From Chloroflexota bacterium (GTDB lineage Bacteria; Chloroflexota; UBA11872), in the NCBI GenBank assembly GCA_022824865.1, contig JAJDZD010000006.1, forward strand, positions 1-64,000: a stretch of DNA of 64,000 bases. The letters are read 5' to 3'. Position 1 is the stretch's first letter, and every line of letters starts with the position of its first letter. Below are positions 1 to 64,000 of the stretch, one piece after another. A model generated the notes under the pieces. The model was not told the origin of the DNA and made no database searches. It saw nothing but the letters and a program-made list of their open reading frames with translations. A program made the translations under genes and the position numbers.

Positions 1-35
1 GCGGGGTGCCCAGCCAAATTTTGGGCGGATTTTTT

Positions 36-50
36 GGGGGGGGGGGGGGG
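36..50. repeat. Homopolymeric G15 tract inside a strongly G-skewed zone (about 1-900)
   Basis: Sequence reads TTTTT-G15-TGGGG; the + strand stays purine/G-rich to about 870. Confidence 0.9.
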
Positions 51-165
51 TGGGGCACGGGGAGAGGGCCGCGGGCAGAGGAGTGAGTGGGGGAGTAGGA
101 GGTTGGGAGCATTTGGTCAGGCTGGGTGGCCAGGGGTGGCCTGGGTGCGCCGGGATTGCGCATGG

Positions 166-734
166 TGCTGGGTCCCCGTCTGCACGGGGATGACGGGTGG
201 AGGAAGGGGCGAGGGCGGAGGGCAGAGAGGTGAGATCGGAAGGGGACGGGCAGCGATGGGGAAAGGTTCAGGAGGAAGACGAGCAGGTTGGCGAGGAGTG
301 GGGGGAGCGGGAACGCGGCGGAGGCGAGGGGCATTCGGGGTGGGGCGGTATGTCTTACTCAGATAGAGTACGGCGTGGTAGAGTGGAAGTCAAGGGGAAG
401 AAGGGGAGAGGGTAGAGGGCAGAGGAGTGAGACGGAGGGGGAGTAGGTGGTTGGGAGCGTTTGGTTTGGGTGGGTTGCCAGGGATGCGGGGACTCGGAGG
501 CATCAAGGGCTTGCGGTGCTGGGAGCCAGGGGTGGCCTGGGTGCGCTGGGGTAGCGGGTTGCTGCTGGGTCCCGGCCGGGGACGCCGGGATGACGGGGCG
601 GGGGGATTCGGAGGCATAGAGCGGCTGGGGTGCTGGGAGCCAGGGGTGGTTAGGGAGTGCGGGCTAGCTGGTTGCTGCTGGGTTCCCCGTTCGACAGGCT
701 CAGGGCAGGCTCCCCGCGGACGCCGGGATGACGT
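166..734. repeat. Three diverged copies of a palindromic repeat; on the minus strand approximately CGTCATCCC(C/G)G...(C/G)GGGACCCAGCA
   Basis: Copies at about 166-197, 563-598 and 675-734, each preceded by a related GGGAGCCAGGGGTGG(CCTGGGTGCGC) arm. The third copy carries TTCGACAGGCTCAGGGCAGGCTCCCCG in its loop. Confidence 0.7.
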
Positions 735-1118
735 CGGGGGAGGGGCGGGGGCGCGGGAGGATTGGGCGGGTTCGGAACAGGCGATGGACGCGGACGGTCA
801 GGCGATCAAGGGGTTGGGGTGCTGGCTGGAGGACGGGTTTGGGGTGGTGCGGGCGAGGGGGAGCGGCGGTTGATTCCGTTTGGGATCGCGATGGAATAGG
901 GGCGCGTTTGAACAGAGCGTGAGACGGCAGTGGGCATTTGAGAGAGGGTGCGAGATGCGGAAATCGCGGATTACGTCCTCCTCCGGTTGCGCACAGCCTC
1001 TCAGCAGGAGTGGTCCGCGATAGACTGATATTGGTTCGCGGCCACAGAGAAGTACGTGCATGTATCGCCGAACAGGACTGGCTGCAACCCGGCGGCAGCG
1101 AAGACTGGGCCAGCTACA

Positions 1119-3194
1119 ATGAGCCCTGATGAGTTCCGGGGATTCGACAGCGACCAACTAGAGTTGCCTGCTGACCTGAAACAATTCCATCTCGCACTAG
1201 CTCCTGGTGCTGCAACTGCGCGCCCGATTTCACTTTGCCGAACTCAGCCACCTTCAGTGCCCGCCACATCAGCTAGGAGGCCCGCGCCATACGCAGAGTC
1301 AGCCGATAGGTCCGTCGGCCCACCTAAAGATCCCACACCCCGACCAGTCCTCAAATGGGCCGGCGGAAAGACCCAGTTGCTACCCCATCTCGTCCGCCAC
1401 GTTCCCGAACGCTTCAGCCAATATATCGAGCCGTTCTTCGGTGGAGGCGCTTTATTCTTTGCGTTGCGCCCAGTCAACTCGATCATTTCAGACTCCAACC
1501 CAGAATTGATCAACCTTTATCGCCAGATTGCAGACGACTTGGAAGGCGTTATAGAAGCCTTGACGCCATTTGAGAACGACGAGAATCAGTTTTATGAAGT
1601 AAGAGCGCTTCACTATCCAGACCTCGACCCAGTTACAGCCGCGGCCCGAACGATATATCTGAACCGAACCTGCTTCAATGGTCTTTACCGCCTCAACAGG
1701 AAAGGCGAGTTCAATGTTCCATTCGGCAAATACGAGAATCCTAGAATCTGTAATCCCGCCGCACTACGCGCTGCTAGCAATGCCCTGAAGTCGGCAACGA
1801 TACTTGAAGGTGACTACCGAGACGTCCTTCGCAAGCATGCACAACCGGGTGATTTCATCTATCTAGACCCACCGTACCTTCCAACCGCTCAATTCTCCGA
1901 CTTTCAACGATACACTGCATCGCAATTCCACGAAGAAGACCATTACGAACTTGCTGACGAAGTGAAGCGTCTTATTGATCTATCCTGCCACGTGATATTG
2001 ACAAATTCCAATCACCCTCTCGTATATGACCTCTACGAAGATTGCGCAATACAAGCAGTGAGCACCAAGCGCAACATCAATAGTCGCGGCGATCGCAGGA
2101 TTGGAACCGATGTCATTCTTACCAACAACACGCCCGCAGTTCCTGATATAAGCGCATCCCACACAGCCTTCAAGGAGCAAGTAGAGAGGTTTCCGTCCAC
2201 ACGATATATGGGCTCGAAAGAAAAACTCATACACCACATTTGGAACGCAGTGCGCGAGCATGACTTTCACAACGTACTAGATCTTTTCTCTGGTACAGGC
2301 GTGGTTTCATACATGTTCAAGGCCGCCGGAAAGCAAGTATTGTGTAACGATCATATGACAATGTGTGAGGCTGCCGCGGTTGCAATGATTGAGAATAATA
2401 CTACTTGCTTAGAAAACTCCGAAATAGATGAATTGCTGCAGCCGTGTGACGAAGGAGACGACTTTGTACAGTCCACGTTTCCAAACCTTTACTTCAGCGA
2501 AGAAGACAATAAGACCATAGACTCGATCCGTGCCAACATTGCGAGGCTTGGAGACCGCTACAAACGCGCGATCGCGTTATCTGCACTTGTTAGGGCGTGT
2601 GTGAAGAAGCGTCCGCGCGGGGTTTTTACTTTTGTCGGAAACAGATACGATGATGGGCGCAAAGATCTTGTGTTGTCCATAGAGGACCACTTTCGTATTG
2701 CAGCCGACTTGATAAACTCAGCGGTCTTTGACAACGGTCAAAATAATCAGGCTTGGTGTGGAGATGCGATGACCGTGAGTGGTACACCCGACTTGGTTTA
2801 CATTGACCCTCCCTACTTCAGTCCGCTATCAGACAATGAATACGTGCGCAGGTATCACTTCGTTGAAGGTATATCTCGCGATTGGCAGGGCGTCGAGATT
2901 CAGTGGCATACTAAGACCCGCAAATTCAGGGGTTACCCGACGCCTTTCTCATCTTATGAAGGTGCCAGAAGTGCGTTCGAAGATCTATTTCGACGCTTTA
3001 GAAACAGCATTCTGGTGGTCTCATATTCGTCAAATGCACTTCCGCAGCAAGAGGAGATAGCGGCCTTGATGGCAAGGTATAAGCATCAGGTGCGCGTGGT
3101 GTCAATGGACCATCGGTACTCATTTGGAAATCAGGCACACAAGATTGATGACAATAAGAATCGTGCTAAGGAATATCTCTTTATAGGGTCATAG
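1119..3194 (+). CDS. Fused two-domain D12-class (Dam/DpnM-like) N6-adenine DNA methyltransferase
   Basis: Domain 1: VLKWAGGKTQLL, EPFFGGGALFF, FNVPFGKY, YLDPPY. Domain 2: RYMGSKEKLI, LDLFSGTGVVSY, YIDPPYFSPLSDNEYVRRYHFVEG. The ORF is open from 1056; the ATG at 1119 (MSPDEFRG) is a plausible start. Confidence 0.93.
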   Translation: MSPDEFRGFDSDQLELPADLKQFHLALAPGAATARPISLCRTQPPSVPATSARRPAPYAESADRSVGPPKDPTPRPVLKWAGGKTQLLPHLVRHVPERFSQYIEPFFGGGALFFALRPVNSIISDSNPELINLYRQIADDLEGVIEALTPFENDENQFYEVRALHYPDLDPVTAAARTIYLNRTCFNGLYRLNRKGEFNVPFGKYENPRICNPAALRAASNALKSATILEGDYRDVLRKHAQPGDFIYLDPPYLPTAQFSDFQRYTASQFHEEDHYELADEVKRLIDLSCHVILTNSNHPLVYDLYEDCAIQAVSTKRNINSRGDRRIGTDVILTNNTPAVPDISASHTAFKEQVERFPSTRYMGSKEKLIHHIWNAVREHDFHNVLDLFSGTGVVSYMFKAAGKQVLCNDHMTMCEAAAVAMIENNTTCLENSEIDELLQPCDEGDDFVQSTFPNLYFSEEDNKTIDSIRANIARLGDRYKRAIALSALVRACVKKRPRGVFTFVGNRYDDGRKDLVLSIEDHFRIAADLINSAVFDNGQNNQAWCGDAMTVSGTPDLVYIDPPYFSPLSDNEYVRRYHFVEGISRDWQGVEIQWHTKTRKFRGYPTPFSSYEGARSAFEDLFRRFRNSILVVSYSSNALPQQEEIAALMARYKHQVRVVSMDHRYSFGNQAHKIDDNKNRAKEYLFIGS

Positions 3195-3202
3195 GTGACA
3201 TC

Positions 3203-4987
3203 ATGTGGCACATTGGAAATACGACTGTTAGGACTCCCTACCGGCTTCGAGGAGCGTTGATTGCACTGAGCAACTCATCGCTGCACGGAAATCTACTGGG
3301 ACCGGACAATGAACGCGCATTTGCAGACTTGCTTCATGACCAGGGTGTGTTACACGCATCTCGACGAGTTTCTTCGCCTAGCACAGATCGATCGGACCTA
3401 GGACGAAAATGGCGCGTCGCTCTTGCGCAGCTTGGCTTCGTCACGTACCACTTCACTAGACGACACCGATACGGTGTGGACAATAAACTCCGGCCATTCG
3501 TGGAAGGGATCGATGGTTTAACCGGCCAACCTTACGAGATCACGCCTGTCGGACGATTACTGATTGAAGCAGAGGAGACAATCTCTCAACAAGAGACCTT
3601 CCTGAGAGTACTAGCTGCGTACCGCATTCCCTCGCCTCTGGAGACTCGCTATCGGCACTGCCAGTTTTCGCCTTTACTGTTTATATTGCATATCCTGGGA
3701 CGGCTAGAAGAATGTGAGATGCACCCGGTGATTTCGTTCGAGGAAATGGCTCTTGTTGTGCAGCGGAGCACGGCTGAAGAAGGCGCTGAATCAGCCGTTG
3801 CAAGCATTCGAGACTTGCGAACATCTCGCCAAGACTCGGGCATCTCTGCGCGACAGTTCTTCAGTCAGGCCTACACCGAGGCAGTGTTGTCCGATAGTCC
3901 GACACTCGATCCTGAGGGCATTAGGAGACGATCCACGACTTGGGACGATTACGCTGACCTTAATATCCGCTATTTGAAAGCCACTGGTCTCTTTAGTAGC
4001 AAGGGTCGTGGCATCACGGTGTCGTCGGATCGAAGTCACATAGTCGAGCATCTCAAAGATGAGGCTGACGTCGTCCTGGATGATGATGCATACGTGCGGC
4101 GGTTGTGGCAAGGTGCGGCACTACCGACGGATGACCGGCCGACGGCAATTGTCGTCTCGCGGCATCTTGAGCAGTTGATTCGCGAAAAGGGTTCAGAGCC
4201 TGAAGTAGTTGACTTTGAAACATTGGACGATCAGCATTTGCAGTTCGCTCGACACCGGCTTGAAGCTAAACTTCAACGCATCAATGAAGGCGACTTTGCT
4301 ACTGAGCAAGTGAATCAAGTACCGGAGATAGTTGGCCTAATGGACGCGATCCTAGCTCGAGGTCGAAAGACCCTCGAGGATGGCAGCCTAATAGTGATTC
4401 CTAAGGGAGAAACTGCGGTTTATATGGAATGGACCATTTGGCGCGCCTTCTTAGCTATCGATTCGCTAGCAAACGAGCCTTGGAAGGCTCGGCGTTTCGA
4501 CGTTGACCAAGACCTATTGCCAGTTGGGCATGCCCCCGGGGGCGGCCCAGACATGAGTTTTGTATTCGAGGATGCTGTCGTGGTCGTAGAGGTGACACTC
4601 ACGTCATCATCGAGACAAGAGGCAGCAGAGAGTGAGCCTGTTCGTCGACACGTGGCCAAATATGCACAGGAAAACACGACTCAAAAGGAGGTGTACGGAC
4701 TATTTATTGCACCAAGAGTTGATACGAATACGGCTCACACGTTTCGAAGCGGCGATTGGTACGCACCGGATGACTCCAAGATCAATGTGCACATCGTTCC
4801 TATGGAGCTGAGAGACTTTCGAGACTTTTTCCAGGCGATTCTCTTGAATCCGCCTGAGTCCGCTCGTCTATTACGTGATCTTCTCATGCAGTGTCGAATG
4901 GAGGCGAATCAGGACGCCCCTCAGTGGAAGAGGAAGATATCAGAGCTTACACGGCGCGCTAGTGCTAGAGTTATCGAGTCTAAGTGA
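3203..4987 (+). CDS. Type IIS restriction endonuclease, BstNBI/AlwI/MlyI/PleI family
   Basis: Starts 8 bp after the methyltransferase. WTIWRAFLAI...LLPVGHAPGGGPDMSFVFEDAVVVVEVTL...ESEPVRRHVAKY...YGLFIAPRVDTNT matches the catalytic region of N.BstNBI-type enzymes as I remember it. Confidence 0.88.
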   Translation: MWHIGNTTVRTPYRLRGALIALSNSSLHGNLLGPDNERAFADLLHDQGVLHASRRVSSPSTDRSDLGRKWRVALAQLGFVTYHFTRRHRYGVDNKLRPFVEGIDGLTGQPYEITPVGRLLIEAEETISQQETFLRVLAAYRIPSPLETRYRHCQFSPLLFILHILGRLEECEMHPVISFEEMALVVQRSTAEEGAESAVASIRDLRTSRQDSGISARQFFSQAYTEAVLSDSPTLDPEGIRRRSTTWDDYADLNIRYLKATGLFSSKGRGITVSSDRSHIVEHLKDEADVVLDDDAYVRRLWQGAALPTDDRPTAIVVSRHLEQLIREKGSEPEVVDFETLDDQHLQFARHRLEAKLQRINEGDFATEQVNQVPEIVGLMDAILARGRKTLEDGSLIVIPKGETAVYMEWTIWRAFLAIDSLANEPWKARRFDVDQDLLPVGHAPGGGPDMSFVFEDAVVVVEVTLTSSSRQEAAESEPVRRHVAKYAQENTTQKEVYGLFIAPRVDTNTAHTFRSGDWYAPDDSKINVHIVPMELRDFRDFFQAILLNPPESARLLRDLLMQCRMEANQDAPQWKRKISELTRRASARVIESK

Positions 4988-5100
4988 TCTAAACCTTATC
5001 TAGCCAATGCAACTCATCCAACTAGCGGAAGTGATTCTGGAATACTGCGTCCACCAATCAGCTTTTCGAGCCAATTCATTCGGGAAGTCTCAGATTATCG

Positions 5101-6831
5101 CTAGAGGTCGATGTCTTTGGCCCAAACGAGATGGGCGTTTTTCGCGAGCTTCTTTTGGCGATCTGAAATCTGGACCAAGCCCCACTCATCAAAAGAACAG
5201 AGGGAATTTGTCAGTTCCAACGCCTGTCTCTTGTAAAAGTTCTTCTTGGCCTCAAAAGGCAGGTCTCTGGCCCCGCGATTGGCTCTATCATTGAAAAGGG
5301 CTTGATTCCCTAGCCTGTTCAAAGCGGGCTCGATAGACCGACCGAGATGTTCCATTTGGTCTAGTCCGTTAGGCACGCTTTCACCCAGGTCCTCGATCCA
5401 TTGCCTCACATTCTTGGTTAGACGTCTGCCGTTGATAAGCTTGCTTACTACAGACTTCGGCAGTATATGCTCGACGTGAACCTCAATTGGCTGGACGCCA
5501 GAACCAGGACGACTGATGGGATCGAGTCTGCGAAGGAGATGACGTGCAGTTCTCGGTGACTTTACGACCGCGTTCTCGAGTCGAAGTCGAAACTCCTTGT
5601 CCGGTACCATGCACTGTCGGATCTCATCGAACGCTTGTCTGGCTCTCCCTTCTCGAACGAGAATAGCCCAACGCGGCCAGTCCTTTTCGTACGCATTCGC
5701 CTGTTGAGGTCCGACGGTCACGTTCCGTATCTGCAATGACAGCACTAAGTTGACCGCATTGGGAAATGAAGCCGGCAAAAACCTATGAATCATCATCAGG
5801 AAACTGTGCGACTGAACATTCAGGAAATTGAGGTCGCGCAAGTCTTCGGTTAGCGATGACTTGTCCGATGGCGCAACGACAGCAAGGTAACTGTCGCAAC
5901 AATTCTCTAGTTCATTTGCAAAGTCGTTGAGTCGTTCTGGCTGTGAAAGTCTCGTCGCTATGCGATCGAGAGTACGCTTGGAGGTGTAACCTTCCTTCGA
6001 ACACCAGACGGCGTGGAGATAGTCGTCCATTGCGTCAATCGCTTGACCGGAGCGTTCGAGCTTGACTGCTGCGGTATTCCATTTGGCTATCAGCTCTCTA
6101 GACAAACGCGGATCTTCTCGAGCCACGGTGGCTAAGCGAGCCTTTAGTGCCTCCGATGGTGAGGGACGTAATCCGCGCGTGTTGCTTGTATCGAAGACAA
6201 GATAACCTTCTCCCTCGCTACCTACTTGGAGGGGGAGAATGTAGACTCTCGACTGAATGTACTCGCATAGATTGCGCAAGTTTTCTTGAGGGTTAGGAAC
6301 GTTGAGGTACTGCTCGACGTGGTTGTTGATTCTCTTCATCGCGCGTGACAATAAGTCGTCGTGAAATACAGCGGGCTGTGTTGATCCATCTTCCTTGACC
6401 AACTTCATATATATTTCGTTATCAGGATCTTGCAGTGTTACTACTAGAGGCCCGACTGGATTCCCATCGTTATCGACACGGGTTATGAGTCGTTGTATAC
6501 CGTCGGCTCTCGTTGAGAGATCTGTGAATTGTCGGCAACGGTCTCTCAGTACAGCTAAGAGTATAGATAGGGTTGTGATCCGTTGCTGTCCGTCGATTAC
6601 AGAGACGCGCGAAATCTCATCCAGGCTTACTAGGAGAAGTGTGCCAAGGAAATACGAATCTCGGTTAGCCTCATATGCGGCTAGTATGTCTAACCACAAT
6701 TGGTCGACCTGGAGATTCCCCCACTTGAATCGTCTCTGGGGAGGATGAATCTCGAACAATAGGCCATTCGTATCGGAAAACAGGCTGATGGCATTTATGG
6801 ATTTGTCGCTAATCTTGACAAGTGTTTGCAC
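5101..6831 (-). CDS. DUF262 + DUF1524 (GmrSD-like, Type IV restriction/HNH-type) protein
   Basis: N-terminal FEIHPPQRRFKW...VSVIDGQQRITTLSILL (DUF262, DGQQR motif). C-terminal HVEHILPKSV...LGNQALFNDRANRGARDLPFEAKKNFYK (DUF1524, HxxP and N..N.. motifs). Confidence 0.88.
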   Translation of the reverse strand: MQTLVKISDKSINAISLFSDTNGLLFEIHPPQRRFKWGNLQVDQLWLDILAAYEANRDSYFLGTLLLVSLDEISRVSVIDGQQRITTLSILLAVLRDRCRQFTDLSTRADGIQRLITRVDNDGNPVGPLVVTLQDPDNEIYMKLVKEDGSTQPAVFHDDLLSRAMKRINNHVEQYLNVPNPQENLRNLCEYIQSRVYILPLQVGSEGEGYLVFDTSNTRGLRPSPSEALKARLATVAREDPRLSRELIAKWNTAAVKLERSGQAIDAMDDYLHAVWCSKEGYTSKRTLDRIATRLSQPERLNDFANELENCCDSYLAVVAPSDKSSLTEDLRDLNFLNVQSHSFLMMIHRFLPASFPNAVNLVLSLQIRNVTVGPQQANAYEKDWPRWAILVREGRARQAFDEIRQCMVPDKEFRLRLENAVVKSPRTARHLLRRLDPISRPGSGVQPIEVHVEHILPKSVVSKLINGRRLTKNVRQWIEDLGESVPNGLDQMEHLGRSIEPALNRLGNQALFNDRANRGARDLPFEAKKNFYKRQALELTNSLCSFDEWGLVQISDRQKKLAKNAHLVWAKDIDL

Positions 6832-7254
6832 GGGTCAGCGATCTAGCGATTCCATGCACGCATCTGTGCAGGGTGATCTTGTGTAGTTGAGTCTTGTTGA
6901 GTCGGAGCGAATCCGTGAGACAATTTGATCTCCCAAGAAGGCACAAGGTATGGGGAAGTTGGCTCAGGCAATCGATGCCTAGCCCCAGTAATTCCTGTCA
7001 CTATACACACTTCAGCGCATTTGCCGACCTCCGGCGGCACTTGGTTGGCGTAGGCAGACATTCGGCGGGAGGCGGATTCGACGCTATGGGCCAAGTTCTG
7101 AGGATCGAGATGGTCTCAGGCGACCGGTCTGCGTGAGATGGCCCTATTGACGTTCGGATGACGCTCGACTCGGCCCGTCGAGCACTCCGAGCGAGCAATT
7201 CACCGGCGCGTGGGGCTTACCATGGCGTAGTCCCATCGGGCGAGGGTTCTGTAG

Positions 7255-8415
7255 ATGTCTGCGCGCCGTGTCGTGGTGTGGGTTGGGGTGGCGGCGTTGG
7301 CGGCGGTTGGGGGTGCGGCGGTGGCGCGGCGGGGGGTGCCGGAAGGGCTTGTGGATTGGGGGTTGGCGGGACGGACGGCGCGGAGGCTGGCGGGGGAGCC
7401 GGTGGGGTGGCGGGCGGATGAGGAGCTGACGGCGCATTACGACTTGATCGTCAGAAAGAGTTTTGCGGCGGTCTCCGAGTACACGGGTGAGGCGATGGAG
7501 CTGGGGTCGGACGAGGTTCGGGTGCTGGGTCGGGCGGATTGGATCGATGCGAACCTAGTGAATTTCGAGCGGTTGCTGGCGCCGCTGGCGGTGGCGTATC
7601 AGCACACACGGAGGGGTTCGGGGGCGCTGGGGCGGGTGGCGGCGCACGGGACGCGCTTCACCGTGACGGGGCAGATTGCGTTGCTGCTGGGGTACTTGGG
7701 GCGGCGGGTGCTGGGTCAGTACGACATCCCGATCCTGGACGCTGAGGCGGAGTCGGCGGGGATCTATTTCGTTGAGCCGAATCTCGAGCGGGTGGCGGCG
7801 AAGGCAAGGGTGGACCTGGAAGCGCTGCGGGTGTGGGTGGCGCTGCATGAGTCGACGCACGCGTACCAGTTCCGCGTAGGCGATCCGCCGTGGTTGCGGG
7901 GGTATACGGCGGGGCTGATCCAGGATTACCTGGCGGAGGCGATCCGGGCGCTGGAGTCCGGGGAACGGCTGGGACAGCGGCTGCGGGATATGTGGCGGCG
8001 GTTCGACCGGGACGATCCGGCGGGCACGGGCCTGATGCGACTGGCGCTGACGGACGCGCAAGCCGAATCGCTGGGGCGGATCCAGGCGCTGATGACGGTG
8101 ATGGAGGGGTATAGCAATCATGTGATGCGGGCGACGGGTCGCGAGGTGATTCCGGGGTATGAGGTGCTGGAACGGCGGATGAAGGCGCGGGAGGAGGCAC
8201 GGGGGGCTTCTTCGCGGGTGTTGAACCGGTTGCTAGGGCTGGATTTGAAGCTGGAGCAGTACAAGGTTGGCGAGGCGTTTGTTGAGGCGGTGGTGGAGGC
8301 GCGGGGGCTTGGATTTATGAATGGCGTGTGGAAGGGGCCGGAGTTGTTGCCGACGCTGGAGGAGACGCGGGATGCGGAGGGGTGGATAGCTCGGGTTGAA
8401 GAGGATATTCCTTAG
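7255..8415 (+). CDS. Zinc-dependent metalloprotease, DUF2342 family (F420-biosynthesis-associated type)
   Basis: Zincin motif VALHESTHAYQFRVGDPPWLRGY; family-like N-terminus VDWGLAGRTARRLAG. Confidence 0.82.
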   Translation: MSARRVVVWVGVAALAAVGGAAVARRGVPEGLVDWGLAGRTARRLAGEPVGWRADEELTAHYDLIVRKSFAAVSEYTGEAMELGSDEVRVLGRADWIDANLVNFERLLAPLAVAYQHTRRGSGALGRVAAHGTRFTVTGQIALLLGYLGRRVLGQYDIPILDAEAESAGIYFVEPNLERVAAKARVDLEALRVWVALHESTHAYQFRVGDPPWLRGYTAGLIQDYLAEAIRALESGERLGQRLRDMWRRFDRDDPAGTGLMRLALTDAQAESLGRIQALMTVMEGYSNHVMRATGREVIPGYEVLERRMKAREEARGASSRVLNRLLGLDLKLEQYKVGEAFVEAVVEARGLGFMNGVWKGPELLPTLEETRDAEGWIARVEEDIP

Positions 8416-8461
8416 GGTTTGGTTGGTTGGGTGATTTACCCGACGTTGGTTGCTGAGGTGC

Positions 8462-8706
8462 GCAGCCACCCTCACCCTAACCCTCTCCCTCAAGGGCGAG
8501 GGGATAAGAGGAGGCGCTCGGCAGCGGACTGGGCTATCGCCCGGGCTTGGGTGGTAGGGGTGGCAGCCACCCTCACCCCAGCCCTCTCCCTCAAGGGCGA
8601 GGGAGGAAGAGGGAGATGCGGGGCGGTGGGTCGGGCTGTCGCCCAAGGTGGGGTGCTGGGGCTGGCAGCCACCCTCACCCCAGCCCTCTCCCTCAAGGGA
8701 GAGGGG
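8462..8706. repeat. Three tandem copies (period about 101-102 bp) of a repeat containing GCAGCCACCCTCACCCCAGCCCTCTCCCTCAAGGGCGAGGG
   Basis: Copies begin at 8462, 8563 and 8665. Each has the inverted repeat CCCTC(T)CCCTCAAGGG(C/A)GAGGG, and the spacers are also similar (GGGCTRTCGCCC...). Confidence 0.9.
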
Positions 8707-8794
8707 AAAGATCGGAGCCACGGGGTGGTGGGTGCGGCCTTTTGGGCGGAGTCGGGGGTAAGTTGGGAATCGGTGAACTGTAGACGGAGGCGCG

Positions 8795-9175
8795 GTGCGA
8801 GCGCCTGAACGGCGGCTCCGAAGGATCCCGCCGCGGCTGAGAGCGCTGGCGCGGGCGATGCGGGGGCGGCAGTCGGACGCGGAGACGGCCGTGTGGCGGC
8901 TTGTGCGGAGTCGAAACCTGGGCTTCAAGTTCCGCCGACAGCACCCGCTGGGGCGGTTCGTACTCGATTTCTACTGTCCGGAGTTGCGGCTGGCGATTGA
9001 AGTGGACGGACGTCAGCACTTTGAAGAGGAAGGACAGGCCCAGGATGCCGCCCGAACCGCAGTCTTGCGTCAGCAAGGGATTCGGGTCGTTCGCTTCACG
9101 AACCACGAGGTGGTGCAGGAGTTTGAAGCCGTAGCTGAAGCGATCTGGCTGGCCTGTAATCAGAAGCCAGCCTAG
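8795..9175 (+). CDS. DUF559 (Vsr-like, PD-(D/E)XK fold) endonuclease-domain protein
   Basis: SDAETAVWRLVRSRNLGFKFRRQHPLGRFVLDFYCPELRLAIEVDGRQH...GIRVVRFTNHEV is diagnostic of DUF559. Confidence 0.92.
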   Translation: MRAPERRLRRIPPRLRALARAMRGRQSDAETAVWRLVRSRNLGFKFRRQHPLGRFVLDFYCPELRLAIEVDGRQHFEEEGQAQDAARTAVLRQQGIRVVRFTNHEVVQEFEAVAEAIWLACNQKPA

Positions 9176-9255
9176 GTGTCCACGGTGTTTCCGAACACCT
9201 GGCCGCCATGTGTCCGGTCTGGACAGAGGAACAGGAAAGTGGAGAGGGCTGAGGT

Positions 9256-10704
9256 GTGAGAAGGGGAGGTGGGCTGTCGCGGCGGCGGGTGCTTGGGGCG
9301 GTGCTGGCGGCTGGGGCGGGGGTGGTGTTGGGGGCTTGTGGGGAGGCGGAGACGGTGAAGGTTGAGCCGCCGGTGTTGCCGAGTTTGAGGCGGACGGTGG
9401 CGGCGACGTCAATTGAGGTGTCGGAGCGGTCGCCGAGTGGGGACGGTGGGTTGCCGGCGGCGGGGGCGGAGCACCCGATCTCGCTGGCTCTGCCGACGTT
9501 TGGCGGGTCGAACGCGGGGGTGGAGCAGATCCTGATTTCGGCTCGTTCGGGCGTGCGGGCGGAGACGCGGCGTCGCTACCGGTATTCGGACGAGCCGATG
9601 GCTTCGACGCTGGGGTATGGCTGGAGTTACACGGAGCTGCTGGATGACGGGTCGGGCGCGGCGCGGGCGGACCTGGTGGCGCTGGAGCGGTGGGACCTGG
9701 AGCACCTGGTGGCGAACGGGATGTTGTCGCCGCTGGACGAGCACCTGGTGAGCGACGGGACGTTTGAGCCGGGGGACTACTGGCCGGGGATCCTGGAGGC
9801 GGGCCAGATTGACGGGGTGCAGTACGCGCTGCCGGTGGCGGCGGCGCCCTGGGTAACGGTCGTGAACCTGACGCTGGCGGAGACGGCGGGGTTTGCGGTG
9901 CCGCCGCGAGATGCCTGGGACGGCGAGGCGTTTGTGCGGGGGGCAGCGGCGATGCACCGGGCGCCGAACGTGGCGGGGCCGCGGGCGACGGTTGGGGTTG
10001 GGCTGAACGTGGAGCCGCTGTGGATGGCGCCGGATCAGCTATGGAACGACGCGCCGAGCTTTGTGTTTCTGCAGTCGAGGTTGGGGGCGCTGCCGGACCG
10101 GCAGGGGTCGTTCGAAGGGCTGCGTTCGGCCGAGGCGCGAGCGGTCCTCGAGACGTTTCATGAGCTGGCGACGGGGTATGGGATTTCGCCGGATCAGCGG
10201 CGGCGGAACGTGGACGCGTATGACCTGATCGACGACGGGCTGATTGGGCTGACGCCGTTTGCGTTGTCGGGACGGTGGTTCGGGAACCTGACTGGAAGCT
10301 CGGTGCCCAGCCAGAACGTGCTGTATCCGTTTCCGGACTTCGGGGCCGGGCGGGCGCCGGCGATGGTGTGGCTGATGCTGGGGATGGGATCGGGCCGGAA
10401 CGATCCGCGGGTGGTCTACGACGCGCTGCGGGCGCTGGAGCGGCATGCGCAGGAGCCATCGAACGTGCCGGCGCGGCGGGTTTCGGCGGAGGAGTTGCAG
10501 CGGCGGTTTCCGTGGTACCGGGCGGACGAGGCGCAGATGGTGGTGGAGCTGATGGGAAAGGCTTCGTACGTGGGGCTGAGCCGGGCGGAATGGGGGACGT
10601 TCATTGCGGAGGTGGACGCGGCGATCATCGTGGACCGGGTGAGCGCGCAGGAGGCGCTGGACGAAGTGAGGCGGCGGCTGGAGGAGTTGGGGGCGCGAGT
10701 CTAG
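9256..10704 (+). CDS. Extracellular solute-binding lipoprotein (ABC sugar-binding type)
   Basis: GTG start; RR signal plus lipobox (LSRRRVLGAVLAAGAGVVLGACGE); LVALERWDLEHLVANGMLSPLDE pattern of family-1 binding proteins. Confidence 0.75.
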   Translation: MRRGGGLSRRRVLGAVLAAGAGVVLGACGEAETVKVEPPVLPSLRRTVAATSIEVSERSPSGDGGLPAAGAEHPISLALPTFGGSNAGVEQILISARSGVRAETRRRYRYSDEPMASTLGYGWSYTELLDDGSGAARADLVALERWDLEHLVANGMLSPLDEHLVSDGTFEPGDYWPGILEAGQIDGVQYALPVAAAPWVTVVNLTLAETAGFAVPPRDAWDGEAFVRGAAAMHRAPNVAGPRATVGVGLNVEPLWMAPDQLWNDAPSFVFLQSRLGALPDRQGSFEGLRSAEARAVLETFHELATGYGISPDQRRRNVDAYDLIDDGLIGLTPFALSGRWFGNLTGSSVPSQNVLYPFPDFGAGRAPAMVWLMLGMGSGRNDPRVVYDALRALERHAQEPSNVPARRVSAEELQRRFPWYRADEAQMVVELMGKASYVGLSRAEWGTFIAEVDAAIIVDRVSAQEALDEVRRRLEELGARV

Positions 10705-11495
10705 GGACGCAGGTCGGTCAGTTCGTGGAGGCTGGCGATCGTTTGGTCGGGGTGGATGCTGCCGGTAAGGGGTGATCCAGCACGATTGAGCCAAATGGCG
10801 TGGACGCCGGTGTTGAGAGCGCCGGCGATGTCGGAAGTGGGGTTGTCGCCGACCATGGCGGCGTTGCCGGGATCGCAGCCGAGCTGTTGGAGGGCGCGCT
10901 GCATGGGGGCCGGGTGGGGTTTGCCGATGCCGACTTCGCCGGAGACGACGATGGACTGGAAGTAGGGGCGGACGCCTGAGGCGTCGATCTTGAAGTGCTG
11001 GAGGTCGGGCGCGCCGTTGGTGACGAGGGCGAGGGGGAGGCGGCGGGCGAATTCGGGCAACAGTTCGGCGGCGTCGGGGAACATGGCGTTGCGCTGGCGT
11101 CGTTCGCGGCGGAAGCGGTTGGCGAGCTGTTCGGCGTAGGCGGGGTCGTCGACGCCGTGCTGGGCGAGGGCAAGGCTCCAGGCTTTGCGGCGGTAGCCGG
11201 GGGCCCAGGCGTGGAGGCGTTGGAGGTCGGGGGCGTCGCCGGTGAACTCGGCCCAGAGGCCTTCCCAGGAACTGATGCCGATGGATTGGCAGTAGGCGAT
11301 GTGGTCGGAGGCGCGCCAGAGCTGGCGGGCGCTGGCGCCGGCGGAACGGGCGACGGCGGCGGGGTCGAGGTCGCAACGGTCGGCGACGGGAGCGCAGGCG
11401 GCGAGGAAGGCGGCTTCGGAGGCGCTTTCGTCGGGGATGAGGGTGTCGTCGAGGTCGAAGAGGAGGGCGTGGAGGTGCATGGGGGGCATGGTCAC
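10701..11495 (-). CDS. HAD-superfamily hydrolase
   Basis: LLFDLDDTLI, LVTNGAP, GIGKPHPAPM, MVGDNPTSDIAGA. Confidence 0.92.
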   Translation of the reverse strand: MTMPPMHLHALLFDLDDTLIPDESASEAAFLAACAPVADRCDLDPAAVARSAGASARQLWRASDHIAYCQSIGISSWEGLWAEFTGDAPDLQRLHAWAPGYRRKAWSLALAQHGVDDPAYAEQLANRFRRERRQRNAMFPDAAELLPEFARRLPLALVTNGAPDLQHFKIDASGVRPYFQSIVVSGEVGIGKPHPAPMQRALQQLGCDPGNAAMVGDNPTSDIAGALNTGVHAIWLNRAGSPLTGSIHPDQTIASLHELTDLRP

Positions 11496-11580
11496 ATAGG
11501 TGGGGAGCCCGGCGTGTGGGCCGGCACGAGGGATCGCAGGGTAGAATCGTCTAGATGTGTTCTACCCATGCGAGGGACCG

Positions 11581-11838
11581 GTGAGCCTCAACATCAAGAA
11601 CGAGGAGACGTGTCGGCTGGCCAGTGAGCTTGCGGAACTGACCGGCGAGACGAAGACCGGTGCGATAACGGTGGCGCTGCGGGAGCGGCTGGAGCGGGAG
11701 CAGCGTGAGCGCAGCGTGGAGGCGCTAACCGAGGAGTTGCTTGCCATCGGGAAGCGTTGCGCGGCCGTGCTGAGGGACGGGCCGTCGGCCGCGGACCACG
11801 GCGACTTTCTGTATGACGAGCGCGGCCTGCCCAAGTGA
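11581..11838 (+). CDS. vapB: VapB-type (Rv0623-like PSK) antitoxin
   Basis: GTG start; VSLNIKNEETCRLASELAELTGETKTGAITVALRERLERE; overlaps a PIN toxin. Confidence 0.9.
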   Translation: MSLNIKNEETCRLASELAELTGETKTGAITVALRERLEREQRERSVEALTEELLAIGKRCAAVLRDGPSAADHGDFLYDERGLPK

Positions 11839-12221
11839 TCGTGGACACGTCGGCGGTGTTGGCGATCCTGTTTCACGAGCAGGACGCCCGGCGGTTCGCG
11901 GAAGCGCTGGCGGGTGCGCCGTACTGCAAGATGTCGGTTGCCAGCTATGTGGAAGCGGCGATTGTTCTGGAGAGTCGGCGGACCGCGGGAGTCGGCCTTG
12001 AGTTGGATCTTGTGGTGGAGCGAACACCAATCGAACTCATACCCGTCACGGTTGCGCACGCACAGGCCGCGCGCCGAGCGTGGCGGAGATTCGGCAAGCG
12101 GAATCATCCGGCGGGGCTGAACTATGGGGACTGCTTCGCCTATGCCCTGGCGGAGACGACGGGCGAGCCGCTGTTGTACAAGGGTCGAGACTTTGCGTTG
12201 ACGGACATTGAGGCTGCATGA
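11835..12221 (+). CDS. vapC: VapC-type PIN-domain ribonuclease toxin
   Basis: MIVDTSAVLAILFHE...YVEAAIVLESR...HPAGLNYGDCFAYALAETTGEPLLYKGRDFALTD; GTGA overlap with vapB. Confidence 0.95.
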   Translation: MIVDTSAVLAILFHEQDARRFAEALAGAPYCKMSVASYVEAAIVLESRRTAGVGLELDLVVERTPIELIPVTVAHAQAARRAWRRFGKRNHPAGLNYGDCFAYALAETTGEPLLYKGRDFALTDIEAA

Positions 12222-12281
12222 GTCAGCGCCCGCAGTGGCGAACCGGGCTCAAACGTGAATAGCGTGTGTCATAGCAGCAAG

Positions 12282-12312
12282 GGAGCCAATTCGAGTGCTG
12301 GCTCCGTCTGTT
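12282..12312 (+). terminator. Possible terminator hairpin after vapC
   Basis: GGAGCCA-(10 nt)-TGGCTCC followed by GTCTGTTT. Confidence 0.4.
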
Positions 12313-12404
12313 TAGGAGATCAGGCAGCCCACAGCGTCTGCGTGCCTTGAGTTGGCGTTTGAATGACTTGACGTCTGAATCCATGTAGAATCCACCAGTG
12401 ATCT

Positions 12405-13109
12405 TTGGTCACACGGGCGGTGGTCTTGGTACGGCTAAGCCTAACTCTATACCAGTTTCTCGGATACTTGATTCCAGGATCGGTCGCAAATCTCGCGATC
12501 ATATTTCTCGGTATCGACTTTTTCGCGTTCCCGGTAGGCGTCCTGCAAGATGCAAGTCTTGCAACCGTCGTAGTGTTTGTGGCATCGGCATACCTAGTGG
12601 GCTTCCTCATCCAAGCAGCTCTAACCGGTCGAGTTGAGCGCTGGCTTTTCTGGCTCCCAGAGCGCGGTGAAATGCCTTCGAGATTCCTTATTCAAGATAA
12701 CAACAAAGCATATTCTCAAGCATTCAAGAGTCAAATAGCCCTGCTTCAGCGAAAGTACAATCGCTCGTCAGCCGGCAAGCTTCGTAAGCAAGAGTGCTTT
12801 AACCTGCTCTATTCCCGATCAATCGCGGACGGGCGTGGGCAGCTCATAGAAACCTTCAATGCACTATATGCGCTGAGTCGTGGATTAACTATAGCCTTTC
12901 TGATTGCAACGGCCGTGCCGGTCACTGCTCTGGTGAGTTGTTCTTCATTTCCAGACGATTGGTACAATTCAACTTCTCAGCGCGTACTCGTCGCCGTCTT
13001 CATTGTTGCGGCTCTCCTGTGCGCTAGACGCGCACGGTCTTACGGCGTACGTTTCGCTGACGAGGTCTACCGTGTCGGCTTGACTTACGAAATGTATATC
13101 CCGAAGTAA
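12405..13109 (+). CDS. Predicted four-helix membrane protein of unknown family (possible effector)
   Basis: Two N-terminal hydrophobic helices (LGYLIPGSVANLAIIFLGIDFF; ASLATVVVFVASAYLVGFLI), a charged segment of about 90 aa, then two helices (GLTIAFLIATAVPVTALV; VLVAVFIVAALLC). TTG at 12405 or GTG at 12420 is the possible start. Confidence 0.7.
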   Translation: MVTRAVVLVRLSLTLYQFLGYLIPGSVANLAIIFLGIDFFAFPVGVLQDASLATVVVFVASAYLVGFLIQAALTGRVERWLFWLPERGEMPSRFLIQDNNKAYSQAFKSQIALLQRKYNRSSAGKLRKQECFNLLYSRSIADGRGQLIETFNALYALSRGLTIAFLIATAVPVTALVSCSSFPDDWYNSTSQRVLVAVFIVAALLCARRARSYGVRFADEVYRVGLTYEMYIPK

Positions 13110-13122
13110 GGACTCCTGAATG

Positions 13123-14118
13123 ATGGCGCTCGACATTTACTTTCTCAACGTTGGACACGGTGACTGCACTGTCGTCAGTTTTCCAAGCGGTCGTTTGGCT
13201 ATTATTGACGTCAATAATTCACCGGGCCTCGATGATCAAGCGGAACAGGAACTTGCAAAGGCGCACGGAGTCGATGTGTCCCTCTACGAGGTTTTGAAGC
13301 TCTTCAATAAGCTGCCCTCGTCATTTGTGAAAGAACTAGACGCATTCAGCGATCGTCTTGTCGATCCAGCTGATTTCATGAATGACAAGTTTCCTAGTAG
13401 TAGTGTTTGGCGATTCATTCTGACGCATCCGGACATGGACCACCTGTCAGGTCTGTATCGGTTATTCAATTCAAGTCAGGAGAACATAGACTTGACGTGT
13501 TTCTGGGACACAGAGAACGAGAGGGAAATGTCGCAGAGCGACTTTGGAAAGGGCGCATCTAAGGGCACATGGGAGGATTGGCAGGAGTATTGCAGGCTAC
13601 GCACCTCCGCGCAATCGCCAAAAGTCATACACAACTATCGTGGTGATATCGGACGCTATTGGACTGATGACGAGATTAGCATTCTCGCACCTACATCGGA
13701 GTTGGTTGAGGCCGCGAACAACAACGGCAAGTGGAATTCATTGAGCTATGTACTAAGCATCGAGTATGCAGGCAGAAGAATCATACTTGGCGGCGATGCT
13801 GACGATAGCGTTTGGGATGATATTGTCTCCACGTATGATTCCTCGGACTTGAAGGCGGACGTACTCAAAGCTTCTCATCATGGACGTGACTCTGGCTATC
13901 ATCAACCGGCCGTTAAGGCAATTAGTCCCATATTCACCGTTGTATCTGTTGGAAAGAAGCCGGAAACAGATGCGTCAAATAAGTATCGTCATTATTCCAA
14001 GAAGGTGATGTCAACTAGATTTCACGGAACTATTCACATTAAGATTTGGTATGACGGTGATATATGGGTCTATGACTGGCAAGGGGATCGCATTGATGAT
14101 GACTTGGCATCGAGTTAG
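13123..14118 (+). CDS. ComEC/Rec2-like metallo-beta-lactamase-fold hydrolase (standalone)
   Basis: IYFLNVGHGDCTVVSF, ILTHPDMDHLSGL (HxxxDH), RIILGGDADDSVWDD, VLKASHHGRDSGY. Begins about 14 bp after the TM gene. Confidence 0.9.
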   Translation: MALDIYFLNVGHGDCTVVSFPSGRLAIIDVNNSPGLDDQAEQELAKAHGVDVSLYEVLKLFNKLPSSFVKELDAFSDRLVDPADFMNDKFPSSSVWRFILTHPDMDHLSGLYRLFNSSQENIDLTCFWDTENEREMSQSDFGKGASKGTWEDWQEYCRLRTSAQSPKVIHNYRGDIGRYWTDDEISILAPTSELVEAANNNGKWNSLSYVLSIEYAGRRIILGGDADDSVWDDIVSTYDSSDLKADVLKASHHGRDSGYHQPAVKAISPIFTVVSVGKKPETDASNKYRHYSKKVMSTRFHGTIHIKIWYDGDIWVYDWQGDRIDDDLASS

Positions 14119-14222
14119 GAATAATCGCTAATACAGGTACGAATAGCTTGGGGATTATATAGGAGAGTGCCGAACACGTAGCGAACAAACGGCCCGTTCG
14201 GGTAAAATGATGCCGGGAGGAC

Positions 14223-15230
14223 ATGAGTGTGTCAGGATCCGGCCGGGCCTATCGCACCGGAATTTCACTCAAGCAGCTGTTTCGCATATCTCCGAACGAC
14301 CAGCGGGCCGAGGCCTGGTTCATCGAGCGCCGCTGGCCTGACGGCGTCGTCTGCCCGCACTGCGGCTCGCTCAACGTGCAGACCGGCGCCAAGCACAAGA
14401 CCATGCCGTTCCGCTGCCGTGAGAAGGAATGCGCCAAGCGCTTCAGCACCAAGACGGGCACCGTCATGGAGGGCTCGAAGCTGGGCTACCAGACCTGGCT
14501 CGGGGCGGCCTACATCCTCTCGACTAGCCTGAAGTCGGTCTCGAGCACGAAGCTCGCCCGTGATTTGGGTATCACCCAACGCTCGGCCTGGTTCCTCGCA
14601 CACCGGCTGCGGGCCGCGCTCGCGGCGCAACCCCCAGTATTCGAGGATCCTGTTGAGGTGGACGAGACCTACGTCGGTGGCCTCCGAAAGAACCTGCCCC
14701 GGGCCACGCGCGAGGCTATGGCGAATGAAGGTGGCTGGGGCGGAGCCGCGGGCAAGGAGCCGGTTGTGGGCATCCGCGATCGGGCAACCGGCCGGGTGGC
14801 GGCCCGTGCGATCTATATTGCGGACCGCAAGACCCTTGTGGACTTCGTGATCGAGCACACGGCGCCAGGAGCCACGGTCTACTCGGACGGCGCGCGCCAG
14901 TATGCCCGGGTCCCGTTCGACCACCAGACGGTCGACCACACGGATGAGTATGTCCGCGGGGACATTCACACGAATAGCCTGGAGTCCTTCTGGTCAACCA
15001 TCAAGCGCGCCCACAAAGGCACCTTTCACAAGATGTCGCCCAAGCATCTGGATCGCTACGTCCAGGAGTTCGCGAGCCGGCACAACCTGCGCGAGCAGGA
15101 CACGATCGACATCATGGCCGCGATTGCGGCTGGCATGCGCGGCAAGCGGCTGCGCTCCCAGGAGCTCATTGCGCCGAACGGGCGACCGAGTGGTGCGCGG
15201 CCCCGAGTGAATGCTATACCTAGACCATGA
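14223..15230 (+). mobile_element. IS1595-family-like transposase (DDE, ISXO2 type with N-terminal zinc ribbon)
   Basis: PDGVVCPHCGS...FRCREKECAKRFSTKTGTVMEGSKLGYQTWL...VEVDETYVGGLRKNLP...YSDGARQYARV...NSLESFWSTIKRAHKGTFHKMSPKHLDRYVQEF. Terminal inverted repeats not confidently located. Confidence 0.92.
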
Positions 15231-15418
15231 GCAAGGATCCGAAGGTAGCCAAGGTCACGGGCACGAAATCGAGTGGCGCCTGGGACGTGGATGTCCAGGT
15301 GAATGCCACGGTCGAGAAACTCCTGAGCCCGGAAGACTAGGCCGCGCTGCTCGAGAAGATCGCGTGCACGGCTTCAACGCGCGCGGCCAGGATTCGACAG
15401 AACATCGCGGGGAGTTAG
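15227..15418 (+). pseudogene. Small ORF overlapping the transposase stop (ATGA), interrupted by an in-frame TAG
   Basis: MSKDPKVAKVTGTKSSGAWDVDVQVNATVEKLLSPED* (stop 15338-15340), then the frame stays open as AALLEKIACTASTRAARIRQNIAGS* to 15418. Confidence 0.5.
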
Positions 15419-15537
15419 ACGCGGCAGGAGGAGTCGGCGGTGGTAGACTTCGCGCCGCGCTGGGGAAATCCCTGATCCGTCGCTTGGCAGATCGTGCACA
15501 CTTGGGTCCATAAAGATTCGACCCGGAAGGAAGTGTG

Positions 15538-15816
15538 ATGGCGCTCCGAATATTCGGTGTTCTCGCTGAAGACGACAGCAAGCAGCGATTGAAAGACAGC
15601 ATTGAGTCAAAGTACGCTGCTTCGTACGAGGTGACTCCGAATTTCTTTCTCTTTGTCGCTGATCCGGAAGACGTGGTGAACGAGCTTGAGTTTGGCGAGC
15701 CGTTGCCAGATCAGGATGATAAGTCCATTTCAGGGGTTGTGTTCAGCCTAAACGGGACAATTGGTGGATATTATAGTAAGAAGCTGTGGGATTGGATCAA
15801 GATACATCGTGGCTAA
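15538..15816 (+). CDS. Hypothetical soluble small protein (about 92 aa)
   Basis: MALRIFGVLAEDDSKQRLKDSIESKYAASYEVTPNFFLFVADPEDVVNELEF...; overlaps the next gene by 8 bp. Confidence 0.65.
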   Translation: MALRIFGVLAEDDSKQRLKDSIESKYAASYEVTPNFFLFVADPEDVVNELEFGEPLPDQDDKSISGVVFSLNGTIGGYYSKKLWDWIKIHRG

Positions 15817-16102
15817 CGGCGGTCCCAATGACTACGCGAAAACGCAGATACAACTAGAAGTAAGCGAGGAGTCCCGACGTATGCGGGACTATGTGGATGA
15901 ACAGATCGCGGAGCAACGCACGGCAATCAAGGAAGTCAGGGATAAGGCAATTCGGGACTGTCAAAGGGTAACGAACATTGAACAGCACTATTTGTCTTAC
16001 AAGTCACTGTGGAAAGAGTGGTGGAAGGTCGCGGGAGTTCTGGTGGTCGCTGTCAGCGCGGGTGCAGGTCTAGCCATCGCCGGCGCCCAGTGGATTAAAT
16101 AG
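15809..16102 (+). CDS. Small coiled-coil protein with C-terminal TM helix
   Basis: GTG start; ESRRMRDYVDEQIAEQRTAIKEVRDKAIRDCQRV followed by VAGVLVVAVSAGAGLAIAGAQWI. Confidence 0.65.
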   Translation: MANGGPNDYAKTQIQLEVSEESRRMRDYVDEQIAEQRTAIKEVRDKAIRDCQRVTNIEQHYLSYKSLWKEWWKVAGVLVVAVSAGAGLAIAGAQWIK

Positions 16103-16177
16103 CCTCACCGCGTGAGTCTGAGTGCTGTCACTAAAGACTGTGAACGCCATCAGCGGCTACGCCCACGAGAGAATCTG

Positions 16178-16420
16178 ATGGCCGGGGCACGATTCGTCTG
16201 GACCAGCGAGAACCCGCGCGCTCGCTTTCATGCGCTGCACTGGTGCAGGGCTCAGGACACCATCCGGGTCAAGTACCGGCAAACAGGACTGAACGCACCT
16301 CCTGATCGGTTGTTGTGCGACAAGTGTCGGCGCGCCCTCGAGCTATTCGTGGAGATTCATCGAGCGGCGGCCCGCGACCCATCCATTCTGGGTGGTAAGG
16401 ACTGGCACGAATCGGCGTGA
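16178..16420 (+). CDS. Hypothetical small protein with Cys pairs
   Basis: MAGARFVWTSENPRARFHALHWCRAQDTIRVKYRQTGLNAPPDRLLCDKCRRALELF; weak evidence (length and composition). Confidence 0.4.
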   Translation: MAGARFVWTSENPRARFHALHWCRAQDTIRVKYRQTGLNAPPDRLLCDKCRRALELFVEIHRAAARDPSILGGKDWHESA

Positions 16421-16427
16421 AGCCCGC

Positions 16428-16619
16428 CTAGCCCCTGTCCAGCAGGGGATTGGGCCTATCGTCCCAGGGCCAGGGATCATTCAGGTAATCCGGTTCCTGG
16501 GTCTCATCCGGCCAGCGCCAGTTGAGTTCACGCGCACGGCCCTGCCGAATTCTGTAGTTGAGCCACTCGGTCTCGTGGTCGATGAGTTCGTCCGGGTGGG
16601 GCATATATCGTTCGGACAT
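16428..16619 (-). CDS. Hypothetical small acidic protein
   Basis: MSERYMPHPDELIDHETEWLNYRIRQGRARELNWRWPDETQEPDYLNDPWPWDDRPNPLLDRG; non-repetitive, protein-like composition. Confidence 0.45.
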   Translation of the reverse strand: MSERYMPHPDELIDHETEWLNYRIRQGRARELNWRWPDETQEPDYLNDPWPWDDRPNPLLDRG

Positions 16620-16675
16620 GGACAGGCCTCCGACATGCCACCTGCGTCCTAAGGATAGTGCACGGAACCGCCAGG

Positions 16676-17245
16676 CTAAGGGTTGGCCGGCAAACTGTAG
16701 CAGTGACCGTTCTGTACTTGAACGAACACTGTTCCCGCGGGACATCCTGCGAACTCCTCGAATGTGGCGAAGAGTTTGCTCATGGCGCGATTCCCGTCCC
16801 CAGCTAGCGTGCGCAGATCGGGACCTGCCGCTCTGGTCTCTCTGGCTATCTGGTACACGACCCGGAACGTCCTTTCGTACCAGTAGGACGCGTCCTCCGC
16901 CTGGTAGTGAATCACCCGGAACCAGGGATAGTCGGAGGGCGTATCTTCCAAGGCGCCGGCCGCGATCTCGTCAAGATATGCGATCGCGAGGTCCAGATCG
17001 GCCAACATTTTCTGGGCGTCCGCTGAGCGGATCAGCTTAGCCGTCGGCCACGTGGCGAGTCGGTTGAACGTGCGCTCGCGGGCCGCGTTAAACGACTCCC
17101 GGAACGGCTCGATTGCCTCGTTCCACGGCCGATCCACCTTGCCAGGTACTGCTGCTGGTGGATCTTGTGCGAGCGCCCCGGGTGTCAGCAGGCCCAGCGC
17201 GAGCACCAGGAAGAACACGATCCCTGTGCGACCTAGCCCTGACAC
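16676..17245 (-). CDS. Hypothetical secreted protein
   Basis: Signal peptide GIVFFLVLALGLLTPGALAQ; 13-bp overlap with the upstream lipoprotein gene. Confidence 0.6.
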   Translation of the reverse strand: MSGLGRTGIVFFLVLALGLLTPGALAQDPPAAVPGKVDRPWNEAIEPFRESFNAARERTFNRLATWPTAKLIRSADAQKMLADLDLAIAYLDEIAAGALEDTPSDYPWFRVIHYQAEDASYWYERTFRVVYQIARETRAAGPDLRTLAGDGNRAMSKLFATFEEFAGCPAGTVFVQVQNGHCYSLPANP

Positions 17246-17550
17246 TGTTTGACTCGCGCGCTCGCGTCGCTGATCGCGACATACGGCTGCGCTCCTGTCT
17301 TGGTGTTGTACACATTCGAGACGTGCGTGACGGCGGCATCGTGGCCAACGGTCTTCATCGCGTTGTACTCGGCCAACACGTCAACGCAGGGTTGCGATTC
17401 CATGTAGGCCCGGCCACCGGCGTTTTGTAGAGGACTGATGCTCTGTGGCGAAAGGTCCTCGCCGCATGCGGCAAGAAGGACCATCAGGCCTATCAGCAGA
17501 GATCTCGGGAACCAGCGCACAGCGGCATCCTCCCGGACGCCCGGTGGCAA
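17233..17550 (-). CDS. Small lipoprotein
   Basis: SLLIGLMVLLAACGED lipobox. Confidence 0.55.
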   Translation of the reverse strand: MPPGVREDAAVRWFPRSLLIGLMVLLAACGEDLSPQSISPLQNAGGRAYMESQPCVDVLAEYNAMKTVGHDAAVTHVSNVYNTKTGAQPYVAISDASARVKQCQG

Positions 17551-17715
17551 AACGCGACCCCGAATGGAAGCGCTGGGCGAGCGTCCACTGTTGCCACACA
17601 GGGTTCCCCAGCGACCCCCACTCGGGGCCGCTGGACGCTCTATTCCTGTGTGGCGACGCTTAGGGTATCAGCCGGTGTGATAGGTTCCGAAGACCCATAG
17701 GCACCAGGAGGCGGG

Positions 17716-17886
17716 ATGCCAAAGGGCAGGAGCAAGCGTCGGCGGGTGGAGCTCGTGGACGAGGCGTATCAGCCGAGCAAGGAAGAGCTTGAGCAAGATC
17801 TGCGCGTGACCCAGGGCTTTAGTGTCGTCATTGAAACTCTGGTTCAGCCGGTTGAGGTCAGGCGCGTCCGCAAGCCCAAGTCCTAA
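17716..17886 (+). CDS. Small basic hypothetical protein (56 aa)
   Basis: Read from sequence: MPKGRSKRRRVELVDEAYQPSKEELEQDLRVTQGFSVVIETLVQPVEVRRVRKPKS*, preceded by CAGGAGGCGGG (Shine-Dalgarno-like). Confidence 0.5.
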   Translation: MPKGRSKRRRVELVDEAYQPSKEELEQDLRVTQGFSVVIETLVQPVEVRRVRKPKS

Positions 17887-17912
17887 AGCCGCGGGAGGAA
17901 GCTATCGGCGAA

Positions 17913-18218
17913 TCAGACGGGGATAGCCCGGAACTGGTATTGATCTGCCGCAGCTGTCAGGTCCCAACACAAGGCGGATATTCCCAAGCTGTACTCGAAT
18001 ACTTGGAATGCCCCGAGTGTGGCGTCCGTCTCGATGGACTCGCGGCACGCGAGATGTTCGATAGCCTTCGACTCCGCCACAGCCGTCAGATACTCCGCGA
18101 CGCCCTCGGTCGGGGCGGCGGTTCGTTCGGCCAAGGCTTGGATGTGCCTCCGGATCCTGGCGGCCCCTTCGTCATTGACGTTCCGAGATCGGAATCGTAG
18201 TTCAGCGACGGTATCCAC
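17913..18218 (-). CDS. Hypothetical protein
   Basis: MDTVAELRFRSRNVNDEGAARIRRHIQALAERTAAPTEGVAEYL...; isolated ORF only. Confidence 0.4.
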   Translation of the reverse strand: MDTVAELRFRSRNVNDEGAARIRRHIQALAERTAAPTEGVAEYLTAVAESKAIEHLACRESIETDATLGAFQVFEYSLGISALCWDLTAAADQYQFRAIPV

Positions 18219-18652
18219 GGTTCACTCCGTACTACAGTCCGAGCCTCCTCCTTAGTTTAGGGTTTCGGCACTCTCCTACATAATCCCCAATAGCTTGTGC
18301 CAGGAGTTTGAAATGCTGCACTGGATAGACCATGGGGATCACACGAGGATAACGTAGTAATTGCGTTGAACATCTTGCGATGGGCAAGTTTCCTAGGGTT
18401 CGACCAGCGGAGTGCTTGTGGTCGATTCACAGTCCTAGGAGATGTTCTCTTGTGCTCGATGTGTGTGACCGGAGTGACGACGGGAATCCGGACTCGAAGT
18501 AGGAGAGGGCATGGGCGTCCGCTTTCATATCTGTGCGGCACTGGTGGGTGATTCGGTTTGTGGAAACGAGTGAATCTTTGTTGATGTGGTGGCCTCTGGC
18601 CTTGACGGGTGGGGTGTGGGTGGCGAGTATCGGGCGATAAGGAGGGGGTTCC

Positions 18653-19765
18653 ATGGCGCAGGCTGTCCTTGACGCGCCGGCGGCTGCGGAGGCCGCGAAC
18701 GGCCGTACCTCGCTGACCACGATCGATTGCGACGTTCATCCGTATCCGAACACGATTCACGACCTGACGCCGTTCATGTCGGATCGGTGGGTGCAGTACG
18801 TCAAGCAGTCCGGCTTTGCGGCGCCGCCGGGCACGCAGTACCCGAAGGGCTATGAGAATGCCGCGCGACGGGACGCTTGGCCGCCGAACGGTCTGAAGCC
18901 CGGCGCCGATCCCGACTTCGTGCGCGAGCAATTGCTGGACGAGTGGGACATGCAGTACGGGATCCTGACGCCCCTGTATGCGGCGGGCCACGTGCACAAC
19001 GACGACTTCAGCATTGCGCTGGCACGGGCGGTGAACGAGTGGCAGCGGCACGTGTGGCTGGATAGCGACGAGCGCTGGCGGAGTTCCATCACGGTGACGC
19101 CGCAGATTCCGGAGGCGGCGGCCGAGGAGATTCGCCGCTGCGGCAAGGACGGGCGCTTCGTGCAGGTGATCCTGACGGTGCGCGGCAATGCGCCGTACGG
19201 GAAGCGGCACTATTACCCGCTGTTTGAGGCGGCCGCCGACATGGATCTGCCGGTTGGGGTTCATTTCGGTGGGTGGGGCAATCACCCGATTACCGCCACC
19301 GGCTGGCCTTCGTATTACCTGGAAGACCACACGGGGATGACGCAGGCGTTCGAGGCGCAGGTGCTGAGCCTGGTGTCGGAGGGCATCTTTGAGCGGCTGC
19401 CGAACCTGCGGATCGCGCTGATCGAGGGCGGGTTCTCCTGGCTGCCGCCGCTGATGTGGCGGTTCGACAAGAACTACAAGGGGCTGAAAGAGGAAGTGCC
19501 GTGGCTGCGCAAGCTGCCGAGCGAGTACATCCTGGAGCACTTCCGGATGACGACGCAGCCGATGGACGAGCCGCCCAACCCGCAGCACCTGCTGCAGATC
19601 TTCGACATGATCGGGCGGGACGACTTCCTGATGTTCGCCACCGACTACCCGCACTGGGACTTCGACGCGCCGGATCGCGCGTTGCCGTCGGTGGTGCGGG
19701 GCGAGTTGCGGCGGAAGATCATGGCTGACAACGCCACGGCGTTCTATGACTTCGAGCGTGCATGA
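18653..19765 (+). CDS. Amidohydrolase (PF04909 type, TIM-barrel metal-dependent hydrolase)
   Basis: DCDVHP, VHFGGWGNHP, EGGFSWLPPLMWRFDKNYKGL, FATDYPHWDFD. Confidence 0.92.
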   Translation: MAQAVLDAPAAAEAANGRTSLTTIDCDVHPYPNTIHDLTPFMSDRWVQYVKQSGFAAPPGTQYPKGYENAARRDAWPPNGLKPGADPDFVREQLLDEWDMQYGILTPLYAAGHVHNDDFSIALARAVNEWQRHVWLDSDERWRSSITVTPQIPEAAAEEIRRCGKDGRFVQVILTVRGNAPYGKRHYYPLFEAAADMDLPVGVHFGGWGNHPITATGWPSYYLEDHTGMTQAFEAQVLSLVSEGIFERLPNLRIALIEGGFSWLPPLMWRFDKNYKGLKEEVPWLRKLPSEYILEHFRMTTQPMDEPPNPQHLLQIFDMIGRDDFLMFATDYPHWDFDAPDRALPSVVRGELRRKIMADNATAFYDFERA

Positions 19766-20114
19766 CGTAGGGGCGGAGGCCGACTTCGAGGTCGGCCAGC
19801 CCAGGCGCGTCGAGATCGGGGGCCGCGGCTTTGTGGTCGTGAACGGGGGCACTCAGTTTCACGCCGCGCGCGATGTTTGCGCGCACCAGGGGGCCCGGCT
19901 GTCGTCCGGCCGGTGCAAGGGCAACGTTCACGCCGAGACCGTGGGCGGTCACATCGAGTACCAGACCGGCGGACGGACATTGCTGCAATGTCCGTGGCAC
20001 GGCTGGATCTTCGATATGGCCACCGGTCGGGCGCTGACCGACCCGGACCGGGCGAGGGTGCGGGTGTATCCGGTGCATGTGACGGACGGCCGCGTGCTCC
20101 TGGACCTGGCGTAG
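19746..20114 (+). CDS. Rieske [2Fe-2S] ferredoxin-like protein
   Basis: CAHQGARL and CPWHGWIFD (CxH...CxxH); overlaps the amidohydrolase by 20 bp. Confidence 0.93.
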   Translation: MTSSVHDVGAEADFEVGQPRRVEIGGRGFVVVNGGTQFHAARDVCAHQGARLSSGRCKGNVHAETVGGHIEYQTGGRTLLQCPWHGWIFDMATGRALTDPDRARVRVYPVHVTDGRVLLDLA

Positions 20115-20121
20115 GTCGATC

Positions 20122-21405
20122 GTGTCCGCCGGGGGCGGCGGTCTGGACGGGCTGATTCACTGCATTCACGCCTCGCGGACGGCGGCGGCGCTGGCGCTGA
20201 CGGGGGGCGGGACAGGGGCGATTCCCCTCTTGCTGCGGCGGCCGGGCGGGTCTCGGACGGTGCTGGATGTTTCGGTGCCGTATGGGCCGAAGGCGGTGGC
20301 CGGCTACCTGGGAGAGACGCCGGCGCAGGCGTGTTCGGCCGCAACAGCCCAACTGCTGGCGAGGCGTGCGTTCAGGCGGGCCGTGGAACTACGCCCCGAT
20401 GCCTCGATTCCGGTGGTGGGGTTGGGGGCCACGGCCGCGCTGGCCACAGATCGGGTGCGGCGGGGGGAGGATCGGCTGCACGCGGCTACGTTTGACGGCG
20501 CCCGAACCCTGGCGCTGGAGTGGCAGTTTCAGCTACCGCATTCCAATAGGAAACCTTTGCATAACCCGGCCGCGGTTGCCCGGAAGACCCTCACCCCAAC
20601 CCTCTCCCAGAGGGAGAGGGAGCAAGAGCGGCCGAATCTTCGAGGACGACGGATGTTAGGCGAAGGCCGCAATCGGCAGGCGCAGGAGACTGCCGCCGAG
20701 CGAGCGATCGCGGCGCTGTTGGCGGACGCAGTGGGCGTGGCGACCTGGCGCGAATTGGAGGGGTCCGAGCTTGCCTCCGTGCAGCGAAGAGTCGAGGTTG
20801 AAGATGACGAACTGGCGGTCGTCCACGACGGCACGCAGTCCTGGGTCACCGTACATCCGGACGGCCGGCAGCGGCCGGGTGGGCAGATCCCGACGGCGCT
20901 GGTGCCGGGGTCGTTCAATCCGTGGCATGAAGCGCACCGGGCGCTGTGGGAGGCCGCGCGGCGGAGGTTTGGCGATCCGGTGGCCTACGAGTTGTCGATT
21001 ACCAACGTGGACAAGCCGCCGCTGCCCACGAGTGAGGTCTTGCGGCGGGCGGAGCAGTTTCGCGGTAGGTCCAGTCTGGTATTGAGCGCGGCGCCAACCT
21101 TTGTGGAGAAGGCTCGCTTGCTTCCGGGCGCGGCGTTTGCAGTCGGGGCCGATACGGCCCGACGGATCGTCGAACCGATGTACTACGGCGGGATGGAAGC
21201 GATGCGGGCGGCGCTGCGTGAACTTCGGTCGTTGGATGCGCGGTTCGTGGTGGCGGGGCGCCTGGAGGAAGGTCGTTTCTTGCAGCTACGCGACCTGGCT
21301 CTGCCTCCTGAAGCCGAGGAACTCTTCGAGGCGATACCGGCGGATGAAGTTCGTGTGGATGTCTCGTCCACCGAGTTGCGCGCGAAACGGGCAGCCGGCC
21401 CTTGA
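20122..21405 (+). CDS. CinA-like domain fused to a nucleotidylyltransferase-like domain
   Basis: N-terminal SRTAAALALTGGGTGAIPLLL...VLDVSVPYGPKAVAGYLG (CinA-like). C-terminal ALVPGSFNPWHEAHRALWEAARRRFG...VDVSSTELRA (NMN/pantetheine adenylyltransferase-like). Confidence 0.75.
   Translation: MSAGGGGLDGLIHCIHASRTAAALALTGGGTGAIPLLLRRPGGSRTVLDVSVPYGPKAVAGYLGETPAQACSAATAQLLARRAFRRAVELRPDASIPVVGLGATAALATDRVRRGEDRLHAATFDGARTLALEWQFQLPHSNRKPLHNPAAVARKTLTPTLSQREREQERPNLRGRRMLGEGRNRQAQETAAERAIAALLADAVGVATWRELEGSELASVQRRVEVEDDELAVVHDGTQSWVTVHPDGRQRPGGQIPTALVPGSFNPWHEAHRALWEAARRRFGDPVAYELSITNVDKPPLPTSEVLRRAEQFRGRSSLVLSAAPTFVEKARLLPGAAFAVGADTARRIVEPMYYGGMEAMRAALRELRSLDARFVVAGRLEEGRFLQLRDLALPPEAEELFEAIPADEVRVDVSSTELRAKRAAGP
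20587..20622. repeat. Fourth dispersed copy of the CCCTCACCCCAACCCTCTCCC...GGGAGAGGG palindromic repeat, inside a CDS
   Basis: ACCCTCACCCCAACCCTCTCCCAGAGGGAGAGGGA; encodes TLTPTLSQRERE in the interdomain linker. Confidence 0.88.
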
Positions 21406-21476
21406 ATTAAACCGCCCCGGCAGACTGCGCAGCCGTCTACCATGAACGCACGTCCCCCCATTCCAGATTAAGCACG

Positions 21477-22643
21477 GTGTCGGCGCCCGACCCGCCGAAG
21501 ACGCCGCAAGGCACGCAACCAGACGCTCCCGCCGCGCCGTCCGTCGAACCTGGCGCGCCCGGGACGGGCGGCGCCGTTCCGGGCGAGCAGCCGGTTTATC
21601 GCTGGTCGCCGCGCACGCGCCGGACGGTGGCGATGTTGATTGGGATCCTGGCGGCCCTGGTGTTGTGGGGCGCACGGGAGATCGTGGGCCCGTTTGTCTG
21701 GGCCGGGATTTTTGCGTATGTCTTCAACCCGGCCGTCAACGGGCTGGTTCGGATTACGCGGGTTCCCCGCCCCGCGGCGGTGGCGCTGTTCTACGCCATT
21801 GGACTGGGATTGCTGACGCTGCTGGGCTTCCTCGTCGTGCCACGTTTCGTGGACGAACTGAATCGTCTGACGGCTGAGCTTCCGGAGATCGTGGCGGAAC
21901 TTGAAGCTGCCTTGCCGTCAGAGTTCCTGGGGCAGCCGCTGGTTGTGCAGGACGTAATCAACGGGCTGACGGCGGGCGCGACCAGCATGCTGACCGACGC
22001 CTCGCAGGCGGTCAGCGCCTTCCGCAGCGCCTTCAACCTGCTGATTCACGGCGTGCTGGCCGTGGTGGCGGCCGGCTACCTGCTGCTGGCCGGCCCCGAG
22101 CTCTTTCGGGGACTGTTGGAACGGATTCCCCCCGGTCCGCGGGCCGAGACCGAGGATCTGGTTGGGCGCATCAATAGCGTGCTCGGCGCCTTCATTCGGG
22201 GCGAGATCATCCTGGTGGTCATCATGAGCGTGACCACGTTCATCGGGCTGTCGATTATCGGCATCCCGTTTGCGGTGATCCTGGCCATTGCCACGGGATT
22301 CCTGGAGCTGATTCCGGTTTTCGGTCCGATCATGGCCGCCATTCCGCCAATAGGACTGGCCCTGGTGACGGCCAATAACTTCGGCTGGCCGGGTTGGGTG
22401 GCGGGTGTGGTGGTGGCCGTGATGTACACGGTGCTGCGGCAGTTAGAGGACTACTTCGTGATTCCGAACGTGGTGGGCCGGGTGGTGCGCGTGCATCCCC
22501 TGATTGCCCTCTTCGCCATCTTTGCGGGGCTGCAGATCTGGGGCATTACCGGCATGGTGATTGCCCTGCCCGTGGCCGGGGTGGCGCGGGTGCTGCTGGG
22601 CTACGCCTACCGGCGCACGGTCACCTCGCCGCGGAGGCCGTAG
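21477..22643 (+). CDS. AI-2E family transporter (UPF0118)
   Basis: Multiple TM helices; AYVFNPAVNGLVR, PVFGPIMAAIPPIGLAL, RQLEDYFVIPNVVGRVVRVHPLIALFAIF. Confidence 0.9.
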   Translation: MSAPDPPKTPQGTQPDAPAAPSVEPGAPGTGGAVPGEQPVYRWSPRTRRTVAMLIGILAALVLWGAREIVGPFVWAGIFAYVFNPAVNGLVRITRVPRPAAVALFYAIGLGLLTLLGFLVVPRFVDELNRLTAELPEIVAELEAALPSEFLGQPLVVQDVINGLTAGATSMLTDASQAVSAFRSAFNLLIHGVLAVVAAGYLLLAGPELFRGLLERIPPGPRAETEDLVGRINSVLGAFIRGEIILVVIMSVTTFIGLSIIGIPFAVILAIATGFLELIPVFGPIMAAIPPIGLALVTANNFGWPGWVAGVVVAVMYTVLRQLEDYFVIPNVVGRVVRVHPLIALFAIFAGLQIWGITGMVIALPVAGVARVLLGYAYRRTVTSPRRP

Positions 22644-22769
22644 TGATGACTCCGGCTCACTGGAAACGGACCCGTACCTCGCACGCCAACTCTTCCGAAA
22701 CAGCGTCCAAACGCGGCGTGGCGGCGTTATTCTTCACGCGGCAAGTTCCGAGAGAGTACTGAGGGGCGG

Positions 22770-24071
22770 ATGTCCGCAGAGATCGGACTTGGGTTCCTGG
22801 GATTGGGCACCGTCGGTTCGGCCGTGGTTCGCACGGTCACCGAGCGGTCCGGTTTCCTTGAGCGCCAGATTGGGCGTTCGTTCCAGGTTCGGCGCGCGCT
22901 GATCCGCGATCCCAATCGTCGACGCGACGTCCCGTTGGACGCATCCCAACTCACGGTCAACGTGGACGACGTGCTTGACGACGAGACCATCGACGTCGTC
23001 GTGGAACTGATGGGGGGTGTCGAGCCCGCGAATACGTACATCAGGCGGGCGCTCGAATCCGGCAAGCACGTTGTCACCGCCAACAAGGAAGTGATGGCCA
23101 CGCACGGGATCGAGTTGCTGGAGTTGGCGACGGCGCATGGTCGCGACCTGTACTTCGAGGCCAGCGTGGGCGGGGGCATCCCGGTGATCGGGCCGTTTCG
23201 CCAGGACCTGGCGGCGAACCAGATCCGCGAGGTTCACGCCATCATCAACGGGACGACCAACTACATCCTGACGGAGATGGCGTCGGGGGGGCTGGACTTC
23301 GAGGCCGCCCTGGCGGATGCGCAGCGGCTGGGATACGCCGAGCCGGACCCGACCAACGACATCGAAGGCATCGACGCGGCCTACAAGCTGGTGATCCTGG
23401 CCTCGCTGGCCTTCAACTGCGCGGTACGTCCGGATGAGGTTTTTCGCGAGGGCATCACGCGCATCAGCGCGGCGGACTTCCGTTACGCGGCGGAGTTGGG
23501 TTACGGCATCAAGCTGCTGGCCATCGCCAAGCGGGCGCCCAACGGATTCGAGGCCCGGGTACATCCGGCGTTGATCCAGCGGGACGTGCTGCTGGCCCAG
23601 GTGGACGGGGTATTCAACGCCGTACTTCTGGACGGTGACCTGCTGGGCCGCGCGCTGTTCATTGGTCGCGGGGCGGGCCCCGAACCGACTTCCAGCGCCA
23701 TCGTGGCCGACCTGATCGACCTGGGGCACAACATTCGACGCGCCGTGCACGACCGGATTCCCATGTCGCTGGACGGCGACCTGTGCGTGCTGCCCATGGC
23801 GGAGGTTCGCTCGCGCTACTACTTCAGGCTCTGGGTGAAGGATCAGCCGGGAGTCCTGGCGCGGATCGGCGCGGTGTGCGGTGAGCACGCCATCAGCATC
23901 GCCTCGGTCATCCAGAAGGAAGTGGACGAAAACGCGGGCCGCGCGGAACTGGTGTTCCTGACGCACGAGGCCCAGGAGTCGGCGGTACAGGGCGCACTGT
24001 CGGCCATTGCGGATCTGGACGTGGTGGCTTCGGTCGCCGGCGTGATTCGGGTCGAGGACCTGGCGGAATGA
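22770..24071 (+). CDS. hom: Homoserine dehydrogenase
   Basis: GFLGLGTVGSAVV, VVELMGGVEPA, VVTANKEVMATHG, NGTTNYILTEM, YAEPDPTNDIEGIDAAYKLVILASLAF; C-terminal ACT region. Confidence 0.97.
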   Translation: MSAEIGLGFLGLGTVGSAVVRTVTERSGFLERQIGRSFQVRRALIRDPNRRRDVPLDASQLTVNVDDVLDDETIDVVVELMGGVEPANTYIRRALESGKHVVTANKEVMATHGIELLELATAHGRDLYFEASVGGGIPVIGPFRQDLAANQIREVHAIINGTTNYILTEMASGGLDFEAALADAQRLGYAEPDPTNDIEGIDAAYKLVILASLAFNCAVRPDEVFREGITRISAADFRYAAELGYGIKLLAIAKRAPNGFEARVHPALIQRDVLLAQVDGVFNAVLLDGDLLGRALFIGRGAGPEPTSSAIVADLIDLGHNIRRAVHDRIPMSLDGDLCVLPMAEVRSRYYFRLWVKDQPGVLARIGAVCGEHAISIASVIQKEVDENAGRAELVFLTHEAQESAVQGALSAIADLDVVASVAGVIRVEDLAE

Positions 24072-25135
24072 ACGGATCCCCGCGTCCGGGGGTAATCGAG
24101 CGCTACCGAGAGTTTCTTCCCGTAGGTGAGACCACTCCGAACCTGACGATTGGCGAAGGCGACACGCCTTTGGTTCGAGCGGCGTCGCTGGAACGCCGAC
24201 TGGGCGTGTCGGAGGTCTGGCTGAAGCTGGAGGGCTGCAATCCGACCGGTTCGTTCAAGGACCGCGGGCTGGCCGTGGCCGCGGCCAAAGCCATCGAAGA
24301 GGGCGCGCACTCGTTTATCTGCGCCTCCACCGGCAACACGGCGGCTTCGGCGGCGGCCTTCGGCGCGCGGTCCGGGACGCCCACCGGGGTGATTATTCCG
24401 GCGCGCGGGGTGGCGCTGGGCAAGGTGGCCCAGGCGCTGATCTACGGCGCGCGGGTGATTCCGATCCAGGGGTCGTTTGACGACGGCCTGACCGTGGTTC
24501 GCGAACTGGCGTCGCGTCCGGGTGTGGCACTGGTCAACTCGGTCAATCCCCACCGGCTGGAAGGGCAGCAGACGGCCGCTTTTGAGGTCGTGGACACGCT
24601 TGGCGACGCCCCCGAGGAGCTGTACATCCCGGTGGGCAACGCCGGCAACATCACGGCGTACTGGCAGGGCTTTCGCGCCTACGAAGAGGCCGGCCGGGCC
24701 AGCGGGCTGCCGGTGATGCGCGGGTTTCAGGCGGAGGGCGCCGCGCCCATCGTGGCCGGCGAGCCGGTGGCCAATCCCGACACCGTGGCCTCGGCCATTC
24801 GAATCGGGAACCCGGCCAACTGGGAGCGTGCGGTGCAGGCGCGCGACGAGTCGGACGGCACGATCGAGCCCGTCAGCGACGAGGAGATTGTCGAGGCCTA
24901 CCAATTGCTGGCGGCGGAAGAAGGGATCTTTGTTGAATTGGCCTCAGCCGCGTCCGTGGCGGGGCTACTGTGTCGCGCCCGTGGCGGCGAAGTCATCGGA
25001 GGTCGCGTGGTCTGTGTGCTGACCGGAACCGGCCTGAAGGATCCCGGCGCCGCCGTTCGCTACGCTCCGAAACCTGCGGAAGTCGAAGCCAATATCGAGG
25101 CGGTAGCCTCAGCTCTTGGATGGAACGCCGGCTAG
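24068..25135 (+). CDS. thrC: Threonine synthase
   Basis: EGDTPLVRA, NPTGSFKDRGLAVA, ASTGNTAASAAAF, PVGNAGNITAYWQGF; ATGA overlap with hom. Confidence 0.97.
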   Translation: MNGSPRPGVIERYREFLPVGETTPNLTIGEGDTPLVRAASLERRLGVSEVWLKLEGCNPTGSFKDRGLAVAAAKAIEEGAHSFICASTGNTAASAAAFGARSGTPTGVIIPARGVALGKVAQALIYGARVIPIQGSFDDGLTVVRELASRPGVALVNSVNPHRLEGQQTAAFEVVDTLGDAPEELYIPVGNAGNITAYWQGFRAYEEAGRASGLPVMRGFQAEGAAPIVAGEPVANPDTVASAIRIGNPANWERAVQARDESDGTIEPVSDEEIVEAYQLLAAEEGIFVELASAASVAGLLCRARGGEVIGGRVVCVLTGTGLKDPGAAVRYAPKPAEVEANIEAVASALGWNAG

Positions 25136-25166
25136 TCGCACGAATCTGCTCGGCGATGAGATTGCT

Positions 25167-26027
25167 CTAGAGCGAACCGTCTTCCATGAGACCCTCGCCA
25201 ATCACCACGTTGTCAATCAGGCCAACGCCGCCGACTTCGGCCGCGACGGCGATGACCAGCGGCGGGTCGGCCACCGCTACTTGCTCAAGCGTTAGGGCGT
25301 GGCGGACTTCGGCGTAGCCGATGGTGGCCAGCGGCTGGGCCTGTACCGTGACTCGCACCAGGTCGGCCAGTGCCGCGGGCGACCGCTCGTCGTCGTCCCA
25401 GGCGGACGCGGCCAGTTCCAGGCCGCGCCATAGGGCGGTGGCGGCCCGGCGCTGATCGGGTGAGAGGCGTACGTTGCGGCTGCTGAGGGCCAGGCCGTCG
25501 TGGGCCCGGACCGTGGGCACGATGACGAGCTTGACCGGGAGGTTCAGGTCCTCCACCAGGCGAGCAATGACGCGGGTCTGCTGCCAGTCCTTCTGACCGA
25601 GGTAGGCGCGGGTGGGCCGGGTGAGGTTGAAGAGCTTGGCCACGACGGTGGCGACGCCCGAGAAGTGACCGGGACGCCGGGCGCCTTCCAGGTCGGCGCC
25701 GATCGGCCCCGGGTCGATTCGGGTACCGAAGCCGTCCGGGTACATCTCCTCGATCGACGGTGCGAAGACTAGGTCAACGCCGCAGGCTTGGAAGGCCGCC
25801 AGGTCCGCCGCTTCGTCTCGAGGGTAGGCGGCGTAGTCTGACGAGTCGTTGAATTGGGTTCGGTTGACGAACAGAGTGGCGACGACCGAGCGGTCGCGCC
25901 GCCGGGCGGCCCGGAGGAGCGCGAGGTGGCCCTCGTGCAGCGCGCCCATGGTCGGCACGACACCCACGGGTCCGGGCAGCGTTGCCCTGGCTTCGTGAAG
26001 GCTGGTGCGGGTTCTGGCTACGATCAT
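25167..26027 (-). CDS. panC: Pantoate-beta-alanine ligase
   Basis: VPTMGALHEGHLALLRAAR, VVATLFVNRTQFN, YLGQKDWQQ, VPTVRAHDGLALSSRNVRLS. Confidence 0.97.
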   Translation of the reverse strand: MIVARTRTSLHEARATLPGPVGVVPTMGALHEGHLALLRAARRRDRSVVATLFVNRTQFNDSSDYAAYPRDEAADLAAFQACGVDLVFAPSIEEMYPDGFGTRIDPGPIGADLEGARRPGHFSGVATVVAKLFNLTRPTRAYLGQKDWQQTRVIARLVEDLNLPVKLVIVPTVRAHDGLALSSRNVRLSPDQRRAATALWRGLELAASAWDDDERSPAALADLVRVTVQAQPLATIGYAEVRHALTLEQVAVADPPLVIAVAAEVGGVGLIDNVVIGEGLMEDGSL

Positions 26028-26080
26028 GGCGAGACGACATGCGTTGAGCGCGTCCTCACGCGCCCCTGATACTGCACATC

Positions 26081-27430
26081 ATGGCACCGAACTCTGCGCC
26101 GGATTCCGCTGAGCTCCAGCAGGCGCTGGCGGCGGAACTGACGGCTGACGCCGTGACTCCGGGCAATCCGGCGCGCGATGCAATTGACGGCGTGCGCCCG
26201 AGTCTGTGCGCGCAGGTCGACTCGCCCGAGGCTGTGGCGGCGGCGCTGGCTATCTGTCAGCGCCTGAACGCCGTGGTGGCGCCGCGAGGAGGCGGATCCC
26301 ACCTGGGTCTCGGCCAGCCGCCGGTGCGGGTGGACGTGTTGCTGGACCTCAGCGAACTGAACTCGGTCATTGAGTACCGGCCGGCGGACCTCACGCTGGC
26401 GGTGGCCGCCGGCGCGCGGCTTGCGGACGTGCAGACCTTGCTGGCCCACGAAGGGCAGATGCTGGCCTTGGACCCAGCGAGTGAGCCGACGGCCACAATC
26501 GGCGGCATGGTGGCCGCCAACCTGTCTGGTCCGCGTCGCGCCGGATCGGGGACGGCGCGAGACCTGGTGATCGGCCTCGAAGTCGCGGGCTTACGCGGCC
26601 TGGTTACGAGATCCGGCGGCATGGTGGTCAAGAACGTGACCGGTTACGACCTGCCCAAAGCGCACATCGGGGCGTTCGGCACGCTGGGCGTCATCACGCG
26701 CGTGAACTTGAAGATCACTCCCCGCCCCTCGGTGGAGCAGACGTTGGTGACGCCGCTGGCGGATCCCGCATCGGCCGGCGCGGCCATAGGCGCCGTGATC
26801 GACAGTCCGCTGGCGACCAGCGGATTCGACCTCATTCAGCGTGAAATGGCGTCGGACATCCAGGTGTCCGCTGACGGTGCGTGGCTGTTGGCCATTCGGG
26901 TCGCCGGCACTGAGGGCGGCGTGGGCGCGCAACTGGCAATGGCGGCGCAGGCCGTCGGGCCCAGCGCCGTAGGCGAAGGCGTCACCCTTGAGGGCGCGAA
27001 TCAGGATCGGTTCTGGAAGGATGCCGACGCGCTGGCTCGTGCACCCGTGGACGTTGCCAGCCAGACGACGTGCCGGCTGAGCGCCCTGTCCAGCCAGACG
27101 CCGTCGCTCCTCAGTAGCGCGGCGGAAATCGGCGAGGACCTGGGCTTGCGGACCATGGCGAGCGCGCGGGCGCTGCATGGAGTGGTGCGCGTTCGGGCCA
27201 GCGGGAACGACGCCGCGGCCGTGATGACCGACTTTGTGCTGTGCCTGCGGGCGGCCGCGGAACGCTTGGGCGGTGCCCTCGTGATCGAGTCCGCTCCCAC
27301 GGAGGTCAAGCGCAGCGCCGGGGTGTGGGGCGTCTCAGCCGACGCCCCGGACGTGCAGGCGATGGAGGCGTTGCGCTCAGCCTTCGATCCAGGTCGGATA
27401 ATCAATCGCGGACGCTTTGTGGTGAGCTGA
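26081..27430 (+). CDS. glcE: FAD-binding oxidoreductase, GlcE-like
   Basis: VVAPRGGGSHLGLG, ATIGGMVAANLSGPRRAGSGTARDLVIGL, VVKNVTGYDLPKAHIGAFGTLGVIT. Confidence 0.85.
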   Translation: MAPNSAPDSAELQQALAAELTADAVTPGNPARDAIDGVRPSLCAQVDSPEAVAAALAICQRLNAVVAPRGGGSHLGLGQPPVRVDVLLDLSELNSVIEYRPADLTLAVAAGARLADVQTLLAHEGQMLALDPASEPTATIGGMVAANLSGPRRAGSGTARDLVIGLEVAGLRGLVTRSGGMVVKNVTGYDLPKAHIGAFGTLGVITRVNLKITPRPSVEQTLVTPLADPASAGAAIGAVIDSPLATSGFDLIQREMASDIQVSADGAWLLAIRVAGTEGGVGAQLAMAAQAVGPSAVGEGVTLEGANQDRFWKDADALARAPVDVASQTTCRLSALSSQTPSLLSSAAEIGEDLGLRTMASARALHGVVRVRASGNDAAAVMTDFVLCLRAAAERLGGALVIESAPTEVKRSAGVWGVSADAPDVQAMEALRSAFDPGRIINRGRFVVS

Positions 27431-27433
27431 GGC

Positions 27434-28738
27434 ATGACGGTGGAACCCGCGCGGTTGGGATTCTCTGAGATGGACGCGCCCGACAGGTCCATCCTGTCCA
27501 CCTGCGTGCATTGCGGGCTGTGCCTCAACGAGTGCCCGACGTACCGTGTGCTGCGGGTGGAGATGGATTCGCCGCGCGGGCGCATCCAGCTCATTGACGC
27601 CGTGCATGACGGGCGGATGGCCCTGGACAGCCCGGCGTTCTTGCGCCACACCTTCCAGTGCCTGGACTGCCGCGGTTGCGAGACGGCCTGTCCATCCGGC
27701 GTGAAGTACGGGGCGCTGATCGAGTCGGTACGCGCGCAGACCGTGCAGGCCGGGCTGCTTCCGACGCGCCGACGCATTGCGCAGGCGGTGCTGCGGGTCG
27801 TGTTTCCCCGGCCGAAACTCCTGCGGCTGGCCGCGCGCGGACTATGGCTCTATCGGCGCAGCGGTCTGCAGGCGCTGGTGCGAAAGATGGGACTCCTGCG
27901 GTTGATCGCGCCGCCGCTGGCGGCCGTGGAGGCGCTGTCGCCGCCGGTATCGGATCGGTTCCTGCAGGCCTCCGATCTGCGATTCGTGCCGGCTCATGGG
28001 GAGCGCCGTCGTTCGGTGGCGTTCATCACGGGCTGCATCATGAGCGTGTCATTCGCCGAGGCCCATCGCGCCTCGTTGCGCGTGCTGGCCCGGAATGGCT
28101 GCGATGTCCACATTCCCGAGCACCAGAGCTGTTGCGGGGCGTTGCATGTGCATGGCGGCGATCTCGAAACCGCCCGCGACCTGGCGCGGCGCAACATCGA
28201 CGCGTTCGATTCGGCCGACTACGAGGCGATCATCATTAACTCGGCCGGGTGCGGGTCCACGCTGAAGGAATACGGCGAGTTGCTGGCGGACGACCCAAGC
28301 TATGGCGAGCGCGCGCATGCTTTCGCGGAGCGAGTACGGGACTTCTCGGAGTTCCTGGCGGAGGTCGGCGCCGAGCCGCCAGCGGCCGTGGTGGAGGAGC
28401 GAGTGATCTACCAGGATGCCTGTCACCTGGTGCACGCCCAGGGCGTCTCGCAGCAGCCGCGCGACCTGCTGGCCGCCGTGCCCGGGGTCAAACTGGTGGA
28501 AATGGAGAATCCGACGGTCTGTTGCGGCGCAGCCGGGCTGTACAGCGTGACGGACACGGAGATTTCGCTGGCGATCCTGGAGCAACGGCTGGATGCGATC
28601 GAGGCGACGGGCGCCACGATCGTGGTTTCGGCGAATCCCGGCTGCCTGCTGCACATCCAGTCGGGCGCACGTAGGCGCGGGCTGGACCTGACCGTGATGC
28701 ATGTGGCCGAGTTCCTTGACCGCGCGTACGCCGCGTGA
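27434..28738 (+). CDS. glcF: Glycolate oxidase iron-sulfur subunit-like (two 4Fe-4S, two CCG domains)
   Basis: CVHCGLCLNECPTYRVL, CLDCRGCETACPSGVKYG, SCCGALHVHGGD, VCCGAAGLYS. Confidence 0.92.
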   Translation: MTVEPARLGFSEMDAPDRSILSTCVHCGLCLNECPTYRVLRVEMDSPRGRIQLIDAVHDGRMALDSPAFLRHTFQCLDCRGCETACPSGVKYGALIESVRAQTVQAGLLPTRRRIAQAVLRVVFPRPKLLRLAARGLWLYRRSGLQALVRKMGLLRLIAPPLAAVEALSPPVSDRFLQASDLRFVPAHGERRRSVAFITGCIMSVSFAEAHRASLRVLARNGCDVHIPEHQSCCGALHVHGGDLETARDLARRNIDAFDSADYEAIIINSAGCGSTLKEYGELLADDPSYGERAHAFAERVRDFSEFLAEVGAEPPAAVVEERVIYQDACHLVHAQGVSQQPRDLLAAVPGVKLVEMENPTVCCGAAGLYSVTDTEISLAILEQRLDAIEATGATIVVSANPGCLLHIQSGARRRGLDLTVMHVAEFLDRAYAA

Positions 28739-28754
28739 GATTTGGCGGTCCCGA

Positions 28755-29630
28755 GTGTCGACGCCCCAGCGTTCCGTAGAGCGAGGCGCCAGCCGCGGCG
28801 CGTGGGCGAGGCGGCAGGCGGCCGTGGACGCCCAGGAGGTGCGCTGGCACGACGAGCACGAGGCCGAGGTGCGGGCGGATCGGGAATCTCGCGCGGCTGA
28901 GATCGCCGCCGGACGTCGCCCCACCCCGCGCAACATCTGGCGTGTCCTGACCTCCAGTCGCACCCTAACGTCGTTTCTTGTATTCGGCTTCCTCCTGGCC
29001 GCTGGGGTCATTCCAGCCATCCTGGCGCTGCGGACGACCCAGGAAGAGGGGATCGAGCCGGAAGTGGTTCGTCGGATTCAGGTCGGGTTGCAACAGAGTT
29101 CGAACCTGGACGGCGAAGGTTTCGACTTGCTGGAAATCGTAAACGGCGGCGAGTTGCTGGCCATCAGCTCGACCGCCGACGCCGAGGGCGACCACGGCCC
29201 AAACCGGCTGCACGACGGCCTGTTCGATCCGCAATTCACCGCGTGGCGATCGGCCGGCCCGGACGTTCCACTGACCGCGATTTACGAGGTGCGATATCGC
29301 ACACCGGTTCGGAAAGTGGTGATCTGGAATCACCCGGACGAGCCGGAGGACAGCTACATCCGGGAGTTCGAGGTGCTGGCGTCGCTGGAGGACCCGCGAA
29401 CGCATCCCGACGCGCTGGTCAGCATCGGGCGGTTCACGGCCGCGGCGCCGGACCTGAAGCTGGTGTTTGACGTCGAGACGCCGGTGCCGATCCGCTACGC
29501 AATGCTGAAAGTCTATTCCACGTTTGGGCCGGCAGACTACGTCTCGGCGGCCGAGATCGGACTCTTCAGCGAGTCGCGGGACCCGGAGCAGGCCCCGCTA
29601 CCGCGACCTCCCGCACCGCTCAACATTTAG
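28755..29630 (+). CDS. Single-pass membrane protein with F5/8 type C (discoidin)-like extracytoplasmic domain
   Basis: TM LTSFLVFGFLLAAGVIPAILAL; downstream GPNRLHDGLFDPQFTAW...VRKVVIWNHPDEPEDSYIREFEVLAS. GTG start in frame at 28755. Confidence 0.6.
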   Translation: MSTPQRSVERGASRGAWARRQAAVDAQEVRWHDEHEAEVRADRESRAAEIAAGRRPTPRNIWRVLTSSRTLTSFLVFGFLLAAGVIPAILALRTTQEEGIEPEVVRRIQVGLQQSSNLDGEGFDLLEIVNGGELLAISSTADAEGDHGPNRLHDGLFDPQFTAWRSAGPDVPLTAIYEVRYRTPVRKVVIWNHPDEPEDSYIREFEVLASLEDPRTHPDALVSIGRFTAAAPDLKLVFDVETPVPIRYAMLKVYSTFGPADYVSAAEIGLFSESRDPEQAPLPRPPAPLNI

Positions 29631-29657
29631 CCGCAGGGACCGCGACGAACGCTGGGT

Positions 29658-30755
29658 TCAGGAGGATCGTGGCGGACCGTAGGCTTCCATGGTCTGGAGG
29701 GCGATGCGGTCCCAGCCAAGTTCGTCGGCGACGGCGTGGGCGGCCCGGGTTCGCTCGGCGAGGTCCCAGTCCAGGGCGGCCCGCATGGCGGCACGCAGCG
29801 CAGGGATGTCGGCCGGCGGGACCAATACGCCGGCTCCGGTGTCGTCGAGTAGCTCGGGGATGCAGCCGACGCGGGTGGCGATGATGGGGCAGCCGAAGCC
29901 GAGGGCGGTGATGATGGCGCCGCTGGTGAGGGCATCGCGATAGGGAAACACGGCCACATCGCCGGCGTGGAAGTAGACCTGCAGCTTGTCGATGGGGACC
30001 TTGCCTTCGTGCATCAGGACGCGCGGGTCGCCCACGGGCTCGTTGCCGACGACGCCCTCGTAGAACTGGTGGCGCTGCCCGGCGACGACGAGGCGGAGGT
30101 GATCGCCCTCGAGACCCTTGAAGGCCTCCAGCATGTCGTCGTGGCCCTTGTAGCCGCGGATGTTGCCGAAGGAGGTGTAGACGAAGGCGTCATCGGGGAT
30201 CCCGAGTTCGCGGCGGGCTTCCTGGCGGGTGAGGTCGGCGGGATAGGCGTTTCGGAAGTCGCCGTGCGGGATGACGAAGAGGTTGCGGCGGCGGATGAAG
30301 CGGCCGGTGAATGCCCGGGCGGCGTATTCGCAGTGGCAGATGATGGAGTTGGCCAGCAGGGCCATGACGTAGCGGCCGACGACGTCGACGCCCCAGTGAG
30401 GGCGCTCGTGGGGCAGCATGTTGTGGAGCGTCCAGATGACGCGGTAGCCGAGCAGCCGCGCGAGCAGCAGGGAAGCGACAAACGCGCCCATCCGCAGCCA
30501 GGCTTTCGTGGCCGTGTCCGTATTGGTAATGCCCTGCAGCCAGTGCAGATGTATCCCGTGGACGCGACCGCGATTGCGCCATATCCAGCCCAGGTTCACG
30601 CTGGGCGTATCCGGGCTTGGATTCAGGCTGATGAGTTCGAAGCTATAGCCGTGGCGCTGCATGGCCTCGACCAGCGATCCGCCGTAGGGATTGCCAAGCA
30701 TGTTCCGGTAATTGAAGAGGCTCGGGTCCCAGCTAAATGCAACGCGCATGTTCAA
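29658..30755 (-). CDS. Glycosyltransferase (GT4-like)
   Basis: IWTLHNMLPHE, FVIPHGDFRNAYP, FVYTSFGNIRGYKGHDDMLEAF, VAVFPYRDALTSGAIITALGFGCPIIAT. Confidence 0.9.
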   Translation of the reverse strand: MNMRVAFSWDPSLFNYRNMLGNPYGGSLVEAMQRHGYSFELISLNPSPDTPSVNLGWIWRNRGRVHGIHLHWLQGITNTDTATKAWLRMGAFVASLLLARLLGYRVIWTLHNMLPHERPHWGVDVVGRYVMALLANSIICHCEYAARAFTGRFIRRRNLFVIPHGDFRNAYPADLTRQEARRELGIPDDAFVYTSFGNIRGYKGHDDMLEAFKGLEGDHLRLVVAGQRHQFYEGVVGNEPVGDPRVLMHEGKVPIDKLQVYFHAGDVAVFPYRDALTSGAIITALGFGCPIIATRVGCIPELLDDTGAGVLVPPADIPALRAAMRAALDWDLAERTRAAHAVADELGWDRIALQTMEAYGPPRSS

Positions 30756-30803
30756 CTGCCCCCGTGCGGTTGGTCGATATGAGCGGCGGCGCGCGGTGTG
30801 TCA

Positions 30804-31679
30804 TCAGGCATTTGCGGCCTGGATGAGATTGTTGAGCTCGGCGTATTCGTGCCTGGCGGCGGCGACGGACGTTTCCCAGTCGGGCCAGGCGCATTCGGAT
30901 TCGTTGGCAATCCAGCCTGTGTAACCGCCGGCGGCGAGCTGGCGGAGGGTGTCGCGGTTGCCCACGTCGCCCTCGCCCAGCGGTACGTGGACGTAGTAGC
31001 GGCCGTCAACTTCCAAGGTCTGACCCTCGGCGTCGGGCAGGCTGCGCATGTCCTTGACGTGGACATCGAAGATTCGCGGACCAAGTTGGGCAACGTCGTC
31101 CGCGCCGACGGACTCGGCGGCGGCGTGCAGGTTGCCGGTGTCGAGGGCGGCGCCGAGGTTGGGGTGGTCGATGGCGTCGACCAGGCGGCAGGTGGCGGCG
31201 GTGCTGGAGGCGAGGCCCTGGGCGTGGACCTCGATGGTTACGCGGACACCGGCGGCGGCGGCGAGGGAGGCGGCCTGGGCGTACCAGGAGGCGGCGGCCG
31301 AGAGTTCGTCGGGGTTGTCGACCGACATGCCGTCGGCGCCGCCCCAGAGTCGGAGCAAGCCGGCGCCAAGGATGTTGGCGGCCTCAAGGGCGCGGCGGAC
31401 GCCATCCAGTTCGGCTTGGGCGGGTGCGCCGGTGAAGGAGTCGGGGCGGCCGAGGCCGGAGGCAAGCCCGACGACCTGGAGGCTGGCGTCGGTGAGGACT
31501 CGGGAGCCAGCGCGGGCGGAGGGACCGGGGTTGTCGAGATCGAGGTGCGGCGGTCGGCACATGAGGGCGACGCCGGTGTAGCCGATGTCGCGGGCGATGG
31601 GCGCCACGCGGTCCAGGGGATAGCCGCCGAACATAAGGGTGTGAAGCGCCGCTCGCATGGCCGGGCCTCCGGGCCGCAC
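30804..31679 (-). CDS. Sugar phosphate isomerase/epimerase (xylose isomerase-like TIM barrel)
   Basis: FGGYPLDRVAPIARDIGYTGVALM, RVTIEVHAQGL, NLGAALDTGNLH, FDVHVKDM, LGEGDVGNRDTLRQLAAGGYTGWI. Confidence 0.9.
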   Translation of the reverse strand: MRPGGPAMRAALHTLMFGGYPLDRVAPIARDIGYTGVALMCRPPHLDLDNPGPSARAGSRVLTDASLQVVGLASGLGRPDSFTGAPAQAELDGVRRALEAANILGAGLLRLWGGADGMSVDNPDELSAAASWYAQAASLAAAAGVRVTIEVHAQGLASSTAATCRLVDAIDHPNLGAALDTGNLHAAAESVGADDVAQLGPRIFDVHVKDMRSLPDAEGQTLEVDGRYYVHVPLGEGDVGNRDTLRQLAAGGYTGWIANESECAWPDWETSVAAARHEYAELNNLIQAANA

Positions 31680-31878
31680 GCGGCGTAAGCGTAGCGCGTT
31701 GGGCCGGACTCAGCGGGTGGCAGCCGTCACGGTGCGCACAGATTTCGGCCATACCTCGCGAGCGGGCTCCGAGGTTGGGCGCGCTAACGGAAGGGGGCTT
31801 GGTGGCGCGGGGGGAAGGCGGCGCGTTACATTGACTGCTTGAAGCCAGTAACCAACGGCCAACCCTGGGGGACGGAGT

Positions 31879-32445
31879 ATGAAGATGTCGCTGCGCCGCG
31901 GATTGATCGGCGCTCTGGCGGTCGCGCTCGTCGCGCTCGTCGTACTGGCGGCGTGTGAGCCTCCCGGGACCACGGAGTTTCCGGAACCGGCGTGCGCCGC
32001 GACGGGCAACTGTCCGCCAAACCCCTGTCCCGACACCGAGGCCGTCATGGCGGAAGGCGAGCAGCTCTATCTGACGGTCTGCGCCACCTGCCACGGCTAC
32101 GCGGCCGACGGGTTCGGTCCGCAGTACCAGCTGTACTCGCCGCGACCGGCCAGCTTCAAGGCCGAGGATTTCCAGGCGCAGTTGGCGAGTGACCCGGGCG
32201 CCATCTTCCTGAAGGCCTGGCACGGCAACACCGCGATCAGCGAAGACGACCAGGGCGATGTGCCGCACAGCATCCCGGCGGAACTGGGCGCCCCGCACAC
32301 CGAGTTCAAGGCGGCGATCCAGGTTCGCGAGAAGATTCGCGAACAATGCATCGCGGGCGCCGAACAGCCGCAGGAAACCGGCGGCATGACCGAGGAGGAA
32401 CTCTGGAAGGTCGTGCTGTTCCTGCGCACGGCACCGAGCCGCTAG
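31879..32445 (+). CDS. c-type cytochrome lipoprotein
   Basis: Lipobox VVLAACE; heme motif TVCATCHGYAADGFGP. Confidence 0.88.
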   Translation: MKMSLRRGLIGALAVALVALVVLAACEPPGTTEFPEPACAATGNCPPNPCPDTEAVMAEGEQLYLTVCATCHGYAADGFGPQYQLYSPRPASFKAEDFQAQLASDPGAIFLKAWHGNTAISEDDQGDVPHSIPAELGAPHTEFKAAIQVREKIREQCIAGAEQPQETGGMTEEELWKVVLFLRTAPSR

Positions 32446-32469
32446 CCGCCTAAACGGCTGCCCAATTCA

Positions 32470-32506
32470 CGGGGCGCCGGGGTTCACCCGGCGCCCCGCG
32501 GGCTTT
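32470..32506 (+). terminator. Intrinsic terminator-like hairpin after the cytochrome gene
   Basis: CGGGGCGCCGGG-GTTCA-CCCGGCGCCCCG then CGGGCTTT. Confidence 0.6.
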
Positions 32507-32657
32507 AAGGGAGTGGTTCCTCGGTGGTTCAGGTTCCGAAGGGTTCGCGGCTTGACGAGACGCGACGTTTGTGTACATTGGAGGTGCTGACAACGGCGTC
32601 AGCCCGAAGACCGGATCGTGGAGATCTGGCGGAAGTTCCCGCAATGAGGAGGGAACA

Positions 32658-32849
32658 ATGACTCACTACGTCGGCCCACGGGCCACCTACACCGCGACCA
32701 GCGGACACGAAGCTTGCGCCCGCTGCGGTGGGCGCGGATCGCTTCGTTACGCTCCTACAGGGCGCCACGTCAGCCGTGCGTATTACGGCGAGACGGCCTT
32801 TTGGCGAACTTGCTCCCGCTGCGGGGGCACGGGGCACACCCAGGCGTAG
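32658..32849 (+). CDS. Small DnaJ-type zinc-finger-like protein (63 aa)
   Basis: Two CxxCxGxG motifs: CARCGGRGSLRY and CSRCGGTGHTQA; AGGAGGGAAC ribosome-binding site before the ATG. Confidence 0.7.
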   Translation: MTHYVGPRATYTATSGHEACARCGGRGSLRYAPTGRHVSRAYYGETAFWRTCSRCGGTGHTQA

Positions 32850-32892
32850 GACGCCGCTTCAGCAGTAGTCCCGTGGACGCACGGTGATGAAC

Positions 32893-32918
32893 GGAACCCC
32901 CGCCGCGGCGGGGGTTCC
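32893..32918. terminator. Perfect 26-bp palindrome between convergent genes (bidirectional terminator candidate)
   Basis: GGAACCCCCGCCGCGGCGGGGGTTCC. Confidence 0.65.
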
Positions 32919-32958
32919 AGTCATTAGGCGGGGTTCCGGAAGTGACCGGAACCCGGCA

Positions 32959-33699
32959 TCAGAGCCCGCAGCCGCTGTCCATTACCAGGACTTCGCCGGT
33001 CATGATTGGGTTCTCGACCAGCAGGAGTACGCCGGCGGCGATGTCTTCGGGCGTGGCCGCGCGATTGACGGGACTGCGGTCGACGGCCCGTTGCAGAAAG
33101 TCTTCGTGACCGATCATCCAACGCGTGTCGATGGGGCCGGGAGCCACGCTGTTGACACGAATCTCGGGCGCCAGGGTGCGGGCCAGCGACTTGGTGATGG
33201 TGTTCAGCGCGCCCTTGGAGGCCGCGTAGGCGATGGAGGAGCCGGTGCCGGTGATGCCCGACAGGGACGAGATGCTGACGATCACGCCGTCGCCGCCGGC
33301 TTTCAGATGCGGGGCCGCGGCGCGGCTGACGAAGAAGGGGCCCTTGAGGTTGACCGCCAGGATGCGGTCCCAGTACTCGTCCTTCATGCCGTCCAGGTCT
33401 TCGTAATCGACAAAGAACGTGGTTCCGGCGCTGTTGACCACGATGTCCAAGCGGCCGAAGGCGGCGACGGTCTGTTCGACCATGGCCACGACCGCGGCGT
33501 CCGAGGCGACGTCGGCCTGGATGGCCAGGCCCTCGACGCCGTGCGCCTGGATGTCGCTGGCGGTTTCGGCGGCTTCGTCGGCTGAGCGCGAGTAGTTGAC
33601 GGCCACGTTGGCGCCGCGTTCGGCCAGCATGAGCGCCGTGGCGCGCCCCACGCCGGTTCCGCCGCCAGTGACCAGTGCGGCCTTGCCCTGTAACGACAT
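32959..33699 (-). CDS. SDR-family oxidoreductase
   Basis: GKAALVTGGGTGVGRATAL, NSAGTTFF, YAASKGALNTITKSLA, NSVAPGPIDTRW. Confidence 0.93.
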   Translation of the reverse strand: MSLQGKAALVTGGGTGVGRATALMLAERGANVAVNYSRSADEAAETASDIQAHGVEGLAIQADVASDAAVVAMVEQTVAAFGRLDIVVNSAGTTFFVDYEDLDGMKDEYWDRILAVNLKGPFFVSRAAAPHLKAGGDGVIVSISSLSGITGTGSSIAYAASKGALNTITKSLARTLAPEIRVNSVAPGPIDTRWMIGHEDFLQRAVDRSPVNRAATPEDIAAGVLLLVENPIMTGEVLVMDSGCGL

Positions 33700-33774
33700 G
33701 CGTCCTGCTCCTTCATTCACGTGTCAGAGCGGCTATTGTGGCACCCAGGAACGCAGCACCGGAGTTGAAACGGC

Positions 33775-34824
33775 ATGGAGAAGGTATTCGCGCTGCCCAA
33801 CGGCGAGGAACTGGTGGCGAGCGTCCTGGGGCCGGGTGAAGGACGTGGAACCACCGCGGTTCAGCACGAGATATACAGCTTTCTGACGCGCCCGTTCGAT
33901 CCCTGGATGGTCCCGACCGAAGGCGGATTCCTGGCGGAGTTCCTGGCCGGGACGCACGACCCTTCGCTGGCTGACACGATGCTGGTCGGACGAATCGACG
34001 GGACGGTCGTGGGGACGGCCTGGCACGGGACCGACCGCGACCTGCCCGAGATGGGCGGTTACGGGTTTGTGTTCACCGAACCCGAACAGCGCGGCAAGGG
34101 CATCGCGCAGCGGCTGACGGAGCTATCGATCAACGGCTTCTGGGCGGTCGGCGGCCAGGTGAGCTACCTGGGCACCGTGAACCCGGTGGCACAGCACATC
34201 TATGAAAAGCATGGCTATCGGCACTACAACGGGCTGACCTATCGCGCGCTGCGTCCGGGAACGGACGCGGACACGTTCGACGAGACCTTCTTTGGCCGCG
34301 CGGGCGACGGGGAGATCCGGGAAATTCGGCTGGGGGACATTGGGGCCTACACGGGCCTGGTGATGCTGCTGGAGCCCGTCGAGTGGATAGTGCGCGACTA
34401 CACCGAGGCGATGTTCTACGCGCCGCCGGTGCAGGCCAGCGGCTGCCTGCGGCCGTTCTTCAACTCGATGACGCGGCACGCCGCGAGTCCGGCCAACGCC
34501 TGGAAAGTGCTGGTGAACGACAACGGGCGGCTGGTGGCTTCGGCCAACCTGTGGGCGCCCACCCACGCGCCGGTAGCCGCCAACGCGACGATGGAGTTCC
34601 AGGCGGCGCCGGCCTACGTGGACCGCGCGACCGCGGTGATCGAGGCTGCCCTGCAGGACGCCGCCGCGAACGACGTGCGCGCGGTGCGCGCCTGCGGGGT
34701 CGCGGAAGCACGCCTGGCGGTGCTGCGCGAGGCGGGCTTCGTCGATGAAGTCGTGCAACCGGGCGCCCTGGACCTGGGCGACCAACGCGTGGACGTGACG
34801 GTGATGCGGCGTGACCTCGGCTGA
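33775..34824 (+). CDS. GNAT-family N-acetyltransferase
   Basis: GYGFVFTEPEQRGKGIAQRLTELSINGFWAVGGQVSYLGTVNPVAQHIYEKHGYR. Confidence 0.82.
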   Translation: MEKVFALPNGEELVASVLGPGEGRGTTAVQHEIYSFLTRPFDPWMVPTEGGFLAEFLAGTHDPSLADTMLVGRIDGTVVGTAWHGTDRDLPEMGGYGFVFTEPEQRGKGIAQRLTELSINGFWAVGGQVSYLGTVNPVAQHIYEKHGYRHYNGLTYRALRPGTDADTFDETFFGRAGDGEIREIRLGDIGAYTGLVMLLEPVEWIVRDYTEAMFYAPPVQASGCLRPFFNSMTRHAASPANAWKVLVNDNGRLVASANLWAPTHAPVAANATMEFQAAPAYVDRATAVIEAALQDAAANDVRAVRACGVAEARLAVLREAGFVDEVVQPGALDLGDQRVDVTVMRRDLG

Positions 34825-35143
34825 CGAACCGGACTTCAAGCCGGTCGGCCCTGAGTCACTGCTGCCGCCGCCTGGCCGGCTGTCGTCGGTGTTCCTGGAC
34901 AAGGCCGAGATCGTGATCGCCAACGTGGACGGCCAGTACCACGCCCTGGACGGCCTGTGCGAGCACGCCGGCTACCCGCTGGCTTCAGGGCAGCTTGTCG
35001 GTTGCGAACTGACCTGCCCTCTGCACGGCTGGATCTATGACGTTACCGACGGCTGGGTCATCAACCCGCCCTTCGGCTACCGCACCCGCAGCTACAAGGT
35101 GCGGGTGACGGATGGGATGGTGGAGGTGGCGTTGGCGGAGTAG
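34811..35143 (+). CDS. Rieske [2Fe-2S] ferredoxin-like protein
   Basis: CEHAGYPL and CPLHGWIYD; GTG start, overlaps the GNAT gene. Confidence 0.92.
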   Translation: MTSADEPDFKPVGPESLLPPPGRLSSVFLDKAEIVIANVDGQYHALDGLCEHAGYPLASGQLVGCELTCPLHGWIYDVTDGWVINPPFGYRTRSYKVRVTDGMVEVALAE

Positions 35144-35276
35144 GCGCGAGATGGCGTAAGGCTTTCTTTTAGGACAGACGACCGGTACGAACGGTCGGAG
35201 AGACCTGCAGTCGATTGCTAGGATTGCCTTACGGGCGGCGTGACGACACTTCAACCTTCACCTGGAGAAACGTCCA

Positions 35277-35513
35277 ATGGCCGACCCGAGCATCAGCGTC
35301 GCCGCGCTCACCCGCGCCGAACTACGCGAGGAACTGGACCGCAGCCTCGCGCACTACGCGACCAAGGCGGACTTGGCCGAGTTGCGCGGTGAAATGAAAA
35401 CCGCGATTGCCAATCTGCGGGCTGATCTGATCAAGTGGATGATCGGCTTGATGCTTGGTTCGGTGACTGCCGCCGTCGCCATCGCGGTCGCGGTTGACCG
35501 CTTCTTCGGCTAG
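35277..35513 (+). CDS. Small coiled-coil + TM protein (DUF1640/CCDC90-like)
   Basis: HYATKADLAELRGEMKTAIANLRADLIKWMIGLMLGSVTAAVAIAVAVDRFF. Confidence 0.7.
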   Translation: MADPSISVAALTRAELREELDRSLAHYATKADLAELRGEMKTAIANLRADLIKWMIGLMLGSVTAAVAIAVAVDRFFG

Positions 35514-35557
35514 GGCCTAAGAGCCTCAGCTCCTCGGCGGCGACGGTCGTCCAGAAC

Positions 35558-38500
35558 TCAGGTTCGGGCCAGGCGAACCTTTACGGGAACACCGTTCAGG
35601 GTCGGGGCGGCCTGGGCGGCGCTCTCCGGTGGCTCGCCTTCGTTGACCGCCACGGCCAGGACCTCGGCGGCGATTTCTGACTCGTGCGCGGCCAGGGTTT
35701 CGTGCAGCGCCGCTGGGCCGTCGAGCCAGAGGTGGATACGGTCGGAGACTTTCAGGCCGGTGTCGCGGCGGAGGCCCTGGGTGGCGTGGACGAGTTCGCG
35801 GGCCAGGCCTTCGCGGGCCAGTTCGTCGTCGATGTCGGTGGCGATGGCGACGATGACGCCGTCCTGCTCAGCCACGCCGAAGCCTTCCTTGGGTGTGCGG
35901 CGAACGTCCAGATCACCCGGCTCCAGCGTCTCGGTCACTCCGTCAACCTCGATGTGGAGTGAACCGAGCTCGTCCAACTCGCGCACGGCTGCCGGTGCGT
36001 CAAGCGCGTCCAGCACGGCGGCGACCTGGCGGACCTGGCGGCCGAAGCGTGGGCCGAGCGCGCGGTAGTTCGGACGAACCTGGTAGTCCACCAGTTCGTG
36101 CTCGGAGGTCATGCGCCGAAGTTCCTTGACGTTCAATTCGTCGAGGACGTGCGATTGCAGCGCCGTCACGGCCTCCCAATCGGCGTCGTCGGCGACCCGC
36201 ACCAGGCCCGAGCGCAGCGGCTGCCGCAGCTTCACGTTGGCGCTGTTGCGGGCGGCGCGGCCGGCGCGGACGACCTGCTGGGCCAAGGCCATGGCCGCGT
36301 CCAGATCGGGGTCGCGGAGCGCGTCGTCGGCCTCGGGCCAGTCGGTGAGGTGGACGCTGGTGGGGGCGTCGGGATCGGCTCGCCTCACCAGGTTCTGGTA
36401 GATGTCATCGGTCCAGAAGGGCATGACCGGGGCCAGCAGGCGGACCAGGCTGGTCAGCAGCTCGTAGAGCGTCTGGTAGGCGGCCTGCTTGTCGTCGTCG
36501 GAGTCGGACTTCCAGTAGCGGCGGCGCCCGCGGCGCACGTACCAGTTGGACAGCTCCTCGATGAATTCCTGGGCGGTCTGCACGCCGCGATGGACGAGGT
36601 AGTCGTCCATCGCGGCGGTCATGGTGTCGATGAGGCCTTGCAGGCGTGAGAGCGCCCAGCGGTCCAGGTCGGGACGCTCGGCCACGGGGATGCGTGGCGC
36701 GGTGGGGTCGAAGCCGTCGAGGCGCGCGTAGGTCACGAAGAACGAGTAGACGTTCCAGAGCGTGAGCATGCGGCGCTTGACCTCGGTGGCCGGGCCGTAG
36801 CCGAAGTTGATGTTGTAGAGCGGGTTGTGCCCGGCGTACAGCCAGCGCATCACGTCCGCGCCCATGCGCTCGGCAGCCTCGCCGAAGTCGATGGCGTTGC
36901 CCCAACTCTTGTGCATCGCGCGGCCGGTCTCGTCGTTGAGCTTCTCGTAGACGAAGACCGACTGGTAGGGCGACTGGTTCCGGATGGTGACGCTCATGAA
37001 GAGCATGGAGTAGAACCACAGCCGGATCTGCTCGCGCATCTCGGTAATGAAGTCCGCCGGGTACCAGTTCTCGAATTCCTCGCTGTTTTCCAGGTAGCCC
37101 AACGTCGAGAAGGGCACGATGCCGGCGTCCAGCCAGGCGTCGCCGACGGCGTCGATGCGCTGCGTGGGCGCCTCGCAGGACTCGCAGCGGATCGTCACGC
37201 GGTCAATCCAGGGGCGATGCAGTTCGCGCAACTGGTCCATGCCCTCGACGGCGCGCTCTTCAAGGTGCGCCTTGGACCCGATCACGGTCAGATGCCCGCA
37301 GGATTGGCAGGGATAGAAGGGCAGCGGCAGGCCCCAGTAGCGGCGGCGGGAGATGTTCCAGTCGCCCATGTTGCGCAGCCAGTCGGCCATGCGCGCGCCG
37401 GCGTACTCGGGCGTCCAGTTGACGGTGGCCGCGGCGTCCAGCATCGGCTGGCGGACTTCATCCGCGCGGATGAACCACTCGTCGTCCACCCGGAACACCA
37501 GTTCTTCCTGGCAGCGCCAGCAGTGGGGGTAGCGGTGGGTGTAGGTGTGGTGGCGATGGAGCAGGCCGCGTTTGCGCAGGTCGGCGACCACGTCGTCGGC
37601 CACCTCGCGGGCATCGCGGCCGGTCAGCCAGTCGTAGCCGGCGGTGTAGGCGCCGTTCTCGTCGATGGGCACCAGCACTTCGAGGCCCAGGTCCTGGCCA
37701 AGGCGGAAGTCTTCCTCACCGGCACCCGGCGCGATATGCACGACGCCGGTGCCTTCGTCGGCGCCAACGTCCGTCCAGGGGATGACGCGGTGTGTCAGGC
37801 CATGCACGGCCGGCAGGTCGTCGAAGGGTCCGTCGTAGGTCAGGTCCAGGAGGTCGGCGCCCTGGTGCCTGGCAACGACGTCGGCATCTTTGCCAAAGAC
37901 CTCTGATATGGCGGCTTCGGCCAGGAGATAGCGGCCCTCGTCCGCCGCCACCTCGACGTAGGTCAGGTCGGGATGAACCGCCGCCGCCACGTTGGCCGCC
38001 AGGGTCCAGGGCGTGGTGGTCCAGATCAGCAGCCAGGTATCGGGACGTCCGTGGATGGGCAGGCGCACGTAGACGGCGTCGTGCTCGACCTCTTCGTAGG
38101 TGTCGATCAACTCGTGCTGCGAGAGCGCCGTACCGCAGCGGGCGCACCAGGGCATGGCGCGCTGCGCCGCCGCGATCCAGCCGCGCTCGTTGCAACGCCG
38201 CAGGAAGTGCCAGATGTGCTCGATGTTGGTGTCGGAGTGGGTGAAGTAGGAGTCGTCCCAGTCCATCCACTGCCCCAGGCGAACGGACTGCTGCGTCTGC
38301 ACGCCCGAGAACTTCTCCACGCGCTCGCGGCAGGCGTCGGCGAAGGCCTCCAGGCCGAATTCCTCGATGTCGCGCTTGGAGTTGAAGCCCAGGTCCTTCT
38401 CGACCTCCACCTCCAGCCACAGCCCCTGGCAGTCGAAGCCGTTCTGGTAGCGCTGGTGGTAGCCGCGCATGGCGCGGTAACGCTGGTAGACGTCCTTGTA

Positions 38501-38728
38501 GGTGCGGCCCCAGGCGTGATGCACGCCCATCGGGTTGTTGGCGGTGATCGGGCCGTCGAAGAACGACCAGCGGGGGCCGTCGGCGTTCTTCTCGCGCAGC
38601 CGATTGAAGGTGTCCTCCGCGGCCCAGAAGTCCAGCATCCGGCGTTCCATGGACGGGAAGTCCAGTTCGTCCGGCAGCGGTTCGAAGGCAGAGTTGGGCT
38701 TGGCAAGACTTGGGGTGTCGTCACTCAT
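35558..38728 (-). CDS. ileS: Isoleucyl-tRNA synthetase
   Basis: PMGVHHAWGRTYKDVYQRYRAMRGYHQRYQNGFDCQGLWLEVEVEKDLG; WTTTPWTLAANVA; KMSKS-like MHKSWGNAID; about 1056 aa. Confidence 0.96.
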   Translation of the reverse strand: MSDDTPSLAKPNSAFEPLPDELDFPSMERRMLDFWAAEDTFNRLREKNADGPRWSFFDGPITANNPMGVHHAWGRTYKDVYQRYRAMRGYHQRYQNGFDCQGLWLEVEVEKDLGFNSKRDIEEFGLEAFADACRERVEKFSGVQTQQSVRLGQWMDWDDSYFTHSDTNIEHIWHFLRRCNERGWIAAAQRAMPWCARCGTALSQHELIDTYEEVEHDAVYVRLPIHGRPDTWLLIWTTTPWTLAANVAAAVHPDLTYVEVAADEGRYLLAEAAISEVFGKDADVVARHQGADLLDLTYDGPFDDLPAVHGLTHRVIPWTDVGADEGTGVVHIAPGAGEEDFRLGQDLGLEVLVPIDENGAYTAGYDWLTGRDAREVADDVVADLRKRGLLHRHHTYTHRYPHCWRCQEELVFRVDDEWFIRADEVRQPMLDAAATVNWTPEYAGARMADWLRNMGDWNISRRRYWGLPLPFYPCQSCGHLTVIGSKAHLEERAVEGMDQLRELHRPWIDRVTIRCESCEAPTQRIDAVGDAWLDAGIVPFSTLGYLENSEEFENWYPADFITEMREQIRLWFYSMLFMSVTIRNQSPYQSVFVYEKLNDETGRAMHKSWGNAIDFGEAAERMGADVMRWLYAGHNPLYNINFGYGPATEVKRRMLTLWNVYSFFVTYARLDGFDPTAPRIPVAERPDLDRWALSRLQGLIDTMTAAMDDYLVHRGVQTAQEFIEELSNWYVRRGRRRYWKSDSDDDKQAAYQTLYELLTSLVRLLAPVMPFWTDDIYQNLVRRADPDAPTSVHLTDWPEADDALRDPDLDAAMALAQQVVRAGRAARNSANVKLRQPLRSGLVRVADDADWEAVTALQSHVLDELNVKELRRMTSEHELVDYQVRPNYRALGPRFGRQVRQVAAVLDALDAPAAVRELDELGSLHIEVDGVTETLEPGDLDVRRTPKEGFGVAEQDGVIVAIATDIDDELAREGLARELVHATQGLRRDTGLKVSDRIHLWLDGPAALHETLAAHESEIAAEVLAVAVNEGEPPESAAQAAPTLNGVPVKVRLART

Positions 38729-38732
38729 TGCG

Positions 38733-39455
38733 TCAGTCCGTAAGCGCGATTTCGAGGCGGCGGTTGATGCGCCCCTTGTTGGCGGCGTTGATGATTTCGA
38801 CGCGGCCGACCTCGCTGGTATTGGCGACGTGCGTGCCGCCGTCGGCCTGGCGGTCCAGCCCTTCGATTTCCACGATGCGGATGTTGGCGATGTGGGCCGG
38901 TACCAGGTTGACGTGGGTGCGGATCAGGTCGGGCAGTTCCAGGGCTTCGGCGCGGGGCAGTTCGTAGGCGCGCACGGGCCGGGCGGCGGCCAGTTCGGCA
39001 TTCAGGCGCTCCTCGATCTCGTCGCGCACGTCGTTGATGCGGATGCCTTCCAGCGAGAAATCCATGCGGGCCTTGGCGCCGTCGTCGTAGATGTGGCTGC
39101 CGGTCACGTCCGCCTGCCAGCCGGTCCAGACCACGCCGGAGAGGGCGTGGAGGGCGGTGTGCAGGCGCATGAAGGCGTACCGCAAGTCCCAGTCCAGGTG
39201 ACCGGTGACGGCGGTTCCAACCGGCGGCGCTTCGCCTTCCAGCCGGTGGACGATGTCGCCGCCCTGGCGGCGCACGGCGGTTACCGGCCAGACCTGGCCG
39301 TGGTCGCGCAGTTCGCCGACGTCGCTGGGCTGCCCGCCGCCGTGCGGATAGAAGGCCGTACGGTCCAGCGCGACCCCGTCCGGCCGCGCGGCCGTAACCG
39401 TGGCCTCGAAATCGCGCAGGTAGCTGTCGGCGTAGAACAGTGCCTCGGTTGCCAT
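38733..39455 (-). CDS. alaX: Alanyl-tRNA editing protein (AlaX-like)
   Basis: DRTAFYPHGGGQPSDVGEL, RLHTALHALSGVV, RIVEIEGLDRQADGGTHVANTSEVG. Confidence 0.92.
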   Translation of the reverse strand: MATEALFYADSYLRDFEATVTAARPDGVALDRTAFYPHGGGQPSDVGELRDHGQVWPVTAVRRQGGDIVHRLEGEAPPVGTAVTGHLDWDLRYAFMRLHTALHALSGVVWTGWQADVTGSHIYDDGAKARMDFSLEGIRINDVRDEIEERLNAELAAARPVRAYELPRAEALELPDLIRTHVNLVPAHIANIRIVEIEGLDRQADGGTHVANTSEVGRVEIINAANKGRINRRLEIALTD

Positions 39456-39470
39456 GTCGCTCCAACAACG

Positions 39471-39745
39471 AAAAAACCCGTCCCCAACGGGACGGGTCAG
39501 ATAACCCGCGGTACCACCCGCGTTGCGCGGTCACCAGGACCGCGCCGCTCGCCCGGCACGCGCCGCGAGGCGGATGCCGTTGCGCCGATCACAGAGCGCA
39601 ACTCCGTCCGGTTCTACCAGCCTTCAAGGGCCTTCGACCGGCGGCTCGGGAAGGATGTTCCAGCGGGACCCTGACCGCCCGGCTTCCACCGTCCCAGGCT
39701 CGCTGCGGCGGGCCGCCCGCCAAACGCGTTTCCGTCAACGCCTTT
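39471..39745 (-). promoter_or_regulatory. T-box riboswitch leader upstream of alaX-ileS, with intrinsic terminator at 39471-39497
   Basis: Minus strand carries GCGGGTGGTACCGCGGGTT (T-box antiterminator element, plus coords about 39503-39521), then terminator ACCCGTCCC-GTTG-GGGACGGGTTTTTT. A stem-I-like GGACGGTGGAAGCCGGGCGG...GGAACATCC lies upstream. The 5' boundary is approximate. Confidence 0.9.
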
Positions 39746-39867
39746 GCTACAGGGATGGAGTGTCGCCGCCGACTTTGCGACGGTCAAGACTTTGAGCAGT
39801 GGCTGGTGGTCAGTGACTCGTGAAGAGGCCGGCCACCAGTCACCAACCACTGACCATCGTTCGCTGG

Positions 39868-40779
39868 CTATTCGCCCTTTGCGCCCGCAATGTCGCGGCG
39901 TTGGAAGATCCAGAAGGACAGGCAGTTGAGGATCACGATGTAGGCCAGCGAGACCAGAAATCCCCGGAGGGCTTCCGCCTGCGCGGCGACGGCTGCGGCA
40001 GTGCCAAGCGACGAGTCGTCGCCGATACCGATGGAAGCCAACTGCGCCTCCGTGCTTCCCAGCCAGTCATCGATTGCCCAACTCATGACGAAACCCGAAA
40101 CCCGCTCGAACCACTCAAAACCCGTGAGGCTCTCGAACACGATGCTCTCGACGACGGCGTAGCCAAGCGACAGCCCGACGGCTAAACGAGTGGATCTCGT
40201 AAGGACCGCAAAAAGTGTCGCCAAGGCGATCCAGGGAAACAGCCCGTAGACGACCTTCGCAAACGTGCGAATCAACTCGCCCCACGCCGCGGAGGCGGCT
40301 ATCCCTCGGCCACCCTCCAAGGTCACGTAAGCGACTTGGGAGCTAAGCGTCACCGAGAGAGTCCCAACTAGCGTTGCGCCGGCGCCCAACAGCGCGACAA
40401 GTATGAGCTTTGCAGCCAAGAACAGCCAACGCGTGTCGCTTACTCGTCGCACGGGGCGCGTGGTGCCCCAGCCGTACCCGGTTGCCGTTACCGGGGCGGT
40501 AAGGATGATGATGAGAATCGCCACGAAGCCGTGAGAGGCCAGAAGGCCGAAAACCGCGCTGTTCGGGAGGGCCAGAACTTCCGCGGGGACAGCACCCACG
40601 ATCCCCGTGCTGGGGTCAACACCAAGCGTTATCTCGTCGCCGGCACGATAAGAGGCGTATGAGACCCAGAACGTGAACTGCATCAGCATCACGTTGACCA
40701 AAAGAAGAATCCAGGGCAACCGGCGGCGGCGAAGCTTGTACCACTCCCAGCGGGTGAGCGCCAAGACTTCAGCAGTCAA
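39868..40779 (-). CDS. ABC-2-type permease, paralog 4
   Basis: LTRWEWYKLRRRRLPWILLL...YGWGTTRPV...FWIFQRRDIAGAKGE. Confidence 0.88.
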   Translation of the reverse strand: MTAEVLALTRWEWYKLRRRRLPWILLLVNVMLMQFTFWVSYASYRAGDEITLGVDPSTGIVGAVPAEVLALPNSAVFGLLASHGFVAILIIILTAPVTATGYGWGTTRPVRRVSDTRWLFLAAKLILVALLGAGATLVGTLSVTLSSQVAYVTLEGGRGIAASAAWGELIRTFAKVVYGLFPWIALATLFAVLTRSTRLAVGLSLGYAVVESIVFESLTGFEWFERVSGFVMSWAIDDWLGSTEAQLASIGIGDDSSLGTAAAVAAQAEALRGFLVSLAYIVILNCLSFWIFQRRDIAGAKGE

Positions 40780-40862
40780 ATGGGCTCCTACTGTTCCTCA
40801 ACCATGGCGTGCAGAAGTTAGCGCACCGCAGTTGGCGGGGCCGAAATTTCCCCGATGGACCG

Positions 40863-41765
40863 CTACTCGCCCTTGGCGCCGGCGATGTCGCGGCGTTGGA
40901 AGATCCAGAAGGACAGGGCGCTGAGGATCACGATGTAGGCCAGCGAGACCAGGAAGCCCTGCAGGGCTTCGGGTTGCATGGCGAGGACCGCGGCTTCGCC
41001 AAACGATTCGTCGCCGCCTCCTGCGAAGAGCGCGCCTCCGTCCGTGCCCAGCCAGCCGCCGACCGCCTGCCCGAGGATGTAGCCGGAGAAGCGCTCGAAC
41101 CAGTCGAAGTTGGCCAGGATGCTGATCACGATGCCCTCGGCCACGGCGTAGCCGAGCGCCAACCCGATGGCCGTGCCGGAGGAGGTCGTCAGGACGGCGA
41201 GAAACACCCCAAGCGCAACGTACGGCAGCAACCCAAAGATGGCCTTACCGAACGTGCGCCCCACCTCGACCCATTCCGCCGACTCGGCAAGCCAACTGCC
41301 GCCTTCCAACGTCAGCGAGGCGATGAAGCTGCTCAGCGCCATGCTGAGGGCCCCTACGATCAGCGCGCCAACGCCCAGAAGCGCGACGAGCAGCAGCTTG
41401 GATGCCAGCAATTGCCAGCGTCCGGCGCCGCGCGTCAGCACCGTGCGCACCGTGCCCCAGCCGTACTCGGTGCCGGTGAGCGAGGCGGCCAGGATCATGA
41501 TGAGGATGATTGTGAATCCATGCGAGATCGCGAGCCCGATCACCGCGTTGTTGGGAAAGGCCAGGAGTTCCAGGAAGGCTCCACTGACGCTGGCGGCGCC
41601 GCCGTCGCCCAGCGTCACCTCGTCGCCGACGCGGAACAAGGCGTAGGCGCTCCAGAACGTGATCTGCAACAGCAGCACGCTGACGAACAGCAGGATCCAG
41701 GGCATCCGCCGGCGGCGCAGCTTGAACCACTCCCAGCGCGTGAGCGACAGCACCTCGCCAATCAT
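40863..41765 (-). CDS. ABC-2-type permease, paralog 3
   Basis: MIGEVLSLTRWEWFKLRRRRMPWILL...TGTEYGWGTVRTVLTRGAGRWQLLASKLLLVALLG...FWIFQRRDIAGAKGE. Confidence 0.9.
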   Translation of the reverse strand: MIGEVLSLTRWEWFKLRRRRMPWILLFVSVLLLQITFWSAYALFRVGDEVTLGDGGAASVSGAFLELLAFPNNAVIGLAISHGFTIILIMILAASLTGTEYGWGTVRTVLTRGAGRWQLLASKLLLVALLGVGALIVGALSMALSSFIASLTLEGGSWLAESAEWVEVGRTFGKAIFGLLPYVALGVFLAVLTTSSGTAIGLALGYAVAEGIVISILANFDWFERFSGYILGQAVGGWLGTDGGALFAGGGDESFGEAAVLAMQPEALQGFLVSLAYIVILSALSFWIFQRRDIAGAKGE

Positions 41766-41851
41766 TTGGAATGCTCCTCGTGTCTTTCGGTTACCGACAG
41801 GCCGTGCGGCGACCGAAGCCTCGGCATCGTCGTGGTTTCGCGCATCGGTCG

Positions 41852-42700
41852 TTACTCGCCCTTGGCGCCGGCGATGTCGCGGCGCTGGAACAGCCAAATG
41901 GCTGTGCCGCCCAGGACAAGCATGTATCCCAGCAGAACGATGAACGACTGGGCGGCGTCCGGCAATTCAGCCGGGTAGGAAAACGTCATGCCGCCGGGAA
42001 GTCCCATCCACCCGTAGCTCGCGGGCCCGATGAGGAATTCGGCCACGCGCTCGAACCAGTCGAAGTTGAACAGGACACCGACCAGGATCGACTCGACGAG
42101 GTAGTAGCCCAGGGCTATCCCGATGGCGGCGCCGGTCGATGACGTCAACACCGCCACGAACGCGGCCAGAGCGATGTAGGGAAGCAGCCCAAACACGGCC
42201 TTGCCGCACCACTTCACGACTTCGATCCAATCGGCGGATTCGGCCAGCCACGCTCCGTCGCCCAGCGTCAGCATCGCGACCGCGCTGCCGACGGTCCAAC
42301 CGGCGGTCCCAACGAAAAGTGCGGCCGCCCCCAGTAGGGCGAGCAGCAGGAGCTTGGACATCAGGAACGGCCAGCGCCCCGTTCCTCGGGTCACGACGGT
42401 CCGCAAGGACCCCCAGCCGTATTCGGTTCCGACCAGCGACGCGGCCAGGATCATGATGAGAACGATCCCGTACACCTGCGACACCAGCAGGCCGCCAACC
42501 ACGTTGTTGGGGAAGAGCAGGAACGTGTCGTCGGCGCCGCGGACGGCCTGCTCGGTCTCGGATCCAAACGTCCCCGAAACGCTGCCCCAGAGCGACAGTT
42601 GCGGCAGGGCCGTGATGATTGCCAGCAGAACCCACGGCATCCAGCGGCGGCGGAGCTTGAACCACTCCCAGCGGGTGAGCGACAGGACCTCGTTAATCAT
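41852..42700 (-). CDS. ABC-2-type permease, paralog 2
   Basis: MINEVLSLTRWEWFKLRRRWMPWVLL...EYGWGSLRTVVTRGTGRWPFLMSKLLLLALLG...WLFQRRDIAGAKGE. Confidence 0.9.
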   Translation of the reverse strand: MINEVLSLTRWEWFKLRRRWMPWVLLAIITALPQLSLWGSVSGTFGSETEQAVRGADDTFLLFPNNVVGGLLVSQVYGIVLIMILAASLVGTEYGWGSLRTVVTRGTGRWPFLMSKLLLLALLGAAALFVGTAGWTVGSAVAMLTLGDGAWLAESADWIEVVKWCGKAVFGLLPYIALAAFVAVLTSSTGAAIGIALGYYLVESILVGVLFNFDWFERVAEFLIGPASYGWMGLPGGMTFSYPAELPDAAQSFIVLLGYMLVLGGTAIWLFQRRDIAGAKGE

Positions 42701-42786
42701 TTGGGCTGTTCCTCGCTTTTCCCGGCTGCCGAATGGCCGTGGGGTGATCGAGTCCTTCGCGTCGTCTTAGTTTCGTGCATCGGTCG

Positions 42787-43668
42787 CTACTCGCCCTTGG
42801 CCCCGGCCACTTCGCGGCGCTGGAATACCCAGACGGCCGCGCCGGACAGCACGACCACATAGCCCGCCAGGACGAAGAAGGACTGCGTCGCGTCCGGCAG
42901 CGATCCCGAACCGAACGACACGCCGCCGGCCGAGCTTTCCATCCAGCCGCTGACGGCCTGACCCAGGATGAAGATGTCGATGCGTTCAAACCAGTCGAAC
43001 GGCATCAGCACGCCGAGCAGGATCGACTCGGCAAAGTAGTAGCCCAGCGAAATGCCGATGGCGGCGCCCGTGGATGAGGTCACGACCGCCGCGAACACGG
43101 CGAGCGCAATGTACGGCAGCATGCCGTAGACGGCCTTGCCGAACCCGATGCCGAGGCCGGACCAATCGGCGGAGGCCGCGATCCAGTTGGTATCCAGCGT
43201 CGTAAGGGCGATCACGCTGCTGACGCCCAGCGCGGCGGTGGCGACGATCAGCGCCCCGACGCTCAACCCGGTCAGCAGCAACAGCTTCGAGGCCAGCAAC
43301 GGCCAGCGCCCGGTGCCCTTGGTCAGCACGGTGCGCAGGGCGCCCCAGCCGTATTCGCTTCCGATCAGGGACGCGGCCAGGATCATCACCAGGATTCCCG
43401 CGGTCCCGCGCCCGGCGATGAGGCCGTTGGCGAGGCTGGTCGGAAAGGCGAACATCTCGAGGAACTGGTCGCTGGTCGAAACGGTGACGTCGCTCGACCC
43501 TCCGCCTTCGCTTACCGTCACCTCGCTGCCGTTGCGGAACAAGACGTAGGTGACCCAGAAGTTGACCTGTACCAGGAGCGCGGTGATGGCCAGGAGAATC
43601 CAGGGCATCCAGCGGTGACGGAGCTTGTACCACTCCCAGCGGGTGAGGGACAGCACATCGGCGATCAT
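42787..43668 (-). CDS. ABC-2-type permease, paralog 1
   Basis: MIADVLSLTRWEWYKLRHRWMPWILL...EYGWGALRTVLTKGTGRWPLLASKLLLL...VFQRREVAGAKGE. Confidence 0.9.
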   Translation of the reverse strand: MIADVLSLTRWEWYKLRHRWMPWILLAITALLVQVNFWVTYVLFRNGSEVTVSEGGGSSDVTVSTSDQFLEMFAFPTSLANGLIAGRGTAGILVMILAASLIGSEYGWGALRTVLTKGTGRWPLLASKLLLLTGLSVGALIVATAALGVSSVIALTTLDTNWIAASADWSGLGIGFGKAVYGMLPYIALAVFAAVVTSSTGAAIGISLGYYFAESILLGVLMPFDWFERIDIFILGQAVSGWMESSAGGVSFGSGSLPDATQSFFVLAGYVVVLSGAAVWVFQRREVAGAKGE

Positions 43669-44579
43669 TCGGACCGTTCTCCGTTCTCGCCGGTGATGTC
43701 CAGGAAGTACTGCTCCAGCGAGACCTGGAGCGGCGCGATTTCCGTGACGTAGACCTCGGACTTGCTCAGCAGGGCGGTCAACTCGGACGAGCGCTCGTGC
43801 GCGATCGTCACCACCAGCGCGTCGTCCTCGGCGCTGGCGGCCTCCACCTCGTCCGACGCCGTCAGGATGGTCAAAGCCTTGGCGTCATCGGTGGTGCGCA
43901 GCCGCACCTGCTCCTGCGGACGCAGTAGCTCGGCCACGTCGCCCTGCACCACCAGGCGCCCCCTGGCAATGATGGCCACGCTGTCGCAGACCTGCTCAAC
44001 CTCGTTGAGCAGATGGCTGGAGAGCAGGATCGTGCGGCCTTCGCGCCCGAGATCGCGAATCAGGTCGCGAACTTCGGCCATGCCGGCGGGATCCATGCCG
44101 TTGGTGGGCTCGTCCAGCAGCAGCAGTTCGGGATCGCCCAGCAGGGCGTAGGCCAGGCCCAGCCGCTGCTTCATGCCGAGCGAGTAGGTCTTGAAGGCGT
44201 CGTTCGCCCGCCCGGCCAGCCCCACGAGTTCCAGCAACCGATCCAGTTCGCGGGGGTCGTTGCGACCCATGACACCCTGGAAGTAGGCCAGATTGCGGCG
44301 GCCCGAGAGGTAGGGGTAAAACGCCGGCGTCTCCACGATCGCGCCGATGCGGCGCAGGGCGTCCCGGCCGCCGCCGCTAGTTCCCAGCAGGCTGAAACTG
44401 CCGGACGTGGGCCGAACCAGTCCGAGCAGCATGCCCATCACGGTGGTCTTGCCCGCGCCGTTGGGGCCGAGCAGGCCGAACACGTGGCCGCGCGGCACCT
44501 GCAGCGAGAGCCGGTCCACGGCCAGCACGCGGCCGTAGCGCTTGGTGAGCGCCCTAGTCTCAATCACGGTGTCGGTCAT
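43665..44579 (-). CDS. ABC transporter ATP-binding protein (CcmA/drug-export type)
   Basis: LLGPNGAGKTTVMGMLLGLV, YSLGMKQRLGLAYALLGDPELLLLDEPTNGMDP. Internal start MTDTVIETRALTKRYG preferred. Confidence 0.96.
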   Translation of the reverse strand: MTDTVIETRALTKRYGRVLAVDRLSLQVPRGHVFGLLGPNGAGKTTVMGMLLGLVRPTSGSFSLLGTSGGGRDALRRIGAIVETPAFYPYLSGRRNLAYFQGVMGRNDPRELDRLLELVGLAGRANDAFKTYSLGMKQRLGLAYALLGDPELLLLDEPTNGMDPAGMAEVRDLIRDLGREGRTILLSSHLLNEVEQVCDSVAIIARGRLVVQGDVAELLRPQEQVRLRTTDDAKALTILTASDEVEAASAEDDALVVTIAHERSSELTALLSKSEVYVTEIAPLQVSLEQYFLDITGENGERSE

Positions 44580-44842
44580 GGCCGAGGTCTCCTGGGCAAG
44601 CTGCGCATCTGGCGCTCCTTGTGCGGCGTTCACGCGGCTCACTGTAGGCGGAGCCGCGCTATGCGCCATCGCCCGAACGGCGTAATTTCGGACCTGCAAG
44701 TCGGCCGAAAGGACTAGTGCTTCTCTGCGGTGCGCCGACAAGACGCTGGGTGCACCCGCCGGTTGGACGGGAGACGCGACAACGGCGCCGATGGCGCGGA
44801 CCTATCGGCCCGCTAGCTCACCGGCGCCGTTGTGTCAGGAGA

Positions 44843-46645
44843 TCAGGCCGCGTCGGCCGGCGCCTCCTCTTCGGCTTCGCAGAACGGCAGCCCAAGCTCG
44901 TCCACATCGGTCTGTCTGGCCTCGGCCAGAGCCGCAGGAATGCACCCGGTCAACTCGTTCCCCGCGAGGTCGACCCTGCGCAGATTGGCCAGGTTCCCCA
45001 GCTCGGCCGGAATGTCGCCCGTCAGCTGGTTCTGCTCCAACCCCAAGACCGTCAAGCTTCCGAGGTTGCCCAACTCAGCTGGAATCGGACCGCTCAGCTG
45101 GTTATGCCTGAGCCAGAGTTCGTCCAGGTTGACGAGGTTGCCCAGTTCGGCCGGAATCGGGCCGCTCAACTGGTTGTGATCGAAGTCCAGTTGCGTCAGG
45201 CCGGTGAGATTGCCCAACTCGGCCGGAAGCGGGCCGCTGAGCTGGTTGGACCAGAGCCCAATCCAGACCACATTGGGGAGATTGCCCAGTTCGGCCGGAA
45301 TCGAGCCGCTGAGCTGGTTCAACGTGAAGTCCATGTGGGTCAGGGTGGTGAGGTTGCCCAACTCGGCAGGAATCTCACCGGTCAGCTCGTTGATGCCGAG
45401 AGCTACCCACTCCAAACTCTCCATGTCCCCCAGCTCCGCGGGAATGGACCCGCTGAGTTGATTGGCCCAGAGGGAGAGACGGGTCACCTTGTCGAGGTTG
45501 CCGATTGAAGGCGGAATCTCGCCCGTGAGTTGGTTTCCAAAGAAGTCCAGATTCGTCAGGCCGGTCAGTTGGCCGATCTCCGCCGGGATCTCGCCGCTCA
45601 ACTGGTTCTGCGAGAGATCCAGTTCAACGACCCGGCCAGCTCCGATCGTGACGCCGTACCACTGGCGAAGCGGCGCGTTGCTGAGCCAATTGTGGTTCAG
45701 ATTCCAGTTCGGGCCGTCGAGGGCGTGGTAGAGCGCAACCAGCGCGTCGCGGTCGGCGGCGTACTGCGCAATCCGGGCGTCAACGCCCGAGACTTCCTCG
45801 AGTACGAACTCCTGGCCATCCTCCAGCGGCTCCGCGGAACGGAAGCTCTCGAACGCTTGATGAATATCAAATGGGTACATGGCGTCGCGGGCGGCATCGC
45901 CCAGGAAGCGCAGATGCACCAACTCGGGGCTGTCCGGCCGGTGTTCGAAGACCGCGGCCTGGAAATACTGGCGGATCACGCTTGGAGCGGCGCTCTCGAG
46001 ATTGAAGATTGCGCCGGGCGCATCGTCGGGACGGGCTTCGGACTTGGGGTGGCCAAAGGCCTGCAGGCCACCCAGGGCGTTGAAGAAGTCCAGGAAGCCG
46101 ACAGGCGTGCCGTCGATGGCGACGTTGGATACGCGGTGACCCCACGGCCCCAGCGGCAGGCCGGGCTGCTCGCTCAGAAGGTCCGGCTCCCCGCCCAGAC
46201 CGCCGAGGTCGTCCCAGACTAGGCGGCGCTCCATATGCCAGCCGCCGTCGCGCTGCTGGCAGTCCACGATGCCGCGCTGGTAGTACTGGGTCACGCCGCC
46301 GGGGCGTTCAGCGATAACTTCGGATGTCGGATAGCCCCAGCGCGGAACATCGCCGGTAGTGCGGTAATAGGTCAGGAAGTCACAGGTCACCTCAGCGTCG
46401 CCGACGGTTATCAGCAAGTCGGGAATGTTGTGACCCAGGGTCGCGTCGGGAGCTAGAAACGCGGACCGCTGCACCATGGCGGAGAGTCCGCCGGACGCCA
46501 TCTCGTCTGCGTCGTGCTGGTCCGCGACGACTGGCGATACAAATGCCAGAAGGGCCAGAAGTGTCGCCAGCAGAACCGCGCCAATGCGGCGGGGGTGTAC
46601 GAGCAGCGACAGCGCGTCCGGGTAAGCAGAAACAAGCCTTGTCAT
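44843..46645 (-). CDS. Secreted leucine-rich-repeat protein (plant-type LRR)
   Basis: About ten tandem 24-aa units LTxLxxxxNQLSGxIPAELGNL; N-terminal CDFLTYYRTTGDVPRWGYPTSEV...VTQYYQRGIVD and QYFQAAVFEHRPDSPELVHLRFLG. Confidence 0.92.
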   Translation of the reverse strand: MTRLVSAYPDALSLLVHPRRIGAVLLATLLALLAFVSPVVADQHDADEMASGGLSAMVQRSAFLAPDATLGHNIPDLLITVGDAEVTCDFLTYYRTTGDVPRWGYPTSEVIAERPGGVTQYYQRGIVDCQQRDGGWHMERRLVWDDLGGLGGEPDLLSEQPGLPLGPWGHRVSNVAIDGTPVGFLDFFNALGGLQAFGHPKSEARPDDAPGAIFNLESAAPSVIRQYFQAAVFEHRPDSPELVHLRFLGDAARDAMYPFDIHQAFESFRSAEPLEDGQEFVLEEVSGVDARIAQYAADRDALVALYHALDGPNWNLNHNWLSNAPLRQWYGVTIGAGRVVELDLSQNQLSGEIPAEIGQLTGLTNLDFFGNQLTGEIPPSIGNLDKVTRLSLWANQLSGSIPAELGDMESLEWVALGINELTGEIPAELGNLTTLTHMDFTLNQLSGSIPAELGNLPNVVWIGLWSNQLSGPLPAELGNLTGLTQLDFDHNQLSGPIPAELGNLVNLDELWLRHNQLSGPIPAELGNLGSLTVLGLEQNQLTGDIPAELGNLANLRRVDLAGNELTGCIPAALAEARQTDVDELGLPFCEAEEEAPADAA

Positions 46646-46763
46646 TTGGCGCGTGATTTCTCTTGTGGGGGCGATTCGCCCGAATGCCTTACACCTAGTT
46701 TACGTTCTGCGACGTTTGACACGGGTGGAATGAAGCAGGCGGCAACGAGGGTCTTAGCGGCTG

Positions 46764-47732
46764 CTATGCCGGCCCGGGGTCGTCCCACACAGCGACGATG
46801 CGTCCGTCGGGACCCCGCAGTTCGGCGGGGTCAGGGTCTGAGTTATTCCAGACGTTGCGCTGCTGAAAGCGGTGCGAGCCTGAGGCTTGGCCGGAGACGA
46901 CCGTCAGGTTTGCTCCGGGCGCGATCGTGGTCCCGGGTGGGAAGCGGTAGCCCTGCTTGCCGCGAAGGCTGACGAGCCACCAGCCGGCAATGTCCAGCGG
47001 AGACGGCCCGTCGTTGGTGAGCGTTACGACTTCTCCGACCTTGTCGACGGTTAGCGAGATGTCGGCGGCGCCAAGCGCCCACATGCCCTTATCGCCCGCG
47101 CGAGCTTCGGCGACGGCGCGATCGATGGCTTCCCGATGCGCCAGGTTCGGGGATACCGGCAGCGCCCGTGCCCAGCCCTGGCGTGCCAAGTCCGCCGCCA
47201 GCAGGCGGTCCGCCCTGAAGACATGCCGGAGCAGGCGGCCGCCGGCATCGGTAGGTTCCGCGTCGGCAACAAGCCGCAAAGGGCCATCGCCGATGAGGGC
47301 GCGAAGGGTGTCGCTCGCCTGCTCAGCGAGGTATCGCTGCCCGGCGTCGTCAAACTCGGGGGCGTCGATCCCGAGGACGCGAACCGTGACCTCGCCCGAC
47401 GGAATCCTGACGGTGAATGTGTCACCGTCGATCACCTCCAGCAGCCGGCCGCGAACGCCGTCCACCTCCACTGCGACCGACGGCGCAGGGGATGGGGTCG
47501 GTGTGGGAGTTGCGGCCGGGGTAGCCGTTGGGGAGGGGTTAGGCGGTGGTACGGGTGCGGAGGTGGTAGCGGGACTCACCGGCTCACGGAGGCTAGAAGG
47601 CCGGCCGGGATCGGGCGTGTCCGCGGCGGACGCCGGCTGACTGGGAGCGGCGGTTGCCGCGCGCGCGGTCAGGCGCAGAACGACGGTTTCGTCGGGTCTG
47701 CCGTCGCAAGCTGCCAGCACAGCAGTAGCCAC
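46764..47732 (-). CDS. Secreted thermonuclease (SNc)-like domain fused to a lamin-tail domain (LTD)
   Basis: VIDGDTFTVRIPSGEVTVRVLGIDAPEF, GRLLRHVF, MWALG (SNc); EVVTLTNDGPSPLDIAGWWLVS...YRFPPGTTIAPGANLTVVSG...QQRNVWNNSDPDPAELRGPDGRIV (LTD). Confidence 0.9.
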   Translation of the reverse strand: MATAVLAACDGRPDETVVLRLTARAATAAPSQPASAADTPDPGRPSSLREPVSPATTSAPVPPPNPSPTATPAATPTPTPSPAPSVAVEVDGVRGRLLEVIDGDTFTVRIPSGEVTVRVLGIDAPEFDDAGQRYLAEQASDTLRALIGDGPLRLVADAEPTDAGGRLLRHVFRADRLLAADLARQGWARALPVSPNLAHREAIDRAVAEARAGDKGMWALGAADISLTVDKVGEVVTLTNDGPSPLDIAGWWLVSLRGKQGYRFPPGTTIAPGANLTVVSGQASGSHRFQQRNVWNNSDPDPAELRGPDGRIVAVWDDPGPA

Positions 47733-48147
47733 CGCCCCAGCCGCCAGGCGCCAGGCTATTGGCGCGAGCTTCCGCGTGCCGCATCAAGTGGTGTTGGTGG
47801 ACCAAGGAGCACTTTACTGCGATTTCTGAGGCACGTGGGCTGAAGCTGACCATGCCGGCTTGGAGCCGGCGGTCGGGCGGACGTGACCTGGAGTTGACGA
47901 GCCGGCGTGCGTTCCTGAAGTGGACCGCCGTCACCTGAGAGTCCGCAGACGCCGGTATGGGCGTCATCGAGATTTCGGTGGCCGAGCTTCCGACTACAGC
48001 CCCTCGGAGTCTGACGATCTGGCTGGAAGAATGCAGGTCTTGGAGGAATCGCGGTGGTCTTCCTGGTTTCCGAGGCGTCAGTTCTGTCCTGATAGCTCGA
48101 AATAGGAATATGCTGCATGGAGTAGTAGCCGCTACGGAGAATCACGC

Positions 48148-49239
48148 ATGGCTAACTATGCGGCGCTGAAGAGACGTCTGGACCAGGGCGAGGTGGTCAT
48201 TCTCGATGGGGCCATTGGAACCGAGCTTCAGTCGATGGGTGTGCCCATGGATCCGGCCGCATGGTGCGGTCCCGGCAACTACACGCACCCTTCAACGGTG
48301 CGGCAGATGCACGAGCGGTACATCAAGGCGGGGGCGGATGTCATTACCACCAACACCTTCAACACCCTGCGCCCCGCCCTGGAGGCTTCCGGGTACAGCG
48401 AATTGGTGCGAGAAGTCAACGTGCGCGCCGTGGACGCAGCGCACGACGCCATTGCCCGGACCGCGGTGGATCGGCCGATCTGTATCGCCGGTTCCATCTC
48501 GTGTCGAATCCCAATCCGCGACCGCAGGACGGGGACACTGCTGGGAGGTACCGGCTACGGATATGGCGCCAGTCTTTCGACGGCAGAACTGCGGTCCTAC
48601 GCCGAGGAGCAGGCCAATATCCTGGCCGAGTCCGGCGTGGACTTGTTCCTGATCGAGAACCTGTGGGCCGACAATGAGTCCCGGGCCATAGCCGCGGAAG
48701 CAGCAAAGGCCACAGGGCTGCCGGTCTGGGTGGCCTTCACCGCCTCTGTAGCGGAGAACGGTCAGGCGGTGCGAATGAGTTTCGGCGGCGAGCGTGACTA
48801 CAGCACCGGCATCGGCATGCCCCTATGGACGGAGAGTTGGCGCCCGGTCGATGACTCAAAGAGCCTGGCCGACGGCGTGAATGAGATTGCGTCGCTGGAG
48901 CCCGACGTCCTGGGCGTGTTCCACAGCCGGATCGCGGATTCGACGCGGGCGCTCGAGGTCGTGCTCGACGAGTGGTCCGGACCCGTGATCGTGTATCCGG
49001 ACGCCGGCAGGGAAGACTATCTCGCGACCTGGCAGGACCGCAGCGTGAGCAACGAAGAGTCCGTGGAGGAGTTGACGCGCGAAGCCGAGACCTGGGTGGA
49101 AATGGGCGCCCAGGTCGTGGGCACATGCTGCGGGTTCGGCGTCGACTACACCAGGTCCCTGCGCGATGCTTTGCCGGCCGGGACTTCGTCGCCGCGAAAG
49201 GTGGCCGGGCACGCACACAACCATGGAAACCGGACGTAA
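48148..49239 (+). CDS. Homocysteine S-methyltransferase-family protein
   Basis: VVILDGAIGTELQSMG, ADVITTNTFNT, LIENLWADNESRAIAAEA, VVGTCCGFGVDYTRSLRDAL (zinc CC). Confidence 0.92.
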   Translation: MANYAALKRRLDQGEVVILDGAIGTELQSMGVPMDPAAWCGPGNYTHPSTVRQMHERYIKAGADVITTNTFNTLRPALEASGYSELVREVNVRAVDAAHDAIARTAVDRPICIAGSISCRIPIRDRRTGTLLGGTGYGYGASLSTAELRSYAEEQANILAESGVDLFLIENLWADNESRAIAAEAAKATGLPVWVAFTASVAENGQAVRMSFGGERDYSTGIGMPLWTESWRPVDDSKSLADGVNEIASLEPDVLGVFHSRIADSTRALEVVLDEWSGPVIVYPDAGREDYLATWQDRSVSNEESVEELTREAETWVEMGAQVVGTCCGFGVDYTRSLRDALPAGTSSPRKVAGHAHNHGNRT

Positions 49240-49271
49240 AGGTGGCTTCGGCGTAGGCGGGCGGACCTGAT

Positions 49272-50804
49272 ATGGAATCCAGACCGTTGGTGGTAGTGGG
49301 GGCCGGAGTGTCGGGGACGGCCGCCGCTATCGAGGCGGCCAGGGCCGGCGTGCAGGTCACGCTGATCGACGAGAACCCCGTCCCAGCGTCAATGGCCGCG
49401 CTGAATGTTCCGCAGTTCTTCGGCCAGCGATTCAATGCGGTGCTGCACGACAGCGCCCTGATGCTGAGACGGGTGGCGGCGGCGAACGAAGCCCTGGCCG
49501 AGGCCGAAGAGGCCGGTGTGGACGTTCAGATTGGGACGTGTGTCTGGGGCGCCTTTCGGAATAGCGACACCAGCAGAATCCTCGACGGTCCACAGCTCGG
49601 CCTTGCCGACCGGGATCAGTCGTGGCTGATGAAGTACGACAGGCTCATCGTGGCAGCCGGCGCCAGGGACCTGGGCGTGGCCTTCGCAGGGTGGAACTCG
49701 GCTGGGGCCATGGGGGCCAACGGGGCGCATGCACTGATGCACCACTACCAGGCGTTGACCTCGCGACGCATGGTGGTGGTGGGCACCGGCAACCTGGGTC
49801 TCAACACCGCCCGGATGGCGCTGGGCCGCGGAATCGAGATAGCCGCCGTCGTGGACGTGGCCGATTCCGTGCGCGGCGACAGGGCCCTGAGTGCGGCGCT
49901 GCAGAACAGGGGCGTCAAGCTCTACACCTCCCACACCGTCAGGGAGGCGGTAGGACGAGACGGCGAGATCGAGACCGTCGTGCTCGTCGAGATCGACGAC
50001 TGCCGTGAGCCGGTTTCCGGCACGGAGAAAGTGATCACCGCCGACACCGTCTGCCTGGCAATCGGCCTGGTGCCCAACGTTGAGCTACTAAGTCTCCTGG
50101 GGTGCGACCTCGCCTTCGAGCCCGAGCTCGGGGGGCACGTGCCGGTCCACGACGACTGCATGCGAACCAGCGTCAAAGACGTGCTCGTTGCCGGAGATGC
50201 CGCCGGCTTCCATGACGGAATGGTTCTCGACACCGAGATCGCACGAAACCAGGGCCGCCTGGCTGGGATTGCCGCGGCCGAGTCGCTCGGCGCAATCGAC
50301 ACAGCGGAGGCGACTGCCCGGAGAAGTGACCTTCAGGTGACGGCCATCGACTCGGGACCGACCGACGCTTACTTGAACTGGATACGGTGGCTCCGGGCTC
50401 TGCTCAACGCCGGCGGATCAGAGGTCCCCGTGTGCCCGTGCGAGGAGGTCACCCGTGCGGACCTGATCGGCCTTCGGCCGCCGCGGTTCCTGAAATGGGA
50501 ATCGGAGCGACGGGACGGCCGCAGCCTCGGAACGCTTGCCCCAGATGCTCCGGTCAACCCGGACCAGGTCAAGCGCCTGACACGGGCCGGCATGGGCCAC
50601 TGCCAGGGACGGCTTTGCCGTGAGCAAGTTGCGCTGCTGCTTGCCGAGGCGTCGGGGAGCGACATCGCCGAAATGCCGCTGATGTCCTACCGGCCGCCGG
50701 CGCGGCCGCTGCCACTGCGGGTGCTGTGGTCGCACGAAGAGTCGGATCAGGTACGCAGGGAATGGGCCAAGTGGTTCAGCCCTACCAGTCCAGTGATGGG
50801 GTAG
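49272..50804 (+). CDS. NAD(P)/FAD-dependent oxidoreductase with C-terminal BFD-like [2Fe-2S] region (HcnB/opine oxidase-A/sarcosine oxidase-alpha-like)
   Basis: VVVGAGVSGTAAAIEAARAGVQVTLIDE; VVVGTGNLGLNTARMALG; DVLVAGDAAG; VCPCEEVTRADL...GMGHCQGRLCREQV. Confidence 0.88.
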   Translation: MESRPLVVVGAGVSGTAAAIEAARAGVQVTLIDENPVPASMAALNVPQFFGQRFNAVLHDSALMLRRVAAANEALAEAEEAGVDVQIGTCVWGAFRNSDTSRILDGPQLGLADRDQSWLMKYDRLIVAAGARDLGVAFAGWNSAGAMGANGAHALMHHYQALTSRRMVVVGTGNLGLNTARMALGRGIEIAAVVDVADSVRGDRALSAALQNRGVKLYTSHTVREAVGRDGEIETVVLVEIDDCREPVSGTEKVITADTVCLAIGLVPNVELLSLLGCDLAFEPELGGHVPVHDDCMRTSVKDVLVAGDAAGFHDGMVLDTEIARNQGRLAGIAAAESLGAIDTAEATARRSDLQVTAIDSGPTDAYLNWIRWLRALLNAGGSEVPVCPCEEVTRADLIGLRPPRFLKWESERRDGRSLGTLAPDAPVNPDQVKRLTRAGMGHCQGRLCREQVALLLAEASGSDIAEMPLMSYRPPARPLPLRVLWSHEESDQVRREWAKWFSPTSPVMG

Positions 50805-50825
50805 GGGGCGGCAGGAACCGAAGAC

Positions 50826-51992
50826 ATGCCCGCTGAAAGCGCCGACGTCGTCGTTATCGGGGCCGGGGTATCCGGCCTGAGTTCAGCCTATTTCCTGGCC
50901 AGGGCGGGACGGGATGTGGTGGTGGTCGACAAGGGGATCGTGGGGGGCGAGGCCTCCGGCAGAAACGGGGGGATGGTCAGCGAGCGGGTTGACGAGCCAT
51001 TGCTGATCCCGATGGCCGTGGAAGCCACGGAGCTGTGGGCGACGCTGGACGAGGAGTTGGGCCATCCGACCGAATTCGTACAGGAAGGAAGACTCCAGGT
51101 CGCGGTAACCGAGAAGGATATGGGCGACCTCTTGGCGGAGCGGGACGTGGCAATGCGCCACGGCATTGACGCCGCGCTGGTTGAACCATCGGAGATACGG
51201 GACATGATTCCGGGAATCACCGAGCGGACGCTGGGCGGGTTGTTCTTCCCCAATGGCGGCCACGCCAACACCCAGCTCACGGTGCAGGCGTACGCATGGG
51301 CGTTGCAAGACCTGGGAGGCAGGCTCTACCAGAACACGACCGTTACCGGTCTTCGGATCGTCGACGATAGGGTCACGTCGGTCGAGACGACCGCCGGCGC
51401 CATCGCGGCCGACGTGGTGGTCGGCGCCGCCGGGCCGCAGACCGGGCTGTTGGCGGAGCTGGCGGGCGTTCACGTTCCAGTGGCGCCGGCACGGGTGGAG
51501 ATCCTGGCGACCGCGCCCGTGGAGCCGCGCTTCCCGATCGCCCTGGTGGGGAACGGGCTCTACGGGCACCAGGCCGTCCGGGGAAACCTGATCTTCGGCG
51601 GTGGGGCCCACGAGTGGACCGACGTGGATCTGACCACCAGTCCCGGCAAGCCCAATACGCCCCTCATCAGGAATATCGCCAGGCGGCTCGCCGAACTGCT
51701 GCCGGGAGCGGCGGACGCGCCGGTTATCCGAAGCTGGGCGGGGGTGGTGGAGCAGGCCCCCGACTATCGGCCGATCATTGACATCCTGGACTACCCGAGC
51801 AACTACGTTGTGGTCACGGCGTCGGCGCATGGCTTCGGAATCTCGCCGGCCACGGGCAAGGTCGTGAGCGAATTGGTGCTGCACGGCGAGTCGAGCATCG
51901 ACATCCGGGGTTTGGGGCTGAATCGTTTCGCGGACTACGGCCCCGACTGGCGCGAGAAGCGCGGCTGGATCCCGTCTCCTCTGCGGTACTGA
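50826..51992 (+). CDS. FAD-dependent oxidoreductase (DAO family, HcnC/sarcosine oxidase-beta-like)
   Basis: VVVIGAGVSGLSSAYFLARAGRDVVVVDKG; VVGAAGPQTGLLAELAGVHVPVAPARVEIL; RSWAGVVEQAPDYRPIID; ASAHGFGISPATGKVVSELV. Confidence 0.93.
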   Translation: MPAESADVVVIGAGVSGLSSAYFLARAGRDVVVVDKGIVGGEASGRNGGMVSERVDEPLLIPMAVEATELWATLDEELGHPTEFVQEGRLQVAVTEKDMGDLLAERDVAMRHGIDAALVEPSEIRDMIPGITERTLGGLFFPNGGHANTQLTVQAYAWALQDLGGRLYQNTTVTGLRIVDDRVTSVETTAGAIAADVVVGAAGPQTGLLAELAGVHVPVAPARVEILATAPVEPRFPIALVGNGLYGHQAVRGNLIFGGGAHEWTDVDLTTSPGKPNTPLIRNIARRLAELLPGAADAPVIRSWAGVVEQAPDYRPIIDILDYPSNYVVVTASAHGFGISPATGKVVSELVLHGESSIDIRGLGLNRFADYGPDWREKRGWIPSPLRY

Positions 51993-52034
51993 CCGCGACG
52001 TGGTCCGTCAGGACGCGCGACGCGGCGGCGAATT

Positions 52035-52111
52035 TGGTGGGCGCGAGGGGACTCGAACCTCTGACCTCCACGATGTCAACGTGGCGCTCTAACCAGCTGA
52101 GCTACGCGCCC
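52035..52111 (-). tRNA. tRNA-Val (anticodon GAC), with encoded CCA
   Basis: GGGCGCGTAGCTCAGCTGGTTAGAGCGCCACGTTGACATCGTGGAGGTCAGAGGTTCGAGTCCTCTCGCGCCCACCA; CCACG-TTGACAT-CGTGG anticodon arm. Confidence 0.98.
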
Positions 52112-52283
52112 AAAGGTTCGGACTTCAGACTGTAGGCGGCCCGAGGCCAGGATTCAACCTTGGACCGCTCGCATCGGTAGGGTCGGGCCCGGCCCGGACG
52201 CCTGCGATCTCAGCGATTGAGGGGTAGGCTGCGGCTGACGGCCGATTCAACCGTTTTCGACTGACCCGGGAGAGAGTGTTTCG

Positions 52284-53327
52284 ATGGCGCAGGCGCCAGC
52301 CGTGTACACAGCGACCGACCTGCGGCAACGCCTGGACTCGCTCCCGCGCTTTCACCTGACCGATCTGCCAACGCCGCTGCTGGATCTGCCGAACCTGACC
52401 CGGAAACTGGGCGGCCCGCGGCTGCTGATGAAGCGCGACGACCTGACGCAGCACGGGTTGGGCGGCAACAAGAACCGCAAATTCCAGTTCGAGGTCGGCG
52501 CGGCTCTCCAGCAGGGCTGCGACGTGCTCCTGTGGGGCGGCGGGGTGATGCAGTCCAATCATGCTCGCCAATGCGCGGCGGCGGCCCGACGCGCGGGTCT
52601 GGACGTGGTGTTGGTGCTCAACGAGGGGCCGCACGGCAGTGAATCTCAGGGCAACCGGCTGCTGCTCGAAATCCTGGGCGCCGACGTGCGACCCACGGGC
52701 CGAGACGGGATGTTCGGGCACGAAGCCGACCTGGCCGCGACGGCGGACGAACTGCGCGCCGCGGGTCGCAAGCCCTACGTGATCGACTACGGACCGCTGA
52801 CCTCCATTGGGTACGTCGAGTGTGTTCTGGAGATCCACGAACAATCTCGGACGTTGGGCGCAGAGGTCACGCACCTCTACGTGGCCTCGGGCGGCGGCAC
52901 GCAGGCCGGGCTGGAACTCGGCAACCGCGCGTTGGGCGCGGGCTACGCCATTCGTGGCTTCAGCCCGCTGATCGTGGACGGCGGTCGCACCGCCCAACAG
53001 GCGGGGATGGCCAACGCCACCGCGGAACTCCTGGGGTTAGACGTGCGAGTTCGGGCCGAGGACATCTGGAACTCGCAGGCCTTCGTCGGCCCCGCCTATG
53101 CGGAAGCGACGCCGGAGGGTCTCGATGCTATTCGGCTGGTGGCTGAGACCGAGGGGATCTTTCTGGAACCCGTGTATACGGGCAAGGCGTTTGCCGCTCT
53201 GCTGGATGACATACGCAGCGGCGATCTCTCGGAGCAAGACACCGTGGTATTTCTGCATACCGGCGGAACCCCGCTAATCTTTGCCTACGCTCGCGAGCTC
53301 GGTGAATCGTCGCAGCCGAACGGGTAG
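52284..53327 (+). CDS. PLP-dependent D-cysteine desulfhydrase / ACC deaminase-family protein
   Basis: LPTPLLDLPNLTRKLGGPRLLMKRDDLTQHGLGGNKNRKFQF; GGVMQSNHARQCAAAAR; ASGGGTQAGLELGN; YTGKAFAALLDDIRSG. Confidence 0.93.
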   Translation: MAQAPAVYTATDLRQRLDSLPRFHLTDLPTPLLDLPNLTRKLGGPRLLMKRDDLTQHGLGGNKNRKFQFEVGAALQQGCDVLLWGGGVMQSNHARQCAAAARRAGLDVVLVLNEGPHGSESQGNRLLLEILGADVRPTGRDGMFGHEADLAATADELRAAGRKPYVIDYGPLTSIGYVECVLEIHEQSRTLGAEVTHLYVASGGGTQAGLELGNRALGAGYAIRGFSPLIVDGGRTAQQAGMANATAELLGLDVRVRAEDIWNSQAFVGPAYAEATPEGLDAIRLVAETEGIFLEPVYTGKAFAALLDDIRSGDLSEQDTVVFLHTGGTPLIFAYARELGESSQPNG

Positions 53328-53356
53328 GCTGCGGCAGCGTGGTAGGGAGGGTTCAC

Positions 53357-53521
53357 ATGCGAAGAGCCGTCAAGACTCGATCTGTCCGCCGCGTTGCGGG
53401 CATGCTCGCCGCCGTTGTGCTTATCGTTGCCATCGCGGTGGCCTCGGGCTGTGGCCAGGAACGAAGCGGCAGCTTCAAGCTCAACCCGAGCAAGGCCTCA
53501 TCGGCTGGTATCGGCTTCTAG
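53357..53521 (+). CDS. Small lipoprotein-like peptide
   Basis: MLAAVVLIVAIAVASGCGQERSGSF lipobox; 54 aa. Confidence 0.5.
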   Translation: MRRAVKTRSVRRVAGMLAAVVLIVAIAVASGCGQERSGSFKLNPSKASSAGIGF

Positions 53522-53600
53522 GGACAGCCGTGACATTCGCGGCGCCTGACGGCGGCGCGCGTCTCAATCGGCCGTGTCGTCGCCATTGGCCGGTTGACGC

Positions 53601-54710
53601 ATGACCCTGGCCGAGTCAAATGGGGTGTCGAACCCTGTCGCCCGCGTGGTGTTCTTCTGGAGCGCCACCACGCTGAACTGGCGACTGGACAGCTCGAACC
53701 CTTACGCCGGCCTGCTGGCGCAGGCGCTGGCCGAGCACCGGGTCCGTGTTGAGGTCAAGCGCTCGGGCAACCTCGGATTCGTTTGGAAGTTCCCGCGTCC
53801 CTACGACATCGTGCACTTCAACTGGAACCCGACGTTCTACGAGCACCCGAACCCGGTATTGGCGGTGCTGCGCCTTCTGGCATTCGCGACCATGCTGGTG
53901 GTTGCGCGGCTGCGCGGATTCCGCATTGTCTGGACGATGCACAACGTGGTTCCGCACGAGCAGATTCGCGCTTCGCACGGGGAAATCGCGCGTCGGGTGG
54001 TGACCACGCTGGCCAACGCCGTGATCTGTCACTGCGAGTACGCCAAGTCCGTGCTGGGCCGTCGCTTCGGCCGACGCTGGGGCGTGCATGTGATTCCGCA
54101 CGGGTCGTTTGCGGACGCCTATCCGCGGGAAGCCACGCGGGCGGAGGCGCGACGGGCCTTCGACATTCCCGACGACGCGTTCGTCTACGGGTTTTTCGGG
54201 AACATCCGGGCGTATAAGGGCGTTGAGCAGTTGATCGACGAGTTCGGGTCGCTGCAAGGCGACAACCTGCGCCTGCTGGTGGCCGGAGCGCTGCATGCGA
54301 ACTATCACGGACCGCTGCACACGACCGAGATCAAAGACGAGCGAGTGGTCGCCCATTTGCGACACATCGCCGACGAGGAAGTGCAACTGGTGATGGCCGC
54401 GGTTGACGTGCTGGTGCTGCCGTTCCTGGACACGCTGACCTCGGGCTCGGCGATCCTGGCCCTGGGCCACGGCACGCCGCTGGTGATGCCGCGCCGGGGG
54501 TGTCTGCCGGAATTGGTCGGCGACAGCAAGGCCGCGGTGCTATACGACCCGGACGATCCAACGGCGCTTCGCCAGGCGTTGCTGGACGCGCAGGCGCTTG
54601 ATGCCGAGGTTTCCGTTCGGTCGGCCGGCGAGTTGGACGCGGGGCTCAATTGGGCGGGAATCGCCCGCAAGACGGTGGCCGCCTACGGCCTGGATGGGAG
54701 TTCAGAGTGA
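53601..54710 (+). CDS. Glycosyltransferase (GT4-like), paralog of the gene at 29658-30755
   Basis: IVWTMHNVVPHE, VICHCEYAKSVL, HVIPHGSFADAYP, FGNIRAYKGVEQLI, LVLPFLDTLTSGSAILALGHGTPLVMPRRGCLPELV. Confidence 0.92.
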   Translation: MTLAESNGVSNPVARVVFFWSATTLNWRLDSSNPYAGLLAQALAEHRVRVEVKRSGNLGFVWKFPRPYDIVHFNWNPTFYEHPNPVLAVLRLLAFATMLVVARLRGFRIVWTMHNVVPHEQIRASHGEIARRVVTTLANAVICHCEYAKSVLGRRFGRRWGVHVIPHGSFADAYPREATRAEARRAFDIPDDAFVYGFFGNIRAYKGVEQLIDEFGSLQGDNLRLLVAGALHANYHGPLHTTEIKDERVVAHLRHIADEEVQLVMAAVDVLVLPFLDTLTSGSAILALGHGTPLVMPRRGCLPELVGDSKAAVLYDPDDPTALRQALLDAQALDAEVSVRSAGELDAGLNWAGIARKTVAAYGLDGSSE

Positions 54711-56740
54711 CCGGATGGGAACTGGGACTGCCCGCGGGCCCGCTGGAGCGCGCGCTATCGCGTCACGAATCGCCGGCCTTTGCCGCGACCATGCAGGAGT
54801 TGCGCGACGAAGCGGCGGCGGCCCTGGCCAGCCCGCTGCGACCGGTGGCTCGCAACGGCGGCTACTACCACTCGTACTTCTGCCCTGTCGACGCGGCCGA
54901 GCTGATCTTCGAGGAGGACAAGCCGACCCAGCATGTCTGTCCGGTGTGTGGACGCGTTTGGTCCGGCGAACCGTTCGACGATTCCTGGCTCTGGACGGCC
55001 AACCGCCGCATGGCGCAGCGCGCCTATCGCCTGGCGCTGCTGTGGCGGCTGGAAGGCAACCGGGCGCACCTGGACGCGGCGCGCCGGATTCTCACCGAAT
55101 ACGCCGCCATTTACCCGGACGTTCACAGTCCGCGCAATGATCCCAGCGTGGGCAAGATCACCTATTCCGCCCTGGACGAGTCGGTCTGGGCGATTCCTAT
55201 TGCCTGGGCCTGCCACTGGATCTGGCCCGGCGTCGTCGATGACCGAGATCTGCTGCGCACGCGACTCCTGGAGCCGGCGGCGGCGCACATCGAGTCGCAG
55301 CGCACGCCGCGCATCCACAACTACGAGAACTGGCTCAACGCGGCATTGGCCACCCTGGGCACGGCGCTCGGTGACGAGGCGCTGGTTCGAACCGTCATTA
55401 ACGACACGTATGGCCTGACTGATCAGCTCGCCCGCGGCGTGTTGGACGACGGTCACTGGTACGAGGGCGCGTCCAGCTACCACTACTACACCCTCGGGGC
55501 GGTTCTCTACCTGGCGCAGGCGCGGGAAGGCCTATCGGGCGACCCGGTCGGCAATCCAACGATGCGCCGCATGTTCGAGGCGCCGCTACGGATCGCGTAT
55601 CCGGACGACTACGTGCCGGCGATCAACGACTGCTGGTACCACTCGCGCGTCACCGACGAAGTGGGGCACGGAATTCCCAACGGCCCCGGCTTCTACGAAA
55701 TGGCCGCGGGGAGATACGGCGCGCCGGAGTTTGAGGCGGTGCTGGCACGCGCGTATCAGTCGATGCCGAGGTCAAACGTCGAGTCGTTGCTCTACGGGCC
55801 TGACGAGGTATCGGATGCCGCGTCGCCGCCGCTGGTCGAGTCCAACGAGGCGGCCAGTGGCTTTGCCGTGTTGCGGCCGGAGCTTCCGTCCGGCTCGCCG
55901 GGCGAGCTGCTGCTGAAGTACGGGCCGCACGGCGGTGGGCACGGGCACGCCGACAAGCTGGCGCTCAGCATCTACGGCGGAGGCCGGCGTTGGGGCGCCG
56001 ACCTGGGTACGCCGGGCTACGGGATTGCCATCAACGACTCGTGGTACCGCCACACCCTCAGCCACTCGACGATTCTGCTGGAGGGCGAGGAGCAGCCGCC
56101 GGCGACCGGCGAGGCTCGCCGCTACCGGCCAGTCAGCGGCAATGACTTTGGCATCGCCGACGCCCAGGTGCACTGGGAGCAGGGTCCGTACGCGGCGGTT
56201 TACGCCCGCCGCGTGGTGCTGGCGCGCGATGGGTACTTTATCGTCCTGACGCGCGTGGAATCGCCAGTCGCGCGTCGCGCCCATGTTGTCTTTCACCACG
56301 AGGGCACGTGCACCGGCTGGCCGGCTGGCCCGGAGGCGCCGCCGAATCTGCCGGATAACGTTTCCTACGCTCATTTGAGCGAGGCGGTGGCCTGGCCGGC
56401 CGAGCAGGGCGCCGAGGTGCGCTTGGATGTGCCGGTCAACGGCGAGCCCCCGGCGATGCTGACGGTCGTGTTTGCGCCACAGCCGGGCGCGCGACTCCTC
56501 ACCGCACGTTCACCGGGCAATCCGGCCAGCGACTTGCGTGCGACGCTCATTTGGGAAGTCACGGGCGAGGCGTTCTGGAGTGCCGCCGCCTTCGTATACG
56601 GCGACGATACGGACGTTGACTGGGTGCCATCGTCGTCAGAGGAATTGCCCGGTCTGGTCGTGCGTCGCGCTGGCCGCGACGAGACCTGGTCCTTTGCCGG
56701 CCCCGCCAACGCCACCTTCAACTATCCGGTGGTCGGCTAA
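54707..56740 (+). CDS. Heparinase II/III-family polysaccharide lyase-like protein
   Basis: WYEGASSYHYYTLGAVLYLAQ; LLLKYGPHGGGHGHADKLALSIYGGGRRWGADLGTPGYGIAINDSWYRHTLSHSTILLEGEEQ. GTG start overlaps the GT stop. Confidence 0.92.
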   Translation: MTGWELGLPAGPLERALSRHESPAFAATMQELRDEAAAALASPLRPVARNGGYYHSYFCPVDAAELIFEEDKPTQHVCPVCGRVWSGEPFDDSWLWTANRRMAQRAYRLALLWRLEGNRAHLDAARRILTEYAAIYPDVHSPRNDPSVGKITYSALDESVWAIPIAWACHWIWPGVVDDRDLLRTRLLEPAAAHIESQRTPRIHNYENWLNAALATLGTALGDEALVRTVINDTYGLTDQLARGVLDDGHWYEGASSYHYYTLGAVLYLAQAREGLSGDPVGNPTMRRMFEAPLRIAYPDDYVPAINDCWYHSRVTDEVGHGIPNGPGFYEMAAGRYGAPEFEAVLARAYQSMPRSNVESLLYGPDEVSDAASPPLVESNEAASGFAVLRPELPSGSPGELLLKYGPHGGGHGHADKLALSIYGGGRRWGADLGTPGYGIAINDSWYRHTLSHSTILLEGEEQPPATGEARRYRPVSGNDFGIADAQVHWEQGPYAAVYARRVVLARDGYFIVLTRVESPVARRAHVVFHHEGTCTGWPAGPEAPPNLPDNVSYAHLSEAVAWPAEQGAEVRLDVPVNGEPPAMLTVVFAPQPGARLLTARSPGNPASDLRATLIWEVTGEAFWSAAAFVYGDDTDVDWVPSSSEELPGLVVRRAGRDETWSFAGPANATFNYPVVG

Positions 56741-56920
56741 GACTCCGGCGATTCCCTAATGTCCACGGGGCGCTTGCCCCCGTAGAATTCGCGCACATCT
56801 GTTGACGCGCGTGCCGTGGTGGCTGTACGGTCCGCCACCGCTTTGGCGGGCGCCGTTAATTGGGGGCCGAGCGGCCTTTGACCAAAATGGGGCCTGACGC
56901 TCGGAATTGAAGGAGGTGCG

Positions 56921-57877
56921 ATGACCGCAACTGACATGGCCAGTGCGCCCACACCCGCCAGACGCGGGCGCGGCATTCTGGGCTGGACGTGGAAGGAGAC
57001 CCAAGGGTTCCTGTTTATCCTCCCTTGGTTGTTTGGGTTCATCGTGTTCATCGCGGGGCCCTTCTTCTTCTCCTTCTTCCTCAGCTTCACGCAGTGGCGC
57101 CTGGTGGGCGACATCAAGTGGCTGGGCTTTGAGAACTACGCCCAGCTGTTATCCGGGGAAGACACCCGGTTCGTCCAGAGCGTCTACAACACGGCCTACT
57201 ACGTCGTGTTCCACGTTCCGGGCGTGCTGATCATTTCCTTCATCATCGCGGGGCTGCTCAACCGCAAGGTGAAGGGCATTGCCATTTACCGCACGGCGTT
57301 CTATCTGCCCTCAATCACCACGGGTGTCGCCACTGCGGTGCTCTGGTACTGGGTGTTGCAGCCGAACGGCCTGCTGAACAACTTCCTGGACATTTTTCTG
57401 AAGCCGCTGGACATCCAGGCGCCCAACTGGCTGGGGTCCACGACCTGGGCCATGCCGGGGCTGATCATCATGAGCTTCTGGTCCGTGGGGACCACGATGA
57501 TCATTTACCTAGCCGGGCTGCAGGGGATTCCCCAGCACCTGTATGAGGCCGCCGAGATTGACGGCGCCGGCTGGTGGGGCAAGGTCCGCCACGTCACCAT
57601 TCCGATGATGACGCCGCAGATTTTCCTGACCATGGTGCTGGCCGTCATCGGCTCGTTCCAGGTCTTCACGGCCGCCCTGATCATCACCGAGGGTGGTCCG
57701 GCCGACGCGACGCTGTTCCTGCTGCTGTACCTGTACTGGAACGGCTTCCGCTTCTTCAAGATGGGTTACGCCTCGGCCATCGCCTGGATTCTGTTCTTCG
57801 TCATCCTCTTCCTGACGATCGTGCAGTTCCTGACCGCGCGACGCTGGGTGTACTACGAGGGTGAAAGGGCCGGTTAG
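56921..57877 (+). CDS. Sugar ABC transporter permease (MalF/UgpA-like)
   Basis: GFLFILPWLFGFIVFIAGPFFFSFFLSFT; EAAEIDGAGWWGKVRHVTIPMMTPQIFL (EAA loop). Confidence 0.95.
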   Translation: MTATDMASAPTPARRGRGILGWTWKETQGFLFILPWLFGFIVFIAGPFFFSFFLSFTQWRLVGDIKWLGFENYAQLLSGEDTRFVQSVYNTAYYVVFHVPGVLIISFIIAGLLNRKVKGIAIYRTAFYLPSITTGVATAVLWYWVLQPNGLLNNFLDIFLKPLDIQAPNWLGSTTWAMPGLIIMSFWSVGTTMIIYLAGLQGIPQHLYEAAEIDGAGWWGKVRHVTIPMMTPQIFLTMVLAVIGSFQVFTAALIITEGGPADATLFLLLYLYWNGFRFFKMGYASAIAWILFFVILFLTIVQFLTARRWVYYEGERAG

Positions 57878-57885
57878 GGGGGACT

Positions 57886-58797
57886 ATGGCGCAGCAAACG
57901 GTAACTGTAGAACCATCGGACCCCTCCGGGATGCCGTCGTCGGTCCGCATCCGTACGCCGGCGCGTATCCGCGCGATGCGCGTCAGTGGACGCGTCCTGA
58001 CGTATGTGATTCTCTGGCTGGGAAGCTTCGTGTACGCCATCCCCTTCCTGTGGATGGTCCGCACGTCGTTCATGCGGCTGGACAAACTCTTTGAAGAGCC
58101 GCCGCAGATCTGGCCCGATCCCTGGATCTGGCAGAACTACATCGACATGTGGGAAACGGGGCCGTTCGCGAACTGGATCGTGAACTCCCTCATCCTGGTC
58201 GCGCTCGGCATGTTCGGGCAGACCTTTATCAGCATCTTCGTGGCCTACGGCTTCGCGCGAACCCAGTTCCCGGGCCGTAACCAGTTGTTTGTGCTGATTC
58301 TGGCGACGCTGATGCTGCCGGGTCACGTGACGATCGTGCCCAAGTTCATCATGTTCCGCACCGTGGGACTGCTGGACAGCCTCTGGCCGGTGGCCCTGCC
58401 GGACCTCTGGGGACAAGCCTTCTACATCTTCATCCTGCGGCAGTTCTTCTTAACGCTGCCGGTTGAATTGGATGAGGCAGCGGAGATTGACGGCGCGAAC
58501 CTCTTGCAGGTGTTGTTCCGCGTCGTAATTCCGCTCTCCAAACCTGCAATCGCCACCGTGGCGGTGTTCAACTTCATCAACAAGTGGAACGAGTTCTTTG
58601 AACCGTTCGTCTTCATCCAGACGCCTGAGAAGTTGACTCTCGCCGTGGGCATCCGGTGGTTCCGGACCCAATACGGGACGGAATTCCAGATGTTAATGGC
58701 GGCGTCCATCGTCTCGGTGGCGCCAATCGTCATTGTGTTCTTCTTCGCACAGAAGCAGTTCGTGCGCGGAATTGCGCTAACCGGCATCAAGTCGTAG
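57886..58797 (+). CDS. Carbohydrate ABC transporter permease (MalG/UgpE-like)
   Basis: VYAIPFLWMVRTSF; YGFARTQFPGRNQLFVLILATLMLPGHV; LDEAAEIDGANLLQVLFRVVIPLSKPAIATVAVFNF. Confidence 0.95.
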   Translation: MAQQTVTVEPSDPSGMPSSVRIRTPARIRAMRVSGRVLTYVILWLGSFVYAIPFLWMVRTSFMRLDKLFEEPPQIWPDPWIWQNYIDMWETGPFANWIVNSLILVALGMFGQTFISIFVAYGFARTQFPGRNQLFVLILATLMLPGHVTIVPKFIMFRTVGLLDSLWPVALPDLWGQAFYIFILRQFFLTLPVELDEAAEIDGANLLQVLFRVVIPLSKPAIATVAVFNFINKWNEFFEPFVFIQTPEKLTLAVGIRWFRTQYGTEFQMLMAASIVSVAPIVIVFFFAQKQFVRGIALTGIKS

Positions 58798-58823
58798 CTC
58801 CGGCTTGACGTCGTAATCCGCCT

Positions 58824-58847
58824 GGTGGGGGCCAAATGGCCCCCACC
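58824..58847 (+). terminator. Stem-loop after the permease gene
   Basis: GGTGGGGGCC-AAAT-GGCCCCCACC. Confidence 0.6.
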
Positions 58848-58969
58848 GGTCGTTTAAGGGTCGTTTGCCGTCGGTCGCCACCAAGGGCCATCCTGTCGTG
58901 GGCTTATGAATCAGCGTTGACTATTAGGGAGCGGCGATCGCTGGCCGTCGCGAGACTCCGGCCAATGCC

Positions 58970-59791
58970 ATGCACCTAGCCAGCCGGGCGATCACATACC
59001 TCGCGCTCTGGCTGGGGAGTTGCCTATTCGCCGTTCCGTTCCTTTGGATGCTACTCACGTCGTTCAGGCAGATCGACTCGGATCCCGCGGCCCCGACACA
59101 GTTCTGGCCCGATGCGTGGACCTGGCAGAGCTACATCGACGCGTCGGAGACAGCGCCGTTGGCAAACTGGCTCGCGAACACGCTGGTCCTGGTTGTGCTG
59201 GGCCTTTTCGGACAGACATTCGTCAGCATCGTGGTGGCCTTCGGCTTCGCCCGAACGCAGTTCCCGGGCCGAAACCAGCTATTCATGCTGGTGCTGGCGA
59301 CGCTGATGCTGCCGTACCACGTGACGGTTGTGCCCTGGTTCATCATGTTTCGCAGCGTGGGTGTGCTCGACAGCCTGTGGCGTATCGCGTTGCCGGATCT
59401 GTGGGGCAACGCCTTCTACATCTTCATCCTGCGGCAGTTCTTTCTGACCGTGCCGGTGGAGCTGGACGAAGCGGCCGAGATCGACGGCGCCAACCTGCTC
59501 CAGGTCCTGTTTCGCGTCGTGATCCCGCTCTCCAAACCTGCCATCGCGACCGTGGCAGTGTTCAACCTGATCCACAAATGGGACCAGTTTTTCTGGCCCT
59601 TCGCCTTCATTCAGACCCCTGAGAAGCTGACCCTGGCCGTGGGCCTCCGATGGTTTCGGACGCAATACGCCAGCGAGTATCCGATGCTCATGGCGGCGTC
59701 CATCGTCTCGGTGGCGCCAATCGTCATCGTGTTCTTCTTCGCACAGCAACACTTCGCGCGCGGCGCTGGCCTGAGCGGCATCAAGGCGTAA
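58970..59791 (+). CDS. Carbohydrate ABC transporter permease, second MalG-like paralog
   Basis: FGFARTQFPGRNQLFMLVLATLMLPYHVTVVPWFIMFRSVGVLDSLWRIALPDLWGNAFYIFILRQFFLTVPVELDEAAEIDGANLLQVLFRVVIPLSKPAIATVAVFN. Confidence 0.95.
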   Translation: MHLASRAITYLALWLGSCLFAVPFLWMLLTSFRQIDSDPAAPTQFWPDAWTWQSYIDASETAPLANWLANTLVLVVLGLFGQTFVSIVVAFGFARTQFPGRNQLFMLVLATLMLPYHVTVVPWFIMFRSVGVLDSLWRIALPDLWGNAFYIFILRQFFLTVPVELDEAAEIDGANLLQVLFRVVIPLSKPAIATVAVFNLIHKWDQFFWPFAFIQTPEKLTLAVGLRWFRTQYASEYPMLMAASIVSVAPIVIVFFFAQQHFARGAGLSGIKA

Positions 59792-59854
59792 CCCGCCAAG
59801 TCCGCGCACCGGACGGCAGCCGGGGTTTCGCCTGGCCGCGACGCGCTGTCGGCG

Positions 59855-60869
59855 ATGCTAGGTTTGCCAGGCGGGTCAGGCTACGGATTACTAGCGATGC
59901 GCTATCTGCTGGACGCTCGCTTATCCGGTGGCGAGGATCTGCCAGCCGCTCGAATCGGCGCGCCGGCAGCGCCGGGTCCACGCCGTCACGCACTTCCAAA
60001 CCGAATCCGGACTAAGCGTAGGGTCGGGCGGATTCTCACCTACGGGGTGCTGTCGCTGGGAAGCGTTCTCTTCCTCGCGCCGTACGTCGAGATGGTGTTC
60101 ACGTCGTTCATGGGGCCGCATCAATTTCGGGACGCACAAGTGACAACCTGGCGCGTCACCCGGACTCTTCAGAACGCACTCTGGCCCGACCCGTGGACTT
60201 CACAAGGCTATATGGCCGTGTGGGAGGCCGCGCCGGTCTTGAGCTGGATCGTCAACTCGCTGATCCTGGTTGTGCTGGGCCTGTTCGGCCAAACGTTCGT
60301 CAGCATTCTCGTGGCCTTCGGTTTCGCACGTACGCAGCTACCCGGCCGGAATTACCTATTCATCGTGGTCCTGGCCACACTCATGCTGCCGTACCAGATG
60401 TTCATGGGACCCTGGTACGCCATGTTTCGCGAAATAGGTCGGCTTGGCAGCCTGTGGTCAGTTGCGCTGCCGGACCTATGGGGCAACGCGTTTTACATTT
60501 TTCATCTTCCGGCAGTTTTTCCTGACCATTCCAGTGGAGTTGGACGAAGCCGCAGAGATTGACGGCGCCAACCTCTTGGAGGTGCTATTCCGCGTCGTGG
60601 TTCCGCTGTCGACACCGGCCATTGCTACCGTTGCCGTGTTCAACATCGTCGCCAAGTGGAATCAGTTCTTCTGGCCGCTTGTCTTCATCCAGTGGCCTGA
60701 GCGGTTGCCGTTGGCCGTGGGCATTCGCTGGTTTCGCACCCAGCATGGCTACGACCCTCAGCTACTCATGGTGACGTGCATCATTTCGATGGCGCCCGTC
60801 GTGATTTTCTTCTTGATCGCGCAACGGTATTTCTTTCGAGGTGCAGTGCTGGCGGGGGTTCGGCCCTAG
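59855..60869 (+). pseudogene. Third MalG-like permease paralog, split by a +1 frameshift
   Basis: 5' frame runs 59855-60562, the homologous 3' half is in the next frame (60444-60869). TACATTTTTCATCTTCCGG here versus TACATCTTCATCCTGCGG in the paralog: one extra T in T5 at 60498-60502. Confidence 0.85.
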
Positions 60870-60984
60870 CCCGATTCCACGTTGTCTGACAGGTCAGGGT
60901 GGTCGCAGCACACGACGTACGGCTTGCAGAGTAATGCCGCTGACCGCCACACTAGCGTCGCGAGCCCAGCCAGATTGGACCCTA

Positions 60985-61803
60985 ATGCGCTTACTCTTGG
61001 CCGCCGGCGCTGCGCAAGACGCCGACCTGGAAGACGCGCTAATCGGCGCGCCGTCGTTGGACATCGTTGGCCACGAGCGTCCCGACGCGCAGGCGATTGT
61101 TCAGACTGCCGCTGATGCAGGCGGCGCGGCCGCCGAGGCCGGGATTCCCTGCGCGGTGTTCATGTCGGCCGTAGCGGGGACGGCTGGGCTGTCGGCGCTG
61201 CAGGAATCCGGAAGTTCGCGCATAAAGGTGCTGGCGCCCGCTCTGCATCGCTCGCCGCATAGCTTGTTACGTGCGTCGCTGGACACGGGACGAATCGGCT
61301 CGCCGCGATTCCTGCGCTGGACGCGCTGGGCACCGGCTGGTCCTGAAGACCTTGCGGGTGCCCTGATTGACGAGTTGGCTGCCGTGCTCAATCTGATGGG
61401 TCGACCAGCGGTGACTGCATACGCAGCGGGCCAGGCCGTGGGCGAGGACGAACCCGACTACCTCACGGCCATCCTGACGTTCGAACGCGGGCTCACGGCG
61501 GTGCTGGACGTTGGCGCGGCGTCCTCCGGCGGACAGCCGTTCGACCGCGCCATGCTGATCGGGGCCAACGGCTCGATCCACGCCGATGGACGAGCCTCGG
61601 CGGCTCAGCGGCTTGGCGATTCGGAATCCACGTCGCTTGATCTGGATGGACCATTCGCCGGCCATATTCGGGCCGTAGAAGCCTTCACACGCGGCGAGTC
61701 GCTCGATCCCGCCCCGACAGCGCAGGCCGCCGCCGTGCAGGACGCCGTCTTGGCCTCCATGTCGTCTGGCAACGCTGAGGCCGTAGCGGTCCAGAGTCGC
61801 TGA
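60985..61803 (+). CDS. Degenerate Gfo/Idh/MocA-like oxidoreductase
   Basis: IGSPRFLRWTRW...GALIDELAAVLNLMGRPAVTAYAAG...LTFERGLTAVLDVGAASSGG...RAMLIGANGSIHADG...AFTRGE resembles a GFO_IDH C-terminal domain; the N-terminus lacks a clear GxGxxG. Confidence 0.55.
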   Translation: MRLLLAAGAAQDADLEDALIGAPSLDIVGHERPDAQAIVQTAADAGGAAAEAGIPCAVFMSAVAGTAGLSALQESGSSRIKVLAPALHRSPHSLLRASLDTGRIGSPRFLRWTRWAPAGPEDLAGALIDELAAVLNLMGRPAVTAYAAGQAVGEDEPDYLTAILTFERGLTAVLDVGAASSGGQPFDRAMLIGANGSIHADGRASAAQRLGDSESTSLDLDGPFAGHIRAVEAFTRGESLDPAPTAQAAAVQDAVLASMSSGNAEAVAVQSR

Positions 61804-61863
61804 ACCGGAACTGCGCACCTTCCCGCCCGGAAGTCGGAAGACCCTATTCGTTTGGACAGCGCG

Positions 61864-62331
61864 TCAGTCGCTAGTCGCCGCATAGGGAATCGGCTGTCCC
61901 TCGGGAATCTCCGTCAGTTCAACGATGTTGTCTTCCGGGTCGCGGGTGTAAATCACGCGGGTCCAGGTATCGAACCAGGCGACTGGTTCCCCAATTGACT
62001 CGACTCCCGCCGCCGCAAGGCGATCCAGGATCGGGTCCAGGTCGTACACGATGAAGTGCACGTGGTTGGGTCCGTGCGTGTTGGGCTGGCGCTGGACAGG
62101 CGCCGAGGGGTGGCGGACATATTGCAACAGTTCAATGGCCGCCGGTCGGTCAGGCGTTCCAAGGAACATGACCTCCAAGCGCACATTATTCAGGCCTAGC
62201 AGCGCATCCAACGGCGCGCCCTCGCGGCTCATCCGGCGCGCCTCAGTCAATCCGATCACTTTCTTGTAGAACCGCGCGACCCGGTCCAAGTCCTGAACGA
62301 CGATCCCGGTGTGTCCAGAGTGAATCGCCAT
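61864..62331 (-). CDS. VOC-family (glyoxalase-like) protein
   Basis: HTGIVVQDLDRVARFYKKVIGLTEARR; NHVHFIVYDLDPILDRL; VIYTRDPEDNIVELTEIP. Confidence 0.92.
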   Translation of the reverse strand: MAIHSGHTGIVVQDLDRVARFYKKVIGLTEARRMSREGAPLDALLGLNNVRLEVMFLGTPDRPAAIELLQYVRHPSAPVQRQPNTHGPNHVHFIVYDLDPILDRLAAAGVESIGEPVAWFDTWTRVIYTRDPEDNIVELTEIPEGQPIPYAATSD

Positions 62332-62418
62332 GCGGCGCGCCTCCTACAATTTCAGTGTCTGACGGCATTGTGACAGCGCACGGGAGCGGGGGCGTCTCTG
62401 GCCACACAGCGGGCCCAC

Positions 62419-63165
62419 ATGTGGGTGGCGTTAGCCGCGCTTGTGCAGGCTCCGGACAGGCTCCGCGACGCCCTCCACGGCTCGGCCGCGGCCTACTACG
62501 CGGGAGCCATCGCGCCCGACGCCCGCGTTCGCGATGAAGCCGCCCGCGAGGCGACCCACTTCTACAGCTTTCGTGATCCATCCACCTGGGGAACGGCCAC
62601 CCGTCGACTGTTTGATGCCTACCCGCATCTCAGCGATCCGTCGTCGCAGACGGAGCCTCAGGCCGCCTATGTGGCCGGCTATCTGACCCACCTGGCCGCC
62701 GATGAGGTGTTCGTGATCCGGCTCGGTGAGCATGCGGTCCAGGGCAATGGCGCGGCGATCGGCGGGTTGTCCTGGGCCATTGAGGCCGGCTCGCCTGAAC
62801 CTCCGCGCGGACTCGCGACCGCGTTTCGATGCTTGGCCGACTTTCGGGCTGACGGTCTTGACACCATCGCGGAGGCCAGCTTGCTGGAGCGTAAGGCAGG
62901 TGGCGTAAGCACGATCGACCCTGGACTGCCACTTGGCGAACTGCGCCGGGCCATCGTTGCGCTCAACGGGCTGACGGTGAGTCCCGTGGAGTCCGCGCAT
63001 GAAGCCGATGCGCGAGCGGCGATTGGACGCGACATCTTTGGCCCCGATGTCGCCGTCGAATTTCTGGCGGAGGCGGAAGCAGAGGCCGTGCGTCGGCTGC
63101 GCGCGTTCGCCGCCGGGACCGCGGCCGACTACGATGCCGCGCACCTGCGCGAATCCGCCCCATGA
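62419..63165 (+). CDS. Zinc-dependent phospholipase C/D-like helical hydrolase
   Basis: YYAGAIAPDARVRDEAAREATHFYSF...AAYVAGYLTHLAADEVF resembles PF00882-type His/Asp motifs. Start uncertain. Confidence 0.5.
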   Translation: MWVALAALVQAPDRLRDALHGSAAAYYAGAIAPDARVRDEAAREATHFYSFRDPSTWGTATRRLFDAYPHLSDPSSQTEPQAAYVAGYLTHLAADEVFVIRLGEHAVQGNGAAIGGLSWAIEAGSPEPPRGLATAFRCLADFRADGLDTIAEASLLERKAGGVSTIDPGLPLGELRRAIVALNGLTVSPVESAHEADARAAIGRDIFGPDVAVEFLAEAEAEAVRRLRAFAAGTAADYDAAHLRESAP

Positions 63166-63169
63166 TCTG

Positions 63170-64000
63170 ATGCACGATCTCTGCATCCGCGACGCCCTGA
63201 TTGTGGACGGGTCCGGCGCCCCCGGCGTGCGGGGCGACGTAGCCGTGGATGGCTCGATGATTGTGGCCACGGGGCGAGTCGAAGACCGCGCCACGCGCGA
63301 GATCGACGCTTGCGGCAGGGTCGTGTCACCCGGCTTTATTGACGTGCATACCCACTCCGACCTGCTCTTGCTGGACCGCCCGGACCATCAGCCGAAGGTG
63401 CGGCAGGGCATCACCACCGAACTCACCGGCCTTGATGGCATTGGCTACGCGCCGCTGGCTGCCGAGGCTCGCCAGCCCTTCCTGGACTACTTCGACGCCC
63501 TCAACGGCCAGCCGGATGTGGACGGTCCCTGGGAGACCGTTGGCGGCTGGCTGGACAGCTTTGACCGTACGGTCGCCGTCAACGTTGCCCACCACCTCCC
63601 CCATGGCTGCGTGCGTGCGGCTGTCCTGGGCTGGGAGGACCGTCCGGCCACGCCCGAGGAATTGGCGCAAATGCGCCAGATCGCGCATGAGGCGATGCGC
63701 GATGGCGCCGCAGCGGTATCAACCGGCCTGGACTACGCCCCCTGCACCTTCAGCAACACGGATGAGCTGGTGGCGATCAGCGAACCGGCCGGGTGCTTCA
63801 GCGCGCCCTACGTCACGCACATGCGCTACAAGCTGGGAATGCGCCAGGCCATCCGCGAGACGCTGGAAATCGGCCGTCGCGCCAGGTGCCCGGTCCACAT
63901 CTCGCACTTCAACAGCCAGGACAACAGCTGGTGGGTCAACCATGACGAAGCCGACCGGGCGATCGACCTGGGCGTCTCAGTGTCGTTCGACACCTACGCC
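63170..64000 (+). CDS. N-acyl-D-amino-acid deacylase-like amidohydrolase (truncated by window end)
   Basis: Read from sequence: MHDLCIRDALIVDGSGAPGVRGDVAVDGSMIVATG...VVSPGFIDVHTHSDLLLLDRPDHQPKVRQGITTELTGLDG...GAAAVSTGLDYAPCTFSNTDEL...VHISHFNSQ. Confidence 0.9.
   Translation, partial: MHDLCIRDALIVDGSGAPGVRGDVAVDGSMIVATGRVEDRATREIDACGRVVSPGFIDVHTHSDLLLLDRPDHQPKVRQGITTELTGLDGIGYAPLAAEARQPFLDYFDALNGQPDVDGPWETVGGWLDSFDRTVAVNVAHHLPHGCVRAAVLGWEDRPATPEELAQMRQIAHEAMRDGAAAVSTGLDYAPCTFSNTDELVAISEPAGCFSAPYVTHMRYKLGMRQAIRETLEIGRRARCPVHISHFNSQDNSWWVNHDEADRAIDLGVSVSFDTYA

Follow-up and report, generated by a model that had tools for sequence, protein, structure and literature searches.

An AlwI-family nuclease and a fused two-domain methylase form a probable GGATC restriction–modification system in a Chloroflexota genome

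In the AlwI, EacI, and GmeI systems, two methylases are joined in one chain, which makes GG(6mA)TC and G(6mA)TCC (PMC4081073; PMC3526280). AlwI (R.AlwI, GGATC 4/5; M.AlwI) combines an AlwI-family restriction endonuclease with a single-chain, two-domain N6-adenine methylase (PMC4081073; PMC3526280). GmeI of Geobacter metallireducens (M.GmeI, Gmet_3140; GmeIP, Gmet_3138) shares the fused methylase, whose GGATC/GATCC specificity was assigned by SMRT sequencing (PMC3526280). MlyI, a GAGTC system, has instead a single GASTC methylase (PMC4081073). Also specific for GAGTC are N.BstNBI and R.BspD6I, in which a nicking large subunit works with a separate small subunit. M.FokI (GATG/CATC) serves an asymmetric site with a pair of 6mA methylase domains in a single polypeptide. 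The first-pass annotation of the locus described here had used M.FokI for comparison; the likeness in having two domains stands, but M.AlwI and M.GmeI have replaced it as the proper model for the methylase. MhoVII (GATG/CATC) is likewise a single chain with two 6mA methylase domains and an asymmetric target (PMC12898733). The locus shares this two-domain build with M.FokI and MhoVII, but its nuclease branch and probable target differ from theirs.

The window, a stretch of 64,000 nucleotides from a Chloroflexota bacterium, has an AlwI-family nuclease gene beside a gene for a two-domain D12 N6-adenine methyltransferase (an M1–M2 fusion; 1119..3194, plus strand). On the methylase protein, Pfam MethyltransfD12 matches two separate stretches (E 8.6e-80 overall), and a six-frame DNA search places a Dam/DpnM-like domain 1 at 1356..2078 (E 1.6e-60) and a second D12 methyltransferase with a differing target-recognition region, domain 2, at 2205..2996 (E 1.0e-18), both on the plus strand. 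Each domain has an FxGxG motif (FFGGGA at residue 106; FSGTG at residue 390) and a DPPY motif (residues 250 and 563), confirming the initial reading of one ORF with two complete D12 domains, the arrangement expected of a methylase adjacent to an AlwI-type nuclease. PADLOC also identifies the gene as MTase_II; one Type II methylase model, PDLC03261, spans residues 72–690 (E 1e-270). The start of the ORF, given as 1056/1119–3194, is in doubt because the roughly 70 residues read from the ATG at 1119 have no equivalent in most relatives. Their codon-position base composition is also unlike that of the remainder, and the GTG at 1257 may be the true start, yielding a methylase of 645 residues, closer to the usual length of the family.

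The nuclease ORF (3203..4987, plus strand; 594 residues) begins 8 bp after the methylase, as first noted, and the two genes are thus closer than those of GmeI, which are parted in Geobacter by a 333-residue ORF. The nuclease matches Pfam RE_AlwI over profile positions 12–438 of 441 (E 7e-108), that is, over the whole length of the family, and the PADLOC REase_II model covers it at near full length (E 3e-116). Together with the two D12 matches, the RE_AlwI match lies far beyond chance and bears out the early description, in which a two-headed D12 methylase and an AlwI-family nuclease make up a Type IIS system. The motif claimed for the nuclease core, GPDM...EVT...E, is present; its D450, E463, and E476, each 13 residues apart, are invariant across nine aligned sequences and are presumably the catalytic acidic residues. 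Their spacing agrees in the alignment with the core of N.BspD6I, a solved structure that the nuclease resembles in the catalytic domain (E 3.5e-25).

The C-terminal catalytic domain is homologous to that of N.BstNBI and R.BspD6I. Of the initial joint label of BstNBI/AlwI type, only the AlwI half is upheld. A full-length match to nicking-endonuclease models, as expected of a BstNBI/BspD6I-type enzyme, was sought among the PADLOC models and only partial matches to the C-terminal half were found (residues 334–540 and 429–515; E 1e-23 and 2e-15). These partial matches, and the GAGTC type of the solved relative, are what would be expected if the system targeted GAGTC, like BstNBI, PleI, and MlyI, rather than GGATC. 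But they are far weaker than the full-length REase_II match, MlyI carries one GASTC methylase rather than two (PMC4081073), and domain 1 of the methylase holds the full Dam set of residues that contact GATC. We regard a GAGTC target as very improbable.

The residues of domain 1 can be compared with those of enzymes whose contacts with GATC are described. Its nearest solved structures are DpnM of DpnII (E 1.7e-56) and Escherichia coli Dam (E 6e-37), and it scores as Dam above the cut-off of TIGR00571 (E 1.2e-80). In E. coli Dam, K9 contacts the first base pair, L122 and P134 the third, and R124 the fourth, and Y119 intercalates (PMC10073500). The equivalents of the Dam contacts in domain 1 are K79, F186, L189, R191, P201, and Y205. 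Those of K9, L122, R124, P134, and Y138, the last of which we take to be a further base contact, are thereby retained, and phenylalanine replaces Y119. The contacts are likewise kept in fused relatives, apart from the K9 position in the phage, whose protein as annotated begins beyond it. By homology, these residues suggest a GATC core for the target of domain 1. They would also suit a general, Dam-like GATC methylase with a redundant or degenerate domain 2, for which the TIGR00571 score could be cited as well; however, the FxGxG and DPPY motifs of domain 2 are intact, the domain is retained, fused or separate, in relatives with the same type of nuclease, and characterized fusions make both five-base motifs (PMC3526280). 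We think this alternative quite improbable.

The published AlwI, EacI, and GmeI fusions, and the single methylase of MlyI, therefore make GGATC, with one strand per domain, the best reading of the target. The first-pass annotation had suggested both a GGATC-like target and one strand per domain, in agreement with what is published for these systems (PMC4081073; PMC3526280). Other GGATC-containing motifs in the literature belong to GGATCC/RGATCY systems and were set aside. We also looked for GGATC-specific avoidance in two genomes with the system and three without it, and found no signal. The observed/expected ratio of GGATC is 0.91 in the window's own genome (sampled at ∼0.73 Mb) and 0.90 in a sister genome with the system, against values of 0.72, 0.84, and 0.96 for the three members of the same genus that lack it. 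Avoidance was dropped as a test of specificity, as similar or greater depletion is seen in two of the three relatives that lack the system; GAGTC, mildly depleted in all genomes compared, is equally uninformative. Since avoidance is silent, the assignment of specificity rests on homology.

We infer from characterized relatives, with a probability of about 0.88, that the locus is an AlwI-type (Type IIS) restriction–modification system for GGATC with a fused methylase and a nuclease that cuts both strands. The observations behind this reading are the gene layout, the families to which the proteins belong, the conserved residues of the catalytic core and of Dam-type base contact, and the repeated presence of the pair on plasmids and phages. 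The N-terminal part of the nuclease would read GGATC, and the enzyme, as a transient dimer, would cut both strands ∼4/5 bases downstream through its C-terminal PD-(D/E)xK-like site. The fused methylase would shield the host by marking the top strand as GG(6mA)TC with one of its domains and the bottom strand as G(6mA)TCC with the other. As far as can be judged against the published description, the locus differs from AlwI in organism only.

Double-strand cutting is less certain if the nuclease resembles its solved relative in function: N.BspD6I, homologous in the catalytic domain, is a nickase in nature, and a gene for a small subunit was not found. When a second RE_AlwI gene, corresponding to the small subunit of BspD6I, was sought in the window's own genome, there was one match in total, and the gene next to the nuclease on that side is GmrSD-like; this absence is not absolute because the genome is ∼92% complete. 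A strand-specific nickase or an inactive nuclease would leave a locus that serves mainly for methylation. But the full-length match is to a model other than those of nicking enzymes, the ORF is unbroken, its acidic core residues do not vary in the alignment, and AlwI dimerizes for double-strand cleavage (PMC12898733). A nicking or inactive enzyme is thus unlikely, and a double-strand cutter remains the preferred reading.

Relatives of the pair are found on mobile elements of several groups of bacteria. Searches with tblastn located relatives on 13 plasmids and one phage, and a scan of viral contigs added seven more. A fused methylase with an adjacent nuclease occurs in Geobacillus pGS18, Erysipelothrix phage phi1605, Priestia, two Acinetobacter plasmids, and an uncultured conjugative plasmid; nuclease identity is 37–45% in the Geobacillus, Priestia, and Acinetobacter plasmids and the Erysipelothrix phage. 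In pGS18 of Geobacillus stearothermophilus (WP_012301083/WP_012301084), a Dam-family fused methylase is followed by an AlwI-family nuclease, as in the window (58% and about 43–45% identical, respectively), but the cassette sits on a conjugative plasmid among neighbor genes unlike those of the window. Within the phylum, 12 of 400 genomes have an RE_AlwI match, and in the scan of genome contigs the sister genome was the sole match. Other genomes of the phylum (loci L131, L132, and L133) encode larger RE_AlwI-type nucleases of 655–747 residues that form a separate branch; the adjacent ORF is distinct from the nuclease and has one DPPY motif.

In the sister genome (G308; L001/L130), which is of the same genus, the nuclease is 84% identical to that of the window and the methylase is predicted to be split. 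Its linker (L001 4080–4140) has an in-frame TAG directly followed by an ATG, giving two separate proteins. The nuclease tree joins the window and the sister with full support, and this pair lies within a group (99/99) whose other members are all fused. Because the pair nests among fused members, the fission in the sister is placed as derived. Genome G293 has a second, more distant pair of split methylases. Separate methylase proteins are already known in Mycoplasma agalactiae (PMC12898733), so the sister's split is not a new kind.

The pair lies in an island of low GC, ∼0.50 from about 1.0 to 7.0 kb compared with ∼0.67 on either side. The island also holds a convergent gene, GmrSD-like (DUF262/DUF1524) and a candidate Type IV-type defense nuclease (5101..6831, minus strand; Pfam GmrSD_N 1.5e-22 and GmrSD_C 1.3e-14; PADLOC HEC-06 6.5e-78). 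It is a neighbor of the nuclease gene and not part of the restriction–modification pair; two more GmrSD_N genes are elsewhere in the genome. To the right of the island is a Zincin_2 metallopeptidase gene of normal GC. Little of the left flank is present, since window position 1 appears to be where the contig starts. Positions 1–1000 hold G-rich, noncoding-looking interspersed repeats, with 58 matches in the genome and dozens in most genomes of the genus; similar repeats lie around 8457–8733.

In relatives, other cargo is flanked by the sequence that in the window runs on from ∼7210 and by a short block corresponding to ∼744–939. The cargo consists of a PLD-helicase and a Type ISP/IIG-like methylase-nuclease in G069; two N6/N4 methylases, an Fe-S-domain protein, and an uncharacterized protein in G085; and an FRG-domain protein, a large methylase, and an uncharacterized partner in G157. 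Four genomes of the genus, that of the window included, thus have four different low-GC, methylase-bearing cassettes at the spot. A low-GC insert at the Zincin_2 spot was looked for in G308 and G205, and none was found. The short left block also adjoins other low-GC DNA elsewhere (G173; contig 46 of G157). Because cassettes differ at the same spot across relatives, the Zincin_2 site appears, in a comparison of six genomes (the window with L165, L166, L167, L168, and L169) with gene order rearranged in some, to be a place where DNA-modification defense cassettes turn over.

The layout is already published for AlwI, EacI, and GmeI, and the system is ordinary for its type; the separate methylase heads of the sister, and a site with different restriction systems in related genomes, are only slightly fresh. 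The locus is one more AlwI-type system, in Chloroflexota, and it confirms that plasmids and phages carry this layout between phyla. We lean modestly toward the view that a cassette at a turnover spot, together with a methylase recently split within the genus, provides a natural test of whether strand-specific fusion matters. If the split in the sister is real, it would offer a clean comparison of fused versus separate strand-specific methylases, and the swap site is a possible place for further defense genes in the genus.
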